A stretch of DNA of 64,000 bases from Phymorhynchus buccinoides (lineage: Eukaryota; Mollusca; Gastropoda; Neogastropoda; Raphitomidae): assembly GCA_017654935.2 (NCBI GenBank), contig CM065699.1:21253660-21317659 (forward strand), in the 5' to 3' direction. The translations under genes and the position numbers were made by a program. Shown here one piece after another: positions 1 through 64,000 of this stretch; position 1 is the stretch's first letter, and each line of letters starts with the position of its first letter. A model generated the notes under the pieces. The model was not told where the DNA came from, did not search any database, and saw nothing but the letters and a program-made list of their open reading frames with translations.

Positions 1-355
1 ATTCAAGATACTTTGCAATGCTTTGCAAAAGAAAGGCATAAGTCTGCTAAATAAAATGCCACACAGTTAGTGTGCTTTCTCGTCTCTTTTGTGTAAACAT
101 CACACTCGGTAAAGTACCCAAAACGGAATTTCCGATTTTTTAGCTGCCATTTTGTTGATGTAGGAACACAGCTCTTGCTAAGTGACTCGATGAAACTCGC
201 TAAAATATGGCCCAGATGGCTATGAGATAGTCTAAGGGAAGCAATCGAAGCATAAATGAGTGTACTTTGACTTTAAACAGTAAGCTCCCTTGAATAGCGT
301 TATTTGTGGGTGCTAAAAATAAAGAAGGAAATTAACACAGCAGTTGTCTGCCGTC

Positions 356-522
356 ATGTTGTTGTCTTACCCTGGCTTAAAGACTCCAGGGATCATCCCA
401 ACAGCCGAAGCACTTGAACGCTATGGCACAAATGCACCAGCTAGGGATGAGAAGATTACGTGTGTGACCACTTTTGATTACCCCGCCACGTGGACAGCCA
501 CACTTCGACTTTCAGAGGAGCC
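356..522 (+). repeat. dispersed repeat, copy 1 of 2
   Basis: This block of about 165 bp runs from the words for ccctggcttaaagactccag to cacttcgactttcagagga. It recurs in the same orientation at 9712-9880 with roughly 10% differences. It starts after a tgttgt run and has no convincing tRNA boxes, so its class is unknown. The short open frame through it is not conserved between the two copies. Confidence 0.7.
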
Positions 523-619
523 GTCATGACCTGAACAGAGACTCACAGTGACGGCAGACATCTGCCGTCATGACTCCAATGGGTTGCTGAATGGGGGATG
601 AATAATGAGTCGGTGTCGA

Positions 620-630
620 TAAATGTGTGC

Positions 631-665
<35 letters not shown>

Positions 666-740
666 TTGCTTTGTCTATGCGTTGATGCTGGTTTGTGTCA
701 TTCTTGAATGCTGTTTTTAGTAGTAGTAGTAGTAGTAGTG
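620..740. repeat. (GT)n/(GA)n and (TAG)n microsatellites
   Basis: A tg-rich run passes into a ga run at about 629-664. A short tag triplet run follows at 717-738. Confidence 0.9.
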
Positions 741-764
741 GTAGGGACAAAATAAGCTGTTAAG

Positions 765-866
765 CTTTTGTTTATTTGTTGATGAATAATTGATTGTAAA
801 GTACTTTGGGCTCATCTGAGGTAAAGCGCTATGTAAATGTACTATTATTGTTATTATTATTAATGT
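765..866 (+). mobile_element. non-LTR retrotransposon 3' tail fragment
   Basis: The segment has the form aaagcgctatgtaaatgta followed by an att-rich tail, typical of CR1-like LINE 3' ends. Related tails occur at 6525-6620 and 33415-33497. No coding part is attached. Confidence 0.5.
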
Positions 867-909
867 TTTCAACCTTCCCCTTGGTTTGCCTTGACCCTGG
901 TCACCCAAG

Positions 910-1060
910 CTGCTGCACGAGCGGCTGACGTCGAGCGACACGCGGCAGACGGCCTTCCTGGAGGCCCTGCAGAAGTCGGTGACCCAGACCCTCACCACCG
1001 GCGTCCACAGGTCCCTGGAATCCCTGGTCAGGACCGAGTTCAAGCAGAACGTCGCTCCAG
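910..1060 (+). CDS. EDC4: EDC4 internal exon (helical C-terminal region)
   Basis: This is an internal exon of enhancer of mRNA decapping 4, the P-body scaffold that couples DCP1 and DCP2. The 151-nt exon follows a cccaag acceptor and ends at CCAG|gtcagt in phase 1. It encodes about 50 residues beginning LLHERLTSS and containing SLESLVRTEFKQN, which resembles the helical segment of vertebrate EDC4 around LEGAVRAELKNT (recalled from family knowledge). Its last G joins TG of the exon at 3978 to restore a valine codon. The upstream polypyrimidine tract is modest. Upstream exons, including the WD40 part of EDC4, lie outside the window. High-GC codon use contrasts with the AT-rich introns. Confidence 0.85.
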
Positions 1061-1119
1061 GTCAGTCAACAAACACACATGGGTGCCTTCTCTTTGGGCT
1101 GTGCGTCTTAATTCAGGTT

Positions 1120-1957
1120 TATTACCGCATAAACTGGACTGTGTATATGCCAGATCTCTTAAATTTACTTAATATTAAATATTTATTCATATAGAAGCTG
1201 CAGCAGTATATAAGCCGGAGAGAAAATTATTCAAACAAAAAGTTAAACAAAAAAGCAGTAGATTTTGCCTACCTATGTGTTGTAAGCAACATAAGACTAT
1301 AAATTATGCTAGTACAACATGAGTATTTAAAAATCGAAGACTTTTTAACATGGGATTTGAATCTGTTAAGTGTCAAAAGCAGTTTTGATAGCTGCAATGA
1401 AGTTGAAGAACAGGCTGAAAATGTGGCTGGAAACTGATTCCATAACACTGATAAACAAAATTGCAATAATCCACGGTAAAGGTAAAGATGTGCCACCCCC
1501 CATGCATTTCTCGGTTAATTATATTTTTCCGTTTTTGCCTTTCTTACCATACATAAAGCTGTATTTTAGGAACATTTTCAGCTAATAACCTTTTTGGAAT
1601 ACTAACCCAAGCCCTAGCCCTAAACCTAACCCTACCCCCCACTATGTACTGCAGTACACCGCGATTTGTCACAGTTGTGGTTCGTTGCGTTTTTCCGTCT
1701 TATAGGGTGGGGGGGTAGGGTTAGGTTTAGGGCTAGGGTTAGTATTCCAAAAAGGTTATTAGCTAAAAATGTTCCTAAAATACAGCTTTATGTATGGTAA
1801 GAAAGGCAATAACGAAAAAATAGAATTAACCGAGATAGGTAGGGGGGGTGGCACATCTTGACCTTTACCTAATTCACATACAAGGCGCATCAGTATATAA
1901 GCCGCATGGACCAAAGCTAAGGAAAAGAGTAGCGGCTTATAGTCCGCATTTTACGGT
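1120..1957. mobile_element. terminal-inverted-repeat element with nested foldback MITE
   Basis: The left end reads accgcataaactggact and the right end cttatagtccgcattttacggta. These are the ends of a common short invertebrate inverted-repeat element whose relatives here are at 6983-7372 and 9462-9607. The core is interrupted by the foldback element at 1476-1869, so the two are nested. Confidence 0.65.
1476..1869. mobile_element. foldback MITE with telomere-like loop flanks
   Basis: The arms are long and nearly perfect: from aggtaaagatgtgccaccc to a telomere-like ccctaaacctaaccct stretch at about 1610-1640, and the reverse complement from about 1705 to 1869. A loop of roughly 60 bp separates them. 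No coding capacity is present. Confidence 0.8.
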
Positions 1958-2814
1958 ATGTTTATTATGTACATTTCTGTAGCGCTTGTTCATCAAAGCT
2001 CTAAGCGCTTGAGGTTTGTAGCCTCTGCCTGGATTTCAGGTTTTTTAAAAGTTGAGTAGCAACGTCCCGTTCTCACCTGCCCGTATTTTGTCCCTTGTCA
2101 CTGCCCTTGTCATGCCTAAGCTTATATTTTGCTTTAGCACATTGATGACGGGCCGCGTTAGTGTTCGAGGCAGTAGAACATCCCCCACTGCCTGGCCACG
2201 TTCACAGTCGCCCAACGGTATAAGGTACAAAACTCGTGTAAAACTTTTCACCACAGTTTGCCTTCGTTCTGTGAGTAGTTTCCCTTTATTGTATACTTCT
2301 GTTTTTGCAATTTCTTTGTCTTAGATCGCCGATTTGACGCCAATTACGAATGAAAAATGCCAAACCATCGTGGTTTAACAAGAGAGGAGATTGTCAATCT
2401 TCTCGATCTGGATTAACCTGATGATAAAGATCCAGAATACTTGTTTTCCGACTCAGAAAGTGACAGGTGAAAATGGCATGCAAGTCGGCATGTAAAAGGC
2501 GTTATACCTATCAACTTAAAAAGTACACAGATGAACTTAGCAGCCTTTTTTCCAGTAAATACGCACAATTTGGTTGTGATAGGACATCATTCAGCTTAGC
2601 TAGATGCGTTTGTTTACAAGCACCCAATTTCTATAAGCCACTCGGCAGCAGGCTCAGACCTGCACTGAGAATAGGCCGAGGCAGCATCAGTCACAATAGT
2701 GTTAAGAAGAACCTTTGTACTTTGCTTTAATATAATTTAAGAAGACCCTGTCGAATCCCTTTAAAATAGCATTAAAAAAATAATAATTAAAAAATTAATC
2801 AAAATACAGTGGAA
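1958..2814. other. EDC4 intron sequence, no gene seen
   Basis: This is AT-rich intronic sequence. Short open frames exist on both strands, but none has splice sites, similarity or coding character that I can support. Confidence 0.6.
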
Positions 2815-2962
2815 CCTCCCTATTAAGGGCTTGAAAACTCATCCAAAATAAGGTTTTAAATGAGAGGGAGTTGTGATAGGGAGGTCATTTTAATACTTAC
2901 AAAGAAGGGCAGAGAATTAGGTCTTAAGTGGGAGGGAGTCTTAATAGGGAGGTTCCACTGTA
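2815..2962. mobile_element. palindromic MITE (acagtggaacctcc family)
   Basis: Its ends are tacagtggaacctcccta and tagggaggttccactgta, perfect inverted repeats with TA at the outer edges. Relatives occur at 8864-9468 (interrupted), at 9638-9710 and, truncated by the assembly gap, at about 13383. Confidence 0.8.
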
Positions 2963-3324
2963 TCATTTATCCTTCAGCTGGTCCCCTTCACCCCACAACA
3001 GGGGTGCTGCCCCTATACCCTACCGGCCACTAAGTAATTAGGCGGCCCCTGGACCCCTGCATATCATGTTTTCCATGATTTTGTAGAAACACCCACGCAA
3101 ACTACAGGGCGCTTTCGTCTGCGTTCCAACTCCAACATATTGATCACAGGATTATCAGACAACCCAGTGCAAGAGCCATTCAAAATGTGTTTTTATGTCT
3201 CATGCTTGACAGGCACTGTATCCGGCCTTTCCCCCCTGGACATCCCCCCCCCCCCCCCCCCCTCCCTGACAATTTGCGCTCTGGCCATTTGCCCCCACCT
3301 CCACCCCCCTATTACCCCAGACAT

Positions 3325-4020
3325 GTGTGTTAATGTTGTAGTGATGACGCGGGCTGTGGACCAGATGAAGTCCCAGGTGCACTCAGACATGTGTTGTTAA
3401 TGTTGTTGTAGTGATGACACAGGCTGTGGACCAGATGAAGTCCCAGGTGCACACGGACATGTGTTAATGTTGTAGTGATGACGCGGGCTGTGGACCACAT
3501 GAAGTCCCAGGTGCACACGGACATGTGTTAATGTTGTTGTAGTGATGGCGCGGGCTGTGGACCAGATGAAGTCCCAGGTACACACAGACATGTGTTAATG
3601 TTGTTATAGTGATGACACGGGCTGTGGACCAGATGAAGTCCCAGGTACACACAGACATGTGTTGATGTTGTTGTAGTGATGACGCGGGCTGTGGACCAGA
3701 TGAAGTCTCAGGTGCGCACGGACATGTGTTGTTAATGTTGTTGTTGTTAATGTTGTTGTAGTGATGACGCGGGCTGTGGACCAGATGAAGTCCCAGGTAC
3801 ACACAGACATTTGTTGTTAATGTTGTTGTAGTGATGACACGGGCTGTGGACCAGATGAAGTCCCAGGTGCACACGGACATGTGTTGATGTTGTTGTAGTG
3901 ATGGCGCGGGCTGTGGACCAGATGAAGTCTCAGGTGCGCACGGACATGTGTTGTTAATGTTGTTGTTAATGTTGTAGTGATGACGCGGGCTGTGGACCAG
4001 ATGAAGTCCCAGGTACACAC
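3325..4020 (+). repeat. minisatellite built from an EDC4 splice acceptor (array 1)
   Basis: About ten units of 63-85 bp repeat the 3' intron end (tgttgttgtag) plus the first 45 or so exon bases (tgatgacgcgggctgtgg and onward). Acceptor-like positions precede about 3342, 3412, 3476, 3543, 3610, 3677, 3762, 3832 and 3899. The last unit is the real exon boundary at 3978. Only that unit continues into exon sequence and a donor. The long minus-strand open frames here are translations of the repeat. Confidence 0.9.
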
Positions 4021-4093
4021 AGACGTGTCACAGAAACTGGCTGCCATGGAGTCCGTGGTCAAAGATCAGATTGGAAAACTGGTCCGCTCGCGG
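3978..4093 (+). CDS. EDC4: EDC4 internal exon
   Basis: This 116-nt exon follows gttgtag and ends TCGCGG|gtgagt in phase 0. It contributes MTRAVDQMKSQVHTD, then VSQKLAAMESVVKDQIGKL, and ends VRSR. The stretch aligns well with the vertebrate EDC4 helix that runs QLSNSVATKLTAVEG (recalled). The first two bases complete the valine codon split with the exon ending at 1060, and the next exon starts in phase 0, so the chain is consistent. The odd feature is its 5' end: the first third of the exon plus its acceptor is repeated nine times upstream, which gives the splicing machinery many decoy acceptors. Confidence 0.9.
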
Positions 4094-4533
4094 GTGAGTT
4101 CAACTCGGCGAAGTGTGTGGGAAGTCATTTCCTATGGGGTGGTTTTTTTTGGTGTGTGATAGGTATGTATTTACAAGAAAATAAAGAACACAGTCGCCCA
4201 TATGTATGTATTTATAAATCTTTCTGTATTGAAATCCTTTCATTGTTAAAATCTTTCTTCAGGCATGGTAATGTTCAGAGAATTCTCTGAGTTCAAAGAA
4301 AAGTGAATGTAGAAAAACATGTCAGACGGGGGTTTTAAGCTTGAGGAGATGCCTTTTCCCCAATGTTTAACAGTTTTATGCAGTTGTCCTCAAAAGGAAT
4401 TGCTCCCTGATTACCACAAAGAGCTCTTTACCCATTGAAACCACCATGAAACAATGTCTCCTGAAACCTCTAAAAATGCTGTTCCTCCATTACCATGCCT
4501 GTTCTTAACTTGTAACAAATCTTTCTCAACTTG
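4094..4533. other. EDC4 intron, nothing recognised
   Basis: This is AT-rich intron sequence with no repeat or gene that I can identify. Confidence 0.6.
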
Positions 4534-5280
4534 TTAACCCTTTTGCCATCGATTTCGCATTTCTGTGCCAAACCACATTTATCATCCATGTCACTAAAAG
4601 GCATGAAATTAGGATCTGTTATCCGATGACCTTGTGTTAATATTGGGAGCAGGGGTCGCGCTAACGCATGTTTCTTGCGTATTTGACGCGTTTTAAAAAT
4701 TGCTGACGCATTTTTTTTACGGCGTTTACGCGTAATCCGTACGCAAAATGACGTCCGCTCGAAATCGCATCTGAGTCTAGATGGTGAATCAGACTTTAGA
4801 AGTCCTACGGTCCCTACACGTATAGTGGTTCTGCTACACCTAACATTGGAACAGACTATAGAAAAGTGCCACTGCTTTCAGTACTGCTGTGACGTAGGCG
4901 CAGTGCAGTGTGGCGGGAAAATCACTGTAAGCGCATTGGGGTGATAACAGGGCTTGTGTCGACTTAGAGGATCGCCGTGATCACCGAAAATGACTAGTTA
5001 GTGAATAAAAATGCATGTTTTTATTGCTAGTCTTGTTTTCATTGTTTTTAGCTTAGATTTATCATTTTGTTCTTTTACGCGATTTTTTGCTTCCCTTACG
5101 CATTTTTGGGGTAAGCAAAATGCGTTTTCAAAAACACTAGCGCGACCCCTGTGGGGAAATAAGAAAGGCCTTATTTGATGCATATCATAGGGGGATTCAC
5201 AGTATTGCAGACGCCAACTTGTATTTACCCAGAGAAGTTTGACAGATTTTTTGGGCAGTAATGGCTGGCGGGAAAAGGTC
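4534..5280. mobile_element. piggyBac-type TTAA MITE with nested element
   Basis: It begins ttaacccttttgccatcg and ends near gctggcgggaaaagg. It matches the families at 17998-18182 and 21651-21898, which carry TTAA at one or both ends. A second inverted-repeat element (4649-5151) is inserted inside it. Confidence 0.65.
4649..5151. mobile_element. inverted-repeat MITE with ends aggggtcgcgcta
   Basis: The left end is aggggtcgcgctaacgc and the right end is ctagcgcgacccct. The interior is rich in acgcg words and has no open frame of interest. It is nested in the TTAA element around it. Confidence 0.7.
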
Positions 5281-5612
5281 ACATTTCATTAATACTAAAT
5301 TTGAATACCATTAGACCAGAAAATAGTAGACAGTTGTGTCAGTGTTGTGTAGATTATTATGACATGTTTTTTCTCAGGCTCTCACCAAGTTTAAGTGCTT
5401 TCACTCTTTCTAGCGCCATGTATTTTTTGACGTTCTTGGTTGTCCGTTGCATCTTAACCGACAAGAGGGGAATAACTATGTTTTTTTCTGAACGCACATG
5501 CATTGCTTTAACGGAATAAACAATGACATAAGCTCTAAAAATAGACAAACACATGGCAGGGTACTTGGCAGTGTCTAGGCGAATGTATTCGCCCATGGTG
5601 CTAGAAAAGTTA

Positions 5613-5789
5613 AGGACCTGCTACGCTAGATATGATTCTGTGTCAATGTGATGCAATTCATGATTCACGTGAAATACTTCCGTCTATATGCTCAAGTAGA
5701 CCCAATACATGAATTTCACGTCAATCATGACTCGCATCATCACAATCACATCGCCATTGACACAGAATCGTATGTAATGTAGCAGACCC
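5613..5789. mobile_element. palindromic MITE
   Basis: The left arm (acctgctacgctagatatg, gattctgtgtcaatg) is matched by the right arm (cattgacacagaatcgta, then atgtagcagacccc). A central tcacgtgaaat/atttcacgt pair supports the palindrome. Confidence 0.7.
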
Positions 5790-5790
5790 C

Positions 5791-5994
5791 TAAGGCCGTG
5801 TACACACATAAGCGGATATTCCATGCGGAAACCCGTGCGCAATCCATAAGTAAGTGAAACAAAGAAGGGAAAAGATTTTGCGCACGTGTCCGAATTTCAC
5901 CTATATATATGCATAATCTTTTTATCCTTCTTTCTTCCACTTACTTAGGGTTTTCTGTACGGAACTTACGCGTCTAATGTGAACCCGGCCTTAA
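5791..5994. mobile_element. Harbinger-like MITE, copy 1 of 2
   Basis: Its termini are ggccgtgtacacacata and atgtgaacccggcc, imperfect inverted repeats next to TAA/TTA. A closely similar copy is at 57001-57207, where a TTA target duplication is visible. TWA duplications with GGC-type ends fit PIF/Harbinger elements (inference). Confidence 0.6.
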
Positions 5995-6096
5995 GGTTTA
6001 GATTACAGAAAAAGCTAGTTTTAGGGGTCTTTGCCCTCAGACAGACACTATGTTTTGAGCGTATTTTATGATTGCTTGACCTGCTGGCTGTTCCAG

Positions 6097-6262
6097 CAAA
6101 CGACGGAGGCTATAGGGCAGGCAACGAGCAGCGCGTTGCTCAACCAGGGTCAGGGGATGATGCGGGACCTGATGGACAACCGGCTGATCCCCTCCTTCAC
6201 CCTCACCACAGACAACATGCTCACACAGATCAACGCCATCTTCCAGCAGGGCACTCAGGAAT
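6097..6262 (+). CDS. EDC4: EDC4 internal exon
   Basis: This 166-nt exon lies between gctgttccag and GGAAT|gtacgt, phase 0 to phase 1. It encodes QTTEAIGQATSSALLNQGQ, a middle part with MMRDLMDNRLIPSF, and a closing MLTQINAIFQQGTQE. The closing motif matches the vertebrate EDC4 stretch around MFQQINDSFRLGTQEY (recalled). The split T joins AC of the next exon to give the conserved tyrosine after TQE, which supports both splice sites. The downstream intron starts with gtacgt, an acceptable but not optimal donor. Confidence 0.92.
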
Positions 6263-6317
6263 GTACGTTCTCCTACACTGCACCATCACCTCACATGCAG
6301 TGGGGGGCTCTGATGGA

Positions 6318-6408
6318 AGTTCTCCTCAGTCTGCATTATTGGCCTCCTCCCAATGGGGGAGGGACAGAACATATGCCTTGGTACAGGCCGATAATGCAGA
6401 CTGAGGAG
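6318..6408. mobile_element. short inverted-repeat element
   Basis: Left arm tctcctcagtctgcattatt and right arm gataatgcagactgaggaga enclose about 45 bp. The size suggests a small MITE or a deletion remnant. Confidence 0.55.
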
Positions 6409-6524
6409 ACCTTCACAGATCGAAACAGTTATCTTTGGTTTAAATACATTTTTATTCAGATCAACAGGGCACATATACATCAATACATTGTCAACATAAA
6501 TGAACGGCAACAAGCTTGAAGCTT

Positions 6525-6620
6525 ATAGTGTGACTGTGCTTGCTATCTACATGTATATTACATAAGCGCTTTGTGCTCGATAAAAAGCGCTTTATAAATA
6601 TCCGATTATTATTATTATGA
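6525..6620 (+). mobile_element. LINE-type 3' tail
   Basis: An aaaaagcgctttataaat motif is followed by an att-rich tail, like those at 765-866 and 33415-33497. Confidence 0.5.
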
Positions 6621-6982
6621 TTATTATATGACGACTGTCTTTGCAAAGGTTCTGTCCCTCCCCCAACCAAAGTTAATGATAACTGAGTTTGTTTCTGAGG
6701 TTCACAAATACAGACATTGGACACAAAAAGTGTTATCAAAGCAAAGTCTTCTGCATTTCAAATGCATCGTTTTTTCAGTCCTTGAGACTAAGGGAACAGT
6801 GTTAATAAGTCACTGAGATTTGTTCGTTCATACCATTATGCTACATAGATAGAAAACTTACTAGCTTCAGTAATCGGGAACCTTGCTTTGACACCAAGGA
6901 ATACAAGTTCTCCACTGCGAAACTATCAAAATTTGAATACTTTTGGGAAGAAACCGAGGAACAGGCACATGTTAATAAGATA

Positions 6983-7372
6983 CCGTAAAAACTGGACTAT
7001 AAGACGCACCTGTATATAAGCCGCATCCATTAATTTGACAAAATATTAGGTATTTATTCACACATAAGCCGCACCAGTTTATAAGCCGCAGAGAAAATTG
7101 CATGTGCACAAACCAACACAAATATAGAAATTCTATCAGAACATGAGTATTTAATGTTCTCAGACACTTTAAACATGAGATTTGAATCTATTGATTACCA
7201 AAACCAGTTTTGAGTCTAAAGAAGCTCAGAATAGGCTGAAGAATCTGGCCAGAAACAGATTTAATCATATTGATAAATGTAGAATGGAAACAAATCCATA
7301 GATCAGTCTATAAGCCGCATGGGTCAAAGTTGAGGGGAAAAGTAGCGGCTTATAGTCCGCATTTTACTGTAA
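6983..7372. mobile_element. inverted-repeat element (ccgtaaaaactggactata family)
   Basis: The left end is taccgtaaaaactggactat and the right end cggcttatagtccgcatttt followed by actgta. The interior repeats 'ataagccgca' words. The same family occurs at 1120-1957. Confidence 0.7.
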
Positions 7373-7409
7373 TATGTTTCTGTTTGATGTATGCTGGTTT
7401 TATCCACAG

Positions 7410-7596
7410 ACTTCAGCCACCTGCGGAAGCAGCTGGAGAAGGTTCGGCAGGAGCAGGACTCGGGGAGGGAGCCCCTGATCCAGCAGCTGAGCGGCCTGGT
7501 GACCACCTTCCAGCAGAAGAGCGAGCACCTCCATGAACAGCTGGCCCAGTCCATGAGGCACGAGATCAGTCACCAGATCAAAACGTCCCTTGGCAG
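7410..7596 (+). CDS. EDC4: EDC4 internal exon
   Basis: This 187-nt exon starts after ttttatccacag and ends CTTGGCAG|gtgggt, phase 1 to phase 2. It encodes YFSHLRKQLEKVRQEQ, then REPLIQQLSGLVTTFQQKS, and ends HEISHQIKTSLG. In vertebrate EDC4 the parallel stretch reads REPVLAQLRGLVSTLQ and EVQHQLHVAVGS (recalled). This is the predicted coiled-coil/helical scaffold region. The AG left at the end joins C of the exon at 10075 to encode serine. The donor and the last 12 exon bases are repeated about 21 times downstream, so more than 20 further donor-like sites follow the true one. Confidence 0.92.
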
Positions 7597-8638
7597 GTGG
7601 GTTTCCAATCTCTCAATACCTTGGAGTCAGAACGTCCCTTAGCAGGTGGATTTCCGATCTCTCGATGCCTTGGAGTCAGGACGTCCCTTGGCAGGTGAGT
7701 TTCCATTCTCTCAATACCTTGGAGTCAGAACGTCCTTTGGCAGGTGGGTTTCCAATCTCTCGATACCTTGGAGTCAGAACGTCCCTTGGCAGGTGGGTTT
7801 CCGATCTCTCGATGCCTTGGAGTCAGAACGTCCCTTGGCAGGTGGGTTTCCAATCTCTCAATACCTTGGAGTCAGAACGTCCCTTAGCAGGTGGATTTCC
7901 GATCTCTCGATGCCTTGGAGTCAGGACGTCCCTTGGCAGGTGGGTTTCCATTCTCTCGATACCTTGGAGTTAAAACTCCCTTGACAGGTGGGTTTCCAGT
8001 CTCTCGATACCTTGGAGTCAAAACACCCTTGGCAGGTGGGTTTCCAATCTCTCGATACCTTGGAGTCAAAACTCCCTTGACAGGTGGGTTTCCAATCTCT
8101 CGATGCCTTGGAGTCAAAACACCCTTGACAGGTGGGTTTCCAATCTCTCGATGCCTTGGAGTCAAAACACCCTTGACAGGTGGTTTTCCAATCTCTCGAT
8201 GCCTTGGAGTCAAAACACCCTTGACAGGTGGTTTTCCAATCTCTCGATGCCTTGGAGTCAAAACACCCTTGACAGGTGGGTTTCCAATCTCTCGATGCCT
8301 TGGAGTCAAAACACCCTTGACAGGTGGGTTTCCAATCTCTCGATGCCTTGGAGTTAAAACACCCTTGACAGGTGGGTTTCCAATCTCTCGATACCTTGGA
8401 GTCAAAACACCCTTGACAGGTGGGTTTCCAATCTCTCGATGCCTTGGAGTCAAAACACCCTTGACAGGTGGGTTTCCAATCTCTCGATGCCTTGGAGTCA
8501 AATCACCCTTGACAGGTGGGTTTCCAATCTCTCGATGCCTTGGAGTCAAAACACCCTTGACAGGTGGGTTTCCAATCTCTCGATACCTTGGAGTCAAATC
8601 ACCCTTGACAGGTGGTTTTCCAATCTCTCGATGCCTTG
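7585..8638 (+). repeat. 49-bp minisatellite built from an EDC4 splice donor (array 2)
   Basis: About 21 head-to-tail units of 49 bp start at 7585, 7634, 7683 and so on. Each repeats the exon end (gtcccttggcag) and its donor (gtgggtttcc), then atctctcgatgccttggagt. The donor dinucleotide context cag|gt is retained in nearly all units, while the exon part drifts from gtcccttggcag to acccttgacag. The unit length is not a multiple of three, so use of a later donor shifts the frame. Long open frames through the array on both strands are repeat translations. Confidence 0.95.
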
Positions 8639-8863
8639 AATTTCTCAGAGACGCCTCTGTGACTATAAAGTACCTGAATACCTAATCTCTGTGTCCCCCC
8701 CTCTCTCATTTATTTGTTTCTGCTTTGGTTGTATTGTTTGCTTTGTTGCTCTTTTGTTTTATTTTTGTTTTTTCAGTAAAAGACTTACGTTGTGTTTGCT
8801 TTTAAGAATACAAAATGTATCAGTTTTCAACTGCAGACCTTAAAATTACCTTATTTTTCGTAC

Positions 8864-9468
8864 TACAGTGAAACCTCCCGTTATAAGACTCCCTCCCTCA
8901 TAAGACCTACTTCTCTGAGACATTGCAGTTCTTTGTAAGTATTTTAAAATTACCTCCCTTATAAGACCTCATCATATAGTAAAAAGCCAAGTGTCCGTGT
9001 GGGTGTCTGTCTGTTTGTCTGTCTGTCTGTCTGAAACACAAAACGGGCCTTATAACTCCGCCGTTTTTCGACCGAATCGCTTCAAATTTGCTGTGAGCCC
9101 TAACGGGGCGATGGCAACGGCAACCGAGGCGGCCGTGTCATTTGCGCGGTTCGGCAAACGCGCATCCGCCGGCCTCTCGGCGCCCGTATCTCCGATGTTT
9201 CTGGACCGATTGCCTTCGCATTTGGCAGGAAGATGACCGGGGACGGTGACTATCCGTGTACCAAACCGGAAGCGAATCGGTTCAGAAACGCGCGCACTAT
9301 ACGACTCCGCTGTTTCTTAACCGAATCGCTTCAAATTTGCTGTACTCAGCGTTACCAGTACTTGGCGTTACCGTTACTAGGCGTTACCGTTACTAGGCGT
9401 TACTGGTACTCGGCGTTGCGCTAGTTTGAGATGATTTTTGAAGGTCTTATAAGGGATGTTCCACTGTA
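8864..9468. mobile_element. palindromic MITE (acagtgaaacctcc family), interrupted
   Basis: The left end tacagtgaaacctcccgtta and the right end aagggatgttccactgta define the element. Its loop is split by the GC-rich segment at about 8975-9429. Confidence 0.65.
8975..9429. mobile_element. GC-rich insertion of unknown class
   Basis: This segment begins near atagtaaaaagccaagtgtc, with a tctg run at 9006-9032, and contains two copies of a cgaatcgcttcaaatttgct word (about 9073 and 9321). It ends in repeated ggcgttac words (9353-9418). Its GC content is visibly higher than the surrounding intron. No inverted repeats are clear, and a Helitron-like origin is possible but unproven. Confidence 0.45.
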
Positions 9469-9607
9469 TAAGGCGCACCCACCAATTTCAACACAAAACT
9501 CAGGTATTGTTATATTTTCTGACTATATTATCAATCATGTTATAAGGCGCAGTGGTCTGAATCAGGGGTAAACATATCGCCTTATAGTCCGAACAATGCA
9601 GTACTGT
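9462..9607. mobile_element. inverted-repeat element remnant
   Basis: The ends tataaggcgcacccacc and cgccttatagtccgaac followed by agtactgta resemble the family at 6983-7372 in shortened form. Confidence 0.5.
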
Positions 9608-9637
9608 ATTCAAGACTTCAAATGAATATTCTGAAAC

Positions 9638-9710
9638 ACAGTGCCAACCTCCCTATTAAGCCCTGAAGTTTTGAATGATTTTTCAAGTCTTGATAGGGAG
9701 GTTCTACTGT
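9638..9710. mobile_element. minimal palindromic MITE
   Basis: acagtgccaacctccctatt and gatagggaggttctactgt pair over about 20 bp each. It is the shortest family member here. Confidence 0.65.
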
Positions 9711-9711
9711 T

Positions 9712-9880
9712 GTTGTTGTTGTCATTCCCTGGCTTAAAGACTCCAGGGATCATCCCAACAGCTGAAGCACTTGAGCACTATGGTACAAATGCACTCAACT
9801 AGGGATGAGAACATTACGTGTGTGACCGTTTTTGACTGCCCCGCCATGTGGGCAGCCACACTCCGACTTTGGAGGATTTT
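9712..9880 (+). repeat. dispersed repeat, copy 2 of 2
   Basis: It is similar to 356-522 in the same orientation, starting with cattccctggcttaaagact. It starts directly after the palindromic MITE. Confidence 0.7.
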
Positions 9881-10074
9881 GGACTGGTGATGTTATGCTA
9901 GGAGCTTGCCATGGCTGAAGACAATCCCCGCATAACCATGCAGAACATAGCAACATTTTGATGTAGCCTTGGCGTTCTAGCTTATGTCAACTAGTCTGAC
10001 ACAGCCTTAGAGCTATGCCAAGGCGTGGTTCTACTGTAACTAGTGACGTTCATGGTGTGCCTTTTGCTGTCCAG

Positions 10075-10306
10075 CTTCCAGGAGCAGCTGACGTCCACCC
10101 TGCGGGCGACGGTCCGCGACGAGGTGGGCTCTGCGCTGAGGGAGCAGGGCAACAAGATGACAGACAGCCTGGCCACCTACCTGCGCTCCGGGGCGGCCAC
10201 CCCCGTGCCCTCGGCCCACACCCCCGACGTCAACAGCCTGCAGGCCATGCAGGAGCAGGTCCGACAGCTGGTCAGCCGTGGGATGCTGGACAGGGCCTTC
10301 CAGATG
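10075..10306 (+). CDS. EDC4: EDC4 internal exon
   Basis: This 232-nt exon follows cttttgctgtccag and ends TTCCAGATG|gtcagt, phase 2 to phase 0. It encodes FQEQLTSTLRATVRDEVGSA, the well-conserved SGAATPVPSAHTPD motif, and ends QVRQLVSRGMLDRAFQM. Vertebrate EDC4 carries AAGTPVPSAHLD at the same place (recalled), followed by a helical repeat ending in NQAFQQ. This is the entry to the conserved C-terminal alpha-helical domain thought to mediate P-body targeting and oligomerisation. Its last 45 or so bases with the donor are repeated about nine more times in the downstream intron. Confidence 0.93.
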
Positions 10307-10680
10307 GTCAGTGAGGCTGTGTTGGGGGTCCTGGGGTGTTTGAACTAGTGCCGTTAGTGGTCAGTCGCGGTGTGCTGGACAGGGCCTTCCAGATGGTCAG
10401 TGAGGCTGTGTTGTGGGGCTTGGTGGGTCCTGGGGTGTTTGAACTAGTGGTCAGCCGCAGGATGCTGGACAGGGCCTTCCAGATGGTCAGTGGGGCTTGG
10501 TGGGTCCTGGGGTGTTTGAACTAGTGGTCAGCCACGGGATGCTGGACAGGGCCTTCCAGATGGTCAGTGGGGCTGTGTTGTGGGGCTTGGTGGGTCCTGG
10601 GGTGTTTGAACTAGTGGTCAGTCGTAGGGTGCTGGACAGGGCCTTCCAGATGGTCAGTGAGGTTGTGTGGTGGGTCCTGG
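10262..10680 (+). repeat. minisatellite built from an EDC4 splice donor (array 3, left part)
   Basis: Five units of about 77-91 bp repeat exon sequence (agccgcgggatgctggaca, gggccttccagatg), the donor gtcagtgagg and about 45 intron bases. The first unit is the true exon end. The array is split by the insertion at 10681-11059 and continues at 11060-11520. Confidence 0.93.
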
Positions 10681-11059
10681 TGTAACAGTGTGTGCAGCAG
10701 TCAGTCATACTGGAGACAATGCTGTGGGTTCGATGATCTCGCTCTCTTTATTACTTTCAAGTTTCAAGGAGCAGGGGCATGGGCAATGGAATCGGAAAAG
10801 GGAAATCAGGGATGGGGATGGAGGGTAGCAATGGCAAATGATCATCCAGGGAAAGGAAGTAACTCTTGTTTGTGAAGAGTAAGAAAGGATCTTCCAACAG
10901 GAAACTAAACTTTAACTTCAACAAGGGAAATAATCCTAAGTTAATCATGCTTGGTCCTAGTCCACAAATATTAAAACAAAGTAAAACATCATTTCCTACA
11001 ATCTAGTTTCTATTATATTCCCAAATCTCCAAATCCTGTCTAATACCTACTCTACCACA
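10681..11059 (+). mobile_element. solo-LTR-like insertion
   Basis: This 379-bp segment starts tgtaacagtg and ends ctaccaca. It interrupts a minisatellite whose unit otherwise reads continuously. The flanking ctgg at 10677-10680 and 11060-11063 fits a 4-bp target duplication. TG...CA ends with a short duplication fit a solo LTR. It has no inner coding region. A TATA-like ctctttatta lies at about 10744. Confidence 0.55.
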
Positions 11060-11520
11060 CTGGGGTGTTTGAACTAGTGCTATTAGTGGTCAGCCGCGGG
11101 GTGCTGGACAGGGCCTTCCAGATGGTCAGTGAGGCTGTGTTGAGGGGCTTGGTGGGTCCTGGGGTGTTTGAACTAGTGGTCAGCCGCGGGGTGCTGGACA
11201 GGGCCTTCCATATGGTCAGTGAGGCTGTGTTGAGGGACTTGGTGGGTCCTGGCGTGTTTGAACTAGTGGTCAGCCGCGGGGTGCTGGACAGGGCCTTCCA
11301 GATGGTCAGTGAGGCTGTGTTGTGGGGCTTGGTGGGTCCTGGGGTGTTTGAACTAGTGGTCAGTCGCGGGATGCTGGACAGGGCCTTCCAGATGGTCAGT
11401 GAGGCTCTGTGTTGTGGGGCTTGGTGGGTCCTGGGGTGTTTGAACTAGTGGTCAGTCGCGGGATGCTGGACAGGGCCTTCCAGATGGTCAGTGAGGCCGT
11501 GTTGTGGGGCTTGGTGGGTT
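11060..11520 (+). repeat. minisatellite built from an EDC4 splice donor (array 3, right part)
   Basis: Five further units have gctggaca words near 11102, 11192, 11282, 11372 and 11463, giving a period of 90-91 bp. Each keeps ccagatg|gtcagt apart from one t substitution. The array passes directly into array 4 at about 11520. Confidence 0.93.
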
Positions 11521-12914
11521 CAATGTATTTGTACGTGTCTGAATGTGTGCAGGCATTTGAGTAAACAGCCCTGTGCTTCAATGTATTTGTATGTGTCTGA
11601 ATGTGTGCAGGCATTTGAGTAAACAGCCCTGTGCTTCAATGTATTTGTATGTGTCTGAATGTGTGCAGGCATTTGAGTAAACAGCCCTGTGCTTCAATGT
11701 ATTTGTATGTGTCTGAATGTGTGCAGGCATTTGAGTAAACAGCCCTGGGTTTCAATGTATTTGTATGTGTGCTGGCATTTGAGTAAACAGTCCTGTGTTT
11801 CAATGTATTTGTATGTGTTTTGATTTTGTGCAGGCATTTGAGTAAAGAGCCTAGTGTTTCAATGTATGTGTGTGTGTCTTGATTTTGTGCAGGCATTTGA
11901 GTAAAGAGCCTAGTGTTTCAATGTATTTGTATGTCTGGATGTGTGCGGCATTTGATTAAAGGGCCTAGTGTTTCAATGTATTTGTATGGCTGGATGTGTG
12001 CGGCATTTGAGTAAAGAGCCTAGTGTTTCAATGTATTTGTATGTCTGGATGTGTGCGGCATTTGAGTAAAGAGCCTAGTGTTTGAATGTATTTGTGTGTG
12101 TCTTGATTTTGTGCAGGCATTTGAGTAAAGAGCCTAGTGTTTCAATGTATTTGTATGTCTGGATGTGTGCGGCATTTGATTAAAGGGCCTAGTGCTTCAA
12201 TGTATTTGTATGTGTTGATTTTGTGCAGGCATTTGAGTAAACAGCTGTGGGTTTCAGTATGTGTATGTGTTGATTTTGTGCAGGCATTTGAGTAAAGAGC
12301 CCTGTGTTTCAATGTGTCTGGATGTGCAGGCATTTGAGTAAAGAGCCCTGTGTTTCAATGTGTCTGGATGTGCAGGCATTTGAGTAAAGAGCCCTGTGTT
12401 TCAATGTATTTGGATGTGTCTGGATGTGCAGGCATTTGAGTAAAGAGCCCTGTGTTTCAATGTGTCTGGATGTGCAGGCATTTGAGTAAAGAGCCCTGTG
12501 TTTCAATGTATTTGGATGTGTCTGGATGTGCAGGCATTTGAGTAAAGAGCCCTGTGTTTCAATGTGTCTGGATGTGCAGGCATTTGAGTAAAGAGCCCTG
12601 TGTTTCAATGTATTTGGATGTGTCTGGATGTGCAGGCATTTGAGTAAAGAGCCCTGGGTTTCAATGTATTTGGATGTGTCTGGATGTGCAGGCATTTGAG
12701 TAAAGAGCCCTGGGTTTCAATGTATTTGGATGTGTCTGGATGTGCAGGCATTTGAGTAAAGAGCCCTGGGTTTCAATGTATTTGGATGTGTCTGGATGTG
12801 CAGGCATTTGAGTAAAGAGCCCTGGGTTTCAATGTATTTGGATGTGTCTGGATGTGCAGGCATTTGAGTAAAGAGCCCTGGGTTTCAGTATTTGTATGTG
12901 TTGATTGTGTGCAG
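11520..12914 (+). repeat. minisatellite built from an EDC4 splice acceptor (array 4)
   Basis: About 25 units of 46-62 bp repeat an acceptor-like tgtgtgcag|gcatttgagt with flanks. The first units have a 58-bp period. Later ones alternate 46 and 57 bp as a higher-order repeat. The terminal unit leads to the true acceptor tgtgtgcag|GCATTG at 12914/12915. Minus-strand open frames here are repeat translations. Confidence 0.93.
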
Positions 12915-13078
12915 GCATTGTCTGCCTCCAATCTGGACCTGACGCTGTTTGTGTGTGAGCTGGTGGACCGTGCAGAGGTGTTTGGCTCCTCCCCCTGCCC
13001 CCTCAGTCAGCCCGTGCTGCTGTCGCTCATCCAGCAGCTGTCCGCAGACATCTCCTACTCCTTCAACACCAAAATAGG
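12915..13078 (+). CDS. EDC4: EDC4 penultimate (or near-terminal) exon
   Basis: This 164-nt exon starts after gattgtgtgcag in phase 0 and ends AAAATAGG|gtcagt in phase 2. It encodes ALSASNLDLTLFVCELVDRA, then EVFGSSPCPLSQPVLLSLIQ, then QLSADISYSFNTKI. The CPLSQPVLLSLIQQL stretch is essentially identical to vertebrate EDC4 (recalled), making this the strongest identification in the window. Family proteins continue for roughly 80-100 residues in a helical tail after this point. That tail is not seen before or after the assembly gap. Confidence 0.96.
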
Positions 13079-13124
13079 GTCAGTGGGCAAACAGTCTCCT
13101 AGTTGTTTCTAAGTGGTCTATCGG

Positions 13125-13215
13125 CGTGTATGTATGTGTGTGTTGAATGCGTGTGTGTGTGTGTGTTTGAATGTGTGTGTGTGTGTGTCTTGTGAATGTG
13201 TGTGTGTGTGTGTGG
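13125..13215. repeat. (GT)n microsatellite, imperfect
   Basis: Three gt runs are separated by gaatg words. Confidence 0.85.
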
Positions 13216-13500
13216 CTGTTAAGATTTAATTAAACACGTTGGTGTCTTTTTTGCTTGCACTTCGTAACTGGTTTTGATGTTCGAAAGTTGACAAGTTGTC
13301 TTTTTTTCCTTGCACTTCAGAAGTGGTTTTGATGTTCGAAAGTTGACATAGCGTTTTCTTTCTGTTTTTGTAAAGTAGTTATACAGTAGAACCCCCCTAT
13401 GAAGACCTTACTGCCTAGTAAGACTCTGTCTAAGATGTGACGCAAAAATGTTCTCCGATTCTTTCCCCTTTATATCAGGACTACTGAGTGTCCACCTCCC

Positions 13501-14000
13501 NNNNNNNNNNNNNNNNNNNNNNNNNNNNNNNNNNNNNNNNNNNNNNNNNNNNNNNNNNNNNNNNNNNNNNNNNNNNNNNNNNNNNNNNNNNNNNNNNNNN
13601 NNNNNNNNNNNNNNNNNNNNNNNNNNNNNNNNNNNNNNNNNNNNNNNNNNNNNNNNNNNNNNNNNNNNNNNNNNNNNNNNNNNNNNNNNNNNNNNNNNNN
13701 NNNNNNNNNNNNNNNNNNNNNNNNNNNNNNNNNNNNNNNNNNNNNNNNNNNNNNNNNNNNNNNNNNNNNNNNNNNNNNNNNNNNNNNNNNNNNNNNNNNN
13801 NNNNNNNNNNNNNNNNNNNNNNNNNNNNNNNNNNNNNNNNNNNNNNNNNNNNNNNNNNNNNNNNNNNNNNNNNNNNNNNNNNNNNNNNNNNNNNNNNNNN
13901 NNNNNNNNNNNNNNNNNNNNNNNNNNNNNNNNNNNNNNNNNNNNNNNNNNNNNNNNNNNNNNNNNNNNNNNNNNNNNNNNNNNNNNNNNNNNNNNNNNNN
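13501..14000. other. assembly gap (500 N)
   Basis: A run of exactly 500 undetermined bases, probably a placeholder of unknown true size. It lies where the last EDC4 exon would be expected. The open frames that run through it are artefacts. Confidence 0.99.
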
Positions 14001-14196
14001 GTCAGGGCTCCCAGTCGCCTTGCAAAATAAGGGGTCCCTGGGACCCTTAACTTAGGGCATAGAGGGTCCTGGAGGATGGATAGAGAGAGGGTCCCCAGTA
14101 ATATATAGCACAACCATGAACATATAATTATTTCAAATGCATCCCACGAGTAGAGTGATAAGAGTTTTAATTACAGTATGCACAAACATGAACACA

Positions 14197-14378
<182 letters not shown>

Positions 14379-14596
14379 TGCAATGAGAGGGGGAGTGCAA
14401 GAAAACAAATACATTATACATTATATAATCTGATTTCTTAACGATCTTACGCCATAATTGTCCAGATGAAAAGTAAGAACAAAAACTAGCTTGCAGATCC
14501 AAAACACCAACAAAGTAATAACATGCAGTACAAGTGTGTTTTCCTATTACAAAGAAAAACGCACGCACACACAAACAAACACACAAACAAACACAA

Positions 14597-16757
14597 CAAC
14601 AACAACAACAACAACAACAACATACAGTATTTATACGGCGCTGAATCTTGATAGAAATCAAATCAAAGCGCACACACACGTTAGCATTCAAAGCGCATTC
14701 AAACAAAAACGCAATACAAAGCGAACACACACGGATAACATAAATGGAATATAGCAGAAACAGACCTAATGGCAAGAGAGAGAAGATAAAGAGAGAGGAG
14801 CTTTAATGACGGGGGAACAGGTGGGTTTTGAGGTTAGCTTTGAAAGCAGAGAGGAGTCGGTCGCTGACGGAGGGAGAGAGGAAGTTTGTTCCAGGAGGTC
14901 GGTCCTGAGACAGTAAAAGAGCGCCGACCAACAGTTGAAAGCTTATACCTAGGGATCTGGAGAGAAAGAGGGTCAGAAACTGAACGTAAAGTGCGAGCTG
15001 GCGTATAGATGGAAATATTGTCGCAGAGGTAAGATGGAGCAGCTTTATTAGGGTTAGAGTTAGGGTTAGGGTGATTTATAGCAAAGTGTGTTTAATTTAT
15101 ACTCAATTCTGTCTGCGACAGGAAGCCAGTGCAAAGAACGCAGAAGAGGGCTAACATGATCGAACTTTTTCTTCCTAAGGACAAGACGAGCAGCTGTGTT
15201 TTGAATACGCTGGAGACCAGATAGAGAAGAGACTGATAGGCCAGAAAGGAGAGCATTACAGTAGTCAATACGAGATAGGATGAGGGAAGTAACAAGCTTT
15301 GCTGTGGCTTCATCTGAGAGGTATTTACGAATATAGCCAATGCAACGAATTTGATAGTAGCAGGACTGACAGGTCTGAGTCAGGAAACTCTGCATGGAAA
15401 GAGTATTGTCCAAAGTGACACCTAAGTTTTTGACAGAGTCTGAGAGGGGAATGATATTGCTACCCAGTTGGATTGACTCTATGGAAACAGAGGCTAGTTT
15501 GTTTTTTGTCCCTACAAGCAGTGCTTCGGTTTTTTCACCATTTAATTGAAGTTTATTTGGAACCATCCAATTTTGAATATCAACATAGCAGTTGTTACTT
15601 TCTGTAAGAATGGAATCTAGATCTTCAGGGGTTGTACTGTTTTGGAGTTGTGAGTCATCTGCATAGAAGTGATGTTTCATGTTGTGCTGGTCGATGACAT
15701 TGGCAAGAGGTGACGTATACAAAGTAAACAAGACAGGACCAAGCACAGACCCCTGGGGGACTCCACAAGAAAGCCTAACCTGTTCAGACTGACGACCATT
15801 GACCAGAACTGATTGAAAACGATCAGAAAGGTAAGAGGAAAACCAAGAAAGAGCAGGGCCCTTAATTCCAAAAGTATGTTCAAGACGAGACAGAAGAATG
15901 GAGTGGTCTATGGTATCAAAGGCAGCAGAGAGATCAAGAAGTGTCAAAAGAGAGATTTGACCAGCATCAGAAGCAAGTAAGAGGTCATTGACGATTTGAA
16001 CAAGGGCTGTTTCAGTACTGTGGTTGGTTCTATAGGCAGACTGATAAGGATGATGAAGATTGTTTGAGGATAGATGATCGTTAAGTTGTTTCAGAACAGT
16101 CTTCTCAAGGAGTTTGGAGAGAAAAGGGAGGTTAGATACAGGTCTGTAGTTTTTCAGATTATTAGGATCCAGATTGTTCTTCTTGAGAAGGGGCCTTACA
16201 AGAGCGGCTTTGAAAGCAGAAGGAAACACACCTGAAACTAAAGAAGAATTGATGATGTTGGTGATTGATGGCAGAAGGTGTTGATAGATTTGTGAGAAAA
16301 GAGAGGCTGGGATGGGGTCAAGATCACAGGATTTAAAATGCATTTCTTTCAAAGTAGAAAGAACTTCGGTCTCAGACACCGGCTTGAAAGAGAGAAGGGG
16401 GACACCAGTGAATGATGGGTCTGGAATAGTTGGTTGAAAAGGCATGGAGTCGATGTTTGATCGTAGATCGATAATCTTGGTAGAGAAGAAGGAGGAAAAG
16501 GTTTCTGGCAGTTTGTCAGGACTGATATTTGATGGCAGAGGACTTGATTTCTTGTTGCCTAGGAGATCAGACATGGTGGAGAACAGGACCTTTGTTGTGT
16601 TGGCTTCAAGAATTTTAGATGAAAAATAGCTTGTTTTTGCCTTGGCCAGAAGAAGAGTGAAGATGTTACGGAGAAACTGATGTATCTGACGATGTATTTC
16701 TAGTTTTGAGTCCCGCCACTGACGCTCAGCCTTACGACTAATGCGTTTACTTACTGT
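14597..16757 (-). mobile_element. 5'-truncated non-LTR retrotransposon with reverse transcriptase
   Basis: The minus-strand frame from about 16757 to 15066 encodes most of a LINE reverse transcriptase. Recognisable motifs in order are KNYRPVSNLPFLSKLLEK, YQSAYRTNHSTETALV, LLDLSAAFDTIDHSIL, GVPQGSVLGPVLFTLY, the catalytic FYADDSQ and IDYCNALLSGL. The frame is broken near 15065 by a telomere-like ccctaa insertion. It resumes with APSYLCD and PARTLRSVSDPL and ends at about 14800. A 3' UTR ends in tgtatg plus a ttg-repeat tail at 14597-14622. The endonuclease domain is missing, since the 5' side stops in (CA)n. The style resembles CR1/Rex-type elements. It is dead as a mobile element. Confidence 0.88.
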
Positions 16758-16760
16758 AAG

Positions 16761-16764
<4 letters not shown>

Positions 16765-16855
<91 letters not shown>

Positions 16856-16882
16856 ACACGCGCACGCACACACACGCACGCA

Positions 16883-16924
<42 letters not shown>

Positions 16925-16996
16925 GCACGCACGCACGCACCGCACGCACACGCACACGCACGCGCACACGTGCAAATGCAATCGTACGACTATCCA

Positions 16997-17037
<41 letters not shown>

Positions 17038-17065
17038 ACACACACACACACTCGCACACACACCG
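16765..17065. repeat. compound (CA)n microsatellite
   Basis: Pure ca runs are mixed with cgca and cacg variants. A short word, tgcaaatgcaatcgtacgac, occurs inside it and again at 17139, suggesting a local duplication. Confidence 0.95.
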
Positions 17066-17539
17066 CTATCGTGTTTCCACACTTAAGAGGTGTTTAAGTG
17101 TCTAAGTTGTAAGGACACCTAAGGAGCCGACCCACACGTGCAAATGCAATCGTACGACTATCCAACTGTGACAGTCGTGATGGGGGGGTCTTTCGCACAA
17201 ATAGTTCCCCCACCTTCTGGAAGTTTTGTGCTTGTAACTTCCTCTAATCCATCACTCTCTTTGACTCTGCCTTTTCTCTTTGCTGACTGTCATCTGCTAT
17301 CTTTCTATCTTACTGTGGTCCATTCTCCAGGCTTATTTTCTCTCTATTAATTCTTACAAAGATTTTCTTCAGCCGAAGTCGGACATGCTGGGCCTAACTA
17401 TTTCTTAGTTAGGCGCATAACGGCAGCATGACGCATCTAACGCTCACATGACAGGAAACTGTTTGAGCGAACGAAGAAGAAGAAGAAGAAGAAGAATACT
17501 TATAAGGCCTGTTACCCACCGGTTTGATTCTCTTCAATT

Positions 17540-17693
17540 TGAGGAGGAAGCCAAGATGATGGCAGCGGAAATGTCGGAGAATGAGAAAGCATCCCCAAGT
17601 GTGGACCGAGAGCTCATCATGGCTGACCTGCGTAAGGCTACCTGTTTTCGACCCAGCCTGAAGACATCGGAAATTTCATTGCCAGACAGGACG
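17540..17693 (+). CDS. possible exon of an unrecognised gene
   Basis: An open segment with coding-like codon use lies between a pyrimidine-rich stretch ending caatttgag and a good donor, AGGAC|gtaagc. It would encode MMAAEMSENEKASPSVDREL, followed by IMADLRKATCFRPSLKTSEI and SLPDR, ending in phase 2. I do not recognise the family. It does not resemble the expected C-terminal tail of EDC4. The 45 bp just upstream (aaggcctgttacccaccgg and onward) recurs at about 59449, so the acceptor side is partly repeat-derived, which weakens the case. If real it could be a first coding exon starting at one of the ATGs near 17554. Confidence 0.3.
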
Positions 17694-17716
17694 TAAGCCT
17701 TTAACTTTTTTCTTTG

Positions 17717-17717
<1 letters not shown>

Positions 17718-17764
<47 letters not shown>
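17718..17764. repeat. (ATT)n microsatellite
   Basis: About 15 tta/att triplets. Confidence 0.95.
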
Positions 17765-17765
<1 letters not shown>

Positions 17766-17997
17766 CAACATTAACCCTTTGACCCCCACCTTAACCTCCT
17801 TCAACTCGTGTCTCTTGTCTGTCTCTCTGTCTTTATTCTCTGTCTCTTTGTGTGTCTCTCTGTCTCTGTCTGTCTATTTGATTCGTGCATGAACGAAAAT
17901 AGTATGATTCCATCAGGTTCATGTAGACAGTAGGGTTTCATCAGAATCATGCCTCACAGACGTTGAACGGAATTGAACGGATTTGGGGTCGACTCCT

Positions 17998-18182
17998 TTA
18001 ACCCTTACACCGCCAGCCATATTTCAGCCAAAATTTCCCCAAATCCATCTGCAGTATTGGGGATTCTTCAAAACTAAGACAATAGGGTCTTTGAAGAATA
18101 GACCCCAATTTGATGCCTTTTAGTGGCATAGGTGTTAAATCACTGTGGTGCTGAAATGCTACTTTGGCGCTGAAAGGGTTAA
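17998..18182. mobile_element. piggyBac-type TTAA MITE
   Basis: The element is flanked by TTAA at both ends (17998-18001 and 18179-18182). Its termini are cccttacaccgcc and gcgctgaaaggg. The size is about 180 bp and there is no coding capacity. Relatives are at 4534-5280 and 21651-21898. Confidence 0.75.
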
Positions 18183-18426
18183 GAAGTTTCTGGTGTTTTT
18201 TTTAACACTTGTTATCAAAGGGTAGACACGCTTAATTGAACATTACTCGGCGTTTTCTCGTTTGATCAAAGCATATTTTGTAGGCTACATATAATATAAT
18301 GTTCGCTTTCACACAGAGGTTGAAGGGATATAACAGGCAGCTTAAGCGTCGGTAAAGTAGGATGAATAAGTATAAGATGTGGAACCGTTTTTGAATGCAC
18401 ATTTTAGTTCCTTTTTTGTGTTTTTT

Positions 18427-18428
<2 letters not shown>

Positions 18429-18525
<97 letters not shown>

Positions 18526-18569
18526 GAGAGAGAGAAGGTCTTTCTTTTTTGTGTTCGTTTGTAGGTCTG

Positions 18570-18655
<86 letters not shown>

Positions 18656-18662
18656 CCTCTCT

Positions 18663-18720
<58 letters not shown>

Positions 18721-18743
18721 TCTCTGTGTTCTCTCTCTCTCTG

Positions 18744-18784
<41 letters not shown>

Positions 18785-18799
18785 GTCTCTCTCTCTCCT
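18429..18799. repeat. (CT)n microsatellite, interrupted
   Basis: Three long ct runs are separated by a short unique stretch at 18522-18570 and ct variants. Translations of this tract as SLSL or ERER are not genes. Confidence 0.98.
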
Positions 18800-18956
18800 C
18801 ACCTCCTGTTATTGTTTTCTAGTCACGGAAACTGAGAACACAAGCAATAGGCCAACGTTTCTTGCTTATATTTGTTTTTAACCAGGGGGTGATGGTGATG
18901 GTAAGACTGACCAAAATGTTCGTTGTGATCAGTTCAACAGTTTGGGCGGTAGCAAT

Positions 18957-19108
18957 GATGATGAAATTCTGCTTAACGTCCTCCGTTCTGGAACAGACAC
19001 ATATGGGACATTAGTACATAAAAGATGGTGGGGACGATACTGGAGGCAATGCCCAGAGGCAGTTCAACACCAGGAAAGTCCCGAATGTTTAACAATGCAG
19101 ATATAGTA
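18957..19108 (-). mobile_element. SINE-like element, copy 1
   Basis: On the minus strand it reads cgggactttcctggtgttg, then gcattgcctccagta, then catatgtgtctgttccaga, and ends gaggacgttaagcagaattt. Further copies are at 33161-33326 (with target duplication), 43492-43640, 50622-50762 and 60968-61115. Confidence 0.75.
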
Positions 19109-19151
19109 GATTGTTAAGGCAGTAGCAAATAAGGAGCAGTTTCGTTCACAT

Positions 19152-19376
19152 GTAGGTGAAGACGAGGTAAAAAGCCCATGGGCGGGTAGGGTAAGAAGCC
19201 CATGCCAATGATCTCATGAAATGAAGCAAATTTCAGTCAAATTTGCCCATGATACGATCGCTAAACATTAACACTCATCTCATGGGGGAAATGTGACTGA
19301 AATTTGCCTCAATTCATGAGATAATTGGCATGGTCTTCTTACCCGCCCATGGGCTTTTTACCCCGTCTTACCCTAC
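19152..19376. mobile_element. palindromic MITE family M1, copy 1 of 4
   Basis: Arms begin gtaggtgaagacgaggta and end taccccgtcttaccctac. Inner words agcccatgggcgggta and aatttcagtcaaatttgccc pair across the centre. Copies 2-4 are at 21982-22194, 42687-42898 and 56176-56393. Confidence 0.85.
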
Positions 19377-19412
19377 ATCGCATTGACTGAGACAGACAAA
19401 ACACTCACACTA

Positions 19413-19570
19413 TAAAGGGCCAGCCACACGTCCACTAAAATCGCACGACTGTACGATACGATTCGATCACGTGGTCTCCGAGAACAAAATGTGATTGGCG
19501 CATCGAGACCGCGTGATCGAATCGCATCGTACAGTCGTGCGACTTTAGTGGACGTGTGGCTGGCCCTTAA
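19413..19570. mobile_element. palindromic MITE family M2, copy 1 of 2
   Basis: Long arms start taaagggccagccacacgtc and mirror at gacgtgtggctggccctta. The inner cacgactgtacgatacgatt pairs with aatcgcatcgtacagtcgtg. The second copy is at 59096-59255. Confidence 0.85.
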
Positions 19571-19756
19571 CAGTGCTGCCGTTCTTGTAGAATTCGTCGG
19601 CCCGTTGAATTGGGAGTGAAGAGACAGAGAGATACACAGACAGACAGAAAGAAAGACAGAGAGACAGACATAAAGACAGAAAGAAAACAAGAGGGGGCGC
19701 ATCTAGAGGTCCAAAGGAACAATTCTACCGAGTTTCGTCAAGATCAGTTAAGTAGT

Positions 19757-19951
19757 TTAACCCTTCCCGTACCCCGTGGGTGTATTTGCGCCCATGCTTT
19801 TACTTTTTGCTTCATATTTTCTAAACCGTTCATTGAATCTTGCTGAAATTTTATGACTTCGTCAATGAAAGATTGGAGTATGTGCACTCCAAAAATCAAG
19901 CATTTGTGTTGATAAACAAGCGAGTAAATAAACAACAAAGTCGTCGTTTAA
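19757..19951 (+). mobile_element. TTAA-flanked repeat, copy 1 of 2
   Basis: It runs from ttaacccttcccgtacccc to gtcgtcgtttaa, with TTAA at each end, and recurs inverted at 60671-60867. The TTAA ends and cccttt-like terminus suggest a piggyBac-type nonautonomous element. Confidence 0.7.
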
Positions 19952-19978
19952 GCGCTTTATTTATTTAACCACACACGC

Positions 19979-19980
<2 letters not shown>

Positions 19981-20014
<34 letters not shown>
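19981..20014. repeat. poly(T) run
   Basis: 34 consecutive T. A SINE or LINE tail on the minus strand is possible, but nothing recognisable adjoins it. Confidence 0.9.
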
Positions 20015-20015
<1 letters not shown>

Positions 20016-20230
20016 GGTCACACACGCACACACAGACTGACAGAGAAACGTTCCAATTCCAATGAACTCTCAGTTCTTACAGAACGGAAAAAAAAGAGAA
20101 AAGAAAAAGAATCCTGGAAATGTAGTGTAGTGAAGTAAGCATTAGTTTCCAGAGTTCTCTGCGGCGGCACTTCCAATAGTATTACAAGGTTCTCTCTTGT
20201 GATGAGACTCCCAGATTACATACATACAAA

Positions 20231-20249
20231 CCCCCCCCCCCCCCCCCCC
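20231..20249. repeat. poly(C) run
   Basis: 19 C residues followed by a short T run. Confidence 0.9.
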
Positions 20250-20721
20250 TTTTTTCGTTCCCTTTTTCTCCCTGCTTCTTTCATCCTTTGCTACTCTACA
20301 AAGGTGTCCGAGCGGAACCGACCTCTTTTGCAGTCATTAGCACCCTAATAGAGAACAGGTGCTCTCTGCAGCACTCTTCTCACCGTGAGCCCAGGACAGG
20401 AACTCTGGAATGTAGCTAGCTACACACACCCCTTGAATGTATGCAGTGTTGACCCTTTATTTAGGGAGACGCTGCTGTCAGAGTTTTCTTGTTGATTCTA
20501 TCTTTTCTTAGATACTTTGTGCTCACTGAATACATGAATTCCTAAACTTTGGATATCCCATTGTCTAATTCGGAACTTTCACATTAGTTTTATCTTAAAA
20601 ATTAAATTGTGATACCCTTTCATTTCTCTCTCTGCTTCAAAGCCTCTATAATTTCTTCATTTCCCCCGCCATTTTCTGCCTTTTTTTCAGTCCTTCCTGT
20701 GATTATGTTCTATATACTAAA

Positions 20722-20915
<194 letters not shown>

Positions 20916-21018
20916 TGTTTTAATGAACACCGGCCATGGGCCACAATTCGAAGGGACATGAGGGGTAGGGGAGTTTGGGTTTGGTGGGGTTGGGACCAGC
21001 AAAGAAACATAATGCAAT

Positions 21019-21020
<2 letters not shown>

Positions 21021-21089
<69 letters not shown>

Positions 21090-21112
21090 AGAGAGAGCGA
21101 GAGAGAGAGAGT

Positions 21113-21168
<56 letters not shown>

Positions 21169-21260
21169 GAGAGAGAGAAGAGTGAGAGTGAGAGAGAGAG
21201 AGAGAGAGTAAGAGACAGAGAGAGACACAGACAGACACACACACACACACAGACACACAC
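21021..21260. repeat. (GA)n microsatellite with (CA) edge
   Basis: About 190 bp of ga with scattered substitutions, then an acac edge. Confidence 0.97.
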
Positions 21261-21544
21261 ACATACAGACAGGGAAACACGTACGTATTTCAATAAGCAT
21301 TCCACCCAAAGTACTCCCTGACAACTACACTCATGTTCAACTAGAAAACCTGACAAAACACAGAGCGCTATCGTTCTCCTGTGACTGACAAGACGCTACA
21401 CGCAGCCCCTCAACGTAAAACAACTGAGAGGGGCTCGGGTGGGAATCGTGTGGAAGAGGGGGAACAAAACCACAAGCCATGTAAACTTACTCTCAGTTGA
21501 CGATAGGGTCCTATTCTTCCCCTCCTGGCCCTCCAGCCCCATAA

Positions 21545-21550
21545 CCCCCC

Positions 21551-21598
<48 letters not shown>

Positions 21599-21618
21599 CC
21601 CCCCCCCCCCCCCCCGCC
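21545..21618. repeat. poly(C) tract
   Basis: About 70 bp of nearly pure C, interrupted by single A or G. The minus strand is poly(G). True length is likely uncertain in any assembly. Confidence 0.95.
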
Positions 21619-21650
21619 AATCAATTTGTTTGTTGTTGCTGAGATGCAGA

Positions 21651-21898
21651 TTAACCCTTTCACCGCCAAAGTCGCATTATAGCACCACAGTGATTTAACA
21701 TCTATGTCATTAAAAGCCATCAAATTGGGCTCTGTTATCCAAAGACCCTACTGTCTTAGTTTTGGGAAGTAAGGACAGACCTTATTTTATATATGACACA
21801 GAAGAATCCCCAATACTGCAGATGGATTTTGTTCTCTACCCAGGTAAATTTAATGGATTTTTGGGGATGAAATATGGCTGGCGGTGAAAGGGGTTCAA
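21651..21898. mobile_element. piggyBac-type TTAA MITE
   Basis: It starts ttaaccctttcaccgcca and ends ctggcggtgaaaggggttca. It has the same family words as 17998-18182 (accccaatactgcagatgg-like inner blocks), but the right TTAA is mutated. Confidence 0.7.
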
Positions 21899-21925
21899 CC
21901 CCCTTCAAAGTCTTGGTTCATTGCG

Positions 21926-21946
21926 CCCCCCCCCCCCCCCCCCCCC
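21926..21946. repeat. poly(C) run
   Basis: About 20 C residues. Confidence 0.9.
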
Positions 21947-21981
21947 ATCTTGCCGTTATATTCTACTAGTAGCGAATGCAC

Positions 21982-22194
21982 AGGGGAAGACGGGCCCATG
22001 GGCGGGTAAGAAGCCCATGCCAATTATCTCATGAAATGAAGCAAATTTCAGTCACATTTTGCCCATGAGACGAACGCTAAACATTAATTAACACTCGTCT
22101 CATGGGCAAAATGTGACTGAAATTTGCTTCATTTCATGAGATCATTGGCATGGGCTTCCTACCCGCCCATGGGCTTTTTACCCCGTCTTACCCT
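21982..22194. mobile_element. palindromic MITE family M1, copy 2 of 4
   Basis: Arms pair as in copy 1. The left arm is slightly shortened (aggggaagacgggcccatg lacks the gtaaaaag segment). Confidence 0.85.
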
Positions 22195-22990
22195 ATTTGT
22201 AACTGTTTAAATGAATTAAAATTAAAGTGACGTTAAATATCGAAAATGAAAAAAAGGTTTAAAGTGCTCAATCTACAGTAGAAAGGCAAGACTGAGAAAA
22301 AAACCCGGAAAGAACCGAGAAATGGAGGAGGGGTGTTAATCTTCATCTCAAGTTTGCCTTCTTTTTTTCTCAAAACAATTTAGACTAGTAATTTAGTCCC
22401 CCAGAATGTTTAATCCTAAAAGGACACCATACATATTTCATTCAAGTCGTTCCACCCATATATGGCCTGAATTAATATAAAGCTGTCAATTTGATGAATT
22501 TGTTTCAAGGGAAGTACATCTGTGTGCACACCACACCTTGGCCACTTCTAAACTCGCTTCGCTTCCTTAGACCACACTTTTGCCTCTTACTATGCGTTTG
22601 TAGTGGTGTGAAGTGGGGTAACTAATTGCTGTAGAGATTTGTTTCTCTATAAAGTCTATTATATAAGAACGTCTTATCTACTACCACTTCCCTATGTCTA
22701 AACCTGAAGTAAAAACCCGTAGTCTTCTTTCATTTCTCCTTTTGTTTGTGTACGTTTTGTTTGTGTGTATGGCTGGAGTGAGTTGTGAGGGTTTTTTAAT
22801 AATTCGAAAGCATTGCGATGCGAATGAGTTAAGTTCAGTCAGATTACAGAGTATGCGTGCCCCCAGCGCGAGCTGACACTGTGACACATTGTGAATGTGC
22901 CATATTGATAATGCTACTATAGGTGCTACGTTAGCTTTTCACGAGGGATTATCCTACGCTTGGAAGTCATACGTTTCGTTTTCGAACAAA
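22195..22990. other. no feature recognised
   Basis: This is moderately AT-rich unique-looking sequence. Two short opposed open frames at 22681-22887 show no similarity, splice context or coding bias that I can support. Confidence 0.5.
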
Positions 22991-22991
22991 A

Positions 22992-23216
22992 TAACTTTTA
23001 TTGAGCCATAGACTATCTTTGAGTGTCTTTGATTGTGGGTCGTTATCGTCGGATGCTTAGTTACTAACTTTTATTGGGCCATAGACTATCTTTGAGTGTC
23101 TTTGATTGTGGGTCGTTATCGTCGGATGCTTAGTTACTAACTTTTATTGGGCCATAGACTATCTTTGAGTGTCTTTGATTGTGGGTCGTTGTCGTTGGAT
23201 GCTTAGTTACTAACTT
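22992..23216 (+). repeat. 73-bp tandem repeat, three copies
   Basis: Units begin taacttttattgrgccatag at 22992, 23065 and 23138 and differ by only a few bases. Confidence 0.95.
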
Positions 23217-23320
23217 GATAGGGTATTGTGGATAAAATTACCAACTTTCACTCTCATTGCAATGAGTTCAGTAGTTTAGGGTCTGTCCTGTGGTGGTGGA
23301 ACACAATGTAGTTTGAACAC

Positions 23321-23621
<301 letters not shown>

Positions 23622-23717
<96 letters not shown>

Positions 23718-23720
23718 GAG

Positions 23721-23787
<67 letters not shown>
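23622..23787. repeat. (GA)n microsatellite
   Basis: About 165 bp of ga with a few g insertions. Confidence 0.98.
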
Positions 23788-23788
<1 letters not shown>

Positions 23789-23879
23789 GCACATTGCATG
23801 CTTGCTCCATTGCAATCTACTCCCGGTTTGACAGAAATGGGAGTACAACAGAAGAAGAAGAAAACTCTGGAAGCAAACA

Positions 23880-25095
23880 GAAAGTAGGCGGAGTCAAAAG
23901 GACATACGAGGGCGGTGCCAAGTTAAAAGCAACCACAGTTGATTGACAGGCGAGTCAGTGCGCGCGAGAAGGAATTGTTATAATTAGGTAGGCTATGTAT
24001 GTATGTCGCTGCGGTGGCACCACTGAACTGTTGGCAGTTTACAATATGGACAGGTGCTGCCAGCAATCCGTGCTTAGCACTAGCATGGCTGGGGTTGCTG
24101 CTTTCAAGTCCCACCCCACCCCCACCCCACCCCACCCCCGAGTCAGGCTCCCGAAAGAATGTTGAAAAACTAGATGACTTGTCTTCTACTGATTCCGCCT
24201 GTTCGCTGGGAAGAGGGTGGGGGTGAAGGAAGGAGAACTGAAGAGACGGTGGAGTGGGGGTGGGGGTGGTTGGAGGCGGGAGAGGAACTATATAAAACGG
24301 TAGGATGTAAGTACATTTGGGATAAAAGTATTTCTTGTCTTGTATTTCTTGAAATTCTGTCTTACAGGTACATTGGTAAAACTCTAGGCACTCAAATTGC
24401 TTCCAAACATAAAAATAAAAATAATGTTTTGTTCGAGAACAAAAACAACAACAACCCATCCAGCGAAATTTCAACCAGATCAGTCGAATAGTATAGGATG
24501 TGGGGATTGTAACACATATTTTGTTTGCAGAGATACAGAGATAAGCAAGCAAACACACAGACAGACAGACAGCAGGCAGGTAGACAGACAGCAAGCAGAC
24601 AGACAGACAGACAGACATAGAAAGAAACATTCAAATCTGCTTGCCAGCCGCAAGGCTTGTTTTCACGTTCTTATAGAACTAGGACGAAAGTAATGGTTTT
24701 GTCTCTCTTGCAGACTCTCTTTGTCAGTGATTATAATATTGTTATTTATTGCATCCATATGCCCTCTCATTTTGACAGGTTTGTCATAAAATATAAAAAG
24801 AAAAACAAAAGTGCCCATGGACAAATTTAAAGGTGGGCGGTTGCACTCATATTGATATTGCCTTTTCTGGTACGTTCGACATCAAGTGACTTCAACCCAA
24901 GCGAAAGATTCGCAAAAGGTTCACAATGAAAAGCGTGGCACCTGAGACTTTCCCTGATACATATGTGTGTTCTCACTTTGATCCGCCTGAATATCTGTCA
25001 TTTCGGTGGTCAAATATTGGAAGTGTATTCCTTCTGCTTGCCTTTATTATCTTCTGTTTCTCACTATGCCACCGTAGTATCCTATTCATGTAGCT
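23880..25095. other. no gene recognised
   Basis: It includes simple caccc-rich (24110-24138) and gacagaca-rich (24550-24620) stretches. The long minus-strand frame at 23923-24630 is low-complexity, with no recognisable domain or splice logic. Confidence 0.5.
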
Positions 25096-25117
25096 ACTCT
25101 GTCTCTGTCTCTCTGTC

Positions 25118-25199
<82 letters not shown>

Positions 25200-25204
25200 T
25201 CTTT
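25096..25204. repeat. (CT)n microsatellite
   Basis: About 100 bp of ct with sparse substitutions. Confidence 0.97.
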
Positions 25205-25639
25205 CGCAAATCTCTATCGCAAGTACATAATCTCTCAATCTTGTCTCATCAGTTATGTTAATGACTTCTTACTACAAATATCAACTTCTGCCAAGATTCT
25301 TGTAAGTCTGTTATGTCTCTCTGTATATCTGTTTAATGTTCCAATTTGATTCTCTGTCAATCTCATTTCTTGACTCTGATTGTTTCCCTATGTCAATCTT
25401 TCATCTCTCTCTGATGCATGGTGTGAGTGTGTGAGTCTCTCCCCCCCCTCTCAAAGAAGCTCTCTGTAGCTCTTATCTCTTTTTACCCTCAATAAAAACA
25501 TTCCTATTTCTCTATCTCTTTCTCTCTCAAATTCGCAAGTTCATAATGGACAACTTCCATCAGCTATGCTAATCTTATGCTACTATTATGTTTGATTATA
25601 TAAATTTGTGTCTCATGTATATCTGTTTACTTTGTATAA

Positions 25640-25764
25640 CTCTCCCAATTCATTAGGTGCCATGGCCTAGATGAATAAAATATGTCAATTTTTCATTGCC
25701 TTTCATGGTCTCTCTCTGTCTCTCTCTCTCTCTCTCAAAAGAAGCTCTGTCTCTTATCTCTTTT

Positions 25765-25799
<35 letters not shown>

Positions 25800-25957
25800 T
25801 CTCTCTCATTATGTTCATAACACACTTTCAGCGCTTGCTAATCCTATGCGTATTATGTTTGATTATATAATTTGTACCATTAATTTTGTTTGTTACTTTG
25901 TATAACACTCCCCTTCATTAGGGGCCATGGCCTAGATGAATAAAATATTTTTTCATT

Positions 25958-26051
<94 letters not shown>

Positions 26052-26193
26052 TGTTCATAACACACTTTCAGTGCTTGCTAATCTTATGCCTATTATATTT
26101 GATTATATAATTTATGCCATTTGTTTGTTACTTTGTATAACGCTCCCATTCATTAGGGGCCATGGCCTAGATGAATATAATATTTTTTCATTT

Positions 26194-26281
<88 letters not shown>

Positions 26282-26285
26282 AAAT
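25640..26285 (+). repeat. tandem 200-240-bp repeat containing (CT)n
   Basis: Three units share ggccatggcctagatgaata, followed by a tttttcatt edge, a (CT)n run and cattatgttcataacacact, then tatgcctattatattt-like words. Units start near 25660, 25922 and 26158. The ct runs are at about 25770, 25963-26047 and 26196-26279. Confidence 0.85.
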
Positions 26286-26419
26286 TGTAGTATCACACCT
26301 TGCAAAACTATAGTAGTATATACATATAAAACAAAAATAATAACCTATGTGACAGTCGTGAACGACTATAATCTCCAGATAGCAGAGGAGGAAAATGCTA
26401 TGCTGGATCGCTGGGCTCT

Positions 26420-26560
26420 AATTAGTTTATCTCTTCTTCTTCTTCTTCTGCGTTCCCAGGCCAAAAGGCCGTAATGGGTACTATGTGTCCGGTTTTCAGT
26501 TTTCACTGGTCTCCCCGCTGCGCACAGCCAACACATTCCGATTTCGAAGGAGCTCAAAGG
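26420..26560. repeat. possible dispersed repeat with (CTT)n edge
   Basis: A cttcttcttcttcttctgcg edge is followed by a conserved-looking block (aggccaaaaggccgtaatgg). Similar ctt-led repeats are common in molluscan genomes (recalled), but no second copy is in this window. Confidence 0.35.
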
Positions 26561-26690
26561 AGAAAAATTATTTGGAAAATTTGTTTGGAAAATGGCAGGT
26601 GAATGGGTCAATAAGGCAGAAAGATAGTAGATGACAGAAAGCAAGGGGAAAAGGCAGAGTCAAAGACAGTGGCATGGATTGGATTGCATG

Positions 26691-26818
26691 CAGTGTGGCG
26701 GCCCCTTAAGAAGACATTAGGGCAGTGTGGCGGCCCCTTAAGAAGACATTAGGGCAGTGTGGCGGCCCCTTAAGAAGACATTAGGGCAGTGTGGCGGCCC
26801 CTTAAGAAGACATTAGGG
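26691..26818 (+). repeat. 32-bp tandem repeat, four copies
   Basis: Units start at 26691, 26723, 26755 and 26787 and read cagtgtggcggccccttaag and onward, effectively identical. Confidence 0.97.
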
Positions 26819-26849
26819 CTTTGTTGCGCTGGGGGAAGGCCCCTAAGGC

Positions 26850-26912
26850 TGTTACTGGTATATTTGGTATTTGGTACTTTATAGTCACAGAGGCGTCTCT
26901 ATGAAATTCGGG
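26850..26912 (-). repeat. short dispersed repeat
   Basis: On the minus strand the words agagacgcctctgtgactat and aaagtacc match 8645-8680, the edge just after minisatellite array 2. Confidence 0.55.
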
Positions 26913-27129
26913 TTGCTCCCACCCGGAGAGAGCGTCGCAGCCAGAGGCGTGCCACCCATTTTTGTTTTTAATTTGCATGCGATTTTGGTGTGACTGATGA
27001 GGAAGGAAATGGGGTGGGTAAAGTTTCGAGGGGTAATTGCCTAGACGTGTTATCACGAAAGGAAAAAAAGAAGAGTGATAACACGCTTAGGCAATTACCA
27101 CTCGGTTTGACTAAATGACAACGTTTTCG

Positions 27130-27325
27130 TTGCCACTGGGCTTAACGTGTGCTAAGTGCATGGGCACACAGGACCTCGGTTTATCGTCTCATCCGAGAGA
27201 CCCCACGTTCAGACCGTAAGGCATATTGCAGAGTGCGAGGAAAAATCACCTGTACTCAGGTTCGAACTCGGGTTTATTGTGCACGAGGCGAACGCGTTAC
27301 CTTTGTGCCACTCTGCACCATACCT
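27130..27325 (-). mobile_element. tRNA-derived SINE
   Basis: On the minus strand a tRNA-like head has an A-box-like tggcacaaaggtaacgcg and a B-box-like gagttcgaacctg. It is followed by a central block, cggatgagacgataaaccga, then ggtcctgtgtgcc. That central block is shared by SINEs of many invertebrates (recalled). The A- and B-box spacing fits a Pol III promoter. Confidence 0.7.
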
Positions 27326-27539
27326 CTGTGTTTTACCTCTGTGTTAATCCACACTGCCCTGGTGGCCAAGCTTCATAGTTTCAGAGTCATAGTCATCCAC
27401 AAAAGATTAAGTTGTAACATTACAGTTCTCACTATTCATTGAATAATCTGAGTCATAACAGAATCGTATCAAAAGTTGAAATATAGCTGACAGTATTTTG
27501 ATATAGCGAGCTTGTTATTTACTTATTTTTAAGGGTAGA

Positions 27540-28135
27540 TTGCATTTTGGGGTAAAAACATGAACTTTGGTGTGCAGATAGTCCTTACCATGCTGATTTC
27601 CAAAAGTGGTAGAAGCAAAGGTTTGTGACCTTTGTTTGACCTTCGTGGGCGTGGCCATATCCTTAATCTAGGTCACATTTTATTTGTTTCTTTGTCATAT
27701 CTTTCACATCTTTAGAGTTATAATTTTTTTAATTTGGTAAGTATGTCTACTGGCTTAAGGTGATTTAGAACACGCGTAACATTTGCCTTCTTGACCTTGA
27801 CCTTTGACCTTGGATGTGTCAAATAGCTTTCTCAGCCGTATTTTTCACATTTTTGCAGTTACAGGTTTCAATTTTGGTAGGCAGATAAAAAGGCTGATGG
27901 TTATGCGTGCTGTAAAATATTGATGACCTTGACCTTGACTTTTGACCTTGTTTATTTTAGTGGAGGTTGTAGTCCAATAATGCATTGATCGTATACATAA
28001 ATAATCTTTTTGATCGGAATCACCAAAGGAATGCAAAGGGAGACGTTTTAAACGTTGTTGATCATGAACTTGACTTTTGACCTTGGATATGTCTAACTGT
28101 TTCTTAGCTGTATGTTTAACAATTTCGCAGCTATG
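27540..28135 (+). repeat. degenerate repeat with TGACCT half-site clusters
   Basis: Three or four diverged units of about 140-150 bp each carry gaccttgacctttgacctt-like clusters (near 27627, 27791, 27922 and 28062). Each cluster is followed by a ttagctgtatttttcacat-like block and a 'gcagttacaggtttc'-like block. Confidence 0.6.
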
Positions 28136-28589
28136 GGGGGTGATAGATTGTTTTAAGATTACTTGTCGTGCAGGGTATTTTTTTTTTTACCTCTAAGGAC
28201 TTTGTTGTTTCTTTGTCTAAGTTGTGGTATTAGTCTGAAAACCTAATAAAGACACAAAGAAAAAAACAGAGTGTAAGTACTAAGTACAATGGTAGTAGTG
28301 ATACCACCTATCATTCAGAGGTAATTGAGGGCCAAAAATAAAAGAAAACACTTTAAGAAATATTGAGTCCTAGATCAACAATTGTATAATTCAAATCATA
28401 AACTGGCACACTTTTTTCAACACATGTAGTGAACACATGTAATGCAAAGTTCTCCCAAACAACCAGAGCATAAGACCACTGAGCTATAAATAAATATTAA
28501 TAGCTCAGTGCATAAGACAAGTAGTGCATCTATGGGATAAAAAAATTTTCTTAGACTAGGCAAGGAAAAGTGTTAAATATTCATATTAG

Positions 28590-28743
28590 CAGGGGATAGC
28601 GCGAACGCAGTCCCCCTCACCAAAAAATTACGCACCCGAGTCATCTACATTTGAGATGATCGCAAGGGTCAGCCGTCCTAGCTGCAATGGACAGCCTCGC
28701 CCTGGGAGAACCCCCATCGTGACCAAGGTCTCTCCTGTGCCAG
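28590..28743 (+). CDS. tandem exon array, exon copy 1 (unrecognised gene)
   Basis: This is the first of eight copies of a 154-nt exon-like segment. It starts CAGGGGATAGCG after attcatattag and ends CCTGTGCCAG before gtaagtatga. The open frame is phase 0 at the start and phase 1 at the end. It encodes 51 residues: QGIARTQSPSPKNYAPESST, then FEMIARVSRPSCNGQPRPGR, then TPIVTKVSPVP. The segment is rich in serine, proline and arginine and is probably disordered; I do not recognise it. This copy differs from the array consensus by K for R in the TRVSP stretch. Its upstream flank is unique, marking the left edge of the array. Confidence 0.5.
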
Positions 28744-29676
28744 GTAAGTATGATTCAAACTGAGTTTGCACCAAGTCCGTCATTTCACAAACAGCGCAAA
28801 CAGAAACTTTGTTGGTTTTAAATTAAAGAGAAACATTTCTGATTTGTTTCCTGAGAAATATAAAAAGCTTTCTTTCTAATAATCGTCTATAAATATTTAG
28901 ACACTATTATTTCCTTTTCTACAAATAATATCACTGATCAAAAACTTTACATTTCATATAATAATCAACAAAATTATTCTTACATTCTCTATAAAATAAA
29001 AAAATGACCTCCCTTAAACAGACTAGCAGCCTGTAAAATTATCTCCCTTAACAAAAGTTTCATGCTTTTGTTTTGTCCAGTAGGTTCTAAAATGGCCAAA
29101 ATTTGGACTTAAGAAACCCTACTACATACATATACGCAGGCATGCGAGGTTGTAAGCCGTGAATATTGCTCACTCTCTCTGTCTCTTTGTCTCTGTATGT
29201 GTGTCTGTCTTTCTCTATGGTAAGTGTGGAAATGTGCGTGTATGTGTGTGTATATGTGTGTGCATGCGTTTGTGTCTGTGTAATTATAACATTTTTTTAA
29301 TTTAAATTTAATGACTGTATTTACCATTTACCATTCAAATAGGCAGAAAAAAATCCTAAAGGTAATGCAGCCTATTTTGACTGTTATTCTGGCTATTCTG
29401 GAAACGTGGGCTGGAATGTGTGTGTGTGAAATTGACCAGAAGACAGATACAACAAAAACAAAGGGAATTAATTGTACCGGTACGGGTTGGTTTTGTTGCA
29501 GGGGTCTCCCCTTTGATCTGTGTGTGTGTGTGAGTGTGTAAGAAGAAAGGTAAACATTACACATGACACAGAAGGCGACTGCTATTCTGAAGGGATGGGC
29601 TGACATTTGTTTATTGAGGTGGCAGGTGAGGAAAGCCGCGACGGGTAACTGCTAGGGATTGACTTAAGAGGGGATG

Positions 29677-31129
<1,453 letters not shown>

Positions 31130-31207
<78 letters not shown>
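31130..31207. repeat. (GA)n microsatellite
   Basis: The right half of the unit 1 ga tract. Confidence 0.97.
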
Positions 31208-31210
<3 letters not shown>

Positions 31211-31244
31211 TATTTCTGACATGTGTGCACGAGTTCCTTGGGAT

Positions 31245-31690
31245 CATTTCTTTGTTCCTACAAAGGGAACAAGAGGCAAAGCCTTCAAGGCTCACTCGGG
31301 TGGGTGGGGTGGTCTTTAAAATTAAAAAAAGTGCCTTTACCAAGAATCAAACCCGGACGGAACCATTGACATGAGAGACAAGCGTTCTATGAAATGAGCT
31401 GTTGAGGAATTCACAGTTGATGACTTTCTTAACTCATGTTGCCTGTTGAAGATTCTCTTAACCCACTATCTAAAATGTTATCGGTTTACAGTGTCATTAT
31501 TGTTTGAAAGCGTGCATAGTCTAGGCCTATATACTTATAATTAAGTATATGTGCAAAGTTTGATCAATGAACGTCTTTTTTAGATACAGAGAAAGAGTCA
31601 ACGTTAAAGTTGCGACAGACAGACAGATATCCAGAACCGAAGAAGCATAGACTCACTTTCAATTCATTCACACGAGTGAGCCAGACATTG
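31245..31690 (-). mobile_element. SINE-like block of the array unit (representative, unit 1)
   Basis: It runs from aaagccttcaaggctcactc to cacgagtgagccagacattg, so its ends are partly inverted. On the minus strand a tRNA-like segment (agctcatttcatagaacgct..gggtttgattcttgg) shows weak A and B boxes. The same block is in units 2-4 and 6, while unit 5's copy has lost its right end. It is missing upstream of exon copies 1 and 8, so it was inserted before the array grew. Confidence 0.6.
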
Positions 31691-31699
31691 TTGTTTTAG

Positions 31700-31853
31700 C
31701 AGGGGATAGCGCGAACGCAGTCCCCCTCACCAAAAAATTACGCACCCGAGTCATCTACATTTGAGATGATCGCAAGGGTCAGCCGTCCTAACTGCAATGG
31801 ACAGCCTCGCCCTGGGAGAACCCCCATCGTGACCAGGGTCTCTCCTGTGCCAG
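31700..31853 (+). CDS. tandem exon array, exon copy 2
   Basis: This is an intact 154-nt copy with acceptor ttgttttag and donor gtaagtatga. It differs from the consensus at one base that changes serine to asparagine (RPNCNGQ). That variant is shared with the distal copy 8. Neighbouring units have near-identical introns, so the age of the duplication is low. I do not recognise the protein. Confidence 0.5.
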
Positions 31854-32493
31854 GTAAGTATGATTAAAACTGAGTTTGCACCAAGTCCGTCATTTCACAA
31901 ACAGCGCAAACAGCAACTTTGTTGGTTTTAAATGAAAGAGAAACATTTCTGATTTGTTTCCTGAAAAATATAAAAAGCTTTTTTTCTAATAATCATCTAT
32001 AAATATTTAGACACTATTATTTCCTTTTCTACAAATAATATCACTGATCAAAAACTTTACATTTCATATACTAATCAACAAAATTATTCTTACATTCTCA
32101 TTAAAAATGATCTCCCTTAAACAGACTAGCAGCCGGCAAAATTATCTCCCTTAAAAAAAGTTTCATGCTTTTGTTTTGTCCAGTAGGTTCTAAAACGGCC
32201 AAAATCTGGACTTAAGAAGCCCTACTACATATGCGCAGGCATGCGAGGTTGTCAGCCGTGAATATTGCTCACTCTCTCTGTCTCTTTGTCTCTGTATGTC
32301 TGTCTCTCTCTGTCTTTCTCTATGGTAAGTGTAAACATGTGCGTGTATGTGTGTGATATGTGTGTGCATGCGTTTGTGTCCGTGTAATTATAACATGTTC
32401 GCTTAAATTTTTTTTTTTAATGTGTTTATCATTTACCATTCAAATAGGCAGACAAAAATCTCTGGACACGTGGGCTGGAATGTGTGTGTGCAA

Positions 32494-33497
32494 ACATGAT
32501 GGGGGTGTTTAAAGTACAAGCTTGCCAACAAATAATGACTGAGATTCAGGGTCGTAAACATGATGGGGGTGTTTAAAATACAAGATTGCCAACAAATAAT
32601 GACTTTGACATTGAAGGACATAAACATGAGGGGGTGTTTAAACCCGTGACAGGACAATAAAAGAGGGGAGGTGCTAGTTAATGGATACACAACTAGCTCA
32701 TGCAAACGCCTTTGTACACCTCTTATCACATCTCGCCTTGATTTCTGCAACTCTGTTCTCTTCGGTCTTCCAAAGGAAGAAATTGATCGTTTACAACTAA
32801 TCCAAAACAGCGCAGCTCGGCTCACACTCCGAAAGCGAAGGCGTGACCGTGTCACGCCACTACTCAGGGAGCTGCACTGGCTGCCAGTGCAGCTTCGTTT
32901 AGAGTATAAACTGGCAGTCCTTGCATTCCGCCACTTTGAACAGACCCTCCCATCCTACCTCTCAAGTGCTCTCCAAACTTACACTCCTTCTCGCTCACTC
33001 CGATCTTCCCATGCCAAACTGTTGAAAGTTCCTAAAGTGAATTGAAAGTCTTTTGGACAACGCAGTTTTAGTTTTTGCGCCCCCACTGTCTGGAACTCCT
33101 TGCCTGTTCACCTCCATCACAATTCAGCACTTCCCGCTTTCAAAACCCAAATGAAAACTCGAAGAAGAAATTCTGCTTAACGTCCTCCGGTCTGGAACAG
33201 ACACATATGGGACATTAGTAGATATAAAGATGGTAGGAATGATCCTGGAGGCAATGCCCGGAAATAGTGCAACACCAGGAAAGTCCCGAATTGTTAATAA
33301 TACAGATGATTGATAAATGTGATAACAAATGAAAACTCACTTGTTTCAAAGACCTTTCTCTCTCTAACGTTTCACATTAATTAGATGATGATCGAATGAA
33401 TGTGTATGTTAGCCCAATTGCGTGTGAATCAGTGAATGTGAACGCCTTGAGTTTAATTCTAAAGAAAGACGCTATATAAATACTATGTATTATTATT
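32494..33497 (+). mobile_element. non-LTR retrotransposon fragment inside unit 2
   Basis: A 65-bp word (aaacatgatgggggtgttta and onward) is repeated two to three times at 32494-32645. A plus-strand reverse-transcriptase end follows: [36 protein letters not shown] and [20 protein letters not shown], ending near 33045. A frameshift or stop precedes KSFGQRSFSF and PTVWNSLPVHLHHN. The 3' end has aaagaaagacgctatataaa plus an att tail. It is interrupted by the SINE at 33161-33326 and is dead. Confidence 0.85.
33161..33326 (-). mobile_element. SINE-like element, copy 2, with 12-bp target duplication
   Basis: It is inserted in the retrotransposon fragment and flanked by aaatgaaaactc at 33149-33160 and 33327-33338. 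The interior matches the SINE copies at 18957, 43492, 50622 and 60968. This pins the element boundaries. Confidence 0.88.
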
Positions 33498-33681
33498 ATA
33501 CAACTTTTAAAAGAAAAGTGCCTTTGCCAAGAATCAAACCCGGAACCATTGGCATGAGAGAAACGTTCTATGCAATGAGCTGTTGAGGAATTCACAGTTG
33601 ATGACTTTCTTAACTCATGTTGCCTGTTGAATATTCTCTTAACCCACTACTCTAAAATGTTGTTTATAGTGTAGTTTCAAG

Positions 33682-34265
33682 TACACTAGCGACCAAAAGT
33701 TAAGGCTCAGTAAGACAATCATCTCCGAAAACTCACGAACTCAATAAAACGCACCCAGCTCATAACAAAACTGTATTTATTCTTTTAACATTAAGTTCAT
33801 TCCAAAAACTCATTAATCAGAACGAGTTCAGTCAACAAAATGCCCCTTTCAACCACTTCCCCCTCCTCTTGAAAAGTCACACTCAGAATCAATGCACTTT
33901 GGAACAGTCAGTACACATTACTGATTTTTTTTGGCGTGGATGCCTTTCTCTCATGGTGCCACTTCACCACACAAAATTTGAAGCGATTCGGGAGATATCC
34001 TTGGGACAGACAGGAAAAAACCACTAAACCCACATTACTGCTGTTCCTAAGTGCATTGGTTCTGAATGTGACTTTTCAAGAGGAGGGGGAAGTTGTTGAA
34101 AGGGGCATTTTGTTGACTGAACTCGTTCTGATTAATGATTTTTTTGAATGAACTTAGTCAAAAGAATAAATTCAGTTTTGTTATGAGCTGGGTGTGTTTT
34201 ATTGAGTTCTCGGAGATGATTGTCTTTCTTAACTTTCTGGGCCTTAACTTTTGGTCGCTACTGTA
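33682..34265. mobile_element. Tc1/mariner-type foldback MITE in unit 2
   Basis: The arms are long: tacactagcgaccaaaagtt on the left and aacttttggtcgctactgta on the right. They pair through cccagctcataacaaaactg and aacgagttcagtcaacaaaa over more than 200 bp per side. TA is at the outer edges. There is no transposase. Confidence 0.85.
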
Positions 34266-34462
34266 TTTAATTATTCAAATCATTATTGTTTGAAAGCTTG
34301 CATAGACCTATACTTATATGTGCAAAGTTTGATCAATCAACGCCTCTATACTCAGGAAAAGTCAACTTATGAAGTTGCCACACACAGACACCCAGAAAAC
34401 CAAAGAAGCATAGACTCACTTTCAAGTCATTGATACGAGTGAGCCAGACATTGTTATTTTAG

Positions 34463-34616
34463 CAGGGGATAGCGCGAACGCAGTCCCCCTCACCAAAAAA
34501 TTACGCACCCGAGTCATCTACATTTGAGATGATCGCAAGGGTCAGCCGTCCTAGCTGCAATGGACAGCCTCGCCCTGGGAGAACCCCCATCGTGACCAGG
34601 GTCTCTCCTGTGCCAG
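34463..34616 (+). CDS. tandem exon array, exon copy 3
   Basis: This is an intact 154-nt copy identical in translation to the consensus (TPIVTRVSPVP at the end). Its acceptor tract is ttgttattttag, with one base unlike its sisters. It belongs to the subfamily of units 3-6, whose intron carries caccatgtcc. Confidence 0.5.
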
Positions 34617-35525
34617 GTAAGTATGATTACAACTGAGTTTGCACCATGTCCGTCATTTCACAAACAGCGCAAACAGCAACTTTGTTCGTTTTAAATGAAA
34701 GAGAAACATTTCTGATTTGTTTCTTGAGAAATATAAAAAGCTTTCTTTCTAATAATCGTCTATAAATATTTAGACACTATTATTTCCTTTTCTACAAATA
34801 ATATCACTGATCAAAAACTTTACTTTACAAAATTATTCTTACATTCTCTGTAAAAATGACCTCCCTTAAACAGACTAGCAGCCTGTAAAATTATCTCCCT
34901 TAACAAAAGTTTCATGCTTTTGGTTTGTCCAGTAGGTTCTAAAATGGCCAAAATTTGGACTTAAGAAACCCTACTACATACATAATTATGCGCAAGCATG
35001 CGAGGTTGTAAGCCGTGAATATTGCTCACTCTCTCTGTCTCTTTGTCTCTGTATGTCTGTCTCTGTCTTTCTCTATGGTGAGTGTGGAAATGTGCGTGTA
35101 TGTGTGTGTATATGTGTGTGCATGCGTTTGTGTCTGTGTAATTATAACATTTATTTACTTTTTTAAAAAAATGACTGTATTTACCATTTACCATTCAAAT
35201 AGGCAGAAAAAAATCCTAAAGGTAATGCAGCCTATTTTGACTGTTATTCTGGAAACGTGGGCTGGAATGTGTGTGTGTGAAATTGACCAGAAGACAGATA
35301 CAACAAAAACAAAGGGAATTAATTGTACCGTACGGGTTGGTTTTGTTGCAGGGGTCTCCCCTTTGATCTGTGTGTGTGTGTGAGTGTGTAAGAAGAAAGG
35401 TAAACATTACACATAACACAGAAGGCGACTGCTATTCTGAAGGGATGGGCTGAAATTTGTTTATTGAGGTGGCAGGTGAGGAAAGCCGCGACGGGTAACT
35501 GCTAGGGATTGACTAAGAGGGGATG

Positions 35526-35529
<4 letters not shown>

Positions 35530-35614
<85 letters not shown>
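35530..35614. repeat. (GA)n microsatellite of unit 3
   Basis: About 85 bp of ga at the conserved position in the unit. Confidence 0.97.
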
Positions 35615-35616
<2 letters not shown>

Positions 35617-36122
35617 AGTCATATTTCTGACATGTGTGCACGAATTCCTTTCTAACCTAGGCCTTGGGATCATTTCTTTGTTCCTACAAAGGGAACAAGA
35701 GGCAAAGCCTTCAAGGCTCACTCGGGTGGGTGGGGTGGTCTTTAAAAAAAAAAAGAAGTGCCTTTGCCAAGAATCAAACCCGGACGGAACCATTGACATG
35801 ACAGACAAGCGTTCTATGAAATGAGCTGTTGAGGAATTCACAGTTGATGACTTTCTTAACTCATGTTGTCTGTTGAATATTCTCTTAACCCACTATCTAA
35901 AATGTTATCTGTTTACAGTTTCATAATTGTTTGAAAGCGTGCATAGTCTAGGCCTATATACTTATAATTAAGTATATGTGCAAAGTTTGATCAATGAACG
36001 TCTTTTTTAGATACAGAGAAAGAATCAACGTTAAAGTTGCGACAGACAGACATCCAGAACCGAAAAAGCATAGACTCACTTTCAATTCATTCACACGAGT
36101 GAGCCAGACATTGTTGTTTTAG

Positions 36123-36276
36123 CAGGGGATAGCGCGAACGCAGTCCCCCTCACCAAAAAATTACGCACCCGAGTCATCTACATTTGAGATGATCGCAAGG
36201 GTCAGCCGTCCTAGCTGCAATGGACAGCCTCGCCCTGGGAGAACCCCCATCGTGACCAGGGTCTCTCCTGTGCCAG
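36123..36276 (+). CDS. tandem exon array, exon copy 4
   Basis: An intact 154-nt consensus copy with acceptor ttgttgttttag and donor gtaagtatga. Its intron start is the same as that of copies 3, 5 and 6. Confidence 0.5.
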
Positions 36277-36977
36277 GTAAGTATGATTACAACTGAGTTT
36301 GCACCATGTCCGTCATTTCACAAACAGCGCAAACAGCAACTTTGTTCGTTTTAAATGAAAGAGAAACATTTCTGATTTGTTTCCTGAGAAATATAAAAAG
36401 CTTTCTTTCTAATACTCGTCTATAAATATTTAGACACTATTATTTCCTTTTCTACAAATAATATCACTGATCAAAAACTTTACATTTCATATAATAATCA
36501 ACAAAATTATTCTTACATTCTCTGTAAAAATGACCTCCCTTAAACAGACTAGCAGCCTGTAAAATTATCTCCCTTAACAAAAGTTTCATGCTTTTGTTTT
36601 GTCCAGTAGGTTCTAAAATGGCCAAAATTTGGACTTAAGAAACCCTACTACACACATAATTATGCGCAGGCATGCGAGGTTGTCAGCCGTGAATATTGCT
36701 CACTCTCTCTGTCTCTTTGTCTCTGTATGTCTGTCTCTCTGTCTTGTGTCTGTCTTTCTCTATGGTAAGTGTGGAAATGTGCGTGTATGTGTGTGTATAT
36801 GTGTGTGCATGCGTTTGTGTCCGTGTAATTATAACTTTTATTTTTATTTTTTAAATGTGTTTACCATTTACCATTCAAATAGCAGAAAAAAATCCTAAAG
36901 GTAATGTAGCCTATTTTTCCTGTTATTCTGACTACTCTGGAAACGTGGGCTGGAATGTGTGTGTGTCAAATTGACCA

Positions 36978-37131
36978 GGGCCTGTATTCACGTTGAGATA
37001 GCATGAGACTTAGCATGATGCTAACTTAGAAGCTCTTCCAATGTCCTATAGGATTTAATAGGACTTTTGGAAGAGCTTCTAAGTTAGCATCATGCTAAGT
37101 CTCATGCTATCTCAACGTGAATACAGGCCCT
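36978..37131. mobile_element. perfectly palindromic MITE in unit 4
   Basis: The left arm gggcctgtattcacgttgag and on is mirrored exactly by the right arm ending ctcaacgtgaatacaggccc. The loop is under 40 bp. Other units read straight through this point (gaccag|aagacag), which proves a clean insertion. Confidence 0.92.
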
Positions 37132-37370
37132 GAAGACAGATACAACAAAAACAAAGGGAATTAATTGTACCGGTACCGTTTGGTTTTGTTGCAGGGGTCT
37201 CCCCTTTGATCTCTGTGTGTGTGTGTGAGTGTGTAAGAAGAAAGGTAAACATTGCACATGACACAGAAGGCGACTGCTATTCTGAAGGGATGGGTTGAAA
37301 TTTGTTTATTGAGGTGGCAGGTGAGGAAAGCCGCGACGGGTAACTGCTAGGGATTGACTAAGAGGGGATG

Positions 37371-37374
<4 letters not shown>

Positions 37375-37445
<71 letters not shown>
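37375..37445. repeat. (GA)n microsatellite of unit 4
   Basis: About 70 bp of ga. Confidence 0.97.
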
Positions 37446-37448
<3 letters not shown>

Positions 37449-37890
37449 TATTTCTGACATGTGTGCACGAGTTCCTTTCTAACCTAGACCTTGGGATCAT
37501 TTCTTTGTTCCTACAAAGGGAACAAGAGGCAAAGCCTTCAAGGCTCACTCGGGTGGGTGGGGTGGTCTTTAAAATTAAAAAAGGGCCTTTGCCAAGAATC
37601 AAACCAGGACGGAACCATTGACATGAGAGACAAGCGTTCTATGTTGAGGAATTCACAGTTGATGACTTTCTTAACTCATGTTGTCTGTTGAATATTCTCT
37701 TAACCCACTATCTAAAATGCTATCTGTTTACAGTGTCATTATTGTTTGAAAGCGTGCATAGTCTAGGCCTATATACTTATAATTAAGTATATGTGCAAAG
37801 TTTGATCAATGAACGTCTTTTTTAGATACAGAGAAAGAATCAACGTTAAAGTTGCGACAGACAGACATCCAGAACCGAAGAAGCATAGAC

Positions 37891-38028
37891 CGCAGTCCCC
37901 CTCACCAAAAAATTACGCACCCGAGTCATCTACATTTGAGATGATCGCAAGGGTCAGCCGTCCTAGCTGCAATGGACAGCCTCGCCCTGGGAGAACCCCC
38001 ATCGTGACCAGGGTCTCTCCTGTGCCAG
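37891..38028 (+). pseudogene. tandem exon array, exon copy 5, acceptor lost
   Basis: A 63-nt deletion relative to sister units removed the end of the SINE block, the acceptor and the first 16 exon bases. The remaining 138 nt are identical to the consensus, and the donor is intact. Without an acceptor this copy should be skipped. Confidence 0.75.
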
Positions 38029-38946
38029 GTAAGTATGATTACAACTGAGTTTGCACCATGTCCGTCATTTCACAAACAGCGCAAACAGCAACTTTGTTCG
38101 TTTTAAATGAAAGAGAAACATTTCTGATTTGTTTCCTGAGAAATATAAAAAGCTTTCTTTCTAATACTCGTCTATAAATATTTAGACACTATTATTTCCT
38201 TTTCTACAAATAATATCACTGATCAAAAACTTTACATTTCATATAATAATCAACAAAATTATTCTTACATTCTCTGTAAAAATGACCTCCCTTAAACAGA
38301 CTAGCAGCCTGTAAAATTATCTCCCTTAACAAAAGTTTCATGCTTTTGTTTTGTCCAGTAGGTTCTAAAATGGCCAAAATTTGGACTTAAGAAACCCTAC
38401 TACATACATATGCGCAGGCATGCGAGGTTGTAGGCCGTGAATATTGCTCACTCTCTCTGTCTCTTTGTCTCTGTATGTGTGTCTGTCTTTCTCTATGGTA
38501 AGTGTGGAAATGTGCGTGTATGTGTGTGTATATGTGTGTGCATGCGTTTGTGTCTACGTCTGTGTAATTATAACTTTTTTTTAAATTTAAATTTAATGAC
38601 TGTATTTACCATTTACCATTCAAATAGGCAGAAAAAAAATCCTAAAGGTAATGCAGCCTATTTTGACTGTTATTCTGGCTATTCTGGAAACGTGGGCTGG
38701 AATGTGTGTGTGTGAAATTGACCAGAAGACAGATACAACAAAAACAAAGGGAATTAATTGTACCGGTACGGGTTGGTTTTGTTGCAGGGGTCTCCCCTTT
38801 GATCTGTGTGTGTGTGTGAGTGTGTAAGAAGAAAGGTAAACATTGCACATGACACAGAAGGCGACTGATATTCTGAAGGGATGGGCTGAAATTTGTTTAT
38901 TGAGGTGGCAGGTGAGGAAAGCCGCGACGGGTAACTGCTAGGGATT

Positions 38947-39053
<107 letters not shown>

Positions 39054-39547
39054 TCATATTTCTGACATGTGTGCACGAGTTCCTTTCTAACCTAGGCCTT
39101 GGGATCATTTCTTTGTTCCTACAAAGGGAACAAGAGGCAAAGCCTTCAAGGCTCACTCGGGTGGATGGGGTGGTCTTTAAAATAAAATAAAAGTGCCTTT
39201 GCCAAGAATCAAACCCGGACGGAACCATTGACATGAGAGACAAGCGTTCTATGTTGAGGAATTCACAGTTGATGACTTTCTTAACTCATGTTGTCTGTTG
39301 AATATTCTCTTAACCCACTATCTAAAATGCTATCTGTTTACAGTGTCATTATTGTTTGAAAGCGTGCATAGTCTAGGCCTATATACTTATAATTAAGTAT
39401 ATGTGCAAAGTTTGATCAATGAACGTCTTTTTTAGATACAGAGAAAGAATCAACGTTAAAGTTGCGACAGACAGACATCCAGAACCGAAGAAGCATAGAC
39501 TCACTTTCAATTCATTCACACGAGTGAGCCAGACATTGTTGTTTTAG

Positions 39548-39701
39548 CAGGGGATAGCGCGAACGCAGTCCCCCTCACCAAAAAATTACGCACCCGAGTC
39601 ATCTACATTTGAGATGATCGCAAGGGTCAGCCGTCCTAGCTGCAATGGACAGCCTCGCCCTGGGAGAACCCCCATCGTGACCAGGGTCTCTCCTGTGCCA
39701 G
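39548..39701 (+). CDS. tandem exon array, exon copy 6
   Basis: An intact 154-nt consensus copy with acceptor ttgttgttttag and donor gtaagtatga. Confidence 0.5.
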
Positions 39702-40621
39702 GTAAGTATGATTCAAACTGAGTTTGCACCATGTCCGTCATTTCACAAACAGCGCAAACAGCAACTTTGTTCGTTTTAAATGAAAGAGAAACATTTCTGA
39801 TTTGTTTCCTGAGAAATATAAAAAGCTTTCTTTCTAATACTCGTCTATAAATATTTAGACACTATTATTTCCTTTTCTACAAATAATATCACTGATCAAA
39901 AACTTTACATTTCATATAATAATCAACAAAATTATTCTTACATTCTCTGTAAAAATGACCTCCCTTAAACAGACTAGCAGCCTGTAAAATTATCTCCCTT
40001 AACAAATGTTTCATGCTTTTGTTTTGTACAGTAGGTTCTAAAATGGCCAAAATTTGGACTTAAGAAACCCTACTACATACATATGCGCAGGCATGCGAGG
40101 TTGTAAGCCGTGAATATTGCTCACTCTCTCTGTCTCTGTATGTGTGTCTGTCTTTCTCTATGGTAAGTGTGGAAATGTGCGTGTATGTGTGCGTATATGT
40201 GTGTGCATGCGTTTGTGTCTGTGTAATTATAACTTTTTTTTAAATTTAAATTTAATGACTGTATTTACCATTTACCATTCAAATAGGCAGAAAAAAAATC
40301 CTAAAGGTAATGCAGCCTATTTTGACTGTTATTCTGGCTATTCTGGAAACGTGGGCTGGAATGTGTGTGTGTGAAATTGACCAGAAGACAGATACAACAA
40401 AAACAAAGGGAATTAATTGTACCGGTACGGGTTGGTTTTGTTGCAGGGGTCTCCCCTTTGATCTGTGTGTGTGTGTGAGTGTGTAAGAAGAAAGGTAAAC
40501 ATTGTACATGACACAGAAGGCGACTGCTATTCTGAAGGGATGGGCTGAAATTTATTTATTGAGGTAGTAGGTGAGGAAAACCGCGACGGGTAACTGCTAG
40601 GTATTGACTTAAGAGGGGATG

Positions 40622-40626
<5 letters not shown>

Positions 40627-40660
<34 letters not shown>
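40627..40660. repeat. (GA)n microsatellite of unit 6
   Basis: The shortest ga tract of the array, about 34 bp. Confidence 0.95.
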
Positions 40661-40663
<3 letters not shown>

Positions 40664-40682
40664 TATTTCTGACATGTGTGCA

Positions 40683-40933
40683 CTGTCGTATGAAAAAAAG
40701 TAGCATCGTGTAAATTCTTCGCTCGCTACTATGAGACTTAGCATTTGCGACATTGAGCGAAGTTTTTTAAATTTCACTTTTTTCCGTAATGTCATGAAAT
40801 ATGAACGATTTGAGTACGGAAAAGTGTTTCAAATACGGAAAAAGTGATATTTGTCGTTTTCCTTAATGTCGCAAATGCTAACTCATAGTAGCGAGCGAAG
40901 AATTTACACGATGCTACCTTTTTTCATACGACA
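40683..40933. mobile_element. MITE in unit 6 with TGCA target duplication
   Basis: The termini are tgtcgtatgaaaaaaagtag and ctaccttttttcatacgaca. The flanks are TGCA at 40679-40682 and 40934-40937, where sister units have a single tgca (gtgtgcacgag). Inner arms (gtgtaaattcttcgctcgct) also pair. Confidence 0.9.
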
Positions 40934-41406
40934 TGCACGAGTTCCTTTCTAACCTAGGCCTTGGGATCATTTCTTTGTTCCTACAAAGGGAACAAGAGGC
41001 AAAGCCTTCACTCGGGTGGGTGGGGTGGTCTTTAAAATAAAAAAGGGCCTTTGCCAAGAATCAAACCAGGACGGAACCATTGACATGAGAGACAAGCGTT
41101 CTATGAAATGAGCTGTTGAGGAATTCAGTTGATGACTTTCTTAACTCATGTTGCCTGTTGAATATTCTCTTAACCCACTATCTAAAATGTTATCTGTTTA
41201 CAGTGTCATTATTGTTTGAAAGCGTGCATAGTCTAGGCCTATATACTTATAATTAAGTATATGTGCAAAGTTTGATCAATGAACGTCTTTTTTAGATACA
41301 GAGAAAGAGTCAACGTATAAGTTGCGACAGACAGACATCCAGAACCGAAAAAGCATACACTCACTTTCAATTCATTGACAGAGTGAGCCAGACATTGTTG
41401 TTTTAG

Positions 41407-41560
41407 CAGGGGATAGCGCGAACGCAGTCCCCCTCACCAAAAAATTACGCACCCGAGTCATCTACATTTGAGATGATCGCAAGGGTCAGCCGTCCTAGCT
41501 GCAATGGACAGCCTCGCCCTGGGAGAACCCCCATCGTGACCAGGGTCTCTCCTGTGCCAG
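41407..41560 (+). CDS. tandem exon array, exon copy 7
   Basis: An intact 154-nt consensus copy. Its intron is more diverged than those of copies 3-6 and shares caccaagtcc and gattaaaactg with copies 2 and 8, placing it in the older subfamily. Confidence 0.5.
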
Positions 41561-42083
41561 GTAAGTATGATTAAAACTGAATTTGCACCAAGTCCGTCAT
41601 TTCACAAACAGCGGAAACAGCAACTTCGTTGGTTTTAAATGAAAGAGAAACATTTCTGATTTGTTTCCTGATAAACATAAAAAGCTTTCTTTCTAATAAT
41701 CGTCTATAAATACTTATACACTATTATTTTATTTTCTACAAATAATATCACTGATCAAAAACGTTACATTTCATATAATAATCAACAAAATTATTCTTAC
41801 ATTCTCTGTAAAAATTATCTCCCTTAAACAGACTAGCAGCCTGTAAAATTATCTCCCTTAAAAAGTTTCATGCTTTTGTTTTGTCCAGTAGGTTCTAAAA
41901 TTGCCAAAATTTGGACCTAAGAAACCCTATTATACATGCGCAGACATGCGAAGTTGTCAGCCGTGAATATTGCTCACAATATTAAACAATATTAAAGATG
42001 CACACAAGCCCATTGTGTGCTTATTTTTTACGCTCAATAAACAAGTTTTCCCACATGTCACCGGCAGTGAGGCCTATTCATTA

Positions 42084-42238
<155 letters not shown>

Positions 42239-42686
42239 GTAAGTGTGTAAATGTGCGTGTATGTGTGTGTGTGCATGCGTTTGTGTCCGTGTAATAGAAT
42301 ATTTTCGCCTTTAAAAAAAATGTGCTTACCATTTACCATTCCCGAAACACAATCATACATATAGGCCTACATCAGAATGTACCCCGAATCCCTTCTCCTG
42401 ATTGTAGGAAATAAAGACACAGGGGAAAAAGTAATTGGAAAAAAGTCACTAAAACTGACAGGGAAAAAAAGTCACACGGACGAAAAGTTTAAAAAAATTA
42501 AAAAAAAAACCCAAAAACTCGAAGGATAAAACCAACGGTCACAGAAACCTGTCAACGAGTCGAAAGCAACAAGGGGTGGTGCCACTTGTCACACAACTAT
42601 CAAACATGCTGCGTTCTGGCCAGAGCAAGGATGTACACCCTGCTTTAAACACTGATTTCTCAACCGCCCCTGCTGCAAATAAGATA

Positions 42687-42898
42687 TAGGGTAAGACGGG
42701 GTAAAAAGCCCATGGGCGGGTAAGAAGCCCATGCCAATTATCTCATGAAATAAAAGAAAATTTCAGTCAAATTTGCCCATGAGACGAGTGTTTAGCATTC
42801 GTCTCATGGGCAAAATGTGACTGAAATTTGCTTTATTTCATGAGATAATTGGCATGGGCTTCTTACCCGCCCATGGGCTTTTTACCCCGTCTTATCCT
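42687..42898. mobile_element. palindromic MITE family M1, copy 3 of 4
   Basis: Full-length arms tagggtaagacggggtaaaa and ttttaccccgtcttatccta. Confidence 0.88.
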
Positions 42899-43276
42899 AC
42901 TATACAAGTTATTACAATATTACAAGTCCCTTTCGTATGCCAGCTCAGTAATTGTTCTTTTTTGGGGGGGTGATATTGTGTAGGCCCTAAACTGTTTTAT
43001 TTAGTTCCTTTATGAATCAGTGCGTTGTTGACTGATTCTCTGAACAATGGTTAATATATGATCAAATTATGAATGCAATGAAGGTGAGATTAGGGTCCAA
43101 TCGGTCGTAGACCCTTATGGACGATATTCCTGAAGACAGCAGGGTCTTCCCGGGGATGGAGACGATGCGATGGCGAGGAGACAGTAGAATTAGTTGTGGC
43201 TAGGCTTACATAAGTGGAGGGAATTGATGAAACGATGGGATTGCGGACTTCAATTTCACTAAAGTGATGCTGTCAC
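42899..43276. other. no feature recognised
   Basis: Mixed unique-looking sequence between the M1 MITE and a CA microsatellite. No coding signal. Confidence 0.5.
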
Positions 43277-43284
43277 ACGCACGC

Positions 43285-43326
<42 letters not shown>

Positions 43327-43329
43327 ACG

Positions 43330-43392
<63 letters not shown>
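43277..43392. repeat. (CA)n microsatellite
   Basis: About 115 bp of ca with cg variants. Confidence 0.97.
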
Positions 43393-43394
<2 letters not shown>

Positions 43395-43491
43395 GCACGT
43401 GCCCCCATCCCCCACCCCACCCCGAAACGGACGATAGTTTGAATATAAAAGACGCAATGAAGCTTCTCCAGGAAACATGTAATTTATGCAT

Positions 43492-43640
43492 CTGTATCAT
43501 TAAAAATTCGGGACTTTCCTGGAGTTGCACTGCCTCCGGGCATTGCCTCCAGGATCGTTCCCACCATCTTTAGATTTACTAATGTCCCATATGTGTTTGT
43601 TTCAGACCGGAGGACGTTAAACGGATTTTCATTCTCCAGG
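43492..43640 (+). mobile_element. SINE-like element, copy 3
   Basis: It starts tgtatcattaaaaattcggg and ends gaggacgttaaacggatttt. Plus orientation. Confidence 0.75.
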
Positions 43641-43796
43641 AAAAAACCCCAAAACCTCTGGCATGGAATTACATGATATTGTGGATTTACTCCTCTTTTT
43701 TTTTTCTTTCTATTTTTAGTTATTCAGGGAAGGGGTGTGTGTGTGTGTTTGTGTTCAGGAACCCCTGTAACACCCCCACCCCCAAATCCGCCTCTG

Positions 43797-43937
43797 CACA
43801 CACACACACACAAGCACACACACACACTGTGACACACATACACACACACACTGTGACACACATACACACGCACGCACACACACAAACGCACGCAACCACA
43901 CGCACACGCACGCACGCACGCACGCACACACACACAT

Positions 43938-44004
<67 letters not shown>
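43797..44004. repeat. (CA)n compound microsatellite
   Basis: ca runs with tgtgacacacata interruptions, then a pure run at 43935-44004. Confidence 0.97.
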
Positions 44005-44008
<4 letters not shown>

Positions 44009-44152
44009 TAGGACAACGGGGTAGTGAGAGGCACAAGGGGGCGTGGGAGGAGAGGACGGGGTGATACTGATAGGGAGCACACAGGGGAAGGGGATGGGGG
44101 ATGGGGCATAGAGTATGATGAAAGAGGGGATATGACAAGTGAAAGACAGGAC

Positions 44153-44154
44153 AG

Positions 44155-44203
<49 letters not shown>

Positions 44204-44247
44204 CCTAGGAAAGGTGACGCTCTGTCAAACTGTGTGTGTGTGTGTGT

Positions 44248-44300
<53 letters not shown>

Positions 44301-44315
44301 TGTGCGTGTGCGTGT

Positions 44316-44348
<33 letters not shown>

Positions 44349-44384
44349 CGTGTGTGCGTGTGTGTGTGCGCGCGCGCGTGCGTG
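44153..44384. repeat. (GT)n compound microsatellite
   Basis: Two gt runs are separated by a unique stretch at 44201-44231, ending in cgtg variants. With the CA tract just to the left it could form a large imperfect inverted repeat. Confidence 0.97.
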
Positions 44385-44576
44385 TACTACATCGCATTAT
44401 GCGCTTATTAGTTCATCGTCCCAGCAAAAATCAGGCTTTTTGGTCACAGCATGTTCTTGTCAACACACTTTCTCCGACACACACAAATACAGACTTAACT
44501 AGCTGCATAGTTTGCGAGGAGTAATTATGCAAAATGTGCGGGTGCCAATACTGTTCAAAATGTTAACTACAGGGAA

Positions 44577-44785
44577 GGATTTTGCACGCCTGTCTGTCGT
44601 TTCCGACTATGACAGCCAGATATCGAAGGGGTCAGCTGCTATATTCCGGCGGGCCAAAAAGGCTTGGTTGGCCTTTGGGGGACTTTTCCCAACGCCAGCT
44701 GTCCTCGAATCCTTTCTGGCAAGAAAGTGTGGATGTACCCTGGGCAAGGCATTTCCACCTTAAAAGCAAAGTCATCTAGCCCAGC
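44577..44785 (+). mobile_element. possible SINE
   Basis: The words gtcgtttccgactatgacag and ctgggcaaggcatttccacc resemble conserved SINE blocks common in invertebrates (recalled). Two overlapping open frames run through it, but neither shows a known domain. Confidence 0.4.
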
Positions 44786-44849
44786 CACCAGCCATCCAGA
44801 ATAGCAGCTGCTTCCTCTGCTATCTAGCAGTCACAGTCTCAAACCACAG

Positions 44850-45067
44850 GCCGGTGTGGCATTCTCAAAATCGATTTGTTCTCAACACGTCTGCGCATGT
44901 GCGAAATCGACCATGACGTACCATCAAATTTTATCTTTTGTGTATTCGACACTAAATTGACCCTAAGCCTATCCCTAACCCTAACCCTAACCCTAAACCT
45001 ATCCCTAACTCTTCGCACATGCGCAGACATGTTGAGAACAAATCTATTTTGAGAACGCCACACCGGC
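44850..45067. mobile_element. inverted-repeat MITE with telomere-like core
   Basis: The ends gccggtgtggcattctcaaa and tttgagaacgccacaccggc pair for about 55 bp per arm (including gcgcatgtgcgaa). The centre holds ccctaaccctaaccctaacc at about 44965-44990. Confidence 0.85.
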
Positions 45068-45230
45068 AATCATCGACTCAAGTCGGACTGGAAGTTAGCA
45101 GATAGCAAAATTCCGTTAATATAATTATTAGTAACCTATACACTGTGGTACCATATCCAAGGGCACACAGACACCTGCGTCAGTTCAAATCCGTTGCTGT
45201 AGAAACAGATATTATGTGTTGAAGTTTCCT

Positions 45231-45248
45231 CCCCCCCCCCCCCCCCCC
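45231..45248. repeat. poly(C) run
   Basis: About 18 C residues. Confidence 0.9.
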
Positions 45249-45446
45249 TTATTTGTTGGGCCAGATGCATCATGTAAACCTACATCATTCATGTTGCTAC
45301 TAGACCGGATCCATAACCGTTCATGTTGAACCAAAATTGATGTCGAAAACATTCATAATTATATAGCGAATGCAAATAGTATGCAGCTATGGTTTAGGGC
45401 ATGCTTGAGCAAGCAAAAATTTCATAAGCAGATGTGTAAGAGAACT

Positions 45447-45448
<2 letters not shown>

Positions 45449-45521
<73 letters not shown>

Positions 45522-45571
45522 GCGTGTGTGTGTGTGTGCGCGTGTGTGTGTGTGTGCGCGCGTGCGCGCGT
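45449..45571. repeat. (GT)n microsatellite
   Basis: About 70 bp of pure gt, then gcgtgt variants. Confidence 0.97.
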
Positions 45572-45711
45572 TGGTGAATGAAGGGTAAGGGGGAGATTGC
45601 GATGGTGCGGATGCTCATGGAAGCGTGCATCCTCTACCCCCCCCCCCCCCCTCCACACACACACTACCCCACCACAACCCCCTACCTTCCCATCTGTTTT
45701 ATTCCTGTATA

Positions 45712-46990
45712 TATACTACTGGCAAAAAGTTAAGGTCCAGCTCTCATTTTGATGTCCCTTCTTGTTATTGTAATTAATAGACCTGAAACAAATTAACAAT
45801 TACCCAAACCCTGTTACAAACATTGACCAGACACACCTCAATGGATGCACAACACCAAACAACCCAATGCTTTACAAGATGGGGTTCAGCTGCACGTACC
45901 AAAAGCATGAAAAATCTGCAATCTGTGTGGCTGTGGTAGCAAATGTGTTTGAAAAAAGGGCGAAGTGTCCATGTTGGTTCATGATGCACGTGCAAGGCAC
46001 GTATAAGATGAACACATTTCAGCCGTCTTTGGCTATAAATCAGTAGACTGAATAGCCTTTCAAGCCAGTTCAAAAAGCATGGCTCATATGCAAATACTGG
46101 ATACTGCAAATCGTGGACGCGCCTCAGTTAGCGTTGATTGACGAGGGGATTTCTGGCCGCGAGGTTGCCAGGCGTCTCAACGTGTCTCACTCCGTTATCC
46201 AACGTCTCTTAGAGAGGTTCCAGGCAACTGGAAGTGTACAGGATCGGTTACGACCAGGCCGTCCTCGGTGTACCAACAGACAGGATGACCGATTCCTCAT
46301 GCTGTCCGCCCTACGCAATCGGACCGTCACCTCATCCACCCTGAGGCGTGAGCTCATGTAGGCTTCGAACGTCAATGTCAGCAGAAGGACAGTTTGCAAC
46401 CGTTTGCACGAGTTCTCGCTGTCTTCCCGGAGACCAGCAGTCCGAGTACCCCTAACTCCAGGTCACCGCAGAGCCCGTGCAGACAGGACGTGTCGTGGAC
46501 GATTATCTACAGCAACAGGGGATCATCAGGATGCAGTGGCCATCTCGTTCACCCGATCTGGCTCCAATTGAGCACCTTTGGGATGTCCTTGGCCGGAGGG
46601 TAGCCAACAACCACCCCCCTCCTGTTGACGTGGCCCAGCTCATTCTTTTCCTTCAGCAGGAGTGGCAGGTCATACCGCAGGACACTCTACGGACCCTGGT
46701 GGACTCCATGCGTCGACGCTGCGCTGAATGCCTGGCAGCAAACGGTGGCCACACGCGGTACAGAGTGGTGTAGTTTTCACCGGTGGCTTTTGTGACTTTG
46801 CTGAAGGAGGGTGACTGGACATTAAAGCTCACTGTTCGCGTCCGAATTGTTGATTTCGTTCAATGTTGAAATGAATTTGTTGTTGAATAAATTTTGATCA
46901 TTCTGAAACAGGTTTTCTTGAAATTTGCTGTGGTGTTGTGGTCTGGGAGACGTCATTGGAAGTGGCCCTTAACTTTTTGCCAGTAGTATA
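45712..46990 (+). mobile_element. Tc1/mariner-like element with deleted catalytic core
   Basis: 27-bp terminal inverted repeats (tactactggcaaaaagttaa and ttaactttttgccagtagta), with TA edges, match at all but one position. The plus strand encodes a paired-like helix-turn-helix start (DEGISGREVARRLNVSHSVI, then QRLLERFQATGSVQDRLRPG). After frame breaks it encodes the transposase end (SPDLAPIEHLWDVLGRRV, then ECLAANGGHTRYRVV). The middle of the protein with the first two catalytic aspartates is missing; the E region of the DDE triad remains. The element is nonautonomous, about 1.28 kb. Confidence 0.9.
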
Positions 46991-47394
46991 TCTCTCTACT
47001 TGCCAACCCCATTAACTCAATCACAATCTGTCTGGGTGTCGCAGCATGCACGCATGCATGCAAAGGTGTCTCAGCTTCACATAATAATGATCTTAAAACA
47101 TCTCGGGCCACCGTTCGTTTGTTTATTTCAGCACTGGAGTAATACTAGCAGAGTAAAAAGCGCGGGCTTTCGTCACGTCACACCACGCGCTGCAGGTGGT
47201 CATAGCGCGTGCATTGCACGTGCGGTAGGCTAATGTAATAATGCAACTACAGGATGGCACGTTGTGTTGCTTGGGATTGGCTGAGAAGAAGACACCCATG
47301 CGCGCAGTTTATAGTTGAGCTAGATCAGGAAGCTTCTGGTGTACCGACGGGAAATACATCTAGTTGGCTTATTTTATTTCCCTTAGCCAAATAG

Positions 47395-47396
<2 letters not shown>

Positions 47397-47463
<67 letters not shown>
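47397..47463. repeat. (GA)n microsatellite
   Basis: About 65 bp of ga. Confidence 0.97.
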
Positions 47464-47466
<3 letters not shown>

Positions 47467-47646
47467 ACTTTACTGTTACTAAAAAACTGACTTCAAAGGG
47501 AACGCCACTTGGTGTCAAGGGCTAATAACCATAACTCCACCTACACAGCCCATTTCATATTATGCACCCATTTTGGCCTCAAACGGTCCAAAGCATGTGG
47601 AAAACGCCTTTGATTAATGGAGTTGAATCCTTCACAAACCTAAAAA

Positions 47647-48062
47647 GTCGATTTGGGAAAATAAACCGAGGAGGGAGAAAAACGGTAAATGGAGACAAAT
47701 AATGTAGTTTAGAATAACGAGAGTGAAAATTAATGTGTTACAGGTAAAAGCAGTGTAGGCCTACATGATTTCAGAATTTTGAAGTGCAGTGCAAGTCTTC
47801 ACTACATACAAGCTGGTTAAAAAACCCAAATCATTCCTGACACTTTACTATAAAAACAAAACAAACTAAACGTTTTTATTAAGGTGTCAGGAATGATTTT
47901 TTTTTTTATAACCAGCTTGTATGTAGTGAAGACTTGCACTGAACCTCAAAATACACTGTTTTTACCTGTAACACATTAATTTTCACTCTTGTTATTCTAA
48001 GCTACATTATTTGTCCCCATTTGCCGTTTTTCTCCCTCCTCGGTATTTTTTCCCCAAATCGC
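47647..48062. mobile_element. foldback MITE of about 415 bp
   Basis: The arms run gtcgatttgggaaaataaac inward to cattcctgacactttac, mirrored by gtgtcaggaatgatttttt to ccccaaatcgc. Near-perfect pairs include acttgcact/agtgcaagtc and taatgtgttacaggtaaaa. Confidence 0.88.
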
Positions 48063-48369
48063 AAACTTATTTCTTCTCACTCCAAACTCCAAAATCAGAA
48101 GCCTGAGCCCGTTTATTTATTGCTCCATTGGCAACGATTCGTTCCGCTCGCTGTCAAGCAAGCCCCTGGAACCCAAGGAATCAGACACGCTTCATTCCAA
48201 TCATGGGAGGCTAAGGACTTAATGGCCACTCGACATTGCCGTTATGTCTTCCTAAACACTTCCTCAAACCATCTGCTGGTTGTATCTCACAAGTCTCCAA
48301 TCCCCGTAGGACTCTAGAATCTGTGGAGAGAAAATCCCACTGGGGGGAAAGAATGCCAATAGGGGGGGG

Positions 48370-48508
48370 GAGGGGGGCGCCCCCGTGCACGGAAGTAAGA
48401 GAGTTTGACATTCGCTGTCAGGTGGCGCTGTTGCCCAAGATGGCGGAGGGAGGCGCATGCGCAGCGGTGTGACAGCAGTCGTCCTGGGACTGTCAGCGCA
48501 ATCTAAAG
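48370..48508 (+). promoter_or_regulatory. possible YY1/NRF1-type promoter and 5' exon
   Basis: A locally GC-rich block holds aagatggcgg (a YY1-type motif, about 48437) and ggcgcatgcgcag (an NRF1-type palindrome, about 48452), 15 bp apart. This pairing is typical of broad housekeeping promoters. A possible donor, ctaaag|gtgggg, is at 48508. The orientation of the YY1 motif suggests plus-strand transcription. No coding exon follows that I can identify. Confidence 0.35.
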
Positions 48509-48634
48509 GTGGGGTGGGGGTGGGAGGGTGTTAGTGATAGTTGTAATTAACCAGTTCATTGGAAACGGTTCTTTCCCCAGACTAGGTGGACACTTAATTT
48601 ACCGTGAAGTCATTCTGCCTGCAGTTCCTGACCT

Positions 48635-48876
<242 letters not shown>

Positions 48877-49194
48877 AGGGGGGGGTGGTGGGTAGGGGGA
48901 GGTGAGGAGAGTGACAGAGACAGAGTAGTCTCACATCTGAAATTATCTACTTTGTTTGACCACAGGCCCATACAAATAGAGTTCATATAAACATAGTATT
49001 AAAACACACATAAATTTAATATTATTAAAGCACATTGTTATCGCTCTTGCACTGCATCATTCCTTGATATAAAAAAAAATCAATAAGCTTTATGGTATAA
49101 AGTATAAGTTATTTACAAAGTCTAAGAATTGCGTTATGGCTTTCCTTAGACAGAAGTAATGTCATTTTATGCAATGAAGGACGATGATAATATT

Positions 49195-49196
<2 letters not shown>

Positions 49197-49272
<76 letters not shown>

Positions 49273-49380
49273 CGAAAACGAAATTTTATTTAACCAGGGA
49301 AACATGAGATAAGCAATACAATGCTTTTTTCCACCCAGCCCTGGGGCAAATAGAACATTCAATAACAAAGTGAACTAAGC

Positions 49381-49430
<50 letters not shown>
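49197..49430. repeat. two (GA)n tracts around a LINE-type end
   Basis: ga runs at 49197-49268 and 49382-49430 enclose an aaacgaaaacgaaattttat edge and a short block like the retrotransposon ends at 23432 and 29863. Confidence 0.85.
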
Positions 49431-49433
<3 letters not shown>

Positions 49434-49727
49434 TGTGTTTGGCCTGCAGGCTATGCCGATGATTTTAGGCACACTTCGTTTTACGTATTACCAGGGCCCA
49501 AATGGGAGTGGGAAAAAGTGCACGGAAAGGCATATTACTCTATGTTAGATACATTATGTCTACTTTTTCTCACGAGTCGTCACAACAGAAAGACAGATGG
49601 CTAGAAAGACGGACACTTCTTAATACAAGTGATCGAAAATCTGTTTGAAGCCCTGCGTTTCATGCAAAAACCGTTTGTCAGACCCCCCAAACCATTATAT
49701 TTTTCATCAGTGTTACATCCGAAAACT

Positions 49728-50128
49728 AATGAAGCACATTTTAACTGTTATTCTGGAAAGGTGGGCTGGAATGTCTTTGTGAAATTCGCCCAGAAAAGAG
49801 ATACAACAAAAACAAAGAGAACTAATTGTAACCGGTGCGGGTTGGGTTTCTTGCAGGTGTTTCCCATTGATCTGTGTGTGAGTGTGTAAGAAGAAAGGTA
49901 AACATTACACATAAGGCGACTGGTATTCTGGAGGGCTGGGCTGAAATATGTTTACAGCCGCGACGGTCAGACATACATTGACAAAGAGGGGATAGATGGA
50001 GTCATATATATTATCTGACATATGTGCACGAGTTCCTTGGGATCATTTCTTTATTCGGAAAGTCCTTATATGGGGGAAATGGTGAAGCTAGTTATAAATA
50101 CAGTTTAGTTAGTTTCGAATTGGAACAG
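49728..50128 (+). repeat. diverged upstream part of the array unit (unit 8 side)
   Basis: The sequence from acattttaactgttattctgg to the exon acceptor is clearly related to the array unit but is only about 85% similar by eye. It lacks the (GA)n expansion (gatagatggagtcatatat is continuous) and the SINE-like block. It looks like the unexpanded ancestral form. Confidence 0.85.
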
Positions 50129-50293
50129 CAGGGGATAGCGCGAACGCAGTCCCCCTCACCAAAAAATTACGCACCCGAGTCATCTACATTTGAGATGATC
50201 GCAAGGGTCAGCCGTCTACTAGCCGTCCTAACTGCAATGGACAGCCTCGCCCTGGGAGAACCCCCATCGTGACCAGGGTCTCTCCTGTGCCAG
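50129..50293 (+). pseudogene. tandem exon array, exon copy 8, with 11-nt insertion
   Basis: The acceptor is aattggaacag and the donor gtaagtatga. The exon matches the others apart from an 11-nt insertion (ctactagccgt, a local duplication) after GTCAGCCGT and the AAC variant shared with copy 2. The insertion shifts the frame and leads to a stop at CATCG-TGA, about 30 nt before the donor. It is probably nonfunctional as coding sequence, or a different isoform. Confidence 0.7.
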
Positions 50294-50621
50294 GTAAGTA
50301 TGATTAAAACTGTATTTGCACCAAGTCCATCATTTCACAAACAGCGCAAACAGCAACTTTGTTGGTTTTAAATGAAAGAGAAACATTTCTGATTTGTTTC
50401 CTAATAAATATATGAAGCTTTTATTCCAATGTACGTCTATAAATGTTTATATGCAATTATTTTCTGTTCTGTGAATGATAACACTGATCAAAATCATGAC
50501 ATTTTGTATAATTAACCATTAATATTATTTTTATATTCTCTGTCAAATGATCTCCCTTAGAAAAACCAAATGTCTATAAAAAATCATCTCCCTTTAAATT
50601 GAATTTTTAAGTACATACATC

Positions 50622-50762
50622 TGTATCGTTGAAAATTCGGGACTTTCCTGGGGTTGCACTGCCTCCGGGCATTGCCTTCAGGGTCGTTCCCACCATCTTT
50701 ATATCTACTAATGTCCCGTGTGTGTCTGTTTCAGACCGGAGGACGTTAAACGGATTTTCATT
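50622..50762 (+). mobile_element. SINE-like element, copy 4
   Basis: It starts tgtatcgttgaaaattcggg and ends gaggacgttaaacggatttt. Confidence 0.75.
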
Positions 50763-50763
50763 C

Positions 50764-51545
50764 AAATTAAATTGTTCATGGTCAACAACGCACTGTTCGC
50801 TTCTATTAGCCGTTTTAGGTGGGGTTGTTACTTCACTTGGTTTGGTGGCTCACTGATACAGTCCCTTTGTTTGCTACTCACTTCCGGTGGCGATTGGGCA
50901 GCTGCCGTAGATAGTAGATCGACTTTCCTGTTTCTGTTGTGCGTCGCAGCTTGCACTTCTGACGATAAATCGCGATGTTGATACGAACATGTCAATGTTT
51001 TGCTGTCCCTATAATTGATTACGCGAGTTTTACTACTCCTTATTTGCTTCAATAACATTTACTTTGTCACCATCTTTACCCTGCGCTTTTTGTTTTGTTT
51101 CTTTTCATGGTAGGCCTATGACGATAATGTGTTTACTGTTTACCACATCTGTGTAAATAATTACGGTGTGGCGAGAGCGCCGTATGCTTTGGTTTGTTCG
51201 ATAATTCCTTTGATGGTTTTACAACAAATAAAATAATATTGAGTTTGAATTTTGATATGGTTGATCGGGACCTGAAAGGGGGTCATGCAAGCAAACGGGG
51301 GATTCCATACAGAGGGTGGGTGGGGTCGTGGATGAAAGGATTTTCACTATGATTTGGGAATGGGTAGAACTTAGAAGGGTGGGAGTAAAGTGGGGCGGAT
51401 GGGGGAAGGGGCTCGCACAGTGCACAAAACAGTGCACACATGTACAGATATAGTTAGTAAATCTTCCCCACAAAAATATATATATATATAGTTAGGTAGG
51501 CTTCGTTACATTTTTTTTTCAAAATCAGTTTAAAGAGGCAATGCT
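50764..51545. other. no gene recognised
   Basis: Mixed sequence with a short (TA)n at about 51477-51490. Open frames here are short and lack support. Confidence 0.5.
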
Positions 51546-51559
51546 ATGGCATAGCAGGC

Positions 51560-52275
51560 ACCTTTCTAGAATGGGTTAACCAGTGACATAATTATAAGCC
51601 TTTTACTACTTGCCTTATATGCAAATTTCTTGATGTTGACTAACTCTACTTTTAAGTTGCGATGGAGGAAGCCAAGGGTCTTACTGACTTTGCTGCGCAC
51701 ATTTGAGATGTGGGTGTCCCATCTAAGGTCTTGTGATATTGTAAAGCCCAGACATTTATTTTCATCTCTATCCAATCCAGGTCCTGGCCATATAGTTGGT
51801 ACTTTCTTTATCAGGGGATTTTTCTTACAAATCACATGGAGGCTCTTGCATTTGTCGGGATGGAAGGACATCCATTTGTTTTCCCATGATGCTAACTCAT
51901 TTAGGTCTGGTTGGAGATCCTTGAGGTCTCTGGGAGGGTCCACAGCTCGGTGACAGAGTCGTCCACAAAGAGAAAGGAAGTTGGAAGATAGTTGCCTCGA
52001 ATGACAATTGATGCCAACAGGAAAAGGGTCCGGCCCAAGCACAGATCCTTGGGGGACTCCTGATTCTACAGGGATAGCTTCGGATGCAGCTCAATCAACA
52101 ACTATTTTTTCCTGCCTGCCTGCAAGGAAGCTCTCAATTAATCTATTGACTGAACTTCTGATCCCATAGTGGCGAAATTATTCATAAGGTTGAAAGTGAT
52201 AAATCTTATCAAATTTAAAAAAATTAGTAAGACTAACGTTGGTCCTTCCAGATAAAAATTTAAAAAAAGCGACAA
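51560..52275 (-). mobile_element. degenerate non-LTR reverse-transcriptase fragment
   Basis: On the minus strand, in more than one frame, motifs run ESGVPQGSVLGP (about 52030-52065), DLKDLQPDLNELASWENKW, FHPDKCKSLHVICKK and LGFTISQDLRWDTHISNV, then VSKTLGFLHRNL. The YADD box is lost in a frameshifted part. This order matches the palm and thumb of Jockey/CR1-type elements. Confidence 0.8.
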
Positions 52276-52317
52276 AAATGTGCTTGATAGTGGTGGTGAG
52301 AAATACTGGGTCACCAC

Positions 52318-52727
52318 TCACTCACACACACACACCACAACTCGCATACACCACAACACACTGGGATAGTGCACACACACACGCACGCGCAAATAGTACA
52401 CACAGAGGCGCGTGAAGGTCGAGAGGGCTACAGTCGTATATTGTAAAAACAACAATTTATCATGTGTGTGTGTGTGTGTGTGTGTCACTGACTGAGTCAG
52501 TTGTGTCAAAACTATAACTCTTTCCATAGCACATAAAGCGACTGCTATTCTACAATTACAGGGCTGGACTGAAATTTGTTTTCATTTACTTGGTAGGTGA
52601 TAGAAGACTGTGAAGCAGTGACAGACACCTAGGCATCTATATAGTAAAAAAAAGACAAACAATGTATCGTGTGTGTGTCACAGTGTGTTCGTGTGTAGTA
52701 TTGTAGGTGTGTGTGTGTGTGTGTGTT

Positions 52728-52758
<31 letters not shown>

Positions 52759-52760
52759 CG
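52318..52760. repeat. short (CA)n/(GT)n tracts with a local duplication
   Basis: ca/gt runs at about 52321, 52372, 52463, 52709 and 52733. The block from ctgactgagtcag to ggctggactgaaatttgttt occurs twice (about 52488-52580 and 52762-52850). Confidence 0.75.
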
Positions 52761-52919
52761 CTGACTGAGTCAGATGACTATGACTCTTCACATAGCAGAT
52801 AAAGCTACTGCTATTCTACTTAGAACTACAGGGCTGGACTGAAATTTGTTTTCAGTGGTGGTAGGTGATAGAAGCTGAAAAGCAGTGACAGACACCTAGG
52901 CATCCATTGTTTCAGAAGG

Positions 52920-53170
52920 CGTAAAGTCTCTATGACTCTCTCTCTGAGGCATCCATAAAACAAAGTTTTTAAAAAAGGACCTAGAATACTACCTTGAGGA
53001 ACACTACTGCTAACACTGTGCAGCCTACAGACTGATCACATATTTACTATTACAATACTGAGTTCTGTTAGATGAAAAGTCTTCTATCCATTTAAGTAAA
53101 TTGTTGTCTATTCCATAACCATGTAATTTAATTTCAGTATGTTGTAGAAGTACTTACAACAGTGTGTTGT
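52920..53170 (-). mobile_element. degenerate reverse-transcriptase fragment
   Basis: The minus strand encodes HGYGIDNNLLKWIEDFSSNR, then TQYCN, the segment before the GVPQGS box in non-LTR elements. Stops follow in the expected GVPQGS region. It may belong with the fragment at 51560-52275 but is in the reverse positional order. Confidence 0.6.
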
Positions 53171-54764
53171 AATGGAAAGAGTGACTTGTTTTGGGCTTAA
53201 AAACTGATTAAGTTCTTTTAAAACACACACATTATTTATTTTGTTAAATTGTTTGTTTTTACAATAAATAGATCTAGCGCAGGCCAAACAATGTCTTAGC
53301 GTGTACTATTTCACTTCTGAATACTGGGTGCACTATCCCAGGTTGTTGTGGGTGATGGCTTATGCACAGTTTCTTATTTCAAGCACTGGGAGAGGGGTGG
53401 AAGTAAAGTACATTTTCTTACTACACATTTCATAATTTGCACACCATTTCAACGCCCCAGGAGAAATATCAGTATGCAGTACACTTTCTTGTTACAAACT
53501 TGCTGTTTGTATACCCTTTGAAAATCCAAAATAACCCTCTTTTTAAAAAAAGCGTGAATAGCAAATTTCTCCTTTACATCCTCAGTCCTAAAGATTACAG
53601 GCACATGGGAGGGAACATGAGTTCAGTCAATGAATAATTGACATCATTGGTAGTGCACATACTGGGAATGAGATTGAATCATACAAATTATTTTTGATTT
53701 TGTCTGAAATTGAGAGGATTCCCTGTAGAATCGGATAGTGTCCCCCAAGGATAATGTGAATACGTCTTACTTTGTTTGTCAGTGTATTTGTATTTAATGC
53801 TCTTATAAAGCAAAGTACTTCCTGTGCTGCGCATTAATTTTGAATAAAATCATACCAGCCCGAAAGTCTCAAAACCTTTTCGTACGAGACTCTCCCCTTC
53901 CTCACTACTAGGCAAACGTGTTTTGAATAGGCAAACGTGTATGTAATTTTTTTGGGCGTGGTTTCATGATCACAATAGCAGGCAAATGTATTTCACTTTT
54001 ACCAAAACCGTTTTGAGAAAAAAAATGTAACGAAGCCTACCTAACTGCCCCCTTCCCTCCCCTTTTTGGGGGGAAGATTTACTAACTATCCTGGGATAAA
54101 CACTGATTTTAAGCACTGAGAGAAAGAGCATCATCACCCTAAGCTAAGTGACCCAGCCAGTCAGGATCCTTTCAGCGGACACCCAACGTGATGCTGAATG
54201 GAGCAGCTACCTTCACTCTAAGCTAAGTGACCCAGCCAGTCAGGTCCCGATCAGAGGACACCCAACATTATGAAACATAATAGAAAAGGAACCGCCTAAG
54301 CTAATGAAAAAAGTTATGTTCTGTGGCTTTTTCGTGCAAGACAGTATGAGTTTGCTCAGTTGCAGGGTTTGTGATCGAATAAATAATCACAACTGAGCCA
54401 AACAAATAAGATCGTGATCTGTGATGAGAAACACAGTGTTGTGTAAAAGTAGAGCTGATTAATTAAAAAAAATCAGTGACAAAATTGTGTGTCAGAGATT
54501 CAATGCGAGATCTGCAAGCTGCACGCACATCTTTGGTTGTTCTTTGCCCATTACTTGTCGTCAGGCAAACATTCAGCCCCATCGGCTCGGAAGTGAGTAG
54601 ATCACTTTTCGCGACTCCGCGCGCTAGAGATAAACAAGCGCATTCACTCTTGCAAACCGGCTTCGATAAAACGGCTAATAGCACTGATACACAACATCGC
54701 CACTCTGTACTACCTACCAAGTATACCAAAGTATACTATAGTCTAGACGGCCACGTATACAGGC

Positions 54765-54765
<1 letters not shown>
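53171..54765. other. no gene recognised
   Basis: The stretch is mostly AT-rich. It includes a 70-90-bp duplicated word (ctaagctaagtgacccagcc) at about 54139 and 54220. An 88-codon minus-strand frame at 54463-54729 and its partner lack support. Confidence 0.5.
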
Positions 54766-54769
<4 letters not shown>

Positions 54770-54818
<49 letters not shown>

Positions 54819-54832
54819 AGAGAGAGAGAGAG
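54770..54832. repeat. (GA)n microsatellite
   Basis: About 60 bp of ga with a ctaga break. Confidence 0.95.
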
Positions 54833-55263
54833 AACATGAAAAAAACAACCCACAGTGGCTACGGGTACGGCGTTGCTGCAACACTCATACCATGTTCAGG
54901 GATAGTAACTCTTCCTAGTCGAATTTTTCGTCAACAAATGCATTTTCTTATTTCGTATATTTAGCGCATCTTGGTAAGGAATAGGGTTAGGAACGTGTCA
55001 CAGTTAATGTTAGTAGTTTTTGAAGATAGTTGCGCACAATTTATGCGTCCCGTGATTGAGCGCCGTACCCGTAGCCTGGAGAATGTGAGATAAGGCCAAG
55101 ACCCCCTTTCGAATGGAGGAACATAACAGAGAGAACGAATGAATTATTTATTTCTTTTAAGCTGAATTACTACAGAAGGGACAGGATTTGTCAGCTATGT
55201 GTGTGGAGTATATTAATTGGAGACACACCCATTCTAAACTTAGTCAAACACTTTCGCAAAGTA

Positions 55264-55445
<182 letters not shown>

Positions 55446-55599
55446 GGGTAGAACACAGACCATGATCAGGGATAGTCGAATTTTTTGCCGAAAAAGGAAA
55501 GCATAAGAAAGATAGGGATTATAGAAAAGAAGAACAAGTGCAACGCCGAGCGGCTGCAAAGTCCCCTCGCAGCATCGCCGAGGTACTCCGAAATCGGAA

Positions 55600-56108
55600 T
55601 GGCGTAAATTTGACCTTAATGTAAAACTAAGTACATGGATAGCTTGCATCTTGTGCAACAAGCCAATACCAAATTTGACGATAATAGACTGAATATAACA
55701 GATATATAGCCTTGGGGTTCGGACCCGTGATTTGAGCGCGCGCTGATCATGCGCACACGCGCGGACAGAAAAATTCATGACAACTGTGTTATAGACCATT
55801 CATCAACTAAATGTTGTGAAAAAAACTGCATTAAAATAGATGCAAAACTTCGCGAGATATTAGCGATTATGTGTTTCGGGGTTTGAACCCCGTAACTGGC
55901 GCGACCTTGACCGTAATGTAAAACTAAATACATCAGTGGATAGCTTGCGTCTTGGCAAACTAGTATACCAAATTTGATGATGATAGACTGAATAGTTTTT
56001 GAGAAAAACCGACGAATAGCCGGACGGACGGAGGCACGCCGGACGGACACCGGACGGACGGACCAGACAAAAACGATAGCTCCCCGAACCTTCGGCTCGG
56101 GGACTAAT
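55600..56108. repeat. imperfect direct repeat with gacgga-rich edge
   Basis: Words such as gtaaaactaagtacat, gatagcttgc and ccaaatttgacgataataga occur near 55620-55690 and again near 55917-55995. The second copy ends in a cggacggacgg run and ccttcggctcggggac. This looks like a dispersed molluscan repeat with two partial copies. Confidence 0.6.
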
Positions 56109-56175
56109 AAGTCAACAGGAAAATGGAAAGGAGAAAGAAATGGTCTGTCTTCTGTCTCAGTGTAGTTTCTCACAA

Positions 56176-56393
56176 TAGGGGAAGACGGGGTAAAAAGCGC
56201 ATGGGCGGGTAAGAAGCCCACCCCAATTATCTCATGAAATGAAGCAAATTTCAGTCTCATTTTGCCCATGAGACGAGCGTTAATGTCTAGCATTCGTCTC
56301 ATGGGCAAATTTGACTGAAATTTTCTTTATTTCATGAGATAATTGGGGTGGGCTTCTTACCCGCCCATGCGCTTTTTACCCCGTCTTCCCCTA
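56176..56393. mobile_element. palindromic MITE family M1, copy 4 of 4
   Basis: Arms taggggaagacggggtaaaa and ttttaccccgtcttccccta. It splits one unit of the tandem repeat around it (tctcacaa before, cggcgcacgcaacag after). Confidence 0.88.
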
Positions 56394-56935
56394 CAACGGC
56401 GCACGCAACAGAAGTGAAAAGAAAGAACACTGTGTAAGCTTCTCACATACTGTAGGCCTACGTATAAAGAGAAACAAGAAAGGCAATGCTTTCCAAAACG
56501 AAATAGAATTTATTTTATTAATGTTCCACATGTGTCCTTGTAGGACCGAGGGGACGTAGAACGTAATACATGTATTCGTTCGTTCGCAAAGCCTTCAAGG
56601 CTCACTCGCTTTGCATTCCAAAAGGTGTCTGTCTTCTTTCTCATTTTATTTTATCACAACGGCACACAAACAGAAGTGAACAGAAAGAACATTGCGTAAG
56701 CTTCTCACACACTGTACGCATAAAGAGAAACAAGAAAGGCGAAGCCTTCAAGGCTCACTGGCTTTGCATTACAAAAAGGTCTGTCGTCTTTCTCATTTTA
56801 TTATTTTTATCACAACGGCACACAACAGAAGTGAACAGAAAGAACATTGTGTAAGCTTCTCACATACTGTACGTATAAAGAGAAACAAGAAAGGCAAAGC
56901 CTTCAAGGCTCACTCGCTTTGCATTACAAAAGAAG
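56394..56935 (+). repeat. 150-bp tandem repeat, about three copies
   Basis: Units carry cagaagtgaacagaaagaac, agcttctcacatactgtac, aaagagaaacaagaaaggca and agccttcaaggctcactcg. They start near 56396, 56660 and 56816. A SINE end (tgttccacatgtgtccttgt) interrupts the first. Confidence 0.85.
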
Positions 56936-57245
56936 AACAACAACAAACAAACGGAACAAAATTGTGCCCGTGCTGGGAAACGAACCCGCAGCGTTCGCGT
57001 TAGGCCGTATACACACATAAGCGGAGATTCCGTGCGGAAACCCGTGCGCAATCCATAAATAAGTGAAACAAAGAAGGGAAAAGATTTGCGCACGTGTCCG
57101 AATGTCCCCTATATATATATGCGTAAACTTGTATCCTTCTTTCTTCCACTTATTTAGGGTTTTCCGTACGGAACTTACGCGTCTTAATTAATGTGAACCC
57201 GGCCTTAGAGGTGAGCGTCTTACCAACTACGCTAGTGCATGGACA
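56936..57245 (-). mobile_element. tRNA-like SINE split by a MITE
   Basis: On the minus strand the A-box side (ctagcgtagttggtaagacg) and the B-box side (gctgcgggttcgtttcccag) are separated by the Harbinger-like MITE at 57001-57207. Rejoined in concept they look like a tRNA head. Confidence 0.65.
57001..57207. mobile_element. Harbinger-like MITE, copy 2 of 2
   Basis: Termini ggccgtatacacacataag and atgtgaacccggcc with TTA on both sides. It is closely similar to 5791-5994. Confidence 0.75.
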
Positions 57246-57252
57246 CTACACA

Positions 57253-57254
<2 letters not shown>

Positions 57255-57289
<35 letters not shown>

Positions 57290-57290
57290 G
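57255..57290. repeat. (CT)n/(CA)n short compound microsatellite
   Basis: ct then ca runs, about 35 bp. Confidence 0.9.
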
Positions 57291-57429
57291 AGCGTAGCCA
57301 TAGGCCTACAACAAGCATAGGCCTACAACGTTTCTCAATACCGGATGCTGGTAATGCACCTCTGAGCTCCGCACATGCGCAACGGGAGTTGCATGGTTGG
57401 AGAAGCGTGTTGATCATCCCCTAAATATA

Positions 57430-58924
<1,495 letters not shown>

Positions 58925-59040
58925 ATATATTTATCCACATGTTTCTGTACACATGCATCATTTGAATTCTTAATGGATTTGCTTAATGCGATGCCGGTTT
59001 TCTCGTCATGTTCCTCCATTCCTCTTTTCAACACCCTCTG

Positions 59041-59059
59041 CCCCCCCCCCCCCCCCCCC
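59041..59059. repeat. poly(C) run
   Basis: About 19 C residues. Confidence 0.9.
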
Positions 59060-59095
59060 TCCCCCATGTATATTGTGAATATGCCAAGGTAAAGG

Positions 59096-59255
59096 GTAAA
59101 GGGCCAGTCACACATCAGCTAAAATCGCACGACTGTACGATACGATTCGACCACGTGATCTCGAAGCGCGCGAATCACATTTGTTCTTGGAGACCACGTG
59201 ATCGAATCGTATCGCACAGTCGTGCGATTTTAGTGGACGTGTGGCTGGTCCTTAA
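59096..59255. mobile_element. palindromic MITE family M2, copy 2 of 2
   Basis: Arms taaagggccagtcacacatc and gacgtgtggctggtcctta. The inner pairs are as in copy 1. Confidence 0.85.
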
Positions 59256-59487
59256 GATACACGGAAGGGATGGAATATTGAAAGTCGAGTTTATTTTCTA
59301 AGCGAATGACTAACATTTTAACCACGAACCTGTAATGTAGGTCCGTGATTTTAACACCCTTTCTCCTCCAAGGTCACGGTTGGGGTTTTTTTCGGTTTTT
59401 TTTATTACCAGTTCAAAGAACACAAAAAGCTATTAATATAATTATAAGGCCTGTTACCCACCGATTTGATTCTATTCACTTTGAGAG

Positions 59488-59735
59488 GTAAAGGTCTCTC
59501 TCTGTACACGTTAACAATATTCACAAAATATCACTATTTCCCCATGGCAACACAGTGAGTTGTAAGTCATATTATGAGTGACCTAACACTGTGTTGGCAT
59601 GGGGGACTAGAAATATTTTGTGAATATGTCAACGTGTACAGAGACCTTTATAACACTGTGTTGCCATGTGTTGCCATGGGGAAATCGAGATATTGTGTGA
59701 AGTGTTAACGTGTAAAAAGGCCTTATATTAATTGT
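59488..59735. mobile_element. inverted-repeat element with duplicated right arm
   Basis: The left arm (aaaggtctctctctgtacac, then gttaacaatattcac) pairs with gtgaatatgtcaacgtgtac at about 59620. It also pairs with a second, diverged right arm ending agtgttaacgtgtaaaaagg. A related short copy is at about 61120-61230. Confidence 0.65.
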
Positions 59736-60095
59736 ATTTCCCCATGTCTTTCCTCTACCTTGGACAGTAAGTTTGACAAGAGTTTAGCTCTAAAATTCTT
59801 CTTCTCTTCTTCTCTTGAGGGCCCACGGTCAATGAGCTGACCATTCTGGCTCCTAATTGGATGGCATCTGGCAGTGAAAGCGTGGCTGGTTTCCATTGGT
59901 TTAAACAAATTTATTCCAAAGTACACAATAAAGCAGCAACAACAACATTTAAATAGGGGTACAACAAGCACAAATGATTATACATGGTACTCACAACATA
60001 TTTAAGCTACACAGGATTGGTTGCAACACAAATTACACTAAATGCGGTTTCTATTGCCTCTCGGGCCCCGAAGCTTTGACTTCGATAGACGATTT
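59736..60095. other. no feature recognised
   Basis: Unique-looking sequence with no coding support. Confidence 0.5.
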
Positions 60096-60096
60096 C

Positions 60097-60105
60097 GGGG
60101 GGGGT

Positions 60106-60178
<73 letters not shown>
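60097..60178. repeat. poly(G) tract
   Basis: About 80 bp of nearly pure G. Its true length is uncertain in any assembly. Confidence 0.95.
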
Positions 60179-60179
<1 letters not shown>

Positions 60180-60670
60180 ATAGGGGAGAGCACTTCGTGA
60201 AAATTAGAGTTGATTACCTCGACTTACTCGGTCAAAACCACAGCAGCCACGGGTGACATGGCGTCGAAGCTTGAAACCGCAGGATGCGAGTCAGCGACTT
60301 GCTAATTAATTTTTTTTTTTGAAAAATGAGGAGCGGCCAGTGTCCACAAACTAAGAGAACTTGCAAAATGTGATGTAAAAAATATAAATGACACCAATTT
60401 TAGAATGACGCACGGTGTTCTGAGTGATGTAAGTCTACTCAAACACACGAGGCGAGAGCTGGGGATCTAGCTGATGGTAGAGTAACTTCCCCTGTTTGAC
60501 CGATTGAATTAGGCAACATCACTCCCACACGCCCAAATTACTCCCCTTAATTATTTCCGAACAATTCCTATTAAGGTGATCCTAATATGAAGCTATCAAT
60601 GTCCAAAAGAACTCGTGTGTCCAAACGTGAGAGGAAAATGAGTATTGTCATCAAGTCATGAACATCGCAG
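60179..60670. other. no feature recognised
   Basis: AT-rich sequence, no coding support. Confidence 0.5.
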
Positions 60671-60867
60671 TTAAACGACGACTTTGTTGTTTATTTACTC
60701 GCTTGTTTTTCAACACAAATGCTTGAAGTGTGGGGTGCACATGCTCGAATCTTTCATTGACAAAGTCATAAAATTTCAGCAAGATTCAATGAACGGTTTT
60801 GAAAATATTAAGCAAAAAGTAAAAGCATGGGTGCAAACACACCCACGGGGTACGGGAAGGGTTTTAA
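60671..60867 (-). mobile_element. TTAA-flanked repeat, copy 2 of 2
   Basis: The inverted counterpart of 19757-19951, with TTAA at both ends. Confidence 0.75.
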
Positions 60868-60967
60868 TGGTTTCAACAATACACGTGAACATTCACTCTT
60901 TCAAGCTAATTGTGGCGGTACCATAGCCGATAAGGTTTAACCGAGGCGTGGTTACTGCTACACCTAT

Positions 60968-61115
60968 CTGTATTGTTAAAAAATCGGGACTTTACTGGTG
61001 TTGCACTGTCTCCGGTCATTGTCTCCAGTATTGTTCTCACCATCTTTGTATCTACAAATGTCCCATATGTGTCTGTTCCAGACCGAGAGGACGTAAAACA
61101 CCATTTTCATTCATT
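60968..61115 (+). mobile_element. SINE-like element, copy 5
   Basis: It starts ctgtattgttaaaaaatcgg and ends gaggacgtaaaacaccattt. It is the most diverged copy here. Confidence 0.7.
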
Positions 61116-61277
61116 CACTCTTTCCCTCTGTGTTCCCATGGCACACAGTGAGTCATATTATGACTGGCCTATCACTGTGTTGCCATGGGGAAAGAGTGAA
61201 AAACGTTCACGTGTACACAGATACCTTTTTTTTTTAAAGCAATATTGCTGTGGTTAGTCAGTCAACAAGGAGAGATT

Positions 61278-61970
61278 CTTAAAGGGGCACCCTGACGGAG
61301 GAGATTTTGCAGGAAACACATCGAGATCACCAGGAAAATACCCTACACAGAGATCACAACGCTCACTTTGCTCTGGTTTCCTAGAAATCAACCCGTCAAA
61401 TCGGCGATCCCTCCTTGGCGGAGGTGCTGGAAGTCAAATTATTTCAGTGAAAGAGAAGTTGTAATGACCGCCTGAGTCGCTCAGACAAAAATCACGAAAT
61501 TTCCACAATACAAGCTTTTTTAGTTACAGTTTACCAAAAGGAGTTTCGCTCACAACAAAGGAAATAGATCCTTTTTTTTATTATTGCACTACAAAGAAGA
61601 AAAAGCTTCAACCACTCTGAGTGTCCTCCACCCACCCCATCCAAAATGGCTTCTCTCTCCGGCAACTCCGCCAAAGAGGAATCACCGTTTTGACGGTTTG
61701 ATTTCTAGGAAACCAGAGCAAAGTGATTGTTCCGATCCTTGAAAAGGCTGTCTTTCTGGTGACCTCGACGTGTTTCTTGCAAAAACTCATGGGGATGGAA
61801 GTTCAGTTTAACGTCGCGTATCGGCTTTCGCCATGTACGACGGGCTGAACAAACCAACCATGGTATAAAAACAAAAGTGTATGTTCCTGAATCACTGTCT
61901 TAGCCAAAAGGCCGAGAAGCGATCAGGAATTCTTTAAAAAACCCTCATCCGTCAGGGTGTCCCTTTAAAG
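61278..61970. mobile_element. inverted-repeat element of about 690 bp
   Basis: The ends cttaaaggggcaccctgacg and cgtcagggtgtccctttaaag are inverted repeats. An inner pair, ttgctctggtttcctagaaa and tttctaggaaaccagagcaa, also pairs. There is no transposase frame. Confidence 0.8.
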
Positions 61971-62156
61971 GGGCTGACCCACACGTCCAAAATCCATCCA
62001 ACTTCAGTCTTACGACTACCCGACTATGACATTTGTGAGGCATTATTCTCGTGATATACTGCTGTCTACGTTAATCTGATGAAATCCTACCAGTTTCGTT
62101 CAGTATATTCGTGCTGAAAAAGACTCATTTTGTGGCGTCCAGCAAGAGAGAAGTAT

Positions 62157-62157
62157 G

Positions 62158-62242
<85 letters not shown>
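62157..62242. repeat. (GA)n microsatellite
   Basis: About 85 bp of ga with a gagg break, then a cagacaga edge. Confidence 0.97.
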
Positions 62243-62965
62243 CAGACAGATAGACAGACAGACAAACAAACAGAAACAGAAGGGGTGGGAGTAGAAAGGA
62301 AAAAAAGGACCAACAGACATGCAGACAGAGGCACTGATGAACAGAGACAGAACGAGAGATCAAGTTTCAAGGAAAAGAAAATGTTAATCAAAAAGACTCT
62401 GTGGCCAGGGAATGCAAACAATTCTTCGGACTCCTGTTATACCAACACGCGGCTCAGGCCTATAATATAGTTGCGCTTATTGTTTTCCTTGACAGAACTG
62501 AAATAGAAGGCAGTTTTTTGAGGCATCCTATTATAATGGACAGCAGAATGATACAGGATCCAGACGTCTGTCTGGCGATGTTGACCTTGTTGGTCACGCC
62601 TCAGTTGTGATGGGCATCCAGCCCTAGATCACGGTGTGCTGGTTAGGAGTGGAAGTTATTGAATACTGTGCGTCTCTATTCGCCTACGCGCCTTTTGCCT
62701 ACGCGCGTTTCGCCTTCGCACGTTTCATCGACTAACTGATAAGTGGTCTCGTTTCGCCTAAATAATGACATACCACCCTTAAAACAGGACGTATAGTAAA
62801 ATGGAAGTAATGTTTGATGCTTCCGAGGTAAAGTGAATGATTACCCCAATGGTTATGTACTCATTTTGAATCCATGCAAGGGCATGGCCTCATTTTCAGT
62901 TGGAAACAAAAATCTTTCGATGGCCGCTGTTATTAAAATACCCTTAGAAGCTGTAAAGGTCTACC

Positions 62966-63100
<135 letters not shown>

Positions 63101-63236
63101 GACAGACAGACATACAGACTCACAAACCTTCATTGTAATTGCAGTGCGCTCTCGGTTTAATATAATCGGCAAGTTCAAAAGTAAACAAACAGATAAAAAA
63201 CCCTCAAGATTTATAACCACATTCTGTGCTGGCAAA

Positions 63237-63680
63237 TATACACAAAGAAGAAAGTTAAGCACCCCACCACTTTTTAGCTGTAGATGAGATGAAATCGAGA
63301 TTTATTGCAAATAATCAATAAAGAATGAAGCAACATTGATTGGTAAATGAAAGTTTGACTATCTGACTAAAAGAAAACGCATCATTTAATGTATGGTTTT
63401 ACAAATGCATTCTAATATTCTTAAACAAAAAGGGCTGTCATTTTCAATTTAAAAAATACCATGTTTAAGTATCAATGTAACAATTTCATATGGCTATATC
63501 AAAAGTTAATTATTGTGGGAAAACGTCACGAGGAGTGTCCAAAACTCATTTGACAAATCAAAGTTCAGTAGCGTGTGTTTCCTCCCTGTGCCTGGATGAC
63601 TGCTTCAACCCTGCTTATAACGGAATAATGGTAGCCTTGTAATAGCTAAGGGGTGCTTAACTTTTTTTCTTTGTGTATAC
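63237..63680 (-). mobile_element. Tc1/mariner-like deletion derivative
   Basis: The ends tacacaaagaagaaagttaa with gcacccc and ggggtgcttaacttttttt, then ctttgtgta, are inverted repeats with TA edges. On the minus strand SRVEAVIQAQGGNTRY followed by a stop (about 63587-63635) matches the C-terminus of Tc1-type transposases. The rest of the gene is deleted. Confidence 0.75.
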
Positions 63681-64000
63681 TAAGGATTCTGTGGGCGAAA
63701 TGAGACACTCATTGTGGGCGAAACCAGACCGCCGACACAATAAATGCAAATGAAGCGGCAGATTACGTACATCAAAGAGTAGGCCAAACGCGCGTAGGTG
63801 AATTGGATGGCACCCGGGACTACAGGATAGGTCTAGTTCAACCTGCTGAGGGGTACCCGTACTGTCGTTTTGACGGAAAACGACAATTCGGGCAAAACGA
63901 CAATCTGGGTCGTAACATACCTTATTGGGGTGGGGCTAGAAGGCTAGAACCTACGGCTCCACGGTAGGTGTGGAATGTCACTTTGTGTTGGTTGACCGCG

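What the first reader, a model, noticed from the sequence alone, without database searches (positions are those of the whole stretch)
3325..12914. Four independent minisatellites, each grown from an EDC4 splice junction
Every EDC4 intron minisatellite here abuts an exon and has a unit that spans that exon's own splice site: acceptor at 3325-4020, donor at 7585-8638, donor at 10262-11520, acceptor at 11520-12914. In each case the outermost unit is the working site and the rest are decoys that keep the ag or gt. Unit lengths and sequences differ (about 70, 49, 91 and 46-58 bp), so the arrays arose separately. Four out of four at boundaries is unlikely by chance and suggests that exon-intron boundaries seed tandem duplication, or that arrays elsewhere are removed. 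I know of no described system of this kind.
Basis: partly seen in the sequence, partly recalled or inferred. Interest (0 to 1): 0.88.

Follow-up and report, generated by a model that had tools for sequence, protein, structure and literature searches.

The report
Snail minisatellites grown from splice junctions
In this snail genome, short stretches that straddle the boundary between an exon and an intron are often copied in tandem, so that spare splice sites stand in the introns; this was seen first in one gene and then at about a quarter of the exon edges sampled in other genes.

Summary
All four arrays exist; each unit spans the splice site of the neighbouring EDC4 exon, and the outermost copy is the working one. 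Ortholog proteins show no gap at the joins they cover, and all 64 inner copies would bring an early stop codon.

More of the same genome turned up two further junction arrays in EDC4 and three in the neighbouring HAD-phosphatase gene. I then tested 50 exons chosen before seeing their flanks. Junction-derived tandem copies (often only two, in short windows) stand at 16 of 80 kinesin edges and 7 of 20 chaperonin (CCT) edges, on 14 contigs. In the first 20 windows a seed-placement null gave a mean of 1.7 clusters against 8 junction-derived ones (P 7e-5); a harsher null gave P = 0.011.

Single-gene precedents exist (human IFI6; repeats at exon-intron boundaries of human duplicated genes), so the kind is known. 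The prevalence appears new.

Best reading: tandem duplications that include exon sequence are frequent. Those wholly inside exons are purged; those straddling a splice site survive because splicing removes the extra copies. Some decoys have lost their site, so a decoy function is unlikely. RNA use and other species' DNA could not be tested.

The parts
910..1060 (+). EDC4 exon E1 (working exon; 5' edge uncertain by a codon or two)
   Evidence: in-frame joined ORF with canonical sites; ortholog alignment
3326..4028 (+). Array A1: acceptor-spanning minisatellite, 10 copies, spacing 64-85 bp (about 50 nt of E2 start plus intron end); working acceptor is the last copy (exon starts 3978)
3978..4093 (+). 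EDC4 exon E2
6097..6262 (+). EDC4 exon E3 (no arrays at its edges)
7410..7596 (+). EDC4 exon E4
7578..8638 (+). Array A2: donor-spanning minisatellite, 22 copies, spacing 48-49 bp (about 19 nt of E4 end plus about 29 nt of intron); working donor is the first copy (intron starts 7597)
10075..10306 (+). EDC4 exon E5
10269..11519 (+). Array A3: donor-spanning minisatellite, 10 copies, spacing mostly 90 bp (38 nt of E5 end plus about 52 nt of intron); working donor first (intron starts 10307)
10681..11060 (.). unrelated insert inside array A3, edges approximate (probable transposable element, not identified)
   Evidence: gap between the TRF blocks ending 10682 and starting 11084 and reading
11519..12919 (+). 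Array A4: acceptor-spanning minisatellite, 26 copies, spacing 46-60 bp (intron end plus about 5 nt of E6); working acceptor is the last copy (exon starts 12915); directly abuts A3
12915..13078 (+). EDC4 exon E6

Best explanation
These are splicing-shielded junction minisatellites, one outcome of a genome-wide process in this snail. (1) Stretches of roughly 50-200 bp that contain about 5-110 nt of an exon edge together with the adjoining intron are duplicated in tandem. (2) Duplications wholly inside structured exons are removed by selection. Those straddling a splice site survive because the spliceosome keeps using the outermost site, and every further copy is removed with the intron. (3) Once two copies exist, unequal exchange or slippage can make arrays of up to 26 copies that lengthen the intron from its ends. 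(4) The inner sites are by-products: some have decayed, and their use would end translation. Step 1 is shown as a pattern; its molecular cause is inferred, perhaps slippage or repair at exon edges and the low-complexity tracts of splice sites. Step 2's protein outcome is shown by frames and orthologs; the RNA is not. Step 3 is inferred from copy relationships. Step 4 rests on sequence.
For: Working site outermost: one open frame and no gap at the joins covered by orthologs. Decoys are dead ends: an early stop follows for 64 of 64 decoys in A1-A4 and 26 of 26 pattern-matched decoys in A5, A7, A8 and A9; A6 was not tested. Genome-wide: 16 of 80 kinesin exon edges and 7 of 20 CCT edges carry junction-derived tandem copies, at donors and acceptors. 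In the first 20 kinesin windows, 9 of 16 array clusters touch an exon edge, 8 of them with junction-derived copies (the ninth, L039, only abuts). The seed null has a mean of 1.7; in 200,000 runs P is 7e-5 for 8 or more and 5e-6 for 9 or more. Two of the other 7 clusters are junction arrays of neighbouring exons. Background: 7 clusters in 60 kb of flanking sequence that I did not search for genes. EDC4 exons also hold short arrays in multiples of three (27 bp x 5.0, 42 bp x 2.1). The copies nearest the exon in A2 repeat in a five-unit period that includes the working copy (7597 and 7842 differ at one position), so the functional copy takes part in turnover. Array donors have GC-richer intron starts than others (0.60 vs 0.48 over 28 nt, 6 vs 20 donors, p 0.02).
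Against: No RNA data: that the outermost site is used is inferred. The harsher null, whole clusters dropped into 2-kb exon-centred windows, gives only P = 0.011. The sampled edges are not independent: several exons come from one gene, and two array-bearing donors (L029, L030) are paralogous. About half of the 23 edges show only about two copies, in windows cut 200-250 bp from the exon. Units with only 5-10 nt of exon (A4, A6) fit poorly with exon sequence as the driver. GC of the last 40 exon nt does not differ between array and non-array donors (0.57 vs 0.56). No other mollusc genome could be searched as DNA.
Confidence: 0.6

Rival explanations
1. Persistence, not birth: duplications arise evenly, but at junctions one copy is held constant by selection and keeps re-seeding and homogenising the array, so junction arrays last longer than intronic ones.
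For: The working copy takes part in turnover in A2. Working copies are 75-98% identical to an inner copy, median 88%, in the 26 of 32 cases that could be aligned.
Against: The excess over random placement is large (8 junction-derived clusters against 1.7 expected). Many junction cases show only two or three copies, so long persistence of big arrays is not the whole story.
Confidence: 0.2
2. The decoys are selected for: they regulate splicing or mRNA dosage through nonsense-mediated decay, or buffer the true site.
For: All decoys of A1-A3 keep their dinucleotide; every decoy tested leads to a stop codon; arrays sit in conserved genes.
Against: 5 of 25 A4 decoys lost the AG. The inner copy of L050, one of three in A8 and one in L029 lost the donor GT; in L035 the inner copies lack the original donor, though another GT stands nearby. 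No shared motif or unit length was seen by eye.
Confidence: 0.1
3. Coincidence in a gene picked out because it was striking.
For: The window was chosen after the fact.
Against: Out-of-sample: 2 of 4 further EDC4 intron arrays (P 0.02-0.04), 3 arrays in the next gene, 16 of 80 and 7 of 20 edges in genes chosen without regard to arrays.
Confidence: 0.04
4. Assembly or polishing artefact at exon edges (for instance RNA-guided scaffolding).
For: Draft-like features: a 500-N gap at 13501-14000 and contigs of exactly 25,000, 30,000 or 50,000 bases.
Against: Working copies differ by about 2-25% from an inner copy, arrays reach 26 copies, and the Nucella lapillus predicted EDC4 carries a duplicated exon start.
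Confidence: 0.04

Closest known systems
Human IFI6 (6-16, G1P3) minisatellite of splice donor sites (Turri et al. 1995; only the title seen, in the reference lists of PMC4526556 and PMC2572611; the paper is not held)
   Same: A minisatellite whose repeat unit supplies multiple splice donor sites in a transcript.
   Different: In IFI6 two downstream repeat units are used as donors and give three mRNA species (passage in PMC4526556). Here every alternative site tested brings a stop, both donors and acceptors are involved, and the pattern recurs across the genome.
Internal tandem repeats at exon-intron boundaries in human segmental-duplication genes (De Grassi and Ciccarelli 2009, PMC2812944; outline and the Results section read)
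   Same: Minisatellite-sized repeats (mean unit 30 bp) at exon-intron boundaries: 162 alignments before curation, 27 intron modifications after.
   Different: Restricted to recent human paralogs and to copy-number differences; the Results make no claim that junctions nucleate arrays or that a large share of exon edges carries them.
Intron gain by tandem genomic duplication of an AGGT-bearing segment (e.g. PMC4974935; listing and abstract start seen)
   Same: Local tandem duplication that carries splice signals; several units here also hold AG|GT.
   Different: Here the duplication lies at the edge of an existing intron and lengthens it; the protein is unchanged and no new intron is shown.
Ordinary intronic minisatellites (general knowledge)
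   Same: Tandem units of tens of bases that grow and homogenise.
   Different: The unit includes exon sequence and the working splice site.

Membership tests
Splice-site minisatellite (IFI6 type) | Tandem repeat unit contains a real splice site of the host gene | tested here: met
   A1-A4 units align across the working site; frames and orthologs fix the site
Splice-site minisatellite (IFI6 type) | Several repeat copies are used as splice sites in mRNA | not testable with these tools
   No RNA data; productive use is unlikely because 90 of 90 decoys tested give an early stop
Minisatellite | Head-to-tail units of about 10-100 bp or somewhat more, several copies, copies similar but not identical | tested here: met
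   Main TRF rows for the four arrays: periods 48-134 bp, 4.8-21.9 copies, 77-95% matches
Intron gain by tandem genomic duplication | A new intron arises between two copies of a duplicated exonic segment | tested here: inconclusive
   No gap against orthologs at the joins, but intron positions in other species could not be read
   16 of 80 kinesin and 7 of 20 CCT edges; nulls; a sample, not a full scan

The most novel reading that the evidence does not exclude
This lineage has a distinct mutational process that nucleates tandem duplication at splice junctions, donor and acceptor alike. About one exon edge in four carries copies, introns grow from their ends (the intron between E5 and E6 consists of two abutting arrays plus one insert), and spliceosomes must pick one true site beside up to 25 near-identical decoys.
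Probability: 0.5. Interest if true: 0.9.

Novelty: new variant of a known kind. Interest (0 to 1): 0.8.

Why it matters
If about a quarter of exon edges in a genome carry tandem copies of their own splice site, three questions become testable: how introns lengthen, whether exon-intron boundaries are mutation hotspots, and how splicing chooses among many near-identical sites in cis. The arrays are natural experiments on the outermost-site (exon-definition) rule. They would also mislead gene predictors, as the Nucella EDC4 model seems to show.

Tried and rejected
Decoy function: weakened by decoys that lost GT or AG. Decoys as a source of protein variants: rejected, since 90 of 90 introduce stops. 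In the first frame run I used a next-exon start one base off for A7 and A9, so even the working copy showed a stop; one search corrects this. G-runs in the intron start as the cause: weak (G fraction p 0.09, G-runs p 0.04, GC over 60 nt p 0.001 but partly circular because inner copies bring exon sequence; GC over 28 nt p 0.02). An automated measure of unit length and exon share failed for 6 of 32 cases, often returned a multiple of the unit, and returned the same pair of copies for both edges of L029 and of L070; I use only its exon-part and identity ranges. A self-BLAST of the Nucella protein listed only the whole-length self match; the duplication was seen by eye and then confirmed by aligning the two segments (24 of 33 identical, E 4e-12).

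Rows dropped before counts. Of 127 kinesin hits I fetched 40, skipping near-identical copies, hits with stops inside, some hits in very long open frames (283-582 aa) and some further exons of genes already taken. Of 54 CCT hits I fetched 10, skipping near-copies, hits with stops inside and most hits in very long open frames; one such hit (frame 475 aa, L066) was taken and has arrays. L062 (one 30-bp copy) and L039 (repeat abuts the donor, no exon part) were not counted as junction arrays. Ten paper searches showed no report of splice-junction minisatellites at a large share of a genome's exon edges; only an open-licence library was searched.
Full report
Check of the observation. The window holds six exons of EDC4 (enhancer of mRNA decapping 4) that join into one 338-aa open frame with GT-AG introns. 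The identity rests on PF21289 (E 2.5e-23), PDB 2vxg and 20 protein hits. They contain 10, 22, 10 and 26 pattern-matched copies of the splice-site region. In 7 orthologs no gap falls at any of the five exon joins, though P0004 has a 4-residue gap four residues before the first. Of 5 gastropod proteins, three cover all five joins without a gap, among them P0022, an unnamed record whose 1437-aa frame fills a 4473-base contig; the Batillaria and Pomacea models lack the first exon. So the working site is the copy that touches the exon body.

Decoys. Extending the exon to any inner donor, or starting it at any inner acceptor, brings an early stop in 64 of 64 cases in A1-A4. Donor and acceptor dinucleotides are kept in 9 of 9, 21 of 21, 9 of 9 and 20 of 25 decoys of A1-A4. 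The intron between E5 and E6 consists of A3 (with one insert) directly followed by A4. In A2 the copies nearest the exon repeat with a five-unit period that includes the working copy.

Out-of-sample, same gene. I fetched 80 kb upstream and found 13 further exons, some with approximate edges, and two more junction arrays. A5 (126 bp x 4.9, five copies, 121-129 bp apart) spans the donor of the exon ending ...SPDAFTVSTT. A6 (66 bp x 8.9) ends in a degenerate copy that crosses the next acceptor (local score 54 against a maximum of 21 in 200 shuffles). Two large arrays in EDC4 introns span no junction (125 bp x 5.3, ending about 62 bp before an acceptor, and 42 bp x 22). Two short arrays in multiples of three lie inside exons (27 bp x 5.0, 42 bp x 2.1). 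With 19 exons and 36 internal junctions found (a lower bound), 6 of 8 intronic arrays span a junction: P 7e-7 by seed placement and 1.5e-5 by whole-array placement. For the four arrays outside the finding, 2 of 4, P 0.023 and 0.043.

Next gene. A further 80 kb holds a gene with two HAD-phosphatase domains (PF00702, E 8e-18 and 5e-13). Three of its donors carry arrays: A7 (16 pattern-matched copies), A8 (4) and A9 (5). Reading frame continues from the outermost donor into the next exon in each case, and 26 of 26 decoys in A5, A7, A8 and A9 give stops. In the 244 kb as a whole, arrays with period at least 40 and at least 2.8 copies number 15 after merging; 8 span a junction (TRF rows, classified by reading). 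A8 falls below that threshold.

Genome-wide sample. A Pfam search for kinesin motors in the same genome (2.12 Gb, 3962 contigs) gave 127 exon hits. I fetched 20 exons with 900-bp flanks and 20 with 250-bp flanks, chosen from the hit list before seeing any flank. By TRF, self-alignment and reading, junction-derived tandem copies stand at 8 of 40 edges in the first set (L026, L028, L029 both edges, L030, L033, L035, L042) and 8 of 40 in the second (L047, L048, L050, L054, L057, L058, L061, L064). Two more lie at neighbouring exons inside the first windows and are not in these counts. For the chaperonin family PF00118 (54 hits) 10 exons were fetched with 200-bp flanks: 7 of 20 edges carry such copies (L066 both edges, L069, L070 both edges, L071, L073). 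Total 23 of 100 edges, on 14 contigs. About half show only about two copies, a lower bound because the windows are short. Not all edges are independent.

Controls. In the first kinesin windows 9 of 16 clusters touch an exon edge; one of the 9 (L039) only abuts it. Placing each unit at random gave a mean of 1.7 and never 9 in 20,000 runs; in 200,000 runs P is 7e-5 for 8 or more and 5e-6 for 9 or more. Placing whole clusters under exon constraints gave P 0.011. Sixty kb flanking the studied region, run through TRF but not searched for genes, has 7 clusters. In the first kinesin set only one other cluster (L044) ends within 150 bp of an exon edge without touching it. Exon sequence in the unit therefore seems to matter, not mere nearness to an exon.

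Mechanism. Shown: units span the junction, the outermost copy is the working one by frame and homology, decoys tested are dead ends and some have lost their site, and the pattern is widespread. Inferred: a high rate of tandem duplication involving exon edges, removal of wholly exonic duplications by selection, and tolerance at junctions because splicing removes the extra copies. Array donors have GC-richer intron starts (0.60 against 0.48 over 28 nt, 6 against 20 donors, p 0.02). The sample is small and the exon ends do not differ. A junction-centred break or slippage process fits as well; differential persistence is the main rival.

Other species. The closest EDC4 proteins with a name are from neogastropods (Babylonia areolata 67%, Nucella lapillus 63%), so the source is probably a related snail; no tool named it. 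The Nucella model contains its exon start twice (24 of 33 residues identical, E 4e-12), separated by about 35 residues that look intronic, at the acceptor where this genome has A6. That is one hint that the process is not confined to this species.

What is known. A minisatellite that supplies splice donors in human IFI6 (Turri 1995, title only) and tandem repeats at exon-intron boundaries in human duplicated genes (PMC2812944) make each single array a known kind. Ten searches of an open-licence library showed no account of such arrays at a large share of a genome's splice junctions (call numbers in Tried and rejected).

Noticed in passing
window 13501-14000: 500-N assembly gap soon after EDC4 exon E6; a search of the window for a few C-terminal EDC4 motifs recalled from memory found nothing, so the last exon or exons may lie in the gap.
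   Followed up: partly
C20:21121838-21123493 (L016): In array A7, 15 inner copies have gained a C/T-rich tract and CAG just before the exon-derived part, making pseudo-exons of about 37-38 nt with plausible acceptor and donor.
   Followed up: partly
C20:21121671 to about 21140864 (L016-L014): The frame runs on from two HAD-phosphatase domains towards a GMC oxidoreductase (PF00732): one splice join was checked by frame, the next only by reading. A HAD-HAD-GMC fusion gene is possible (Pfam).
   Followed up: no
P0023 (Nucella lapillus EDC4 model), residues about 611-712: Duplicated exon start in a predicted protein, probably a mis-annotated junction duplication.
   Followed up: partly
G000 C27:30848853 and C27:30851499, C3552:19065 (CCT exon hits): Chaperonin exons reported inside open frames of 956 and 1012 aa, perhaps in-frame junction arrays without stops; L066, from a 475-aa frame, is such a case.
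   Followed up: partly
window 15066-17093 (-) and 46056-46773 (+): Reverse-transcriptase-like ORF and transposase-like ORFs, by look of the translations only.
   Followed up: no
C20:21113406-21113758 (L017-L016): Array of about six copies whose unit reads like a strong acceptor (..TTTTCTTTTACTTCAG|AGATC..), possibly a 5'-UTR exon edge; not counted as a junction array.
   Followed up: no
C20:21155927-21156230 (L012): 103-bp x 2.9 array starting within about 10 bp of the acceptor of an amino-acid-permease-like exon on the minus strand, with no exon sequence seen in the unit (permease by weak Pfam match).
   Followed up: no
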